A stretch of DNA of 42,058 bases from Candidatus Woesearchaeota archaeon (GTDB taxonomy: Archaea > Nanobdellota > Nanobdellia > Woesearchaeales > GW2011-AR4), in contig NZDH01000006.1 of assembly GCA_002688775.1 (NCBI GenBank), positions 1 to 42,058 of the forward strand, in the 5' to 3' direction. A model generated the notes under the pieces. The model made no database searches, was not told the origin of the DNA, and saw only the letters and a program-made list of their open reading frames with translations. The number at the start of each line of letters is the position of its first letter. The stretch's first letter is position 1. The position numbers and the translations under genes are program-made. Below, piece by piece: positions 1 to 42,058 of this stretch.

Positions 1-86
1 CAGGTTGCTTTACAGAAAGAGAAAGAAAAACAAGAAAATGCAAGAAGAGAGGCTCAGTTAAGGAAACAAAAGGAATTGGAGGAAAA
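1..86 (+). repeat. Perfect direct repeat of 934-1019, probably continuing left of the window
   Basis: caggttgctttacagaaagagaaagaaaaacaagaaaatgcaagaagagaggctcagttaaggaaacaaaaggaattggaggaaaa is present at both places (offset 933 bp = 311 codons). Confidence 0.95.
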
Positions 87-2727
87 GAGAAGAGAGCAGG
101 AAAGAAGAAAGTCATTGGAAAGGGAGAGAGAATTAGAAGCAGAGAGAGAGAAACAGGGGGAGCTTGAAAGGAAAAGAGCTGAAGAAGAGAAAAGCAATAG
201 GGAAGTAGAGTTAAGGAAACAACGGGAATTGGAAGAAAAACAAAGAGTAGAAGAAGACAAAAAAAGAAAATCGGAAAGTGCCAGGGCGGCCAGAGAAAGG
301 AAAAAGAAAGCAAAAGAATTCTTGCATAAGATTGGTTTGTATAAGACGCCTCAGGAGAAAAGACAGGTTGCTCTGCAGAAGGAAAAAGAAAGAAAAGAGA
401 AAGCTAGGATAGGGGCCAAGTTAAGGAAGAAGAGGGAGATGGAAGAAAGAAGAAAAGAACAAGAAAGAATAGCAGAAGAGAAAAGAAGAGAAGAGCTTAG
501 GAAACAAGAAGAACTTGAAAGAAGAAGGGTTGAGGAAGAAGAGAAGAAAAGAAGGGAGGAGTTACAAAAACAAAGAGAGGTAGAAGAAAAAACAAGGGAA
601 GAAGGGATAAAAAGAAGACAAATTGAAGAAAAAAGGATACAGTTAGAAGCTAAGAAGAAACAAGCTGAGATAGAAAGAAGAGCTAGAGAAGAACAAAGGC
701 GGAAAGAAAGGGAAAAAGAAAGGGAAGAAAAAGAGGAGAAGAGAAGGGAAGAAAAAGAGGAGAAGAGAAGGGAAGAAGAATTAAGAAAACAAAGAGAGGT
801 AGAGGCAAAACAAAGGGCAGAAGAATTAAGAAAAAGAGGATTGCATAAAGCCAAATTGGCCAGAGAAAGGAAAAAGAAAGCAAAAGAATTCTTGCATAAG
901 ATTGGTTTGTATAAGACGCCTCAGGAGAAAAGACAGGTTGCTTTACAGAAAGAGAAAGAAAAACAAGAAAATGCAAGAAGAGAGGCTCAGTTAAGGAAAC
1001 AAAAGGAATTGGAGGAAAAACTCAGACAAGAGGAATTAAGGAAAAAACAACTAGAAGAAGAAAAATTAAGAAAAGAGAGGTTAGGGGAGGAAGAAAAGCT
1101 AAGGAAACAACGGGAATTGGAGGAAAGAAAAAAGGCATTGGAAAGAAAGAGGGCTGAAGAAGAAGAAAGCAAAAGAGAAGCAAAACTAAAGAAACAGAGG
1201 GAATTGGAGGAAAAGAGAAGAGAGCAGGAAAGGAGAAAAGCATTAGAAGCAGAAAGGGAGGTAGAATTAGAAAGAGAGAAGAAAGAAGAGAAAGAGAGAA
1301 AACAAGAAGAATTGGAAAATAAAAAACAAGAAAAAATAAGAGCTCAAAAACTTGAATTATCAAAACAAATTGAGACTAAGTTAAACAGCAATGAAAAAAC
1401 TGCTGAAAAAACTAATTCTGAATTAAGGAAATTAGAAGAAGAGAGGGAATCAATCTCAAGCAAAATACGTGAAATCCAGGATAAAATAAATCATGTTGAA
1501 GATGAAATCACTAATAAATCTAAGCATTATGATGAATTAAAACTTCAAAAAAGATCTTTAACCAAAAAGTTTGAAGACAGGATCCAAGAGCTGGAACAAG
1601 AAGAAAAAGAAGACAGAAAAACAGAGCATTTGAAAATAAAGGAGCTCAAAAAAGAGCTGGCAAATACGCAATCTTCATTATTCAGTGACCTAGAGAATGA
1701 GTTAAGCAAGTTAAGCCCTGATAAAAGGAAACAGACTGAAAAATGGAAAAGATTAGAGTTAAAAGCTAAACTAAAGCTTGAGGAAACCAATCTGAAGGAT
1801 GAGCTGAAAAAGCAAAGCAGCAAAATAAGCGACGAGAAGAAGGAACTAGAAGACAATTACAAGAAAGATTTGAAGGAATTGAACAAAAACCAGCGTGAAA
1901 TTAAACAAGCTGTTAATGACTTAACGGCTGAAAAAGAGCAATTATCGGCTGAAAAGAAGCACTCCCCTGATGATCTCGCTGGAAAAGACGATGATATACA
2001 TAAGGTAAGGGAAAAATTAAGTAAAACCAAAAAGCAGAATGAAAAGCTTGAAGCAGAATTAAAAGCAGCTGAATCCGGATTATCTACCCTTAGATTAAGC
2101 TTTTTTGGTGATTTTGTGTCTGGCATTAAAGAAAGGGCTGAAAAAGCGAAAAAAGAAAGACTAGAAAGAAATGCAAAACTTGAAGCAATAAGAAAGAAAC
2201 AGGAAAAAGAGCTTAAAAAACAACAGGAGAAGGAAGAAAAGGCATTAAAACTCGAAGAAAAAAGAAAACTAAAGGAAGAAGAGAAAAAGATTCAAGAAGA
2301 GCAAAAAAGGATTAAGCAAGAAGAAGATTTAAGATTAAAAGAGGAAAAACAGAGACAAAAAGAACTTGAGGCAAAGGAAGGGGAAAGTAAGAAGAAAGAG
2401 GAAAAACAAGAAAAGAAAGGATTATTTGATGCATTCTTCAAGAAAGAAAAGCACAAGCCAAAACCTGAAGCAGCTAAAAAGGAAAAAGTTGTTGAAAAAG
2501 AGCCTGAAGAAGTAAAAATAGAGAAGAAAATTACAGGCAGGAGCAAGGAGCTTGAAAAGCTATACGCAATGCTTGATGATGTTAAGGAAGCCATTGCCAA
2601 AAACGATTTAGTAAAGGCCAGGCCAATTTATATCAAAGCAAGGAGCTTGTATGTTGAATTAGATTATGATGAGAAAAGGGAAGTTTACGATGAATTAACC
2701 GAATTATACAAGAGAATACAAAAATAG
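1..2727 (+). CDS. Giant charged coiled-coil protein (5' truncated by window), with repeated FLHKIGLYKTPQEKRQVALQKEKE modules and a C-terminal helical hairpin domain
   Basis: Frame 1 is open from base 1, so the listed start (TTG at 76) is internal. Extremely E/K/R-rich; C-terminus ELEKLYAMLDDVKEAIAKNDLVKARPIYIKARSLYVELDYDEKREVYDELTELYKRIQK. Confidence 0.85.
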   Translation, partial: QVALQKEKEKQENARREAQLRKQKELEEKRREQERRKSLERERELEAEREKQGELERKRAEEEKSNREVELRKQRELEEKQRVEEDKKRKSESARAARERKKKAKEFLHKIGLYKTPQEKRQVALQKEKERKEKARIGAKLRKKREMEERRKEQERIAEEKRREELRKQEELERRRVEEEEKKRREELQKQREVEEKTREEGIKRRQIEEKRIQLEAKKKQAEIERRAREEQRRKEREKEREEKEEKRREEKEEKRREEELRKQREVEAKQRAEELRKRGLHKAKLARERKKKAKEFLHKIGLYKTPQEKRQVALQKEKEKQENARREAQLRKQKELEEKLRQEELRKKQLEEEKLRKERLGEEEKLRKQRELEERKKALERKRAEEEESKREAKLKKQRELEEKRREQERRKALEAEREVELEREKKEEKERKQEELENKKQEKIRAQKLELSKQIETKLNSNEKTAEKTNSELRKLEEERESISSKIREIQDKINHVEDEITNKSKHYDELKLQKRSLTKKFEDRIQELEQEEKEDRKTEHLKIKELKKELANTQSSLFSDLENELSKLSPDKRKQTEKWKRLELKAKLKLEETNLKDELKKQSSKISDEKKELEDNYKKDLKELNKNQREIKQAVNDLTAEKEQLSAEKKHSPDDLAGKDDDIHKVREKLSKTKKQNEKLEAELKAAESGLSTLRLSFFGDFVSGIKERAEKAKKERLERNAKLEAIRKKQEKELKKQQEKEEKALKLEEKRKLKEEEKKIQEEQKRIKQEEDLRLKEEKQRQKELEAKEGESKKKEEKQEKKGLFDAFFKKEKHKPKPEAAKKEKVVEKEPEEVKIEKKITGRSKELEKLYAMLDDVKEAIAKNDLVKARPIYIKARSLYVELDYDEKREVYDELTELYKRIQK
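288..372 (+). repeat. 85-bp perfect direct repeat, copy A (partner 858-942)
   Basis: ggccagagaaaggaaaaagaaagcaaaagaattcttgcataagattggtttgtataagacgcctcaggagaaaagacaggttgct is identical at an offset of 570 bp (190 codons, in frame). Confidence 0.95.
858..942 (+). repeat. 85-bp perfect direct repeat, copy B (partner 288-372)
   Basis: Identical to 288-372. Confidence 0.95.
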
Positions 2728-2734
2728 ATTTAGA

Positions 2735-2923
2735 TTATTTTGATTTTTTAGACTCTTTTTGGAGATCAATGCCCAGTTCTTTAAGGCCTTTCACATGCAT
2801 CTGCATAAGCTGCTCAACTATCGATAATATCTTGAGCATTTCCTCTCTTTCTTTGGCCAATGTGGTCAAAGCGCCTTTATGAAACCCTATTTGCTCGTCT
2901 TTGCTTGATTTTGCTTTTGCCAT
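2735..2923 (-). CDS. Small charged helical hypothetical protein
   Basis: 62-aa ORF MAKAKSSKDEQIGFHKGALTTLAKEREEMLKIL..., convergent with the preceding gene. Confidence 0.6.
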   Translation of the reverse strand: MAKAKSSKDEQIGFHKGALTTLAKEREEMLKILSIVEQLMQMHVKGLKELGIDLQKESKKSK

Positions 2924-3074
2924 ATATGTAAAAAATTGTGGTTAGTATTTAAGGGTTTCTTTCTGAGTCCTGAAATAGTATACTTTTTGGGAACATCATT
3001 AAACAAATACTTAAGTATTATTCATTAACAGACAATCAAAATATTTATAAAAACACAAATAAAAGTCTTAGATT

Positions 3075-4133
3075 ATGTACATAAAAGAAAGGATAATAGG
3101 AATATTGGCTGAAACTAAAAAGCTTATTTCTTTAACAGATAAGGGCAGAGAAGCAGTTGAAAGCTTTCATAAAGAAGCAGCTTTAAAATTTCTTGATGAA
3201 ATAATAAAAATAGATATTAAAGAGCTTAAAGAGCTAAACGAAATATTCAAGGATTTAGACTTTGAAGATGGGGATATTGTAAGGATACTACAAGAATTAA
3301 CCTCAGAATGTCACCAGGTGATAGAAACTGCAAGAAAACTAATAGGTGATATACAAGAGGATAAATTCATGAATGAAGATCACAAGAATGAGATAATATC
3401 TTTACTTGAGAAAATAAGAGAAATTGGAGTGAAACAAAGAGAACTTGAAGGAATGTTCTATAGTATGAAAGCTACTGAATTTGAAGAAATTCTAGAGGAA
3501 GAAAATGTTGGAAAACTTCCAAGGAAACCAACATTGTCGAGAATTCAGAGGATTAAATCCATGTATTTAGAATATAATAGGTGGTCAGATCTTCAGAAAG
3601 CAATAAAATTTCAGGAATTGGTGCTGAGTATCGGACCTGGAAAAGCAAATAAATACTTTAAGAGAGTTTTCTTTTTCCTCAGGCAAGGAGACAAGATGGC
3701 TAAAAGGCTATGGAAAGTCAATCCTAAAAACGAACTTTTAAATTCAGGAGAAGAACTTGAATTCAGTAAAAGTGAGGAAAAATCCAATATTCCTGAGAAA
3801 ATTAAGATTCCTTTCCCTAGAGATGGTTTTCCAAGATCCTCAGACTTAGCATTCTTATTAACGCATGGAATGTTATTCTCAGTATTCAGCGCGTCCCTTA
3901 TGGGAGGAATATGGACAGCAGCTTTTACATTCTTAGGGGCAGCATCTGGATTAGTATCTCTATCTGTTGTAATGGCAATCACATTCTTTTTCGTAAGGAA
4001 AAGGGCATTTAGGTACCCACAACTCGCAAAAAAAGCAGCAAATCTGATAGTATTCATTAGTCAAGGAGGAGATCTGTCCTTAATATATGACGCAAGAAAA
4101 ATATTACCAGAACCAGGTACTGTAAGGGTATAG
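3075..4133 (+). CDS. Hypothetical protein, helical N-terminus with a C-terminal two-TM hairpin
   Basis: 352-aa ORF; hydrophobic segments FLLTHGMLFSVFSASLMGGIWTAAFTFLGAASGLVSLSVVMAITFFFV. Confidence 0.75.
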   Translation: MYIKERIIGILAETKKLISLTDKGREAVESFHKEAALKFLDEIIKIDIKELKELNEIFKDLDFEDGDIVRILQELTSECHQVIETARKLIGDIQEDKFMNEDHKNEIISLLEKIREIGVKQRELEGMFYSMKATEFEEILEEENVGKLPRKPTLSRIQRIKSMYLEYNRWSDLQKAIKFQELVLSIGPGKANKYFKRVFFFLRQGDKMAKRLWKVNPKNELLNSGEELEFSKSEEKSNIPEKIKIPFPRDGFPRSSDLAFLLTHGMLFSVFSASLMGGIWTAAFTFLGAASGLVSLSVVMAITFFFVRKRAFRYPQLAKKAANLIVFISQGGDLSLIYDARKILPEPGTVRV

Positions 4134-4370
4134 AGGGTAGAATAATTAATAATCATAATAAGCAAAAAAAGAATGCTAGATAAGATATTTTTATTTCTTC
4201 TTCCCAATGACTGCAAGAGTAGGGCAGAATTTTTTGCCTTGCTTGTAAGGAAGTTATGAAAAGTCCATGTATTATAGGATTTAATATAACTCGGCGAGTA
4301 TGTTGGATTTAGCTCTGCGCCAATTGACAGGCACCCCAATCTTTTTAAAAAACTCCATTCTCTCAAATTT

Positions 4371-5276
4371 ATGACCCAAGTATTAGGCATTGTCAAGCAG
4401 GGTAAACTCATTCCAGAGGAATTGTGGATAAAATTGATTACAGGAATGGAAAACAGTTTTGATGATCTTGAAACCAATAATAAAAGAGTTGTAAGAGTGC
4501 TTTCTCAGTCATTTATAGATGCAATGAAAAAAAGAGTCACTCCAAAATTCGGTGTTTTGCTTTCAGGAGGAGTAGATAGTTCCTTGATTGCTTTTGTCGC
4601 TAAGCAGCTAAAATGTAACTTTACTTGTTACACTGTAGGTATTGAGAATTCCGAAGACGTAGAATGGGCAAAAAAGGTGGCTCAAGAATACAATTTGAAT
4701 TTTAAATACAAGATATTGACACTAGATGAATTTGAAAATGTGTTGAAAACCACTGTAAAAATACTAAATGATGCCGATATTGTAAAAGCCAGCGTGGGTT
4801 CTGTACTTTACGCTGCAGGAAAAATTTCCATTGTAGATGGAGACAACATTCTTTTCGGGGGTCTAGGAAGCGAAGAATTATTTGCTGGATACAAAAGACA
4901 TGAGGATGCTTTACAAAGTAACGACTTTGAAGCTCTACACAAAGAATGCTGGAATGGATTGAAAAATATGTGGTCCCGAGACTTGATCAGAGATTTTACC
5001 ATTGCAAAAAATCTTGGATTGGATTTAAGAACTCCTTTTTTAGATAAGGATTTAATTAAAGCAGCCATGAAAATTCACCCAATGCTCAAGCTTAGCAATA
5101 ATGACAAAAAAATAATCCTTAGGGAAGCAGCGGAGTTCATTGGATTGAAAAAAGAATTTGCATGGAGAAAGAAGAAAGCTGCCCAATACGGAAGCAATTT
5201 TGTCAATGGGGTTGATAAACTAGCTAAGAGGAAAGGATTTGATTATAAAAAAGAGTATCTAAATAGTTTGTTATAA
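4371..5276 (+). CDS. Asparagine-synthase-like PP-loop ATP pyrophosphatase without a glutaminase domain
   Basis: PP-loop FGVLLSGGVDSSLIAFVAKQL; GGLGSEELFAGYKRH; DLRTPFLDKDLI, typical of the AsnB synthetase domain. Confidence 0.85.
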   Translation: MTQVLGIVKQGKLIPEELWIKLITGMENSFDDLETNNKRVVRVLSQSFIDAMKKRVTPKFGVLLSGGVDSSLIAFVAKQLKCNFTCYTVGIENSEDVEWAKKVAQEYNLNFKYKILTLDEFENVLKTTVKILNDADIVKASVGSVLYAAGKISIVDGDNILFGGLGSEELFAGYKRHEDALQSNDFEALHKECWNGLKNMWSRDLIRDFTIAKNLGLDLRTPFLDKDLIKAAMKIHPMLKLSNNDKKIILREAAEFIGLKKEFAWRKKKAAQYGSNFVNGVDKLAKRKGFDYKKEYLNSLL

Positions 5277-5487
5277 TGGTTTTATTGTTAAAAATGGTTG
5301 ATTTTATTTTTTAAAATAGTTTTTTATTGGTATTAAGAGAATAGTACAATACTGAAGAAATGATATAACAAATAGTTGTGCATGTTTATGTTCACAAATC
5401 GTTATTGTATTTGTGGCTAATCTCCAGTAACTAAAACTCATTAAATAATTAAAATCAAAAAAACTAAAAATCAATAAAATAAACAAA

Positions 5488-5889
5488 ATGCGATACAAAT
5501 TCTATGCTTATGGGCATCCCAATATCCTTGGAACGCATAAAACTACCTTGGAGTTCACAAAGGACGGGGAGATTACATTAAAAGGCGATTGTATTATTGG
5601 AGTTAAATCTGATTTCGAATTAGATAAAATAAAAGAGTTAATCAAGGGATCAAAGAACAACAAAATAAAAATAATTATTGAGATTAAAGATAAAAAAGAA
5701 GAAATTAATGCTGAACTTAATCCACGTTTTAACAGTAATGTTGAACTCGTCATAAGAAAAACTGGCTTTGTTTCTGAAAGAACACTTGCAATCAATGCTG
5801 ACAAGGCTGCTATTGACTTGGACAAAGATTTAATTAATCATTTAAAGGAAGAAGATAACAAAATAAGTATCATTATTGAAAACAGTTAA
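5488..5889 (+). CDS. DUF371 family archaeal protein
   Basis: N-terminus AYGHPNILGTHKTTLEFTKDGEITLKGDCIIGVKSD matches the DUF371 signature as recalled. Confidence 0.85.
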   Translation: MRYKFYAYGHPNILGTHKTTLEFTKDGEITLKGDCIIGVKSDFELDKIKELIKGSKNNKIKIIIEIKDKKEEINAELNPRFNSNVELVIRKTGFVSERTLAINADKAAIDLDKDLINHLKEEDNKISIIIENS

Positions 5890-5892
5890 TGA

Positions 5893-6420
5893 TCAGATTG
5901 CATTGATTCTTCTTGTTTTTGTTACAAAATTAAGAATCCTTCCTTTAGAGTATTTTCCATTGCCAAAAAAATCATTTTTATGCCTCAAAATCACAAATCC
6001 TTTGCAATTCCCGCATTCTTTTTCTAAATCTTCCCCTTTTAGCCATTTTTTTGTCTCATCTTCATCCAGTTCTGCAACATTCTTAGTTGCTTTTGGGCCA
6101 ATAATCTGGGAGCCTTCAATACTTAACCTTATGCTGCCATTATGGACTTCGCAGAAGTACATTCCAACAGAATTAAGCCTCAGCTTTGAAAATTCTATAT
6201 TTGAAATTTCTTTATTGACAATGAAGACCCTACCCTTATGATTACTCAAAAATGCAAAATTTTTGAGTTCCCCAGAAACTTCGTTTCTGTTGGATTTTAG
6301 AAATCCATAATCCAGCTTTAATTTTGTGCCCCATTGTTTTTCTATCAATTTGAGAATTTGTTTGATTTCTCTGCTATTTAGGATTTTCAATTCTGGCATT
6401 TTTACTGTTAAATCCCCCAC
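5893..6420 (-). CDS. NIP7-like / PUA-domain RNA-binding protein
   Basis: 175 aa; PUA-like segment NSVGMYFCEVHNGSIRLSIEGSQIIGPKATKNVAELDEDE; overlaps the 3' end of infB. Confidence 0.7.
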   Translation of the reverse strand: MGDLTVKMPELKILNSREIKQILKLIEKQWGTKLKLDYGFLKSNRNEVSGELKNFAFLSNHKGRVFIVNKEISNIEFSKLRLNSVGMYFCEVHNGSIRLSIEGSQIIGPKATKNVAELDEDETKKWLKGEDLEKECGNCKGFVILRHKNDFFGNGKYSKGRILNFVTKTRRINAI

Positions 6421-8171
6421 ATTGGGTTTTGTTGCCTCATAATCTCTGCTATTTCTTTCAACAAGGCTATCTCTTCCTGAGAAATGTTTTTCTTGAACTC
6501 CTTGAATTTACGAAAATGGCCTTCGGGTATTGCAGAATATAGGATGTCCCCTTCGCTGATCTGCCTTCCGACTGTTACATTTGGCAACGAAACAGCAACT
6601 TGCTTGCCTTTCTCAGCTTTTTCTATTGTTTCCTGCTCTTTTTGGATGCTTTTTGCCTGTGTTATTGATTCTCCGTCATTTTTCATTAAAGGAGTGCCGG
6701 CTTTCAACGTTCCAGCTAAGACATCAATGCCAACAACAGCTGGGTTGCTTTGCCTGAAAATATATCCCTTTAAGACTTGAATCTTGCAAGGCCTATGCAG
6801 ATACTCTGTTTCTTTTCCCTCAATCCTTTTTCTTTCAGATTCCTGCCATTTTTCAAATTCATCTATGAGCTTATAGATTATTTTATTGCTTATGACCTTG
6901 ACATTTTGAGGTACTTTAACGTCCGGCATCAAACTGACGTTAAAACCAAGAACTGCGCTTTCCAAAGGATCCTTTTCATGGCTGATTTCTGCATCTGAGA
7001 TGTCTTTTTTGGAGATATTTCCAATAGACGCCTTTTTGATTTCAATGTTTTTCTCTTTCAGGATTTTCAATAAAGCTTCCAAGCTTCCTAAAGAATCTGC
7101 TTTTATTACAATTCCCTGCTTATCTGTTTCTATAACAACTTCGCTGACTTCTTTTTTTATTTCCTGCTTTACTTTTTCAACTTCACTAGGCAAGCAGCTC
7201 CTTAATGGCATGCCTGCAATTACATTGTCCAGCTCAGGAGCTGAAATTTTAACCCCTGTTGCTGCTGTTACCTGCTTCACAGACTTAAATTTTGACTTTT
7301 TGTCTCGCATTTCAGCCAAAGCTGCTGGCTCAAATAATGCCTTAACTTTTGTAACAATTGGTTCGACTAAAGCACCTATGACTATTGTGTCATTTTGCTT
7401 CAAGGAACCGTCATATATAATCACATCTAGGCTTGTCCCAAGACCTTTTTCTTCCTTGACTTCCAATACAGTCCCTTTTGCGTTACCTTTGACATTGACT
7501 ATCAAGTTTTGCTCAAGGAATCTTTGAGACAAGCCGGTCATGACCATCAATAATTCACTTAAGCCGTCAGATGTCTTTGCAGATAACGGAATTATGGCTA
7601 TCTGTTTTGTATAATCCTCGACTCTGTCAAATCTTTCTGCATTAAACCCAAATTCGCTTAGTCTGCCAACAATTTCATAAAGTTTTTTTTCAAGAAGAAG
7701 CATTGTGCTTTCATTTTGTTTTTGTATGTTTTCCAGCAGATGGATATTTGGGTTTGATCTCCAGCCCGGCAGTAAATCAATCTTGTTCAAAGCAACAACG
7801 AAAGGTGTTTTGTATTGCTTTAGTATGTCAATGCATTCCAGAGTTTGGGGCTTGATGCCTTCATTGATGTCTATCACTAGAACTGCAATGTCCGCTAAAT
7901 TGCCCCCCCTTTTTCTTAAGTTAGTGAATGCAGCATGACCTGGCGTGTCAAGAATGATGAAACCCGGTATCTTGATTTCAAGCTTATGTTTTTCCAGCAG
8001 ATTGCCGCTTATCTTCTTTATAGTTGATATAGGAATTATTGATGCCCCGATTGCCTGTGTTATTCCTCCTGCTTCAGACGCAACAATAGCAGTATTCCTA
8101 ATCTTATCCAAGATACTTGATTTTCCATGGTCTATATGGCCGACCATCGTTACTATTAGCTGCCTAAGCAT
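6408..8171 (-). CDS. infB: Archaeal translation initiation factor aIF5B (IF-2 type GTPase)
   Basis: G1 GHIDHGKSS, G3 DTPGH, G4 NKID; full-length 587-aa architecture. Confidence 0.97.
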   Translation of the reverse strand: MLRQLIVTMVGHIDHGKSSILDKIRNTAIVASEAGGITQAIGASIIPISTIKKISGNLLEKHKLEIKIPGFIILDTPGHAAFTNLRKRGGNLADIAVLVIDINEGIKPQTLECIDILKQYKTPFVVALNKIDLLPGWRSNPNIHLLENIQKQNESTMLLLEKKLYEIVGRLSEFGFNAERFDRVEDYTKQIAIIPLSAKTSDGLSELLMVMTGLSQRFLEQNLIVNVKGNAKGTVLEVKEEKGLGTSLDVIIYDGSLKQNDTIVIGALVEPIVTKVKALFEPAALAEMRDKKSKFKSVKQVTAATGVKISAPELDNVIAGMPLRSCLPSEVEKVKQEIKKEVSEVVIETDKQGIVIKADSLGSLEALLKILKEKNIEIKKASIGNISKKDISDAEISHEKDPLESAVLGFNVSLMPDVKVPQNVKVISNKIIYKLIDEFEKWQESERKRIEGKETEYLHRPCKIQVLKGYIFRQSNPAVVGIDVLAGTLKAGTPLMKNDGESITQAKSIQKEQETIEKAEKGKQVAVSLPNVTVGRQISEGDILYSAIPEGHFRKFKEFKKNISQEEIALLKEIAEIMRQQNPMWGI

Positions 8172-8256
8172 TTTAATCCCATGTTAGTAAATCTATTCGG
8201 TTTTTAAACGTTGTGCAATAAGAACATTTTTAATTGGAATTAAGTTCATTGAATAT

Positions 8257-9321
8257 ATGGAAGCAGTAATTAATGAAGGCTTAGCGAAGATAAAGGTCAG
8301 AAAAACCGATAAAATATCCAAAGAAATGGGTGTTTTTTATAATCCAGTCATGAGTTTGAACAGGGATGTTTCTGTTTTACTCTTAGAATCTATAAATAAG
8401 AATAATTTGCAAATATCTGATCCATTGGCTGCTAGTGGGGTAAGAAGTATCAGGTTTTTAAAAGAATTGAATAAAAATAAAATTAAAACAATGTACATTA
8501 ATGACCATAATAAAGGTGCTATAAATTCCATATATAAAAATTTATTATTAAATAAAATAAAATTAAAAAATAAAAAAATAATTATCAAAAACGATGATGC
8601 TAACTTTCTTCTCCTTAATTCAACTGGTTTTGATTACATAGATTTGGACCCCTTTGGATCGCCTAATTTTATGCTAGACAACTCAATAAAAAGATTATCA
8701 CGAGATGGTATTTTGGCTGTAACAGCAACTGATACATCTGCATTATGCGGCACCTATCCAAAAGCATGTCTAAGAAAATACTGGGCAATGCCTAAGAAAA
8801 ACGCTATAATGCATGAAACTGGATTAAGGATTTTAATCAGAAAAGTACAATTAGTTGCTGCACAGTATGATAAAGCCTTAATTCCAGTATTTTCATACTC
8901 TAAAGACCACTATATGAGGGTTTTTTTAAGGAATGAGAAGGGAAAACACAAGGTTGATGAAATTTTAAAGCAACATAATCATCTTAATGACGCAGGTCCA
9001 ATGTGGCTAGGTGCATTATGGGATTCAAAATTAATATCAAAAATTTACAGTAATGCATTGAAAAGCAGATTATATAATAAAAATAAAGAATTAATCAAAT
9101 TTTTAAGAATAATTAAAGAGGAATCTAAGATAAATTCTGTTGGATTCTATGATATTCATGATATTTGTGAGAAAAACAGGATTAAAATATTAAAACAAAA
9201 ACGAACAATAATTGGTACTATTAAGAAATTAGGTTATAAAGCAAGTGAAACTCATTTTAAAGGTGAAGGGATAAGAAGCACTATTCCACGTTCAAAATTA
9301 GTGATGCTGCTCAAAAAATAA
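8257..9321 (+). CDS. trm1: tRNA (guanine26-N2)-dimethyltransferase
   Basis: SDPLAASGVRSIRFLKE, DYIDLDPFGSP, TATDTSALCGTYPKACLRKYWA, all Trm1 hallmarks. Confidence 0.95.
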   Translation: MEAVINEGLAKIKVRKTDKISKEMGVFYNPVMSLNRDVSVLLLESINKNNLQISDPLAASGVRSIRFLKELNKNKIKTMYINDHNKGAINSIYKNLLLNKIKLKNKKIIIKNDDANFLLLNSTGFDYIDLDPFGSPNFMLDNSIKRLSRDGILAVTATDTSALCGTYPKACLRKYWAMPKKNAIMHETGLRILIRKVQLVAAQYDKALIPVFSYSKDHYMRVFLRNEKGKHKVDEILKQHNHLNDAGPMWLGALWDSKLISKIYSNALKSRLYNKNKELIKFLRIIKEESKINSVGFYDIHDICEKNRIKILKQKRTIIGTIKKLGYKASETHFKGEGIRSTIPRSKLVMLLKK

Positions 9322-9356
9322 ATAGATTTTTATATGTATTAATACCTGGATAGCTA

Positions 9357-10079
9357 ATGCAACATAAAAATTTTATATTGATTTTTCTGCTTATTTCTTT
9401 ATTTGTTGCTGGATGCTACCAAGAGGTACCTGCTGAAGAAGATACCGGAGAAATTGTTGAGACTGGTGCAATAGATATAGAATCTACGCCCAGCGGGGCT
9501 GAGATTTATATTGATAATGAGCTGAAAGGAGCCACACCTTATATCCTGTACAATATTCCTGCCGGGGCCCATAAGCTGATAATTAAGAAAGAAGGGTATG
9601 AAGATTTCAAAAAAGATGTTAGTATTAGTTTTGGAAGAACTGAAGAAATTGATGTAAGATTGACTGAGATAATTGTTGAAGCAAAAGAACAGGTGATAGA
9701 AGAAATCCCTGAAGAAGATTCTCCTGAGATTTCAGCGCCAACTCCTGCGCTAAATAAGATTAATCTAAGCAAATTCGCAACGTATCTTGACTTTGATGAG
9801 ATGTTAGTGACAGATTTAAAGGCAGCAAAATCTGATATCTTTTTGAGGAGATATGATACACATATTTACTTTACTGCTATAGGTTCTGCAAAGATCAGTG
9901 TCATTAATGAGCCAATAAGTGATGTCAAGAAAGATGACTGTATTTTTATAGATAGCGCGATTGAACCTTTATTTTCTGGACAATCTGTTTGTGTTAAAAC
10001 TTTAGAAGGCTCTATTGCCGCTGCAGGATCAAGCTGGGAAGACAAACCAACTGAATTAGAATGGATATTATTTAGCTAA
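9357..10079 (+). CDS. PEGA-domain lipoprotein
   Basis: Signal peptide with lipobox LFVAGC; PEGA repeat IESTPSGAEIYIDNELKGATPYILYNIPAGAHKLIIKKEGYEDF. Confidence 0.85.
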   Translation: MQHKNFILIFLLISLFVAGCYQEVPAEEDTGEIVETGAIDIESTPSGAEIYIDNELKGATPYILYNIPAGAHKLIIKKEGYEDFKKDVSISFGRTEEIDVRLTEIIVEAKEQVIEEIPEEDSPEISAPTPALNKINLSKFATYLDFDEMLVTDLKAAKSDIFLRRYDTHIYFTAIGSAKISVINEPISDVKKDDCIFIDSAIEPLFSGQSVCVKTLEGSIAAAGSSWEDKPTELEWILFS

Positions 10080-10354
10080 CCAACTGCCCTTCTTACATCA
10101 GTAACTTCAACCGATTCAACGCCTTCAATTTGGCCTATTTTCTTTTCTAATTCTTCTGTGCTGCCTTTGCTTTCATCCATTACAAAAAGCAGGTTTAAAG
10201 CCTTTAAACCGAATGCAACAGGCTGGATTTCTGTTTTGAATTCCTGAGAATTACAAAAAGCAACAATTTCTTTTTTAGCCTCAGATTCTATCTTAGAAAG
10301 ATCTATTTCTGGATTTTGAGGCATTATTTTAAGGGTTACTACTACATTAGTCAT
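10076..10354 (-). CDS. ef1b: Translation elongation factor aEF-1beta
   Basis: MTNVVVTLKIMPQNPEIDLSKIE...SVEVTDVRRAVG. The ATG at 10354 is preferred over 10378 because the upstream gene stops at 10356-10358. Confidence 0.92.
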   Translation of the reverse strand: MTNVVVTLKIMPQNPEIDLSKIESEAKKEIVAFCNSQEFKTEIQPVAFGLKALNLLFVMDESKGSTEELEKKIGQIEGVESVEVTDVRRAVG

Positions 10355-10355
10355 T

Positions 10356-10532
10356 TTAATTGGGTCCTGAGAATTCACAGACGCTGCATTGATACTTTGC
10401 AGCTGTTTCTCTGCAATGATTACATCTAACTATCTCGAGTTTTCCACACTTTGGGCAATTAAATCTTGTTGAGCCTATTGTGTTGGTGATTCTTTGCTTA
10501 CATGAGTTGCATACCGCTTGTGTTTCTGTCAT
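10356..10532 (-). CDS. 58-aa zinc-ribbon protein in operon with aEF-1beta (not in ORF track)
   Basis: Minus-strand translation MTETQAVCNSCKQRITNTIGSTRFNCPKCGKLEIVRCNHCRETAAKYQCSVCEFSGPN*. It has four CxxC motifs, and this arrangement next to aEF-1beta is common in archaea. Confidence 0.9.
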   Translation of the reverse strand: MTETQAVCNSCKQRITNTIGSTRFNCPKCGKLEIVRCNHCRETAAKYQCSVCEFSGPN

Positions 10533-10539
10533 TTTTAGA

Positions 10540-10620
10540 TATTGGAATCAATACTTGATGTGAACTACCCTTAGCTTTCGCAAGGAGCTTCTTGTTTCAT
10601 AGACGGCAGTTGCCTCGTAA
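10540..10620 (-). ncRNA. Putative omegaRNA/reRNA 3' end and guide; element right end
   Basis: Minus strand ...ATGAAACAAGAAGCTCCTTGCGAAAGCTAAGGGTAGTTCAC|ATCAAGTATTGATTCCAATA. GNRA-capped hairpin CCTTGC-GAAA-GCTAAGG at 10569-10585, then GTTCAC at 10560-10565. Confidence 0.7.
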
Positions 10621-11758
10621 GAGGTAGAGCTTCTATCTCAACAAGCGTTGATTCGGACAGTTCCTGCCCTATCTCTATGAGCATAAGATTTTTTATTTCT
10701 AATGCTGAATTATGGTCTCTTGAAGTAATAAGACCACAATAATTACATTTATGTGTTCTCATTGATAAATCTTTCTTTATAACCTTACAACAATTACTAC
10801 ATCTTTGTGTTGTTCCTCTATAATTTACAGGCATAAACCTTTTACCAGCTCTCTCAGCCTTGTAAGAAATCATTTGCCTGAGTTTTCCCCAAGAAGCATC
10901 AAGTATTGATTTTGATAAATATTTATTATGGACCATATTAATTATTGGCATATCCTCCATAGCAATAGCATCATAATTGTTAACATAATATCTGCTTGCC
11001 TTATGCAAGAAATCATCCCTTGTGTTTACTAGCTTTTCATATTGTCTTGCTAATCTTATTCTCCATTTGTTTCTATTCTCGCTTCCTATCTTCTTTTTTG
11101 ATAATTTTCTTTGTAATCTAACTAGTTTTTCTGTATGTTTCTTTAAGTGTCTTGGATTAGGTACTTTCATTCCATCACTATCAAAGATAAAATCTGTAAG
11201 ACCTAAGTCAATACCTATAACTTTCTTAATTTGAGCCTTCTTAATTTCTTCATTCTTTTCTTCGATAATAGAAGCAAACCATTTTCCAGAAACCTCTTTC
11301 TTAATTGTGATTTGTTTGATCTTTCCTTTTACGTTTCTATGACATCTAATAGGGATTTTGCCTATCTTAGACAGATGTAATGTCTGACATCTTTTACCTA
11401 TATTTATTAGTTTAAAACCTGATTGGTTGTAAGTAAAAGTCTTAAACCAACCCTTGCCTTTGAACCTTAATCTTCCAACTTTTCTTTTATTTTTCTTCGA
11501 TTGAGATAATGCTCTTAAGTTTGAAAATAATCTGTAGCATTCATATTGTAATGTTTTTGAATAAACCTTATTTAGTTCAGGATCACAAATTTTCATATCT
11601 GGTAACAATCCTTGGATTTGTGCTTTGTCTATGACTTTTTGTTCTTGTAATTCAGATAATAGTGTATTGTATGTTTGTCTACATTGATCTAATGTCCATA
11701 ACAATTTTTCTTCTTGTTTTTTACTTGGATAAAGTCTGAATCTATGAGTAGTTAGCAT
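10571..11758 (-). CDS. tnpB: TnpB (IS200/IS605, IS1341-type) RNA-guided nuclease
   Basis: RuvC motifs VIGIDLGLTDF, IAMEDMPII, TSRDHNSALEI; zinc ribbon CSNCCKVIKKDLSMRTHKCNYCG; C-terminus MKQEAPCES. The ORF-track GTG at 11761 is followed immediately by ATG at 11758. Confidence 0.95.
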   Translation of the reverse strand: MLTTHRFRLYPSKKQEEKLLWTLDQCRQTYNTLLSELQEQKVIDKAQIQGLLPDMKICDPELNKVYSKTLQYECYRLFSNLRALSQSKKNKRKVGRLRFKGKGWFKTFTYNQSGFKLINIGKRCQTLHLSKIGKIPIRCHRNVKGKIKQITIKKEVSGKWFASIIEEKNEEIKKAQIKKVIGIDLGLTDFIFDSDGMKVPNPRHLKKHTEKLVRLQRKLSKKKIGSENRNKWRIRLARQYEKLVNTRDDFLHKASRYYVNNYDAIAMEDMPIINMVHNKYLSKSILDASWGKLRQMISYKAERAGKRFMPVNYRGTTQRCSNCCKVIKKDLSMRTHKCNYCGLITSRDHNSALEIKNLMLIEIGQELSESTLVEIEALPLTRQLPSMKQEAPCES

Positions 11759-11874
11759 CACATTTATTAGAGCTTAGCTACTTTATAAATTCTACGTGCA
11801 CATGTCCAGTGTCCAGTGGTTGTTAAATATATATTTTCTAGTATTTATTTTATTGTGTGTCAATTGATTTCCCA

Positions 11875-11891
11875 CCAAACTAACAGTTTGG
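11875..11891. other. Perfect 7-bp stem hairpin, candidate transposon left-end hairpin
   Basis: CCAAACT aac AGTTTGG read directly. Confidence 0.5.
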
Positions 11892-11971
11892 AAGGAGACT
11901 TCTTGACCAATAAGTTAAAAAGGTTGTTGTTTTGAGATAGTTTTAAATAAATATAATTATGCTTATTATTT

Positions 11972-12673
11972 ATGTCGTCAGAAAGCTTCGTAAGATTTTG
12001 GTGTGCAATTACAAGCAAAAAAGGTGCAAAAGATAGAGCCAAGGGAGTCTTAAAAGCTATATCAAGATATCGTCCTAAATCAAAGAGGATACTAGAATTA
12101 GGAGTTGGTATAGGGACTGTTATACAATTCTTTCCGAATAAGTATAAATTATACGGAATAGATGTATTAAGAAAGGCGATAAAAATATGCAAGAAAAATT
12201 TTCCTAAAGGAAAGTTTTATGTTGCAAGCATGCACAATTTCAAAATTAATAATAAATTTGATGTGATTTTTTCGGTTTATGATACAATAAACTTTTTAAA
12301 AAATTTTAGACAATGGCAGTCGACTTTTGATAATGTTAATAATCACCTAGATATCAATGGATTATTTATATTCGATATGTATACAGAGAAAGCATTAAGA
12401 GATTTTAAGAAAAGTACACCTCAAATACATAAATTTTCTATGGGTTATACTTGGGACATGCCAATAATAAGAGGAAATAATCTAACATGGGATTATAGAA
12501 TCCATGAGAGAGTAAGTAAAAATAAATATAAAGTTCACAAATATAAATGGACAGAAAAGATATTTACCAAAGCGAAAGTAAAATTAGCGATACAAAAAAG
12601 ATTCATAATACTTAATAGTTATTATTTCGATGACAAGAGGAGAATATTCTTTATTTGCAGAAAGAAAAACTAG
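11972..12673 (+). CDS. Class I SAM-dependent methyltransferase
   Basis: ILELGVGIGTVIQFFPNKYKLYGIDVLRKAI...FDVIFSVYDTINFL. Confidence 0.85.
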   Translation: MSSESFVRFWCAITSKKGAKDRAKGVLKAISRYRPKSKRILELGVGIGTVIQFFPNKYKLYGIDVLRKAIKICKKNFPKGKFYVASMHNFKINNKFDVIFSVYDTINFLKNFRQWQSTFDNVNNHLDINGLFIFDMYTEKALRDFKKSTPQIHKFSMGYTWDMPIIRGNNLTWDYRIHERVSKNKYKVHKYKWTEKIFTKAKVKLAIQKRFIILNSYYFDDKRRIFFICRKKN

Positions 12674-13761
12674 CATGAGATTATTTTTTCCTTATCATCA
12701 ATCTTAAAAATCTCACCTAAAAACTGCTGTATTGTGTAAATGTTTGTCTTGCAATGATTTGTTATTTCAGAAACCCTAACAGAACCCCCTGTTAAAGCTA
12801 GAAAGGGCATTAATTGATCTGCCAGATGCCTATCAACTGGTGCTTTGCTTTCGATTTCCTTAATTAAATTAGTAGCTGCTTCTTCTCCAACATCCTCTGC
12901 CTTTTTACCTCTCTCTCCAAGCGAGTCAGCACCTAATCTAATTGGATTGTTTTCATCAATATCATCTTTGTTTTTGGAAAATATTCCCCAAAGCGTTATT
13001 CCAGAGCCCGTTGATAATGTATTTTGATATTGAACATCTATTGTGATTGGGGCATTATATTTTGCTTTTAATTTATTTTCAGCATATTCAGCTTGTCGTT
13101 CAGCAACATTGTTGTTCTGTAAATCAATTGAGGCATGAGAAACACCTTTAATTTGTATTAAATGGTGCTGTTCTATTAAATTTATTTCATTTATATTTTC
13201 TTTTAAATTTAATTGGAATTCATTAAAATTTAAAAAATCATTTAATTTGAATTTAGGATTTATTTTAATTTCAACTTTACCATTCCCTTTTGGGTAATAT
13301 CCTCTTTTCAACAATTTTGCCTCTATTTTTACAAATCTTTGTAATTGTGGCAGTAAAACATTATTGAAAAAGTCGAAGCTTAAACTCCATTTGACGTCGC
13401 TTCCTCCATTTATACTTAAAGTCATTGGTTTGCTGGCAAACATTGATGGAAGTAGTAATGATTGCAGCAATAATGTAATTGAACCTGCAGTTTCTATGTC
13501 AATATCCAGGTTTTTGGCAATTATTTTTCTTGGTTCGTATTTTAGATATGTAGAACCTAGTTCAGCGCCTTGTGCATCAGCATTGCATAATTTTTGAAGT
13601 GATTTTACGCAGTAAAGATGCTGGTTTTTCAATCCTGGAACACTTCTGCCTTTTCTTATATCATGAATCTCAAAAGGTTTTAATGTTATTGTAGATAGAG
13701 CTAGAGATGTGCGAGCGATTTGTCCGCCAGACTCTAAGTAACCACCATTAATTTGTATCAT
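12670..13761 (-). CDS. rtcA: RNA 3'-terminal phosphate cyclase
   Basis: INGGYLESGGQIARTSLALSTIT...KGRSVPGLKNQHL...; C-terminal DRHLADQLMPFLAL. Confidence 0.95.
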   Translation of the reverse strand: MIQINGGYLESGGQIARTSLALSTITLKPFEIHDIRKGRSVPGLKNQHLYCVKSLQKLCNADAQGAELGSTYLKYEPRKIIAKNLDIDIETAGSITLLLQSLLLPSMFASKPMTLSINGGSDVKWSLSFDFFNNVLLPQLQRFVKIEAKLLKRGYYPKGNGKVEIKINPKFKLNDFLNFNEFQLNLKENINEINLIEQHHLIQIKGVSHASIDLQNNNVAERQAEYAENKLKAKYNAPITIDVQYQNTLSTGSGITLWGIFSKNKDDIDENNPIRLGADSLGERGKKAEDVGEEAATNLIKEIESKAPVDRHLADQLMPFLALTGGSVRVSEITNHCKTNIYTIQQFLGEIFKIDDKEKIISC

Positions 13762-13796
13762 AAACTAAAAGAATAAGAAATTTTATTTAAAGCTTC

Positions 13797-14066
13797 TTAA
13801 ATATTTTCTATATCATTCAAAACTGAATCTAAGTCTTCAAGATCGTCTATACTTAAGTCATCCTCAACAGAGCTGATATCATTTAAGTCATTGCCAACAT
13901 CATCAACAACTTGCTCCCCTGTTGTTTCAACTTCAGGTGTTTCAGTTACTACTTCAGGTGTAGTTACTACTTCAGGTACACCTTCTAAAACTTCTTGTTT
14001 GGCAGCTTGTTGACATCCAACAACTAAAACAGTTATCAGAATTAAAATTAGCAGCAATCTTTTCAT
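13797..14066 (-). CDS. Small acidic lipoprotein
   Basis: MKRLLLILILITVLVVGCQQ lipobox followed by a T/E/V-rich and D-rich tail; GGAGG ribosome-binding site upstream of the ATG at 14066. Confidence 0.75.
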   Translation of the reverse strand: MKRLLLILILITVLVVGCQQAAKQEVLEGVPEVVTTPEVVTETPEVETTGEQVVDDVGNDLNDISSVEDDLSIDDLEDLDSVLNDIENI

Positions 14067-14127
14067 TAAATACCTCCTTTTACTTTTTAACATCTCGCAA
14101 GTTTATAAATATTTCTAAAATAAAAAA

Positions 14128-15702
14128 TTAAGTTGCAGTATCAGGTGTTGTTGCTGTTGAATCATCAACGTTATCAACCACTTCAACTTCGACATCAGTT
14201 GAAAAGTCTGCATCATGGTATGCTCCTCTTATTATCTTTACTATATCTTTCAAGATATCGTGTGCTTCCTTGATAGCATCTCTAGCTTGCTTTAGCAAAT
14301 CTTTTGCTTCATCAACTAATGCCTTTATTTTCTCTCTGTCAGCATCAGATGCTCTTAACTCCAAAGCTTCTGACAACAAGTCATGTGCCTTTCTATAAGT
14401 TTCTTTTGCTTCATCAATTTTCGCGCTAAATTGATCAACTAAGTCACTTACATCTACATCAATGCTTTTTTCATCTGCTTTAGCTAATACATGCTCAAGT
14501 TTCTTTTCAAGCACCTGACCTCTATGTACTAAGCCTTCAACTCTAGCAGCCAAAACTCTGTGGCTGTAAAGTCTTATCAAGTGCTTCAGGTTTTTCCATT
14601 TGTTTCTTAGCTTTCTAGCAGCTTCTTTTATCTCTTCTTTTGTTGTTGCAGCTTCTATATCAGCTTTTATTTGATTTATTTCGTCAATTTGTATATTTAT
14701 TCTCTCAACTATCATCTTTGCTTTTTCTTCATCAATGTTTTCATTTTCCTCAATCTTAGCTTTGATCTTTTCAAGATGGTTTATCAATGAATCTGCAGCT
14801 CTTAAAAGATAAGCCTTTGCATGCTCAAGAGCGCCTTCTTCATCTCCACTTTGTCTTGCAGCCTTTAATCTGTCTCTTGCATTATGGAGTTCGTCTTTTG
14901 CAACACCGTATTTTTTCTTTGCTTCGTCATATCTTGTTCTTAATTGATCTTTTTGTTGATCAGTCAAGTTCCTATCACGTAGATCTTCAGCATTTCTAAT
15001 CTTTTTAATGTGAACTTTTCTTAATTCTTCCTTGATTTTATCAGGGTTTTCTTCAGCTAATTTTTTCAACTTTGCTCTATTTAATGTAGAGAATTTCTTT
15101 AATTCTTCATGACTCAAATCAGAAACCTTATCAAGCCTTTCTTTGTTTAATCTTCCTAGTCTTTTTATTTTATCCTTGTTTAATTTTGCTACTTTATCAA
15201 GTCTTTCTTTGTTTAATTGAGCAAATTTTTCAACATGAGCTTCTCTTAAATGAGATAATCTATCTACTTGATTTTTGTCTAGGTGTTTGAATTTAGCAAA
15301 TCTTTCTTTGTTTCTTTCTTTTCTATCTTCGTGTCTGTCTCTTCTATCCTCTTTTTTATCACGTACATCTTCTTTCTTGTCAGCAACTCTGCATTTTGCT
15401 TCACAATTTTGTTGGCCTGCAACTTCACATCTTTTGATACAATTTCTTCTGTCAACATTCAAAGCATCTCTTACATCCTCTTTTGTGTCTCTTACGTCTT
15501 CTCTTTTGTCCGCAGCTTTTTTAACTGCTTGTTTTGTGGGTCTAGCATTTGTAGAATGATCAGTCCCTGTAGCTGCCTTTTTAACTGCTTGTTTTGTGGG
15601 TCTAGCATTTGTAGAATCACCACTGCTTTCTTCTGCGATTGATAATGGAACTAAACTAAGAATAAACATCAGCATTATTGTTATTGAAATTATTTTTTTC
15701 AT
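14128..15702 (-). CDS. Secreted helical repeat protein with hendecad repeats and a twin-CX3C motif
   Basis: Signal peptide MKKIISITIMLMFILSLVPLSIA; CIKRCEVAGQQNCEAKC; seven 11-residue repeats (LNKERLDKVAK type); GGAGGT upstream of the start. Confidence 0.85.
   Translation of the reverse strand: MKKIISITIMLMFILSLVPLSIAEESSGDSTNARPTKQAVKKAATGTDHSTNARPTKQAVKKAADKREDVRDTKEDVRDALNVDRRNCIKRCEVAGQQNCEAKCRVADKKEDVRDKKEDRRDRHEDRKERNKERFAKFKHLDKNQVDRLSHLREAHVEKFAQLNKERLDKVAKLNKDKIKRLGRLNKERLDKVSDLSHEELKKFSTLNRAKLKKLAEENPDKIKEELRKVHIKKIRNAEDLRDRNLTDQQKDQLRTRYDEAKKKYGVAKDELHNARDRLKAARQSGDEEGALEHAKAYLLRAADSLINHLEKIKAKIEENENIDEEKAKMIVERINIQIDEINQIKADIEAATTKEEIKEAARKLRNKWKNLKHLIRLYSHRVLAARVEGLVHRGQVLEKKLEHVLAKADEKSIDVDVSDLVDQFSAKIDEAKETYRKAHDLLSEALELRASDADREKIKALVDEAKDLLKQARDAIKEAHDILKDIVKIIRGAYHDADFSTDVEVEVVDNVDDSTATTPDTAT
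15052..15282 (-). repeat. Seven consecutive 11-residue coding repeats
   Basis: LDKNQVDRLSH/LREAHVEKFAQ/LNKERLDKVAK/LNKDKIKRLGR/LNKERLDKVSD/LSHEELKKFST/LNRAKLKKLAE. Confidence 0.9.
15518..15557. repeat. 40-bp perfect tandem-type repeat, copy 1 (copy 2 at 15578-15617)
   Basis: tttttaactgcttgttttgtgggtctagcatttgtagaat, identical at +60 bp; encodes duplicated STNARPTKQAVKKAA. Confidence 0.95.
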
Positions 15703-15936
15703 TTTTGACCTCCAAACACGGATTATGTTGAAACATCAAAGGCATATCTTGTTTATAAATAAACTTTTTTTATGGAAAAATTAATGGTTTTTAAGATGGT
15801 TTAAAACTTTACAAAGCTTTATTTGGCCTTTTTTTGCTTAATGAGGCTGATTTTATGAGTTTTAGTTTTAAAGTAAGTTCTAAACAGCTTTTTTGATTCC
15901 ACAATATTTTTATATCTATGGAATTCAATCATTTCT

Positions 15937-16638
15937 ATGTATAAGCCAAGATATAAGCCAAGAATTTTAATTTATCTTTTCATAAGTATTTTTTTAATTA
16001 GTCTTGTTAATGCAGTCACTATTCATGGCACAATTTATGATTTTTCATTGAAAAAACTGAACAATGTAAGAGTTGAAATTGACACTTCTCCGAAGCAGTT
16101 TATAGTTGCACAGAATGGCACCTACTCCTTTAATGTTCCTAATGGAGATTATACAATCAAGGCCCAATTGATACAGAAAAATACTGTATTAGCATCTGTT
16201 GAAGAGAACATAACTGTGAGCAGGGACGGGTCTTATGTACTTGATCTGATTTTATTTCCTGATATTGAAGAGGGAATTGAGGAAATAGAGCTTGATGTAA
16301 ATGGGGATATCATTGAAGAAGACAATAATATCATTTTAACTGGATTTATCATATTATTAATTTTGATAGTAGTTATTGGGGTGTATTATTTTAACAAAAA
16401 TAAAAAAAGAAAAGTAAAAACTGAAGAACCAAAAGAAAAGTATGAGGATGTTGACTTAGGACAATTGATCAAAATAATCAAACAGGAAGGGGGGAGGACA
16501 ACTCAAAAAGATATAAGAAAGCAAATACCCCTTTCAGAAGCAAAAATAAGCCTTATGATCGCTGAGCTGGAGCATAAAGGTATAATTGAAAAAATAAAGA
16601 AAGGCCGGGGCAATATTATTATTTTGAAGAGGAAATAA
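15937..16638 (+). CDS. Membrane protein with extracellular carboxypeptidase-regulatory-like fold, one TM helix and a cytosolic winged-helix domain
   Basis: N-terminal signal; VTIHGTIYDFSLKKLNNVRVEID...GTYSFNVPNGDYTIKAQL; TM ILTGFIILLILIVVIGVYYF; wHTH KIIKQEGGRTTQKDIRKQIPLSEAKISLMIAELEHKGIIEKIKKGRGNIIIL. Confidence 0.85.
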   Translation: MYKPRYKPRILIYLFISIFLISLVNAVTIHGTIYDFSLKKLNNVRVEIDTSPKQFIVAQNGTYSFNVPNGDYTIKAQLIQKNTVLASVEENITVSRDGSYVLDLILFPDIEEGIEEIELDVNGDIIEEDNNIILTGFIILLILIVVIGVYYFNKNKKRKVKTEEPKEKYEDVDLGQLIKIIKQEGGRTTQKDIRKQIPLSEAKISLMIAELEHKGIIEKIKKGRGNIIILKRK

Positions 16639-16716
16639 CAGTATATATATCTATAATCCAAAAGCAAAAACCTTATAAATAATGGTAGATACTTAGCATT
16701 ACAAAGGGGGCTGGTC

Positions 16717-17529
16717 ATGAGTGCTGAAAAAGAGATAGTTAATTTTTGGTATAATAAAAAAGGCCTTTTTACTATTAATAATATTAAGACTAGTAGCAAT
16801 AGAGATTGCGGAATTCTTGCTTTGAAATTTGACAAAGATAAAGTCAATGAGGTTTTTCACATTGAGGTAAGCTGTTCTATAACAAACAATATATCAGAAA
16901 CAACTAAGCTTGACAAATCAATAAGCAGAATTGTTGATGAAAAGTTTGAAAATAAAAATATTAAAAATACAATAAGCAGCCATATCAAGCAATTTTCCAT
17001 GCAAAAGCAAAAAATAAAGAAGATAATGATACTTGGCGCTGTGCCAAAATCAAGAAAAAACGAGATAATAAATAAATTTGATGAAAAAGAAGTCAAAGTT
17101 ATTGAATTTGAGAATATTCTTTATGATGTGCTCGATCAGCTGGACACACAGTATTTCAAGAATGACATAATAAGGACCTTGCAGCTGACAAAATTTCTGC
17201 TTTTGAGTGAGCCGACAAAACTGGCCAAGCTGCTTGTCAATGACTCTTTCAGCTCCAATTCAAGGAAGGAGTTTCTGTCCAGCATCCTAGAAAAAGACGA
17301 AATCATGAAAGATTTCAAGAAAACAAATACAGAAAGATTGGGCGCTATTTTGAAAAATTCAGGCTTGAAGCCGGCAGAATTGGCTGAGATGATTGAGCAC
17401 AATATATTGAATAAAAGAACAAGAAGATTGTTCCTGGATTCATTAATGGAGCAGCAAAAGACAAGAAAAACTACAAATAAAACAAAAAGAGTCAAAAAAT
17501 TGAATATTCCTTTGGAAAAGTTTTTTTGA
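16717..17529 (+). CDS. Hypothetical protein with possible PD-(D/E)XK-like N-terminal domain
   Basis: EKEIVNFWYNKKGLFTINNIKTSSNRDCGILALKFDKDKVNEVFHIEVSCSI resembles the E...WY...G...D.GILA...HIEV pattern. Confidence 0.75.
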   Translation: MSAEKEIVNFWYNKKGLFTINNIKTSSNRDCGILALKFDKDKVNEVFHIEVSCSITNNISETTKLDKSISRIVDEKFENKNIKNTISSHIKQFSMQKQKIKKIMILGAVPKSRKNEIINKFDEKEVKVIEFENILYDVLDQLDTQYFKNDIIRTLQLTKFLLLSEPTKLAKLLVNDSFSSNSRKEFLSSILEKDEIMKDFKKTNTERLGAILKNSGLKPAELAEMIEHNILNKRTRRLFLDSLMEQQKTRKTTNKTKRVKKLNIPLEKFF

Positions 17530-17531
17530 AG

Positions 17532-17738
17532 TTATTTTTCAACTTCGTAGTGGATTTTTGTAAAAACCTTGTCAATAATTTCTGGATGTTTAACATATTC
17601 CTTTATTTTTTCTGAAAATGATTTATTGAGATTTTTTAGTTTTTTAATATTTTTGATGTTTCTTTTATATTTTTTATAATGGATAATAAATCTTTCATTG
17701 CAACTTGGGCATTTTAGCTTTAGCATTGTTGATGTCAT
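17532..17738 (-). CDS. Small hypothetical protein with one CxxC
   Basis: MTSTMLKLKCPSCNERFIIHYKKYKRNI...; overlaps the following gene. Confidence 0.55.
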   Translation of the reverse strand: MTSTMLKLKCPSCNERFIIHYKKYKRNIKNIKKLKNLNKSFSEKIKEYVKHPEIIDKVFTKIHYEVEK

Positions 17739-18070
17739 TTTTTAAGTCTAGCATCTGTATACTCCTCTTTCAAATTCACCAATTTGATTTCATTATTGTC
17801 CAATAATTCTTGGAATTTATCCATAAATTCATTAAGATTGTTAAAAAGAATTTTATCGGGTGTGGTAATTCCTTTATTTTTATTTATTGGTAAGTATATC
17901 TCACCTTTAGCTTGTGCTATCTTCTTATGAGCATCTTCTTCTCTAAGTTTATCTGTCCAGAATCTTACTATAACTCTAATCATCCTTTCCCCATATGGCC
18001 CACGTTCTTTATTTGGTTCCATAGGGTAGTGGAAGATCTTAAAGTATTTAAATTTTTTGTTAAATTTCAA
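17735..18070 (-). CDS. Hypothetical protein
   Basis: ORF ...MEPNKERGPYGERMIRVIVRFWTDKLREEDAHKKIAQAKGEIYLP; the start may be the internal MEPN Met. Confidence 0.6.
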   Translation of the reverse strand: MKFNKKFKYFKIFHYPMEPNKERGPYGERMIRVIVRFWTDKLREEDAHKKIAQAKGEIYLPINKNKGITTPDKILFNNLNEFMDKFQELLDNNEIKLVNLKEEYTDARLKK

Positions 18071-18115
18071 TAATAATTTAGATTTAAATTTAAGATGGAT
18101 TTCAAAATAGAAACA

Positions 18116-18173
18116 TTTATATATAACTTAATACTTATTACATATCAATTGATACTTCATAGGTGATAAGTAT
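18116..18173 (+). promoter_or_regulatory. Promoter and putative autoregulatory operator of the toxin-antitoxin operon
   Basis: TATA-like TTTATATATAA (18116-18126); perfect palindrome TATCAATTGATA (18143-18154); inverted repeat ATACTTAT (18131-18138)/ATAAGTAT (18166-18173); SD AGGTGAT. Confidence 0.65.
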
Positions 18174-18477
18174 GCAAAAAATGAAATTCACAAACACAGA
18201 AGTAATTGAGGAAAAAGGCACTAAAACAAAGCGCTACCCAAACTTAAGCACGGTTTTGATGGTAGAGGACTTCCTGAAGAAGCATAGGGATGTGCCTATA
18301 AAAATAGCTGAATTAAAGAAAAAGCTTCCAAAGCAAGTAATGCATCAAACTCTTAAGATAATCTTACAATATCTCTTTGAAAGCGGAAAAATAATAATTG
18401 ACACAAAAGGTGTCCAGTGGATATATTCTGAGCCCGAACATATTAAAAAAATGCTTGAGGATTCTGTTGAAGTATGA
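18172..18477 (+). CDS. Putative antitoxin with winged-helix-like domain
   Basis: MQKMKFTNTEV...STVLMVEDFLKKHRDVPIKIAELKKKLPKQVMHQTLKIILQYLFESGKIIIDTKGVQWIY; overlaps the RelE-like ORF by 4 bp. ATG at 18172 preferred because of the SD. Confidence 0.75.
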   Translation: MQKMKFTNTEVIEEKGTKTKRYPNLSTVLMVEDFLKKHRDVPIKIAELKKKLPKQVMHQTLKIILQYLFESGKIIIDTKGVQWIYSEPEHIKKMLEDSVEV

Positions 18478-18815
18478 TGTTCGGAAAAGATGTCAGAGTT
18501 TTTATGAAGGATCAAGCTAAAGACAGTTATCTTTTGCTAAAAAGTCGAAGTGATAAAGAATCGCAAAGTTTGCTTAATTCTATAAATAGAATAATAGATA
18601 TTCTTAAAAACAATCCACAATATGGCAATCCAATTCCAAAGAGGCTGATTCCGAAATCATTAATCAAAGAGGGAATACAAAATCTCTATAGGGTAGAGTT
18701 ATCAAATTTTTGGAGAATGTTGTATACAATCGAAGGAACTAAAATTGAGATTTTGGTTTTTGTTCTTAAAATTATGAATCACAAAGAATATAACAAATTG
18801 TTTGGTTATAAGTGA
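18474..18815 (+). CDS. RelE/ParE-superfamily toxin
   Basis: NLYRVELSNFWRMLYTIEGTKIEILVFVLKIMNHKEYNKLFGYK is the typical RelE C-terminal core. Confidence 0.8.
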   Translation: MMFGKDVRVFMKDQAKDSYLLLKSRSDKESQSLLNSINRIIDILKNNPQYGNPIPKRLIPKSLIKEGIQNLYRVELSNFWRMLYTIEGTKIEILVFVLKIMNHKEYNKLFGYK

Positions 18816-19223
18816 TCAATCCCTTCTCAGCATCTTAATAACAGAATCAACAGCCCTTATTGCATACTCTTCAATTCTTTTTTCGCTTTGCTGCCATGTA
18901 ATATTCGGGCCAGAAATTCCTAAAGAAACTGGTTTTCCGTATTCTACTGACAAATCAATAAGTTTTTTTGCAACTGCATGCGCAACAACTGCATCATGGT
19001 CTGTGCCGCCTTTGATGACTGTGCCTAGCGTGATAACTCCTTCAATACTCTTATTGTTAAGTAACTCTTTTACAGCCAAAGGGATTTCAAATGATCCTGG
19101 GACTTCTATAATCTTGACAATTCTAGCTCCTGCTTCTTTGGCTCTCTGCTGGGATTTTTTGCTCATCTCCCCTGTTATTTCATAATTGAATTGAGAAACA
19201 ACCATGCCTAATTTTTCTGTCAT
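18816..19223 (-). CDS. ribH: 6,7-dimethyl-8-ribityllumazine synthase
   Basis: VPGSFEIPLAVKELL, LGTVIKGGTDHDAVV, GISGPNITWQQSEKR. Confidence 0.93.
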   Translation of the reverse strand: MTEKLGMVVSQFNYEITGEMSKKSQQRAKEAGARIVKIIEVPGSFEIPLAVKELLNNKSIEGVITLGTVIKGGTDHDAVVAHAVAKKLIDLSVEYGKPVSLGISGPNITWQQSEKRIEEYAIRAVDSVIKMLRRD

Positions 19224-19687
19224 TTGCTCACCTTAATCGGACCTTCATCCTGCTTGCCTTGCCTTTTTCCCATGCCTGCATTTTTTGTAAGTGTTGTTTT
19301 ACCTTTTAGCAGCTCCAATGCATTTAATGCGTGCTTTGCAGCCCTGTTCTTGGCAATCTCATATATCTCTCTTTCGCTTTTTGATTCATCCATGTGAACA
19401 AAAACTTCAAGAATGTGCTTGTTTGTCATTAATTGCACATGCTGAAGGCCTGTTGATGCTTCATGAGCGCATTGTTTGTCGATTGGCATAGGGCCTGCCA
19501 TTCCTAATGCAACCACTATATCACATTTATCATCTTCTATCAGTTTTTTGCATGCAACTGGCAGATCCTTAAAGCCAGGTACAGTGTATCTCACGATTTC
19601 CGCATCTGAATTTTTTTTAATTTCATCTATGGCAAAAGCTGCCATGTCCACTCTTGCAAATGTTGTATCTGCTATGCCGATTTTCAT
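19220..19687 (-). CDS. ribC: Archaeal-type riboflavin synthase
   Basis: MKIGIADTTFARVDMAAFAIDE, VPGFKDLPVACKKL, MAGPMPIDKQCAHEAS. Confidence 0.93.
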   Translation of the reverse strand: MKIGIADTTFARVDMAAFAIDEIKKNSDAEIVRYTVPGFKDLPVACKKLIEDDKCDIVVALGMAGPMPIDKQCAHEASTGLQHVQLMTNKHILEVFVHMDESKSEREIYEIAKNRAAKHALNALELLKGKTTLTKNAGMGKRQGKQDEGPIKVSK

Positions 19688-20076
19688 TTTAATAGTTCAA
19701 CTCTTATTTTATCGCCATTTCTCATGTTTAATTTTGATTTCAAATGAATAGGCGCAATAAATTCTATAATATTCTTGTGTTTTGTGAGTTCAGGCACTAT
19801 GATTGAGCCGTTTATGTTATTGACTTTTGCCTTATAGCAGCGAGCCCCTCCCAATGTCTTGTTGTTTGATTTATAGCCGTTAATTTTAATTGAAGCAATA
19901 CTTTTTAATGAAGATGACTGTTTTTTTGTGACTTTCAGATTTAATGTCCCTGGATAAGCCCTAAATCCAAGTTTCTTCTTGATCTCTTTTTGGTAATGCT
20001 GCATTGACATGAAAAAAGTGCCTTCTCCTAATCCCCTGACAATAGTGCCATTTAAGGTCAAGTTTTTACTATGCAT
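19684..20076 (-). CDS. ribK: CTP-dependent riboflavin kinase (DUF120)
   Basis: GTIVRGLGEGTFFMSMQHYQKEIKKKLGFRAYPGTLNLKV; last in the overlapping rib cluster. Confidence 0.92.
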   Translation of the reverse strand: MHSKNLTLNGTIVRGLGEGTFFMSMQHYQKEIKKKLGFRAYPGTLNLKVTKKQSSSLKSIASIKINGYKSNNKTLGGARCYKAKVNNINGSIIVPELTKHKNIIEFIAPIHLKSKLNMRNGDKIRVELLK

Positions 20077-20152
20077 GCTTTCTAGTAAAATAATTTCACT
20101 TATAAAGCTTATGGCAGAAGATTATTAAACATAATAATTATACAAAACACAG

Positions 20153-21325
20153 ATGGAAGAGAAAAAACTGCTCATTGTGGGTATTGATCCAGGCACCACT
20201 ACAGGCTATGCAGTTCTTGACATTCAAGGAAATTTAATCCATCTAAATTCTTCAAAACAACTTGAATTGAAATCTCTGATTTCTCAAACAATGAAACTTG
20301 GAAAGGCTATCTTAGTTGGCACGGATAAATCCAAAATTCCGAATTTGGTAGAGATGTTTTCAACAAAACTAGGCGCAAGAGTTGTGAATCCTGAAGAAGA
20401 TCTTAAAGTGCTGGAAAAACGAAAGATCATAAATGGTTTTGGTGTCAATGATAATCATCAGGGAGATGCTCTGGCATCAGCATTATTCGCATATAAGGCG
20501 ATAAAACCCCTACTTGACAGGATAGACTTCTTTGTAAAAGAGAATAAAAAGTATCATATCGAGAAAAAAATAAAGGAATATGTTGTCGCAAAGAGGATAA
20601 GCATCAAGAGCGCAGTAAGCATTCTAGAAAAGAGAGTCGAAGAAGATAAAATTATAGAAAAAGTGATCATTGAGAAAAAATTAGATGAGAATGATTTTCT
20701 GAAATTGTACAATAAAGTGAAGAAATTTGAAACTGACATCAAGTTAATGAAAAATCATAACAACAACCTGAAAAACAGACTGAATAGATTGGAAAAAATC
20801 AATATAAAGATAAAAGAATCAAAAAATTACACTAAAAAACAGCCTGATTATAAGGAGAACAGGATCAGATTTCTTGAGAATTTAATCAAGTCTAAAGACA
20901 TAGAAATAAGGCAGCTAATAAATTCCATCAATAAATTCAACAATGTGTTGTCGGATATAAATAATAATTATATATTGAAGAAACTTGATACATTTGGATT
21001 AAAAGATTTCAATTTCAGGAATAAATTCGTCAATATCAGGAGAAATGACATACTTCTTGTTGATGATCCGAATATCGTAAGCAATGATGTTGTTGGGTTA
21101 TTGAGGGACAAGGTCTTTGTGGTTATCCATAAAAAGGCAATTAGTGCAAAAATAGAAAAAAATCTGCCATTTGTTTTTATGGATGCAAACAATCTTAACA
21201 TCGAAGAGGGAAATTATTTTGGATTTATAGGGAAAAATCAATTTGAGAATGAAAAAAATAGAATAAATTGGGCCAAAAAGATAATTGATGATTACAAGAG
21301 AGAAAAAGAATTAATCCCTGTTTAA
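20153..21325 (+). CDS. DUF460 family predicted RNase H-fold nuclease
   Basis: VGIDPGTTTGYAVLD...LVGTDKSKIPNLVEMF...DNHQGDALASALFAYK, then a coiled coil and C-terminal domain. Confidence 0.88.
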   Translation: MEEKKLLIVGIDPGTTTGYAVLDIQGNLIHLNSSKQLELKSLISQTMKLGKAILVGTDKSKIPNLVEMFSTKLGARVVNPEEDLKVLEKRKIINGFGVNDNHQGDALASALFAYKAIKPLLDRIDFFVKENKKYHIEKKIKEYVVAKRISIKSAVSILEKRVEEDKIIEKVIIEKKLDENDFLKLYNKVKKFETDIKLMKNHNNNLKNRLNRLEKINIKIKESKNYTKKQPDYKENRIRFLENLIKSKDIEIRQLINSINKFNNVLSDINNNYILKKLDTFGLKDFNFRNKFVNIRRNDILLVDDPNIVSNDVVGLLRDKVFVVIHKKAISAKIEKNLPFVFMDANNLNIEEGNYFGFIGKNQFENEKNRINWAKKIIDDYKREKELIPV

Positions 21326-21763
21326 GTCGCTGCTTCTTATAGTGATTTTTCTTCCAGTCTTGAGGTTTTTTCCAAAAATTCTGTTTCCAACGTTCGTAAG
21401 CTTGACTTTATCTCCCCTCACAGAAACAATATCACCTTTTTTGTATTTTGGCAGCCTGAAAAGCACGTTGATCCTGTAAAGATCCTTGCCTTGCTTTCTG
21501 GTGTGAAGTTTTGAACTGATCTTTAACCCCCCGCCATAGCTGTCTTTTAGTTTTTTGCCCAATGTCCTTATAAATTTCTGTGAAGTTAGATATAAATCAA
21601 CTCCATTAGCGAGTTTCACTGTTTTTGTTATTGCAACGGTGCCGTTTTTTCTAATTTGGTTAAGCACAAATGAACTAATTTCGTCATTTATATCCCTAAG
21701 CTGCAATACTCCTTGGTAATAATTAGGCCTGGCAAAGGTTAATTTCTTATAGTTTGTTTTCAT
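21311..21763 (-). CDS. NMD3-like protein, short form
   Basis: PNYYQGVLQLRDINDEISSFV, GVDLYLTSQKFIRTLGKKLKDSYGGGLKISSKLHTRKQGKDLYRINVLFRLP matches the archaeal NMD3 core. Confidence 0.75.
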   Translation of the reverse strand: MKTNYKKLTFARPNYYQGVLQLRDINDEISSFVLNQIRKNGTVAITKTVKLANGVDLYLTSQKFIRTLGKKLKDSYGGGLKISSKLHTRKQGKDLYRINVLFRLPKYKKGDIVSVRGDKVKLTNVGNRIFGKNLKTGRKITIRSSDLNRD

Positions 21764-21865
21764 TTTATTGGATTGTCAGAGACCGATGATATATTTTCGA
21801 CATATTAAGTATTTGCCTTGACTAAAAGCAAAACCTTTTTATTCCTTTTGTTAAGATTCAGGCCT

Positions 21866-22507
21866 ATGAAAGACTGGAAGATGATATTGAGGAAAGTATG
21901 GCATTTCATATGGGAAGATAACAGCATTTGGAGCTGGATTATAAATATCATACTTGCTTTTATCCTTATTAAGTTTATTGTTTATCCTGGACTGGGATTT
22001 GCATTTCAAACAAGCCACCCTGTTGTTGCTGTTGTAAGCGAGAGTATGGAGCATAAAGGCAGTTTTGATGAGTGGTGGAATAATGGCAACAAATGGTATG
22101 TTGCTAACGGTATAAGCAGAGGGGAATTTGAACAATATCCATTAAAAAATGGATTCAACAAAGGCGACATTATGGTTCTTTACGGCAAGAAAACAGGGAA
22201 TATTGGGATTGGGGATGTTGTTGTTTTTTGGAGTTCAAGCAGAGATCCCATTATTCACAGAATTGTTAAGAAGTCCCAGGATAACGGTGCCTATATTTTC
22301 CAAACAAAAGGGGACAATTACAGAACAAATCCTGCGCCTATACAAAAGCCCCCATTTCTAGATGAGACAAGAATTACTGAGGATCAAATTATAGGCAATG
22401 CTGTCTTTAAAGTTCCCTTACTTGGGTGGATTAAAATATGGTTCAATGATTACGTTTGGGTGCCTATTTTAAAGCCTTTACTGCAAGGGTTAACTATAGT
22501 AAAATAA
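21866..22507 (+). CDS. Signal peptidase I (Sec11 type)
   Basis: VVAVVSESMEHKGSF (catalytic Ser), PIIHRIVK (catalytic His), FQTKGDNYRTNP; start MKDWKM at 21866. Confidence 0.92.
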   Translation: MKDWKMILRKVWHFIWEDNSIWSWIINIILAFILIKFIVYPGLGFAFQTSHPVVAVVSESMEHKGSFDEWWNNGNKWYVANGISRGEFEQYPLKNGFNKGDIMVLYGKKTGNIGIGDVVVFWSSSRDPIIHRIVKKSQDNGAYIFQTKGDNYRTNPAPIQKPPFLDETRITEDQIIGNAVFKVPLLGWIKIWFNDYVWVPILKPLLQGLTIVK

Positions 22508-22551
22508 AAAGGTTAAATTTATATAGAATTTGTCAAAGTTTCTGGAATAAT

Positions 22552-22869
22552 ATGTTTTGTCCAAAGTGCGGCTCGATACTTGTGCCAAAGAAAGAAGACA
22601 GCAAGAAAATGCTTGCATGTTCCTGCGGATATAAGACAACACAAGTAGCAGGCGCTACAATAAAGGAAACTGTTGCAAAGACAGAGAAAGAAGTTGAGGT
22701 AATAGACAAGGGAGAATTACAGACATTGCCTAAAACTACTGCTGAATGCCCAAAATGCCACCATAATACAGCTTATTTTTGGCTTGTCCAGACAAGGGCA
22801 GGCGATGAGCCTGAGACTAAATTCTTAAGATGCGAGAAATGCGAGCATACCTGGCGAGATTATGATTGA
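22552..22869 (+). CDS. tfs: Archaeal transcript cleavage factor TFS / RPB9-TFIIS-like
   Basis: MFCPKCGSILVPKK...; C-terminal ECPKCHHNTAYFWLVQTRAGDEPETKFLRCEKCEHTWRDYD. TATA-like ATTTATATA about 30 bp upstream of the ATG. Confidence 0.95.
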   Translation: MFCPKCGSILVPKKEDSKKMLACSCGYKTTQVAGATIKETVAKTEKEVEVIDKGELQTLPKTTAECPKCHHNTAYFWLVQTRAGDEPETKFLRCEKCEHTWRDYD

Positions 22870-22874
22870 TGAAG

Positions 22875-23369
22875 TTATATAAGTTTTCTTAAGAACATTT
22901 CAGCAAATCCACTAGGACCTATTGCTAAATTTGCTATTGAATCGTATGCGTTATCGCTAACAATTTTATTTGAATCCATGCTTACAATTGCCCTTTGTAT
23001 GTGCGTTAGATATTCGAAACGTTTTTTCAATTTGTTACTTGCAGTTTGAACTGTAGCCGATGAATAACTAGTACCGTGAAGTTGTTGATAGCTTTCAGGT
23101 GATTCAGAATGGGCATTAGTCAAAACAGTTTCTAAATCAGGCATGTCACTAGATAAATCTGAAAGTAAAAAACTAGATATGAATTCTTCCAATTCCGCTC
23201 TTACTTCTTCCTTCATCCACAATTTATTTAATCCCATTTTATCTTGCAGAAGTTGCATTGAAAACTCAGGAGTCAAGTGTCTGTCAATTGATTTACCTAC
23301 AAGATCATAATAGGAGATAGGTGTCAAATTAGCTTCATAAGGTCCATGAGTAGGTATTTCATATCTCAT
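22875..23369 (-). CDS. Hypothetical protein
   Basis: 164-aa ORF, plausible composition, no recognised motif. Confidence 0.6.
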   Translation of the reverse strand: MRYEIPTHGPYEANLTPISYYDLVGKSIDRHLTPEFSMQLLQDKMGLNKLWMKEEVRAELEEFISSFLLSDLSSDMPDLETVLTNAHSESPESYQQLHGTSYSSATVQTASNKLKKRFEYLTHIQRAIVSMDSNKIVSDNAYDSIANLAIGPSGFAEMFLRKLI

Positions 23370-23491
23370 ACTTTAAATTCTAAGATAACCCTTTATAAAT
23401 CTTTCTATTATTTGTTATTGGATAGTAGTAATGAAATGAAGATACTCAAACAACAAACTATTTATAGCAAATATCACTAAATAGGGGAAAA

Positions 23492-24358
23492 ATGCTGAAA
23501 TCTTTGTTTAAGAAGAAAAATGAGAGCAATGAGCTTCTTCCACCTCCACCTCCATTTCCAAGCATGGAGCTTGAAGAAGAAAAAAAAGATTTTTCTAGCT
23601 TATTTGATGAAGAAGTGAAATCTAAAGAAAAAGCTGCCCCTGAAAAGGTTGAATTTAGTGACTTGGTAAAAGACCTGGAAAAAGGAATCAATCCAAATAA
23701 GAATGTTAAAAAAGGAAAAATAAGTTTAAAGCAAAAGAAGCTTTTGAATAAAAAACTCAAACAATCAAAAAAAGCTAAGTCTAAGCAATTAAAAGAGAAA
23801 ATATCATCATTAAAAACAAAAAAAGGAGCAAGCAAAAAGCCTGTTATAACTGAACTTCCTGAATTAGATGATGATCTCGGCATAGAAGATATTGATATCA
23901 GCTTGCCAAAGGAACTGGATACTTCTAAGGACATTGAGCTGCCAGACCATTTGGAGGATTTTGATGAATTAAAAGAGGATTCTGGAAAAGAGATTAGAGC
24001 AAAACCAAAGGAAATATTGGAAGCAGAGAATGAGATAAAAGATGCAATTGGAAAAATAAAAGGCCAGAAAAGGCCATCTTTATTTAATAGATTATTTGCA
24101 AAACCTGTCAGAGAAATGCCAACAAATGAGCATTCAGTGCCGGCATTTCAGGAAGTTGATGATATTTCCAGAATAAAAAATAAGATATACAGTGCAAGAG
24201 ACGCTTTAATGCAATTTAACCTTGAAAATGCAAAACAGGATTATGTAGAAATAATGAAGCTTTATAATAAATTGCAGCCTAAGGAACAAGGTTTAGTTTA
24301 TCAGGAAATCAAAGACCTTTATTTTGAAAGGAAAAGCGCAGAAGGATTAAAAGTTTAG
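23492..24358 (+). CDS. Modular protein: amphipathic N-terminus, proline-rich stretch, charged linker, C-terminal helical hairpin
   Basis: MLKSLFKKKNESNELLPPPPPFPSMELEEEKKDFSSLF...; C-terminus RIKNKIYSARDALMQFNLENAKQDYVEIMKLYNKLQPKEQGLVYQEIKDLYFERK. Confidence 0.85.
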   Translation: MLKSLFKKKNESNELLPPPPPFPSMELEEEKKDFSSLFDEEVKSKEKAAPEKVEFSDLVKDLEKGINPNKNVKKGKISLKQKKLLNKKLKQSKKAKSKQLKEKISSLKTKKGASKKPVITELPELDDDLGIEDIDISLPKELDTSKDIELPDHLEDFDELKEDSGKEIRAKPKEILEAENEIKDAIGKIKGQKRPSLFNRLFAKPVREMPTNEHSVPAFQEVDDISRIKNKIYSARDALMQFNLENAKQDYVEIMKLYNKLQPKEQGLVYQEIKDLYFERKSAEGLKV

Positions 24359-24420
24359 ATTGATTCTATTGAATAATATCATAACATAAATTTTTAAATG
24401 ACTGAATAATTCTAAGTCTA

Positions 24421-25044
24421 ATGAAAAACGAAATTTTCATTGTTGTAGATGGCATTGACGGAAGCGGCAAGAGTGAAATAGTGAAAATGCTTCATAATTA
24501 CCTGTTCTCAAGGCACAAGAAATACCTTATTTTAACAACAAGAGAGCCAACACATGGTATTTATGGAAAGCAAATCAGGGAGATGCTTAGACAGGAAAAA
24601 GACCCAGCAAGCAACAGCGAAAAATTGATGGACTTGTTCATCAAAGATCGTGAAAGCCATTTAAAGAATACAATCGAGCCTTTTTTAAGTAATTCAAATG
24701 AGCATGAATTAAATATTGTACTTTGTGATAGGTATTATTATTCTACAATTGCCTTTCAGGGCGCACAAGGATTGGACATAAAATCATTGATTGAAAAAAA
24801 TAAAGGGTTTAGGAAACCTGACAGGACATTTATACTTGATGTTGAACCTTCATTAGCGCTTGAAAGGATAGATCACAGAAAAAAAGAAAAATTCGAGCAG
24901 ATTGATTTCATGAGGAAGATAAGGGACAATTTTCTTAAATTGCCGGATTTATTGGAAGATAACATTAAAATCATTGATTCATCTAAATCCTTAAAGGAAG
25001 TTTTTGATGTAATTAAGAATGAAGTAGATAAGATTTTGAGTTAA
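24421..25044 (+). CDS. tmk: Thymidylate kinase
   Basis: IVVDGIDGSGKSEIVKML, TREPTHGIYGKQIR, CDRYYYSTIAFQGAQG. Confidence 0.93.
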   Translation: MKNEIFIVVDGIDGSGKSEIVKMLHNYLFSRHKKYLILTTREPTHGIYGKQIREMLRQEKDPASNSEKLMDLFIKDRESHLKNTIEPFLSNSNEHELNIVLCDRYYYSTIAFQGAQGLDIKSLIEKNKGFRKPDRTFILDVEPSLALERIDHRKKEKFEQIDFMRKIRDNFLKLPDLLEDNIKIIDSSKSLKEVFDVIKNEVDKILS

Positions 25045-25442
25045 GGGTTTTTTGACTGGGTCTTGTAGTATCCTTCTGGTGCTTTTGGGATTTCTTCTTT
25101 TTCAATCCTTGGCTTAGGTTCGATTTCTCTTTCATGTGTTGTATGATTGTTTTCTTCTTTTTGTTTTATTTTGTGCCAGTTGAATATAACAGCTGCAATC
25201 ACTATTGCAAGTCCAATAATTAATGAGGGTACAAAGAAGTTATTCTGCACAACTGTTTTCTGAATATTTGGAAATTGGTGGCATGAATAATCAGAACCGC
25301 AATAGGATTCTGAGCCGCAGTCTTTGTTGGTCCTGCATTCTCTTTGAGTCCAACCTATGAATACTAAAGTAAGTAAAAATAATATAATTAGGAGTAAGGC
25401 AATACCGGTTGCTGCATCTGCTTTTCTATGTAAGTGATTCAT
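25041..25442 (-). CDS. Two-TM protein with CX5CX5CX5C extracytoplasmic loop
   Basis: TM GIALLLIILFLLTLVFIGW; CRTNKDCGSESYCGSDYSC; TM SLIIGLAIVIAAVIFNW. Confidence 0.7.
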   Translation of the reverse strand: MNHLHRKADAATGIALLLIILFLLTLVFIGWTQRECRTNKDCGSESYCGSDYSCHQFPNIQKTVVQNNFFVPSLIIGLAIVIAAVIFNWHKIKQKEENNHTTHEREIEPKPRIEKEEIPKAPEGYYKTQSKNP

Positions 25443-25511
25443 AGAATAGAGTACTCATACTCGCTTTTTAAATCTTTCCTTATTGACTACTATTGAGTAA
25501 ATATTAAAGAA

Positions 25512-25634
25512 TTAGTCTATTGGTGGGTTATCATCAGTCTTGATATCGGCATTTTCATCAACAACAAATTCGCCTAGCTTCTTATTTTTCTGTATTGTCT
25601 TAAAACTAATTGGTTTGCTTGTGTCTTTGCTCAA
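25512..25634 (-). CDS. Possible 40-aa small protein (TTG start; not in ORF track)
   Basis: SD-like GAGGTGGG then TTG: MSKDTSKPISFKTIQKNKKLGEFVVDENADIKTDDNPPID*; 17 bp downstream of dut, same strand. Confidence 0.4.
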   Translation of the reverse strand: MSKDTSKPISFKTIQKNKKLGEFVVDENADIKTDDNPPID

Positions 25635-25651
25635 TTAACCCACCTCTTTAT

Positions 25652-26095
25652 TTAATCTAACCCTGTGCTTCCAAAACCGCCTTCATTCCTTGTTGTTTGT
25701 TCTAACTCATCAGCTTCTTCAAAAACTACTTGTTCTACTTTTGCAAACACCATCTGGCCAATTTTCTTGCCTTTTTCTATTTTGTATGGCTTGTCACTAA
25801 AGTTGATTATTGGTATTTTTATTTCTCCCCTGTAGCCAGAATCAATTGTGCCTACGCTGTTTGCGTGGCCAATGCCGTGTTCTATAGCTAATCCGCTTTT
25901 CGGCCTTATTTGAGCTTCGTAGCCCTGAGGAATAGCAATTTTAATGCCAGTAGCAATTAATTTTCTTTCCATTGGCTTCAGAACATGGTCTTCTGCTGAA
26001 TACAAATCAACACCAGAATCTCCTTTATGGGCATATGAAGGTGTCTTTGCACCATTGATTTTTTTGATTTTAACTGTCAATCCCATTTTTATCAC
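25652..26095 (-). CDS. dut: dUTP diphosphatase
   Basis: DSGVDLYSAED, RPKSGLA, GTIDSGYRGEI, NEGGFGSTG. Confidence 0.95.
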   Translation of the reverse strand: MIKMGLTVKIKKINGAKTPSYAHKGDSGVDLYSAEDHVLKPMERKLIATGIKIAIPQGYEAQIRPKSGLAIEHGIGHANSVGTIDSGYRGEIKIPIINFSDKPYKIEKGKKIGQMVFAKVEQVVFEEADELEQTTRNEGGFGSTGLD

Positions 26096-26187
26096 AAAGA
26101 AAACAACTTTTTTGGAACATACTCCTATTTAAACAATTCGTAATTAAAAAGTATATGTTTGTTAGGCTATTTCTGATAATGTATTTC

Positions 26188-26691
26188 CTAATCCTGTTTA
26201 AAAGAGAATACTGAAGAAAGCTTGTGCTCTATAACTTTGCCATTTGAGGCATCTATCTTCATGTTTAATGTATTGAAGGCTTCTGTAACTAATGTTATGT
26301 TCCATATATTGCCGAAATCAGGTATATTTTGCAGTATCACAATTGTTTTTATGCTTTTATCCTTGGGGTAATTTTTTTCCTGGAATTCATTTGCCTTTGA
26401 AATTGCATCATCAAAGGTCATCTTGACTTTATCAAGCTGGATTTCATTCACTTTCATGTCCTCTTTTTTGAAGATTTCTTCTTCAGGCCTTATGTCAATA
26501 TTATCACCTACAATTGCAAAAGTGGTTATTCTGTCTTTTTGCTTGTTATAAAAGCCAATCTGCCAATCATTTGAACCCATTTCTTGGGGAATCTTAAAAG
26601 CATAAGAGAAATATGTGCTATTGTTTTGACTATGCCACTCCTTGAAACTTGAGTCGCTTTCAAGTTTTTTCAATGCCGGCTTTAAATCCAT
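26188..26691 (-). CDS. Hypothetical protein, PepSY-like features
   Basis: Internal repeat-like ISKANEFQEKNYPKDKSIKTIVIL...GNIWNITLVTEAFNTLNMKIDASNGKVIEHK. Start MDLKP at 26691 preferred over 26745 because 26745 overlaps the Taw1 promoter. Confidence 0.6.
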   Translation of the reverse strand: MDLKPALKKLESDSSFKEWHSQNNSTYFSYAFKIPQEMGSNDWQIGFYNKQKDRITTFAIVGDNIDIRPEEEIFKKEDMKVNEIQLDKVKMTFDDAISKANEFQEKNYPKDKSIKTIVILQNIPDFGNIWNITLVTEAFNTLNMKIDASNGKVIEHKLSSVFSFKQD

Positions 26692-26743
26692 AAAACTGGC
26701 AGAAACCTTAAAATTTATATAGATTTGTATTTTAGCCAAACCC

Positions 26744-27694
26744 ATGATAACAGCAGATGTAAAACTGATGCTGAAGAAGCAGCATTACGAAGTTGTTGGC
26801 AATCATACAAGGGTCAAAGTATGCCACTGGACAAAGAGCGAACTGAGAGGTCAAGGCGGATGCTACAAGAAGAAATTTTATGGAATAAACTCGCATCAAT
26901 GCATTCAGATGACTCCCACTTTTGTCTGCAACAATGCTTGTGTTTTTTGCTGGCGTGACTTAAGGTATCATACACAGCCTGCAATGGAGGGGGATATTGA
27001 CAATCCTTCCGACATAGTTGAAGGGACATTGGAGGCGCAAAGAAAACTGCTTACAGGGTTTGGAGGAAATGACAGCACAAGCAAAGAAATGTTTGAGCAA
27101 TCCAAGGAACCCCAGCATGTTGCAATTTCACTTGATGGAGAACCGACTTTATATCCAAGATTGGCTGAGCTGATTAAGGAGTACAAGAAAAAGAATTTCT
27201 CGACTTTTGTTGTGAGCAACGGATTGATGCCGGAAAGAATTGAGAAACTGCTAGAAGAGCCGCCAACACAGCTCTATATTTCTGTTGATGCCCCTAATGA
27301 AGAATTATTCAATATAATCGACAGGCCTATAATAAAGAATGCATGGCAGGGATTGTATAAAACTCTTAGCATTCTGCCTAAAATAGGGGAGAATACAAGA
27401 ATAGTGTTGAGATTTACACTGATTAAAGGCATGAATATGATTTATCCTGAACAATGGGCTGGGATCATCAAGTTAAGCAATCCAATGTTTGTTGAGGTCA
27501 AGGCTTACATGTGGATTGGTATGTCAAGAGAAAGGCTTGAGCAGGCAAATATGCCCTTGCATAACGAAGTTAATGAATTTGCAAAAGAAATAGCAAAACA
27601 TGCCGGTTACAAGGTAATTGACGAGCATGAACCTTCAAGAGTTGTATTGCTGATGAAACAAGATTTTGAAGGCAGAGTTATGAAGTTTGATTAA
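26744..27694 (+). CDS. taw1: 4-demethylwyosine synthase (radical SAM)
   Basis: CNNACVFCWRD radical SAM triad; GDIDNPSDIVEG; HVAISLDGEPTLYPRL; FVEVKAYMWIGMSRERL. Confidence 0.95.
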   Translation: MITADVKLMLKKQHYEVVGNHTRVKVCHWTKSELRGQGGCYKKKFYGINSHQCIQMTPTFVCNNACVFCWRDLRYHTQPAMEGDIDNPSDIVEGTLEAQRKLLTGFGGNDSTSKEMFEQSKEPQHVAISLDGEPTLYPRLAELIKEYKKKNFSTFVVSNGLMPERIEKLLEEPPTQLYISVDAPNEELFNIIDRPIIKNAWQGLYKTLSILPKIGENTRIVLRFTLIKGMNMIYPEQWAGIIKLSNPMFVEVKAYMWIGMSRERLEQANMPLHNEVNEFAKEIAKHAGYKVIDEHEPSRVVLLMKQDFEGRVMKFD

Positions 27695-27700
27695 AAGAAT

Positions 27701-28213
27701 ATGAATTTATCAACATTTTCAAAAGAATTTTCTAATAAATGGGTAGCTATTGGTGGTAATCGTTGGATTAACTCTAAGATCTCTAATAAGATAAGCCAAG
27801 TAACTAAAAAACTGATTGATTCTAAATGTAAAATTGTGACCGGAGGTGCTGATGGTACAGATCATGCTGCTATGGTGACTTGTCTTAAGTATAAAATTCC
27901 AAAAAATTCTTTTAAGGTTTTTCTTCCTTTCAATATTCAAAAACAGTATCAATATGAACGTAAACTTGGAGGAAGAAAAAAAGCTGAAATTCTTGCTCAA
28001 ACGTTGTACAAAATAAAAAAATTTTATCCAAATTCAATAATAGAAAACAAGCGTATATTTCAGAACTATAGAAAAGCTGCTGATTTTCGTAATACATTAA
28101 TTGTGAAACTAGCTAAAGGTGCAATTATCTTCAGTCCTTCAAGAAGTAAAGGTATATTAGACGCATTAAAGAAAATAGGAGAAAAGGGAATTCCTTATAT
28201 TATATTTCAATGA
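27701..28213 (+). CDS. SLOG-like Rossmann-fold protein
   Basis: WVAIGGNRWINSKISNKI...CKIVTGGADGTDHAAM...GAIIFSPSRSKGILDALKKI. Confidence 0.65.
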   Translation: MNLSTFSKEFSNKWVAIGGNRWINSKISNKISQVTKKLIDSKCKIVTGGADGTDHAAMVTCLKYKIPKNSFKVFLPFNIQKQYQYERKLGGRKKAEILAQTLYKIKKFYPNSIIENKRIFQNYRKAADFRNTLIVKLAKGAIIFSPSRSKGILDALKKIGEKGIPYIIFQ

Positions 28214-28805
28214 TCTTTCCGTAAGGCCCTGGATTTATGATTTTTGTCTTGCCAATCTTGTCTTCCTTACCAAAATTCTCATGAAGATGGCCACAGATCA
28301 ATAAATCAACCTTATTTTTCTCAACAAATTGTCTTATTGATTTATTCCCGCAGTGTCCTTCAACTAATTTATCGAGTTTTGTCCTGTAAGGCGGAGCATG
28401 GGTTATCAAAACAATTTTTTTATCTTTATTCTTATTAATTGATTCTTTGAATTTTGTTCTTGAAATTTTTTCAAATTCCTTGCCAACCATAGAAAAACCG
28501 CCACCGCCATAACCTATAAACATTATTTTGCTTTCGATGAAATTTTTTTTGTGGATGTAGATTATGTTCCTGAATATTTTTGAATATCTGATAAAAGTAG
28601 ACTCATCTTCGTGATTTCCATGAACAATCACTATTTTCTTGTTTAATTTATTCAGTTTTCTTAATATTCCCTTAATTCCATGTTCAAATATGGATATATC
28701 CCCAGAACATACCAGCAAATCAGGCTTTTGGGCTTTTACTTTCTGACCTATTCTTTTCAATGCTGTTGAAGAGCCGTGAATATCTGTAAAAAGTAGGAGT
28801 TTCAT
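28200..28805 (-). CDS. Calcineurin-like metallophosphoesterase
   Basis: LFTDIHGS, LLVCSGDIS, IVHGNHEDE, LITHAPPY, LLICGHLHE. Confidence 0.9.
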   Translation of the reverse strand: MKLLLFTDIHGSSTALKRIGQKVKAQKPDLLVCSGDISIFEHGIKGILRKLNKLNKKIVIVHGNHEDESTFIRYSKIFRNIIYIHKKNFIESKIMFIGYGGGGFSMVGKEFEKISRTKFKESINKNKDKKIVLITHAPPYRTKLDKLVEGHCGNKSIRQFVEKNKVDLLICGHLHENFGKEDKIGKTKIINPGPYGKIIEI

Positions 28806-28867
28806 TTTATGAGGTGATTATTCTGTTTATTTAAAGTTAAGTGTTGCCACTTATAGAAAAATGAAGG

Positions 28868-29503
28868 ATGAAAAGGTTTAAAAGAGATATTGGGTTTATT
28901 GTGGGTATGGGATGTGAAATTTCAACTTTTTGTTATATCGGGGATCACAAACTTGATGGAAGCTCTCGATTGAAATTGCCTCAGCAGGTTGTGACTGCAA
29001 TCAAAACTAGTAACCACCGTAACCTGGCAGGTGGCGATTTCGAATCAAAAAATGATTGGCCATCTGTTGAAGTGGCATACAGAGATAGCCCTGTATTGGT
29101 TGCTATAAATGACGCTCCTAGTTCAGAACCGTTTAGTATTGATGATTTAGTTTTTGTATCAACTGGGGTATTGGAAGGTCGGAATCCGGTTTTTAATACT
29201 GAGGATGCAGACTTGGTTTTTCTTTATTCCATGACTGACGCTATGATGATTATCTATCAAGATCAACCTAGAGCCTGGAGAAAGAAACAAGGATCCAGTC
29301 AGCATAGAAAAGATTCAAGACATGATCGCTTTAGGCTAGCGCGCATTGATAGACAACACAGAATTCAACTTAGACCTTTTGAGGTTACTATTGCTGAGGG
29401 TCCGGAAAGATATACTCGTGTAGAAGGGTATCAGCCACTTTCTTGTTTTACATTAAGGAAATCTGACTACAGGGCAAGAGGAGGAAATCATACAAGAGAA
29501 TAA
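28868..29503 (+). CDS. Hypothetical protein, possible two-lobed AbrB/MraZ-like fold
   Basis: YIGDHKLDGSSRLKLPQQVV and FRLARIDRQHRIQLRPFE resemble the two AbrB half-sites. Confidence 0.6.
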   Translation: MKRFKRDIGFIVGMGCEISTFCYIGDHKLDGSSRLKLPQQVVTAIKTSNHRNLAGGDFESKNDWPSVEVAYRDSPVLVAINDAPSSEPFSIDDLVFVSTGVLEGRNPVFNTEDADLVFLYSMTDAMMIIYQDQPRAWRKKQGSSQHRKDSRHDRFRLARIDRQHRIQLRPFEVTIAEGPERYTRVEGYQPLSCFTLRKSDYRARGGNHTRE

Positions 29504-30675
29504 TAATCCTCTAACACAATCTGATCGACATTTTCCAGATTTCTGGCGACATACAACCTTCCTTGGCCTAGCTCTACTATTTCTTCTGCAAGTTTCTTGC
29601 CTTTATTGTCAAGATTGATCCCGATCAAAGAGATAGTAATTCCCTTGTTTCTTGCATTTGAAACTTCTTCAAGAGTTGAATTTTCCGGAGTATCGCCTTT
29701 TGTCGGCAAAGCGTCTGTAAGCAAGATCAAGTGCTTTGTTATGTCTTCTTTAGGGAATAATTCAATCGCTTTTTGGAGTGTTGAGACAATGTCAGTTTCT
29801 TTTGAAGCTTTTATTCTAGTTATCTCTTTGATCAATCTTGTGAAGTCTGATGTTGGCTCTATTGCTTCTTTTATCTCAGATCCAAATACTATCAATCCAA
29901 CTTTGTCTTTTTCATTGATTGCCTTGTAAGCAAGTGCAATTCCTGCTTTCTTACACGCTTCTATCTTCTTTCCTTTCATCGATCCTGAAGCATCAAGAGC
30001 ATAGATGATGTAAGTCTGTCCTTTGCTCTGTCTTTCAAAAACTCGCAGATCTTTGTCTTCAAAATCCGTATGGCCCCTTCTTAAAGCAAGCTTAACGGAT
30101 TTTTTTAACGCGATATCCCTGTATCTGTCTCCTTTCTTGTATGATCTTGAATTTTCTTTTTCTCCGTATACAAAAGTCCTTTTGCTTATTTTATCGCCGA
30201 CTATACCTTTTGGAATTATTTTGTCCAGTTCTTCAAAATACAAGACTAAAGAAGCAAGCTCAATGCCTTTTTCAGACAAAGAGTTGTCTTTTTGCAATAA
30301 ATCCTCTTCCTTAAGCTCATCAATCCTCTGCTTTATCTTTTCCTTAAGCTCTCTTTGGAATTCAGGAATCCCAATATTTTTCTTTACATAATCTGGTTCG
30401 TATCCAGAAACAAGCCTTATAATTGATTCACCAAATATTTGCTTTGCCAATGAATAATTTTTCACAAGCTGGTCAAACATCAAATCAGGAGAAAAAGAGC
30501 TCATGCCTTGGTTTATGGCATCGCTTATCAGTTTACCACTATCTATTGTTTTTTTATCATTTTCAAGAACAGAATGCATGAATTTGTCTTCGAGCTGCTG
30601 AAAAGTTAATTTACCGCTTAACTCCTCAATTTTGCTGAAATTCTTAACTTGGGTCTTTTCGCTACCGATACTCAC
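29488..30675 (-). CDS. von Willebrand factor A domain protein
   Basis: MIDAS YALDASGSMKGKKIEACKKAG; LILLTDALPTKGDT; overlaps the AAA+ gene. Confidence 0.9.
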   Translation of the reverse strand: MSIGSEKTQVKNFSKIEELSGKLTFQQLEDKFMHSVLENDKKTIDSGKLISDAINQGMSSFSPDLMFDQLVKNYSLAKQIFGESIIRLVSGYEPDYVKKNIGIPEFQRELKEKIKQRIDELKEEDLLQKDNSLSEKGIELASLVLYFEELDKIIPKGIVGDKISKRTFVYGEKENSRSYKKGDRYRDIALKKSVKLALRRGHTDFEDKDLRVFERQSKGQTYIIYALDASGSMKGKKIEACKKAGIALAYKAINEKDKVGLIVFGSEIKEAIEPTSDFTRLIKEITRIKASKETDIVSTLQKAIELFPKEDITKHLILLTDALPTKGDTPENSTLEEVSNARNKGITISLIGINLDNKGKKLAEEIVELGQGRLYVARNLENVDQIVLEDYYSLV

Positions 30676-31705
30676 CAGGTTCTTCCTCTTGCTCCAAATG
30701 GTTCTGCCATTTAGTTGATTCTATATTTTTATGAAATTGTTCCTTTATGTAATTTTCAATACTTTCCAAATACCTGACAGAAGGCTTGAGCCTTATCCTG
30801 TGTGACAAAACAGAAACAAGAACGTCTTTTACATCTTCAAATTGCACATTTTTTCTTCCTTTAAGCAGTGCATTTGACTGGGATCTTTCATATAATCCTA
30901 TTGAAGCCCTTACACTAGGTTTTTTTTCAAGTTTTTCATCGTTTCTCAGCAATCTTACGAAATAAACTATTAAATTTAATATTTCATCGCTGACATTTGC
31001 GATTTTTTCACCTTTCATCTCGACAATCTTTTTTTCAACACTAATGTTTTCAGGATAATTCATGTAGGCCATATCAAACCTGTCAAGCAATACATCACTT
31101 AGCTTTTCTGTTGAAGTGTCTTCAGGGTTCATTGTTCCTATGAATATAAAATCAATATCAAAATCAACATCGTAAGAACCAATAGTTGCCTTGCCTTCTT
31201 CAAGAACCTGCAATAATGCATTCTGCAATTTTTCAGGGCACCTGTTTAGCTCGTCAAAGAAAAGAATTCCGTTATTTGCCTTGAAAATTTTTCCAGGAGT
31301 GAACGCTTCCAGGCTTAAAGGCCCAAATTTCAGTGCTTTGATTGGGTCTATGTCTCCCAATAAATCCTCTACTGTCAGATCAGGGCTTCCCTGTATCCTG
31401 ACAAACCTTTTTGCACCATTTAATTTTACTGTTTTATGATTTGCTTTTTGCTTGCAGGTAGGGCATACTGGATTTTTAGGAGTGCAATTATAGCTGCAGC
31501 CTTCATTGACATCAATATCTGGCAGCAATTTAGCTATATTCTTTGCCAAAGTTGTTTTGCCAATACCTGGTGCTCCAACTATGATAATGTGCCTGTTCAT
31601 GAGCAAAGCTGACTTAATGCCTTGCTTTGCTGGCTCTTGGCCTAGTATGTCTGTAAAAGATTCCTTATTCTTTAGCAATATTCCTTTTAGTTGTTCGTTA
31701 AGCAT
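30662..31705 (-). CDS. MoxR/Mg-chelatase-type AAA+ ATPase with a Cys-rich insert
   Basis: Walker A GAPGIGKTT, Walker B GILFFDELNR, sensor GTMNPED. CSYNCTPKNPVCPTC insert. Start MLNEQLKG at 31705 supported by TTTTATAAA at 31733-31741. Confidence 0.9.
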   Translation of the reverse strand: MLNEQLKGILLKNKESFTDILGQEPAKQGIKSALLMNRHIIIVGAPGIGKTTLAKNIAKLLPDIDVNEGCSYNCTPKNPVCPTCKQKANHKTVKLNGAKRFVRIQGSPDLTVEDLLGDIDPIKALKFGPLSLEAFTPGKIFKANNGILFFDELNRCPEKLQNALLQVLEEGKATIGSYDVDFDIDFIFIGTMNPEDTSTEKLSDVLLDRFDMAYMNYPENISVEKKIVEMKGEKIANVSDEILNLIVYFVRLLRNDEKLEKKPSVRASIGLYERSQSNALLKGRKNVQFEDVKDVLVSVLSHRIRLKPSVRYLESIENYIKEQFHKNIESTKWQNHLEQEEEPGEYR

Positions 31706-31749
31706 TTTTAGCCAAGAAGAAAGGACATGTTGGTTTATAAAAGTATGGT

Positions 31750-32340
31750 TCAAAACAATCTAACCAGCCAAACAACAGCTCCTGCAACAAATGGAACTAT
31801 CAAGTTATCGTCAACTTGAGCTGCACCTATTTTTATTTCTATTGCTTCAACAATCATGGCAGCTACAGAAGCCAAAAGTGCTTCCTGCCAAGGCAAAAAT
31901 ACCAGGGCACCCATAAATCCGACTGCAAGTCCTGCATATGTGCCTTCTAAATACTTTGTTTTAGACAATGGGTGTTTTGTCTTTCCAAAGTGCAGCCCGA
32001 ATAGATGTGAAACTGAGTCACCCAAAGCCAGAACCATAATAGAAGCCATTGCTATGTCCTTTGGAAATAATAGTAATACAATATAAACACCTATAAAATA
32101 AAAAATAATGCCCTTACCAGGGAATTTATTGATATCTTCTTCGCGCTCGAATTTTTCTAAAAGGTTGTGGATTACAGGTACTCTTGTTTTTTTGCTTAAG
32201 AAAGATAAAATAATGCCAGCTATAATGGCAAGCAATATTAGTTCCTTACTAATAAAACTATACTTAATCAGTACAACAATAGCTATGCCTAGGAAAATGT
32301 GGAAAAGCTGCCTGTTAAGTTCAAATTTACCTACTACCAT
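31750..32340 (-). CDS. Dolichol/phytol kinase-like membrane CTP transferase
   Basis: ELNRQLFHIFLG, ALGDSVSHLFGLHFGKTKHPLSKTKYLEGTYAG; multiple TM segments. Confidence 0.8.
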   Translation of the reverse strand: MVVGKFELNRQLFHIFLGIAIVVLIKYSFISKELILLAIIAGIILSFLSKKTRVPVIHNLLEKFEREEDINKFPGKGIIFYFIGVYIVLLLFPKDIAMASIMVLALGDSVSHLFGLHFGKTKHPLSKTKYLEGTYAGLAVGFMGALVFLPWQEALLASVAAMIVEAIEIKIGAAQVDDNLIVPFVAGAVVWLVRLF

Positions 32341-32894
32341 AATTTACCCTTTTCGTATAATTCCAATATCCAATCACCGATAAAATACCCGAATAATGAT
32401 CCAAAGACGACATCGCTTAAAAAATGAAATCCAAGGTAGACTCTGCTAAAAGCAACAAAAAAGGCCAGTAAAATCCAAAAAACTCTTTGTTTTGACAGAT
32501 GTTTGGCCAATATAGGCAGCAATGCGAATGCCACTGCAGAATGCATACTTGGAAATGAATAATTTATTATGTTGATAAACGGGTATGCAAAAGCATCAAG
32601 TGGCCTTTGCCTTAGGAAAATCAATTTAGCGATGAAGACCAATATAATTGAAGCAACAAAAGACAATAAAAGCAAATAAACTAATTTTTTATCCTTTCTA
32701 TAGAGCATGAAAGAGGGTATCAGGAGCATTAAAACAATAACAACACCGAAATTTGTTATTATGCTTAAAATGACATCTAAAAACGGCAATTGGATTTTCT
32801 TGAAAAAAGAGCTTATGCTGTCGTCAAACATGTAGGATACCAAAAAAAACAAAATTCCGAATATCACTATCCAAGTATCATTTATTTTTTTCAT
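32334..32894 (-). CDS. PAP2-family membrane phosphatase
   Basis: KLIFLRQRPLDAF, YSFPSMHSAVAFAL, SRVYLGFHFLSDVV, the three PAP2 motifs. Confidence 0.92.
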   Translation of the reverse strand: MKKINDTWIVIFGILFFLVSYMFDDSISSFFKKIQLPFLDVILSIITNFGVVIVLMLLIPSFMLYRKDKKLVYLLLLSFVASIILVFIAKLIFLRQRPLDAFAYPFINIINYSFPSMHSAVAFALLPILAKHLSKQRVFWILLAFFVAFSRVYLGFHFLSDVVFGSLFGYFIGDWILELYEKGKLW

Positions 32895-32899
32895 TATAT

Positions 32900-34159
32900 C
32901 TATGTTTTAACATAAATTTTAATTGACTTGCACCTTTCTTTTACAAATTGATTTTTTATGATATTTTTTAACAGATCTTCCGGAACCAAGAATTCTCTTT
33001 TGTCTGAAGCATAGATTTTTCCCGACTTAATCCTGGTTTTTTTGTGTATTCTTTTAAAATTTTTGACATGATATTCCAGTTTGGCTGGCGGGCCTTGTAT
33101 TTCAACGGTTTTTGACAACAATTTTTTATCAAATAAAAAATAGAATATTGCATCTTTCTTTTTATCCCATTCCCATTCAGTCTTTATTATTTTAAAATCA
33201 TTATTTTTTAATTCTTTAATTAAAAATTCATAAATCTTCAATAATTTACTTCCGACAATGTCTATTTTTCCACTTAAAGAGATTAGTTTTGCCATTACTA
33301 ATTTATTATTTTTCGATTTTGATTGTTGAAAATCTAGATTCAAGTTTTTACTCACAAAAAATTTGTTTGATGGACTTTTTAAGAATTTTCGTGCTGTTAC
33401 CTTAAAATCTCCAAATTTTTCATTGCTTAAAGCAGCAGCTGCGTTCCTATCTTTCTGGACAGGATCAATGACTATTAATGGCGATACAAGTTTAGAAGTA
33501 TTCACTAACTTAAAGACATCTTTGCCTTTATAGTATTTTTCAGCGTCGATTACGACTTTATCGTCCCATTTTGCCGCATTTTTTATTAAATTCAGGAATG
33601 AACCATAATAAACAGTTAATATTTCGCATATATACCCAGAAAATCCCCTTATATAGCTCTCTGCACCATAAACATTTTGTGCTTGGCAAAATTGTTTTGT
33701 TAGTTTTATTTCATTGACCAGTTTTTTATGTTTTTTGACCCAGTTTGAATGCAATGGACTTACATCTGTTATGTTTTTTGCCTGCTCTGCTTTTTGAATT
33801 CTTAGAATCGGGACGATTTCAAAAGTATAACCATGCTGCTTTATTTGGAAATAATCTCGAGACCCATGCAATCTTATTATCCTGAATTTTTTCTTTAGTA
33901 TCCTTTCAAGATAATCTGACAATTTGTCACTTTTGTCATTGAATTTCCTGTAATCAAAAAGAACAAAGATGTCTGCATCAAAAGTCCTAAGCCAAGTGCC
34001 TTTAGCTCCAGATCCGCCAAGAATTGCCCTGATATTCTTCTGATTTTTGTTAATTTTTTTTATTATCAGATTAAGATTATTGAATATTTCTTTTTCGTAA
34101 TTTTTATCCGGCTGTATGTCCTGAATCGCTTGCTCAAGTATGGATTTTATACTTTTCAT
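32900..34159 (-). CDS. cca: CCA tRNA nucleotidyltransferase, archaeal class I
   Basis: GGSGAKGTWLRTFDADIFVLFD; FEIVPILRIQKA; ESYIRGFSGYICEILTVYYGSF. Confidence 0.93.
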   Translation of the reverse strand: MKSIKSILEQAIQDIQPDKNYEKEIFNNLNLIIKKINKNQKNIRAILGGSGAKGTWLRTFDADIFVLFDYRKFNDKSDKLSDYLERILKKKFRIIRLHGSRDYFQIKQHGYTFEIVPILRIQKAEQAKNITDVSPLHSNWVKKHKKLVNEIKLTKQFCQAQNVYGAESYIRGFSGYICEILTVYYGSFLNLIKNAAKWDDKVVIDAEKYYKGKDVFKLVNTSKLVSPLIVIDPVQKDRNAAAALSNEKFGDFKVTARKFLKSPSNKFFVSKNLNLDFQQSKSKNNKLVMAKLISLSGKIDIVGSKLLKIYEFLIKELKNNDFKIIKTEWEWDKKKDAIFYFLFDKKLLSKTVEIQGPPAKLEYHVKNFKRIHKKTRIKSGKIYASDKREFLVPEDLLKNIIKNQFVKERCKSIKIYVKT

Positions 34160-34206
34160 AAGCAGAAATCAACTCTGATTGCTATAAAAAAGTTTGGGTT
34201 TTTGAG

Positions 34207-36657
34207 TTATTTCCCATTATTCTCTTTTACGACTTTAACAGTACCTACTACCTTATCATTAGACTCGAGCTTCATTACCTTTACTCCTTGTGTATTTCTT
34301 CCGATTACAGAAATATCGCGAGCAGGAACCCTTATTATAATCCCGTTCTTGCTTATAAAAATAACATCATCATCTTCTGTTAATGGACAGATAGAGACAA
34401 CTTTGCCATTTCTGTCACTGCATTGGATGTTTATGACACCAGAACCGCCTCTGTTGATCAGCCTGTATTCTGAAATTGCAGTTCTTTTTCCGAATCCATT
34501 TTCAGTTACAGTGAGTAAAGTATTTTTATCTGAAGCAACTACCATTCCAATTACTTCGTCTTTGTCCTTTAGACTTATTCCCCTAACACCTTGCGCAGAT
34601 CTTCCCGCTGACCTTACGTTTTTCTCCTCAAAACGCACGGCATTTCCGTTTTTCGTTGCCAGAATAATCTGCTGATTGCCGTCTGTTGATTCTACATTGA
34701 TTAGCTGATCATCCTTATCAAGAGTAATTGCTATTATGCCATGCCTTCGTGGATTGCTATACGCCATCAGCTCTGTTTTCTTGATGATTCCTTTTTTCGT
34801 GGACATGATCAGATAATGTCCACTATCAAATTTCCTTACAGGAACAAAAGCTGTTACAACCTCATCATTTCTCATTTCAACAAGATTTACAATTGCTTTT
34901 CCCCTAGCTTGCCTGCTTGCTTCTGGGATGTTGTAAACTTTAAGCCAATGCACTTTTCCCTTGTTTGTGAAGAATAATATGTAAGAATGGGTACTTGCGA
35001 CAAATATGTCCTTAACAATGTCCTTGTCTTTTGTTGTTGTCGCTATTACGCCTTTTCCGCCTCTGTGCTGGATTTTATATGTCTGTAATGGCAGTCTTTT
35101 TATGTAGCCTGAATTTGTGATTGTAATTGCCATTTCCTCGTCTTTTATCAGGTCTTCTGTTTCGATCTCTGTGCTTTCAACATCTGTAATCTGTGTTTTT
35201 CTGGTGTCATTATATTTCTGCTTTAGATCATTTAATTCTTTTTTTATTATATCGAGTATTTTCTGAGGATTTGAAAGAATAGACTTGAGCTCTTCAATCA
35301 GCTTCAATAAGCCTTTATGCTCTTGCCTTATCTTTTCCTGCTCGAGTGATGTAAGCCTTTGCAATCTCATCTCAAGAATTGCAGTTGCCTGCTCTGTTGT
35401 TAAGCTATAGTTTGATATCAATGATTGCCTTGCAACATCTACGGATTTGCTTTCTTTAATCAGTTTAATAACATTATTTATGTTTGATAATGCAATTATC
35501 AATCCTTCAAGAATATGTGCTCTTGTCTGTGCCTTGTTTAAATCAAATAAAGTTCTTTTTCTTACAACATCTTTTCTATGCTCTATGTAATTATGAATCA
35601 GGCTTTTTATGTTCAGGATTTTTGGCTCATTATTCACAAGAGCAAGCATTATGATGCCAAATGTTGTCTGCATTCTGGAATGCCGGAACAATTGGTTAAG
35701 AACAACATTTGGATCAGCATCTTTCTTGAGCTCAACAACAACCCTTATTCCATGCCTGTCGCTTTCATCCCTTAAATCGGAAATTCCGTTAATTTTTTTA
35801 TCTCTTACAAGATCTGCTATCTCCTCAAGCAGTTCTGATTTATTTACCATGAACGGTATTTCATCTACAATTATAACTTGCCTGTTCTTGCCTTGCTCTA
35901 TGTTTGTTTTTGCCCTTACAAGAATTTTTCCTCTGCCAGTTGAATAAGCCTGCCTTATACCTTCTTTGCCGCAAATTAAAGCGCCAGTTGGAAAATCGGG
36001 ACCCTGAATAATGGCCATTAGCTCTTCTATTGAGATTTCTGAGTTATCTATTTGCTTGATTATTGCATCAATTACCTCACCAAGGTTATGAGGTGGAATG
36101 TTTGTTGCCATTCCAACTGCAATTCCAGAACTTCCGTTTATCAAAAGATTGGGTAGTTTTGAAGGTAAAACAAGCGGCTCTGTTATGCTGTTGTCAAAAT
36201 TAGGGATGAATTTAACTGTTCTCTTATCAATATCTTCAAGCATTTCTTCTGCTAGTTTGGTTAATCTACACTCAGTATATCTCATGGCCGCAGCAGGATC
36301 ACCATCAACACTTCCAAAGTTTCCTTGTCCATCAACTAGTTTATATCTCATTGAGAAATCTTGTGCGAGTCTTACTAAAGTATCGTAAATGGAAGTATCA
36401 CCATGCGGATGGAATTTAGCCATGCAGTTTCCAACAACGTTTGCTGATTTCTTGAAAGGCTTATTATGCAGCAATCCACTTTCCCACATTGTGTAAAGAA
36501 CACGTCTATGAACTGGTTTAAGCCCATCTCTTGCATCCGGCAAAGCCCTTCCAACAATAACAGACATTGAGTAATCCAAGTAGCTCTGTTTCATCTCCTC
36601 TTGAATAGCCCTGGGTACTATTCTTGTGCCTAATTTTTGCTCATTTTCTTCTGTCAT
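34207..36657 (-). CDS. gyrA: DNA gyrase subunit A
   Basis: SYLDYSMSVIVGRALPDARDGLKPVHRRVLYTM; AAMRYTECRL catalytic Tyr; C-terminal beta-pinwheel repeats. Confidence 0.97.
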   Translation of the reverse strand: MTEENEQKLGTRIVPRAIQEEMKQSYLDYSMSVIVGRALPDARDGLKPVHRRVLYTMWESGLLHNKPFKKSANVVGNCMAKFHPHGDTSIYDTLVRLAQDFSMRYKLVDGQGNFGSVDGDPAAAMRYTECRLTKLAEEMLEDIDKRTVKFIPNFDNSITEPLVLPSKLPNLLINGSSGIAVGMATNIPPHNLGEVIDAIIKQIDNSEISIEELMAIIQGPDFPTGALICGKEGIRQAYSTGRGKILVRAKTNIEQGKNRQVIIVDEIPFMVNKSELLEEIADLVRDKKINGISDLRDESDRHGIRVVVELKKDADPNVVLNQLFRHSRMQTTFGIIMLALVNNEPKILNIKSLIHNYIEHRKDVVRKRTLFDLNKAQTRAHILEGLIIALSNINNVIKLIKESKSVDVARQSLISNYSLTTEQATAILEMRLQRLTSLEQEKIRQEHKGLLKLIEELKSILSNPQKILDIIKKELNDLKQKYNDTRKTQITDVESTEIETEDLIKDEEMAITITNSGYIKRLPLQTYKIQHRGGKGVIATTTKDKDIVKDIFVASTHSYILFFTNKGKVHWLKVYNIPEASRQARGKAIVNLVEMRNDEVVTAFVPVRKFDSGHYLIMSTKKGIIKKTELMAYSNPRRHGIIAITLDKDDQLINVESTDGNQQIILATKNGNAVRFEEKNVRSAGRSAQGVRGISLKDKDEVIGMVVASDKNTLLTVTENGFGKRTAISEYRLINRGGSGVINIQCSDRNGKVVSICPLTEDDDVIFISKNGIIIRVPARDISVIGRNTQGVKVMKLESNDKVVGTVKVVKENNGK

Positions 36658-36833
36658 TTTTCATAGAATTTGAATGTTGTTTATCGTCTATAAAATGGTA
36701 GTTTAAGGGGTTTATAATTGTTATGTTTTTATGATTTATTTTCTATATTGAAGATAAATAGTACTCTGTTTGTTATTTTTATGTGTCTTAAATTTTTGAA
36801 ATGTTTAAATACAAGTATATTTTTGATTAAAAT

Positions 36834-37478
36834 ATGAAACCAAAATCTCGTAGTGCTGTAATTAAAAAACATTTTCGTGTTACAATTTTTGGATCAGCTC
36901 GCATTAAAAAAGGTGATCCAAGATACAAGCTGATCTATTCTTTAGCCAAAAAGATTGCAGCAGAAGGCATAGATATTGTAACTGGGGGTGGGCCTGGACT
37001 GATGGATGCTGCAAGTAGAGGCCATCATGCCGGCAGAGGGAAAAATTATGTGAATACCATAGGTCTTACCATTCATTTACCAAAGGAACAGAAACAAAGT
37101 TATCATCTGGATATCAAAAAAGATTTCAGCAGATTTTCTAGAAGACTCGATAATTTTATGAGCTTATCAAATGTCGTAGTTGTTGCTCCAGGGGGGATTG
37201 GAACTTTATTGGAGTTTTTGTATACATTGCAGCTGATGCAAGTAGGTTTCACCTGCGATATCCCAATAATACTGATGGGAGGCGCGTGGAAAGATCTGGT
37301 TAGGTGGATAAAAAATGATCCTATGAAAAAGGGTTTTCTAGATAAAAATGACCTTGACCCAGTTTTTATTGTCAATAACAGCACTGACGCCATGAAGATA
37401 ATAAGGAAGGCCCGCAAAGAATATCAGAATAAAAACAAAAATATATGCTTAAACATTAGAAAATATAAAATTAAGTAA
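36834..37478 (+). CDS. LOG family protein
   Basis: FGSARIKKGDPRY, VTGGGPGLMDAASRGHHAG, APGGIGTLLEFLYTLQLMQ. Confidence 0.9.
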   Translation: MKPKSRSAVIKKHFRVTIFGSARIKKGDPRYKLIYSLAKKIAAEGIDIVTGGGPGLMDAASRGHHAGRGKNYVNTIGLTIHLPKEQKQSYHLDIKKDFSRFSRRLDNFMSLSNVVVVAPGGIGTLLEFLYTLQLMQVGFTCDIPIILMGGAWKDLVRWIKNDPMKKGFLDKNDLDPVFIVNNSTDAMKIIRKARKEYQNKNKNICLNIRKYKIK

Positions 37479-37485
37479 ATTAGAA

Positions 37486-37626
37486 TTACAATTTTTTTAT
37501 AATATTTCTGTGAATTGAAAAATCACGATTACAATAAACGCATTTCTTCCTTTTGCTTGTTAAAATATTGTTTCTGCTGTTATATTTCATTTTGTTCTTG
37601 CATTTTGGGCATTGCAGGAGAAACAT
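37486..37626 (-). CDS. 46-aa zinc-ribbon protein
   Basis: MFLLQCPKCKNKMKYNSRNNILTSKRKKCVYCNRDFSIHRNIIKKL; ATG at 37626 avoids overlap with scpB. Confidence 0.75.
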   Translation of the reverse strand: MFLLQCPKCKNKMKYNSRNNILTSKRKKCVYCNRDFSIHRNIIKKL

Positions 37627-37639
37627 TTTAAGAATAAAT

Positions 37640-38665
37640 TTAATTTTCTTTATTTTCTTCTTTGCTCTTTTTTGGGCCATGCAGCATTTCGTCGACTTTT
37701 TGACCTACCTTTGCTTCCATATCCGGAGTGAGTTTAATCCCTTCGCTTTTCTTTTTTTGTTCATGTGGCTCATTTTTTTCATTAGGATGTTGGAGTTGTT
37801 CAGTCTTTTGTTCTGATTTTTCTTGCTTTGGTGCTTCATCTGGAGTTTCTTCCTTAGTATTTTCTTTTTCTGTATTTGTATCTTCTCTTGGTTCTTCAAC
37901 CACATCTAGATTTCCGAGTTTTTCTTTTTCTACAATAACACTTGGAGTTTTTGCAACATCTTCAGATTTATTTTCTGTAGGTTTTTGCTTTGATTCATAT
38001 GTGTCCAATGGAACTTTAAATTCCTCGCCTGATTTGTCCAGTGATTCTATTTCTTTCTTTATTTTTTCATCTTCCTTTTTTAGATCCTCTGCCCTTTTTG
38101 CCTGGTCTTCCTTTATTCTTGAAACTTCCTCTTCTTTTGACTTGATTGCCTTGGCTATACTGGCAAAATCCTGGAATTGATCTTTTAGTTTTTCTTCTGT
38201 AAGATCAAAATATTTGAAGAATTTTTCAGTAAGCTTGATCAAATTGGTTCTCCCATGCTTTTGCCGGGTTATATAGCTCGATTTTTCCAATTCTACAAGA
38301 TGGTCATATGCCTTGTTTGTTCTTATCTTTATCAAATCCGACTGCAAAATAGGGTATTTAAAGGCAACAACAGCAAGAGTTTCAAGCACACTCCTTGTAA
38401 GTTCTGTTTCTGTAACAATCTTCCTTACTATTGGTATGAAATGGTCCCTTACAGTAAATTTCCATGAATCTCCTTCCTCAACAAGCATCAAGCTTGACTG
38501 CTTTTCGTCATATTCGTTCTTTAGCTCATTCAGCGCTGTGATTACGTCTTCCTTTCTTGAGCGGCATAATTTGCTTATATCATCAAGATTTATTTTATGC
38601 CCTACAGAAAATAGAACTGCTTCAACTTTGCTTTTTACACCTGCTTTTTTTAGCTCCGCCATCAT
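37640..38665 (-). CDS. scpB: Segregation and condensation protein B-like, with long acidic C-terminal tail
   Basis: VEAVLFSVGHKINLDDISKL...ETLAVVAFKYPILQSDLIKIRTNKAYDHLVELEKSSYITRQKHGRTNLIKLTEKFFKYF. Confidence 0.88.
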   Translation of the reverse strand: MMAELKKAGVKSKVEAVLFSVGHKINLDDISKLCRSRKEDVITALNELKNEYDEKQSSLMLVEEGDSWKFTVRDHFIPIVRKIVTETELTRSVLETLAVVAFKYPILQSDLIKIRTNKAYDHLVELEKSSYITRQKHGRTNLIKLTEKFFKYFDLTEEKLKDQFQDFASIAKAIKSKEEEVSRIKEDQAKRAEDLKKEDEKIKKEIESLDKSGEEFKVPLDTYESKQKPTENKSEDVAKTPSVIVEKEKLGNLDVVEEPREDTNTEKENTKEETPDEAPKQEKSEQKTEQLQHPNEKNEPHEQKKKSEGIKLTPDMEAKVGQKVDEMLHGPKKSKEENKEN

Positions 38666-39246
38666 ACTAAAGCATAGATATCTTTCTCTTTTTTAATCTT
38701 TTTTTCTTTAATTAGATTATTTACGAAAATTTCAAGTTCTTTTTTATCAACTCCGGTGACTTGTGAGAGCTGCTCAAGTGAAAGTTTACTTACTTTCAGG
38801 CATATCAAGATCGAATTATGGAGGATGGCATTCATGTTGCTTCTTAAGAAATCATTTTCAGATTTTGATTTCTTTACAATCATATCAACATTATGAAGCC
38901 TGGCCTGCAGATCATTCAGAAAGTTTGATATTTCCTGTTTGGAAATGGATAATTCATCCGGCTTTTCAACTTCAAGCGATGATGGCATGTACTCAAAACA
39001 GAAACTAATCAATTTTTTTGTGCCTTTTATAACCAAATCTAGCTCTACAAATTTGCTCCATAATTTGCCTTGTTCCTTTATATCAGAATAATGCTCATTT
39101 AGTATGGCCAAGTCAGAATCCTTCCTTATATGGTCTGTGTACTCCTTCAATGAATTTTCGACATGCTCCTTTGGCTTGCCTAAAACCTCAATAATAGTCT
39201 TGCATCTAATATGTGATTTTTCTCCTTGTTTTTCAGTTTCAACCAT
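38662..39246 (-). CDS. Hypothetical protein translationally coupled to scpB
   Basis: HIRCKTIIEVLGKPKEHVENSLKEY...GKLWSKFVELDLVIKGTKKLISFCFEYMPSSLEVEKPDEL; overlaps scpB by 4 bp. Confidence 0.8.
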   Translation of the reverse strand: MVETEKQGEKSHIRCKTIIEVLGKPKEHVENSLKEYTDHIRKDSDLAILNEHYSDIKEQGKLWSKFVELDLVIKGTKKLISFCFEYMPSSLEVEKPDELSISKQEISNFLNDLQARLHNVDMIVKKSKSENDFLRSNMNAILHNSILICLKVSKLSLEQLSQVTGVDKKELEIFVNNLIKEKKIKKEKDIYALV

Positions 39247-39339
39247 TAGTTTTCAGAAACTAAACCGGTTTAAAAATGTTTCCAACTTTAGGCAGGATAT
39301 ATGGAAAATTATTTATACACAACAATATAAGATTTTGGT

Positions 39340-39981
39340 ATGGCAGCTATAATTCACTGGCTAGTGCCAAAGGAAAAGAGATTCTTTGAAATGCTGGCAG
39401 AGCAGTCACAAAACGTTCTGAATGGTGCTAAGGAGTTAAAGCATTTTGTATATAATTATTCTGAATTTGAAAGAAATGAAAGAAAATATAAATATCAGGT
39501 TATAAAGGATCTAGAACATAAAGGCGATGAAATAGCTCATAGTATCATTGACAAGCTTGACAAAAATTTCAGAACCTCAATTAATAAGGGGTATATAAAA
39601 CAGTTAACTGTTCTTTTGGATGATATTTTAAATTTGATAGATGCTGTTGCTTCAAGATTCGTTATATTCGGCATTGAGAGAGTAAATGATTATATACTAA
39701 AATTGACTGATTTAATAGCTGATGTTGTTGATGAGCTAAATAAAACTATTTTGGGGTTGCGAGATTTAAAGGACATCAAGAGTAAATTTCAAAGAGTATA
39801 CGAATTGGAAAAGGAAGCAGATAAGATATATGGAGATGCCCTATCAGATCTGTTTCATTATTACAAAAATCCAGTGGATATCATAAAATATAAGGAAATT
39901 TATGAGTTATTGGAAGGCATAGCTGATAAGTGCAAAGATGTGATGAAGCTAGTCAAAAGTGTAGCTATCAAACAACTATGA
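39340..39981 (+). CDS. DUF47 / PhoU-like protein
   Basis: WLVPKEKRFFEMLAEQSQNVLNGAKEL...IKDLEHKGDEIAHSIIDKLDKNFRTSI...LLDDILNLIDAVASRFVIF. Confidence 0.88.
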   Translation: MAAIIHWLVPKEKRFFEMLAEQSQNVLNGAKELKHFVYNYSEFERNERKYKYQVIKDLEHKGDEIAHSIIDKLDKNFRTSINKGYIKQLTVLLDDILNLIDAVASRFVIFGIERVNDYILKLTDLIADVVDELNKTILGLRDLKDIKSKFQRVYELEKEADKIYGDALSDLFHYYKNPVDIIKYKEIYELLEGIADKCKDVMKLVKSVAIKQL

Positions 39982-39984
39982 TTT

Positions 39985-40788
39985 TTATCTTCTCCATATC
40001 AGTATCATATTCAATAATACAGACAATACCAGAAGGAAGAGGATGATTAGGTCTTTTGCTCTTTCATTGCTGGATTCATAAACAAATTCAGATTCTTTTA
40101 CAGCAGCTCCTGTTGCTTGATTAGGGTTTTTTTGATTATTTTCTGTTCTTAGATGAATTATATTTTCAAATTCCTCATTTTCTGATGCTTCGTTTGTTTC
40201 AACTTCTTTAGTGGCTACTGGAATTTCTTTATTATTATTCTCTTCATTTATCAACTGGGGATTATCTATTTCGTTTGTTGTATCGAGTTTATTTTCTTCA
40301 TTGATTTCTGTCTTATTCTCTTCTTTAGATTCTTCTTCTGTTTTAGGTTGTGTTGGTTCAATATTTTCAATTCTGCCCTGTTCATTTTCTATTTTTTCTT
40401 CTATTATTTTTATTGTTTGTATATCGATATTGTTGTCTTTGTTTGTATCATCACATTCAACATAAATTTTTGAGATGATTTTGTATTCTCCTGTCTTCAG
40501 ATTTGGAGAATATTTGCTTGAGGTTTTCTGCTTTGAGATTGAACGATTTGTCCAAGGCTTGTATTTCTTGATGATTTTGTCGTTTAAATCTATTATTTCA
40601 GCTCTGCCAGTGATGTTTGTAGGTATTCCGTCTACTTTGATGGCCCTCATTCGCCATACAAACTCTTCTACAGTAAATTCTTCATCATCAACAATTATGT
40701 CAATTTTATAATCACATTCGGGTGCTTGAGCATAAGAAATATAAGGCAAAACCATTACAATAGCAAGAATTATAAATATAGACTTCAT
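39985..40788 (-). CDS. Secreted or cell-surface protein with Ig-like N-terminus, acidic E/N-rich linker and C-terminal TM anchor
   Basis: Signal MKSIFIILAIVMVLPYISYAQA; C-terminal DLIILFLLVLSVLLNMILIWRR. Confidence 0.75.
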   Translation of the reverse strand: MKSIFIILAIVMVLPYISYAQAPECDYKIDIIVDDEEFTVEEFVWRMRAIKVDGIPTNITGRAEIIDLNDKIIKKYKPWTNRSISKQKTSSKYSPNLKTGEYKIISKIYVECDDTNKDNNIDIQTIKIIEEKIENEQGRIENIEPTQPKTEEESKEENKTEINEENKLDTTNEIDNPQLINEENNNKEIPVATKEVETNEASENEEFENIIHLRTENNQKNPNQATGAAVKESEFVYESSNERAKDLIILFLLVLSVLLNMILIWRR

Positions 40789-40912
40789 TTATGCTAAAAA
40801 CATAGTGAGTTATTTATTATTTGTGGAACAAAATTTGTACAATATCACTATCAGGTAATGCTAACAAAAGTTTTAATAGAAACGCTATACATTTGAAAAA
40901 GGGTGAGTTTAA

Positions 40913-41557
40913 GTGGGGTTTTTAAAGTTCTTAAAGAGGGAGAAAAAGACGGATAATTTAGAGGAATTAGATTTGCCTCCTGAACCACCGGCATTAGAGG
41001 GCTTTGATGAAGGCTCTGATCTTGAATTTCCAGATTTGGGTGAACAAAAGCTTCCAAGTTCTGATAAAGTACCTGCTGATATTCCTGAAGAAGATGGTTT
41101 GCCTGAATTAGAAGAAGACATGCCTAACTTCCCAACAATTCCTGACGTTGAAGAAAACCCAATGCCACCTATACCTCCAATTAGTGCTCCTCCACAAACT
41201 CCTGAAGCTGAAATTTCCCCGCCAATCATTGAAAGCGAAAAAGAGGATTTAGTTCAAACTCCTGTTGAGCCACAAATCCAGGCAAAACCAGTAAAGAAAC
41301 TATTTGATCATGAGAAAAAAGCTCCTGAAGTAAGACCAGGCAAACATAAAGTTTATGTCAGAGTCGACAGATACAAAAATACCCTTGATAGCATCAGTTT
41401 GGTTAGGGGTGATTTAAGAAATTCTGAAAAGATGTTAATCAAAATGGATAATATAAAAAATGCGAAGGATAGATCATTTGAGAAGGCTAAATCCTCCCTT
41501 ACTGACTTACAAAAAAAACTTATTTTTATTGATAAAACATTATTCAAGGGTGAGTAA
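40913..41557 (+). CDS. DPANN-type modular protein: amphipathic N-terminus, acidic/Pro-rich linker, C-terminal helical module (gene 1 of 3)
   Basis: GTG start with GGGTGAG upstream: MGFLKFLKREKKTDNLEELDLPPEPPALEGF...; C-terminal HKVYVRVDRYKNTLDSISLVRGDLRNSEKMLIKMDNIKNAKDRSFEKAKSSLTDLQKKLIFIDKTLFKGE. Confidence 0.85.
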   Translation: MGFLKFLKREKKTDNLEELDLPPEPPALEGFDEGSDLEFPDLGEQKLPSSDKVPADIPEEDGLPELEEDMPNFPTIPDVEENPMPPIPPISAPPQTPEAEISPPIIESEKEDLVQTPVEPQIQAKPVKKLFDHEKKAPEVRPGKHKVYVRVDRYKNTLDSISLVRGDLRNSEKMLIKMDNIKNAKDRSFEKAKSSLTDLQKKLIFIDKTLFKGE

Positions 41558-41559
41558 AA

Positions 41560-41799
41560 ATGACAGACCATAAAGGAGCTCCTGTTTTCGTCAAAGTAGA
41601 TGAATATAAGGAGATTTTAGATGTATTAGACCTGATTAAGGGCAGGATTAAAGACATAAAGGAAACTTTAGGCAGCATAGATCAGCTAAGAAATGAGGAA
41701 GATTCAGAAATATCAATGTGGAATCGTACAGTGGAAGATATAGAGAAAAAAATTGATAATATTGATAAGATTATGTTTGAGCCTGAACAATCATGGTAA
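41560..41799 (+). CDS. Stand-alone helical module protein homologous to the C-terminus of the preceding gene (gene 2 of 3)
   Basis: GAPVFVKVDEYKEILDVLDLIKGRIKDIKETLGSIDQLRNEEDSEISMWNRTVEDIEKKIDNIDKIMFEPE; GGGTGAG upstream. Confidence 0.88.
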   Translation: MTDHKGAPVFVKVDEYKEILDVLDLIKGRIKDIKETLGSIDQLRNEEDSEISMWNRTVEDIEKKIDNIDKIMFEPEQSW

Positions 41800-42058
41800 A
41801 TAATCCAAAAAAACAAGACGGTGAACTATTTTTTGTAGAAATTAAGGAGCCTGCTGAAGTCAGGAGAAATATTCTTGAATCCTTAAGAAATATACTTGAG
41901 ATGCTAAAGGAGTTTGAAAAATTTAAGCATATAAGGCATGAGAAAAGTGAAAAAATACAGAAATTAAGGGGATTGGTGAGAGGCACCAACAAGATGATGG
42001 GAAGGTTAAGAGTTAGTTTGCCTCAAACAAGCCTTAGAGGAGTTGTTGTAAAACAAGT
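41793..42058 (+). CDS. Third gene of the cluster, truncated by the window end (not in ORF track)
   Basis: ATG at 41793 overlaps the previous stop: MVNNPKKQDGELFFVEIKEPAEVRRNILESLRNILEMLKEFEKFKHIRHEKSEKIQKLRGLVRGTNKMMGRLRVSLPQTSLRGVVVKQ... Confidence 0.85.
   Translation, partial: MVNNPKKQDGELFFVEIKEPAEVRRNILESLRNILEMLKEFEKFKHIRHEKSEKIQKLRGLVRGTNKMMGRLRVSLPQTSLRGVVVKQ

Follow-up and report, generated by a model that had tools for sequence, protein, structure and literature searches.

Related Systems and Families

The archaeal membrane anchor of FtsZ, SepF (PF04472), is built from an N-terminal hydrophobic or amphipathic tag, a flexible linker and a C-terminal interaction module, and its N-terminal 12 residues bind membranes (PMC8178401). 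The first of three adjacent genes in a Candidatus Woesearchaeota archaeon, here referred to as gene 1, has a comparable layout, but its module is a coiled-coil helix and not the SepF fold, and searches of gene 1 against Pfam returned neither the SepF domain (PF04472) nor any other family. Of 149 genomes of the phylum, all carry FtsZ and 144 carry SepF, and the source genome has a separate SepF gene (Table 1). This near-universal, separate occurrence of SepF alongside FtsZ rules out gene 1 as a SepF replacement.

The SMC-ScpA-ScpB condensin is, like genes 1–3, rich in coiled coil, and ScpB is a conserved neighbor of these genes in the order Woesearchaeales (hereafter the order). Unlike condensin, however, genes 1–3 lack a kleisin or winged-helix domain as well as an ATPase and a hinge. 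Neither the ABC ATPase head nor the hinge of SMC/Rad50 was found in these proteins of 79–214 aa, which matched SMC/Rad50 models in generic coiled-coil regions only, far below the cut-off. SNARE bundles also assemble ~60-residue heptad helices from several subunits around a central polar core layer. They are parallel, whereas coevolution favors an antiparallel gene 3 helix, an orientation not confirmed by AF2 (see below); furthermore, gene 1 has its tag at the N-terminus and lacks a transmembrane anchor, and the core carries E, K and R charges in place of the Q/R layer. No SNARE motif or homolog of a solved SNARE was found for genes 1–3 in Pfam and PDB sequence searches. The division proteins ZapB and EzrA are small coiled-coil scaffolds as well, to which genes 1–3 gave stray single-member matches at E ~1e-3. 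For ESCRT-III/Cdv, the Pfam searches with genes 1–3 likewise gave no match.

Pfam and NCBIfam searches with genes 1–3 yielded scattered sub-threshold coiled-coil matches, none of which recurred beyond a few members, and PDB sequence searches returned generic coiled coils only. Measured against these three databases, the suggestion of an undescribed DPANN system made in a preliminary description of this DNA holds, and no published description of the genes was found in the literature searched. A published survey of DPANN proteins describes 51 families that are widespread in Pacearchaeota and Woesearchaeota, most of them with no assigned function (PMC8204110); genes 1–3 may be among them.

Gene Organization and Translation Signals

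The three genes lie at the end of the window, by which we mean the whole stretch of 42,058 nucleotides analyzed (Table 1). Rechecked ORF coordinates agree with those first given, and extension past position 42058 on the full contig (C6, 79,551 bp), as had been proposed, completed gene 3. The GGGTGAG ribosome-binding site said to be common to genes 1 and 2 was found in two copies on the forward strand of the window and none on the reverse strand, each copy 5 nt upstream of a start, and the reported overlap of genes 2 and 3 measures 7 nt.

Within the order, a Shine-Dalgarno-like site precedes gene 2 in 86/113 loci and gene 3 in 15/113. Median gaps are 10 nt between genes 1 and 2 and 2 nt between genes 2 and 3, with 26/113 overlapping. 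The small number of Shine-Dalgarno-like sites at gene 3, together with the 2-nt median gap, fits translational coupling of genes 2 and 3.

Table 1. Coordinates of the three genes, their parts and other loci mentioned in the text (window positions unless a locus or contig is named).
Feature	Position	Strand	Description or basis
GGGTGAG ribosome-binding site, gene 1	40901-40907	+	Sequence
Gene 1	40913-41557	+	ORF, GTG start, 214 aa; tag, acidic/proline-rich arm, C-terminal long helix
N-terminal tag VGFLKFLKREKK, gene 1	40913-40948	+	A few hydrophobic residues followed by basic ones; candidate for membrane targeting
Flexible acidic, proline-rich arm, gene 1	40949-41350	+	Composition
Helix module copy, gene 1	41351-41545	+	BLASTP 2e-12 and hhalign 99.5% against gene 2; heptads
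GGGTGAG ribosome-binding site, gene 2	41548-41554	+	Sequence; also codes for the gene 1 end KGE
Gene 2	41560-41799	+	ORF, 79 aa; little beyond the helix module
Helix module, gene 2	41584-41778	+	Conserved alignment columns
Gene 3	41793-42058 in window; end at C6:42173	+	ORF, 126 aa; N-terminal long helix, variable basic arm, C-terminal amphipathic helix
N-terminal helix, gene 3	41826-42008	+	Heptads; polar core R48, K51; coevolution with module helices
Conserved C-terminal amphipathic helix ELERLEAELGSIESKLKSF, gene 3			Layout, AF2 included
194-aa gene	38662-39246	-	Sub-threshold PCI/winged-helix match
Divergent neighbor of gene 1	39985-40788	-	Secreted, acidic linker, C-terminal membrane anchor (predicted)
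SepF gene, source genome	G000:C12:578-787		Separate from gene 1
Gene 3 with zinc finger	L042:9080-9574 (also L086)		Classical C2H2 insert in linker, CDRCDKEFKSRQSLTKHHKLH
Diverged gene 3-like protein	L152:5400-5807	-	AT-hook-like QRGRPRKN in basic linker
tRNA-Gly(GCC)	L154:7059-7130		Between module gene and gene 3
Homing endonuclease ORF	L030:7599-8351		LAGLIDADG-like, 250 aa; contig C6, past window

A Helix Module Shared by Genes 1 and 2

The C-terminus of gene 1 had been described as aligning with nearly all of gene 2, pending profile-profile comparison. BLASTP recovered this alignment without gaps (32% identity over 65 aa), and family profiles built from 34 loci matched with 99.5% probability (E 8.6e-23, 71 columns; hhalign). 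The equally heptad-rich gene 3 profile served as an internal control for generic coiled-coil similarity and reached 13%, 34% and 28% probability against the module profiles. The likeness of the gene 1 C-terminus and gene 2 is thus far above that of generic coiled coils on the same profiles, and by these alignments the two are true paralogs. Searches of genomes with the module gave matches almost solely at the locus of genes 1–3, usually two per genome, which argues that the profile is not gathering random coiled coils.

In all three helices a 3.5-residue heptad pattern (power peak at 3.5) runs without interruption for ~60 residues, and each has a single central polar break in its hydrophobic core, at equivalent columns. 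Counted from zero, with gene 3 numbering shifted by one relative to genes 1 and 2, these columns are 36 and 39 in genes 1 and 2 and 35 and 38 in gene 3. In gene 2, E39 is 100% conserved and the K/R column 36 is 84% K; in gene 3, K38 is conserved at 96% and R35 at 66%. In protein numbering, the polar core residues are K182 and K185 in gene 1 and R44 and the invariant E47 in gene 2. The module family of genes 1 and 2 is defined here by an F-V-x-[IV]-[DE]-x-Y start, a ~60-aa heptad helix, a polar core at 36/39 and a position adjoining gene 3, and both genes show these features.

Gene 3 had been said to begin with a similar pattern, and one duplicated module had been proposed to underlie all three genes. 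The similarity of layout stands (an F-V-x-I start, heptads and a central polar block), and the duplication stands for genes 1 and 2. For gene 3, a third copy of the module is possible but unproven at the hhalign probabilities given above; the F/Y-V-x-[IV] start common to all three helices speaks in its favor, as do their unbroken heptads and the matching position of the polar break.

A more skeptical reading is that genes 1–3 are three unrelated helical proteins that form no complex and resemble one another as coiled coils do. The occasional weak matches to numerous unrelated families of coiled coils would fit it, as would the 13–34% for gene 3 against the module, but the 99.5% match between the gene 1 C-terminus and gene 2, the phylum-wide conservation of one locus and the coevolution between helices all count against it. 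We regard it as very improbable, and for genes 1 and 2 as largely refuted.

Predicted Helix Structure

In two related genomes (L080 and L120) the three genes share one frame with single stops between them, which allowed them to be modeled as a single AF2 chain with the stops read as glycine, a modeling device by which no read-through is claimed. The model had continuous helices at 6–66, 91–151 and 177–232 (mean pLDDT 78, pTM 0.48). A second AF2 chain, of genes 2 and 3 from a homolog with a natural 44-residue linker, had both long helices at pLDDT 94–98, the short C-terminal helix of gene 3 at pLDDT ~95 and disordered linkers (pTM 0.57). As modeled, the module is a single ~60-residue helix. The continuity of the AF2 helices ruled out a helical-hairpin reading of the module; of the small helical subunits of the preliminary description, the helical character is borne out, but each module is predicted as one long helix and not as a multi-helix unit.

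Foldseek searches with both AF2 models gave no match at E <= 0.001 and returned generic coiled coils only. The short-linker model resembled antiparallel hairpins (~134 columns, 2.9 A), a likeness biased by the short linkers, which force that arrangement, while the 44-aa-linker model did not match antiparallel hairpins (rmsd >10 A in the listed hits). The orientation of the helices is therefore not confirmed by AF2.

Long heptad helices with a register common from end to end might also be expected of a polymerizing, cytoskeletal or filament-forming coiled coil made of repeated bundles. No repeat extends past one 60-residue unit per protein, however, and long flexible arms would be unusual in a filament former; this reading appears highly unlikely.

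Coevolution Between Helices

Mean-field couplings were calculated for 149 triplets of genes 1–3 (Neff ~133) and for 52 pairs from the wider class (Neff ~44). Couplings within each protein followed the i+3/i+4/i+7 pattern of a helix. Tests of single diagonals were noisy and a band test was used in their place, centered on i+j=74, the antiparallel register that stacks every core layer and brings the polar blocks face to face. With a band picked once the diagonals of a first pass were known, shuffles that ignore phylogeny and modest depth, genes 1 and 3 of the order scored 4.26 at i+j=74 against 0.71+-1.03 in shuffled data (best bands 75 and 74), and the module and gene 3 of the class scored 3.66 at 74 and at best 4.24 at 73 (shuffled 0.23+-0.83, 95% of maxima <2.91). 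Genes 2 and 3 peaked in the same region at 1.76, which was not significant (95% of null maxima <2.68), and the band between genes 1 and 2 was not significant.

The top couplings in the band were plausible contacts and joined core residues (F43-F31 and L50-L24) or opposite charges (D61-R11 and K21-E51), and K21-E51 was found twice, between genes 2 and 3 in the order and between the module and gene 3 in the class. For the docking site of the gene 3 C-terminal helix, coevolution gave nothing significant. The signal in two separate clades supports a physical, antiparallel pairing of gene 3 with a gene 1-type helix, which also lends support to the hetero-oligomer suggested earlier. Despite its limits, the signal is direct evidence of contact between these proteins. 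Genes 1–3 probably form one complex.

Tag and Arms

A tag-like motif was found in 174/203 gene 1 homologs from the order and class (for example MGFLKFLKR, MGLFSKKK and MGWLFGKKKK), and this conserved N-terminus suggests that gene 1 may associate with the membrane. Among other proteins of the source genome, the gene 1 tag had one chance match, in an arginyl-tRNA-synthetase-like frame. The gene 1 arm has a median net charge of -12.5 and 17% Pro (188 order loci). In the order, ~72% of loci have a gene 3 linker with a net positive charge (median +4), and the Lys content of the arm is 22%. In one gene 3 the linker contains an inserted zinc finger, and the linker of a diverged gene 3-like protein contains an AT-hook-like motif (Table 1).

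Distribution and Evolution

The relatives belong to Candidatus Woesearchaeota and Nanoarchaeota. Gene 2 was found in 57/60 relatives, including 27/27 near-complete ones, and gene 3 in 52/60. A broader profile detected the module in 189/197 sampled genomes of the phylum (183/190 high-quality ones). Synteny in related genomes, on which the idea of a system had been made to depend, is conserved: a neighborhood survey within the phylum found the order of genes 1, 2 and 3 kept in 188/194 loci of the order, and gene 1 homologs of like layout in the same proportion (188/194). In the wider class there is usually one module gene with the architecture of gene 1 followed by gene 3 (52/60 loci). By eye, further diverged gene 3 copies were seen in several class loci, and in some others no recognizable gene 3 beside the module gene.

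In the module tree, class copies split from genes 1 and 2 with support of 0.96 and gene 2 from the rest with 0.95; support for a branch of gene 1 alone was weak (0.29). Identity to the class copies was 33% for gene 2 and 24% for gene 1. Since outside the order a single gene 1-like copy normally accompanies gene 3, the tree and gene content place the duplication of one ancestral gene at the order's base, gene 1 retaining the arm and gene 2 the helix sequence.

The module gene and gene 3 are also carried by a 490,885-bp single-contig class genome (L154) resembling Nanoarchaeum equitans in size and gene content, its MinD and transglycosylase genes lying where NEQ119 and NEQ124 have been reported; by gene order, the N. 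equitans pair would be NEQ121/NEQ122. In this genome a tRNA-Gly(GCC) lies between the module gene and gene 3, whose frame opens directly behind the 3' end of the tRNA and lacks an evident ATG; tRNA processing may therefore release its mRNA.

Genomic Neighbors

In 20 neighborhoods from the order, GyrA (15/20), ScpB (15/20), a 194-aa gene (15/20), PCNA (12/20) and RNase J (11/20) were the recurrent neighbors, and in 6/10 other order families ScpB and gene 2 were no more than ~6 kb apart. Neighborhoods from the class most often contained transcription factor E (14/20; named from its sequence). The linkage to ScpB and the basic arm of gene 3 hint at the chromosome. The neighbors outside the order differ and are mostly transcription factor E, so this link is not phylum-wide.

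One special case of the scaffold or tether favored below is a tether between membrane and nucleoid, with the gene 1 tag on the membrane, the basic gene 3 arm on DNA and the coiled coil bridging the two. It would account for the order-level linkage to ScpB, the PCI/winged-helix-like gene, GyrA and PCNA, for the Lys-rich arm (22% K), and for the C2H2 zinc finger (L042/L086) and the AT-hook-like RGRPRK (L152). The last two are single cases, however, some families have an arm that is not basic, and the wider class has transcription factor E and not ScpB as neighbor; we consider this tether unlikely.

The genes could instead be accessory to the FtsZ/SepF divisome, as a second membrane-tethered coiled-coil scaffold comparable to EzrA, ZapA and ZapB. 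Gene 1 has the tag-linker-core layout of SepF (PMC8178401), the divisome is always there in the genomes surveyed for FtsZ and SepF, and MinD is close to the module in the N. equitans-like genome. But with SepF universal, gene 1 is not needed to anchor FtsZ; the genes showed no consistent linkage to ftsZ or sepF, and the EzrA and ZapB matches occur among dozens of unrelated coiled coils. Such a role seems improbable.

Three other features of the neighborhood were observed. The 194-aa gene with the sub-threshold PCI/winged-helix match lies directly upstream of ScpB, the spot expected for ScpA, and two class genomes, L152 and L153, have a homolog close to the module gene. The predicted secreted protein encoded divergently from gene 1 has no Pfam family, and its order relatives are ~240–730 aa. 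The LAGLIDADG-like ORF sits between gene 3 and RNase J and is common to few relatives.

Proposed Complex and Significance

We propose that the products of genes 1–3 assemble into a small heteromeric coiled-coil complex in which the ~60-residue helices of genes 1 and 2 would pack with the N-terminal helix of gene 3, the latter running antiparallel. A buried charged block in mid-helix (E in gene 2; R and K in gene 3) would set the register and the choice of partner. The gene 1 helix would be carried on the long acidic, proline-rich arm, with the hydrophobic-basic tag at its N-terminus binding the membrane, and the variable, mostly basic arm of gene 3 would lead to the conserved amphipathic helix, docking on the bundle or on a partner. 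The complex may thus be a membrane-attached scaffold or tether, most likely on the chromosome or division side. The gene order, the duplication, the heptads of the long helices, the near-universal occurrence in the sampled phylum and the statistical coevolution are observed; membrane binding, stoichiometry, cargo and role of the complex are what we infer here. That it is a membrane-attached heteromeric coiled-coil scaffold or tether serving a core cell process is a tentative reading, to which we give somewhat less than even weight; the chromosome is our leading guess for the cargo, and a doubtful one.

Conservation in ~96% of a phylum's sampled genomes, one of them among the smallest known, is normally a mark of essential genes. 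As nearly every genome of the phylum carries the complex, a basic cellular role is probable. The gene set is near-universal in the sampled phylum and unnamed, a larger finding than was apparent in the preliminary description. At its broadest, and on our estimate rather unlikely, genes 1–3 could be an unrecognized core machine of an entire DPANN phylum, retained even in the 490-kb genome: an antiparallel heteromeric coiled-coil tether with a membrane tag, running from the membrane to the chromosome or another core structure, whose two-subunit ancestor acquired a third subunit by a duplication basal to Woesearchaeales. The order-level duplication would be a clear example of how duplicating a gene adds a subunit to a complex. 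With small genes in one set, and with predictions of co-purification, an antiparallel E-K/R core and tag-dependent membrane binding, a core yet blank area of DPANN cell biology is now open to direct tests.
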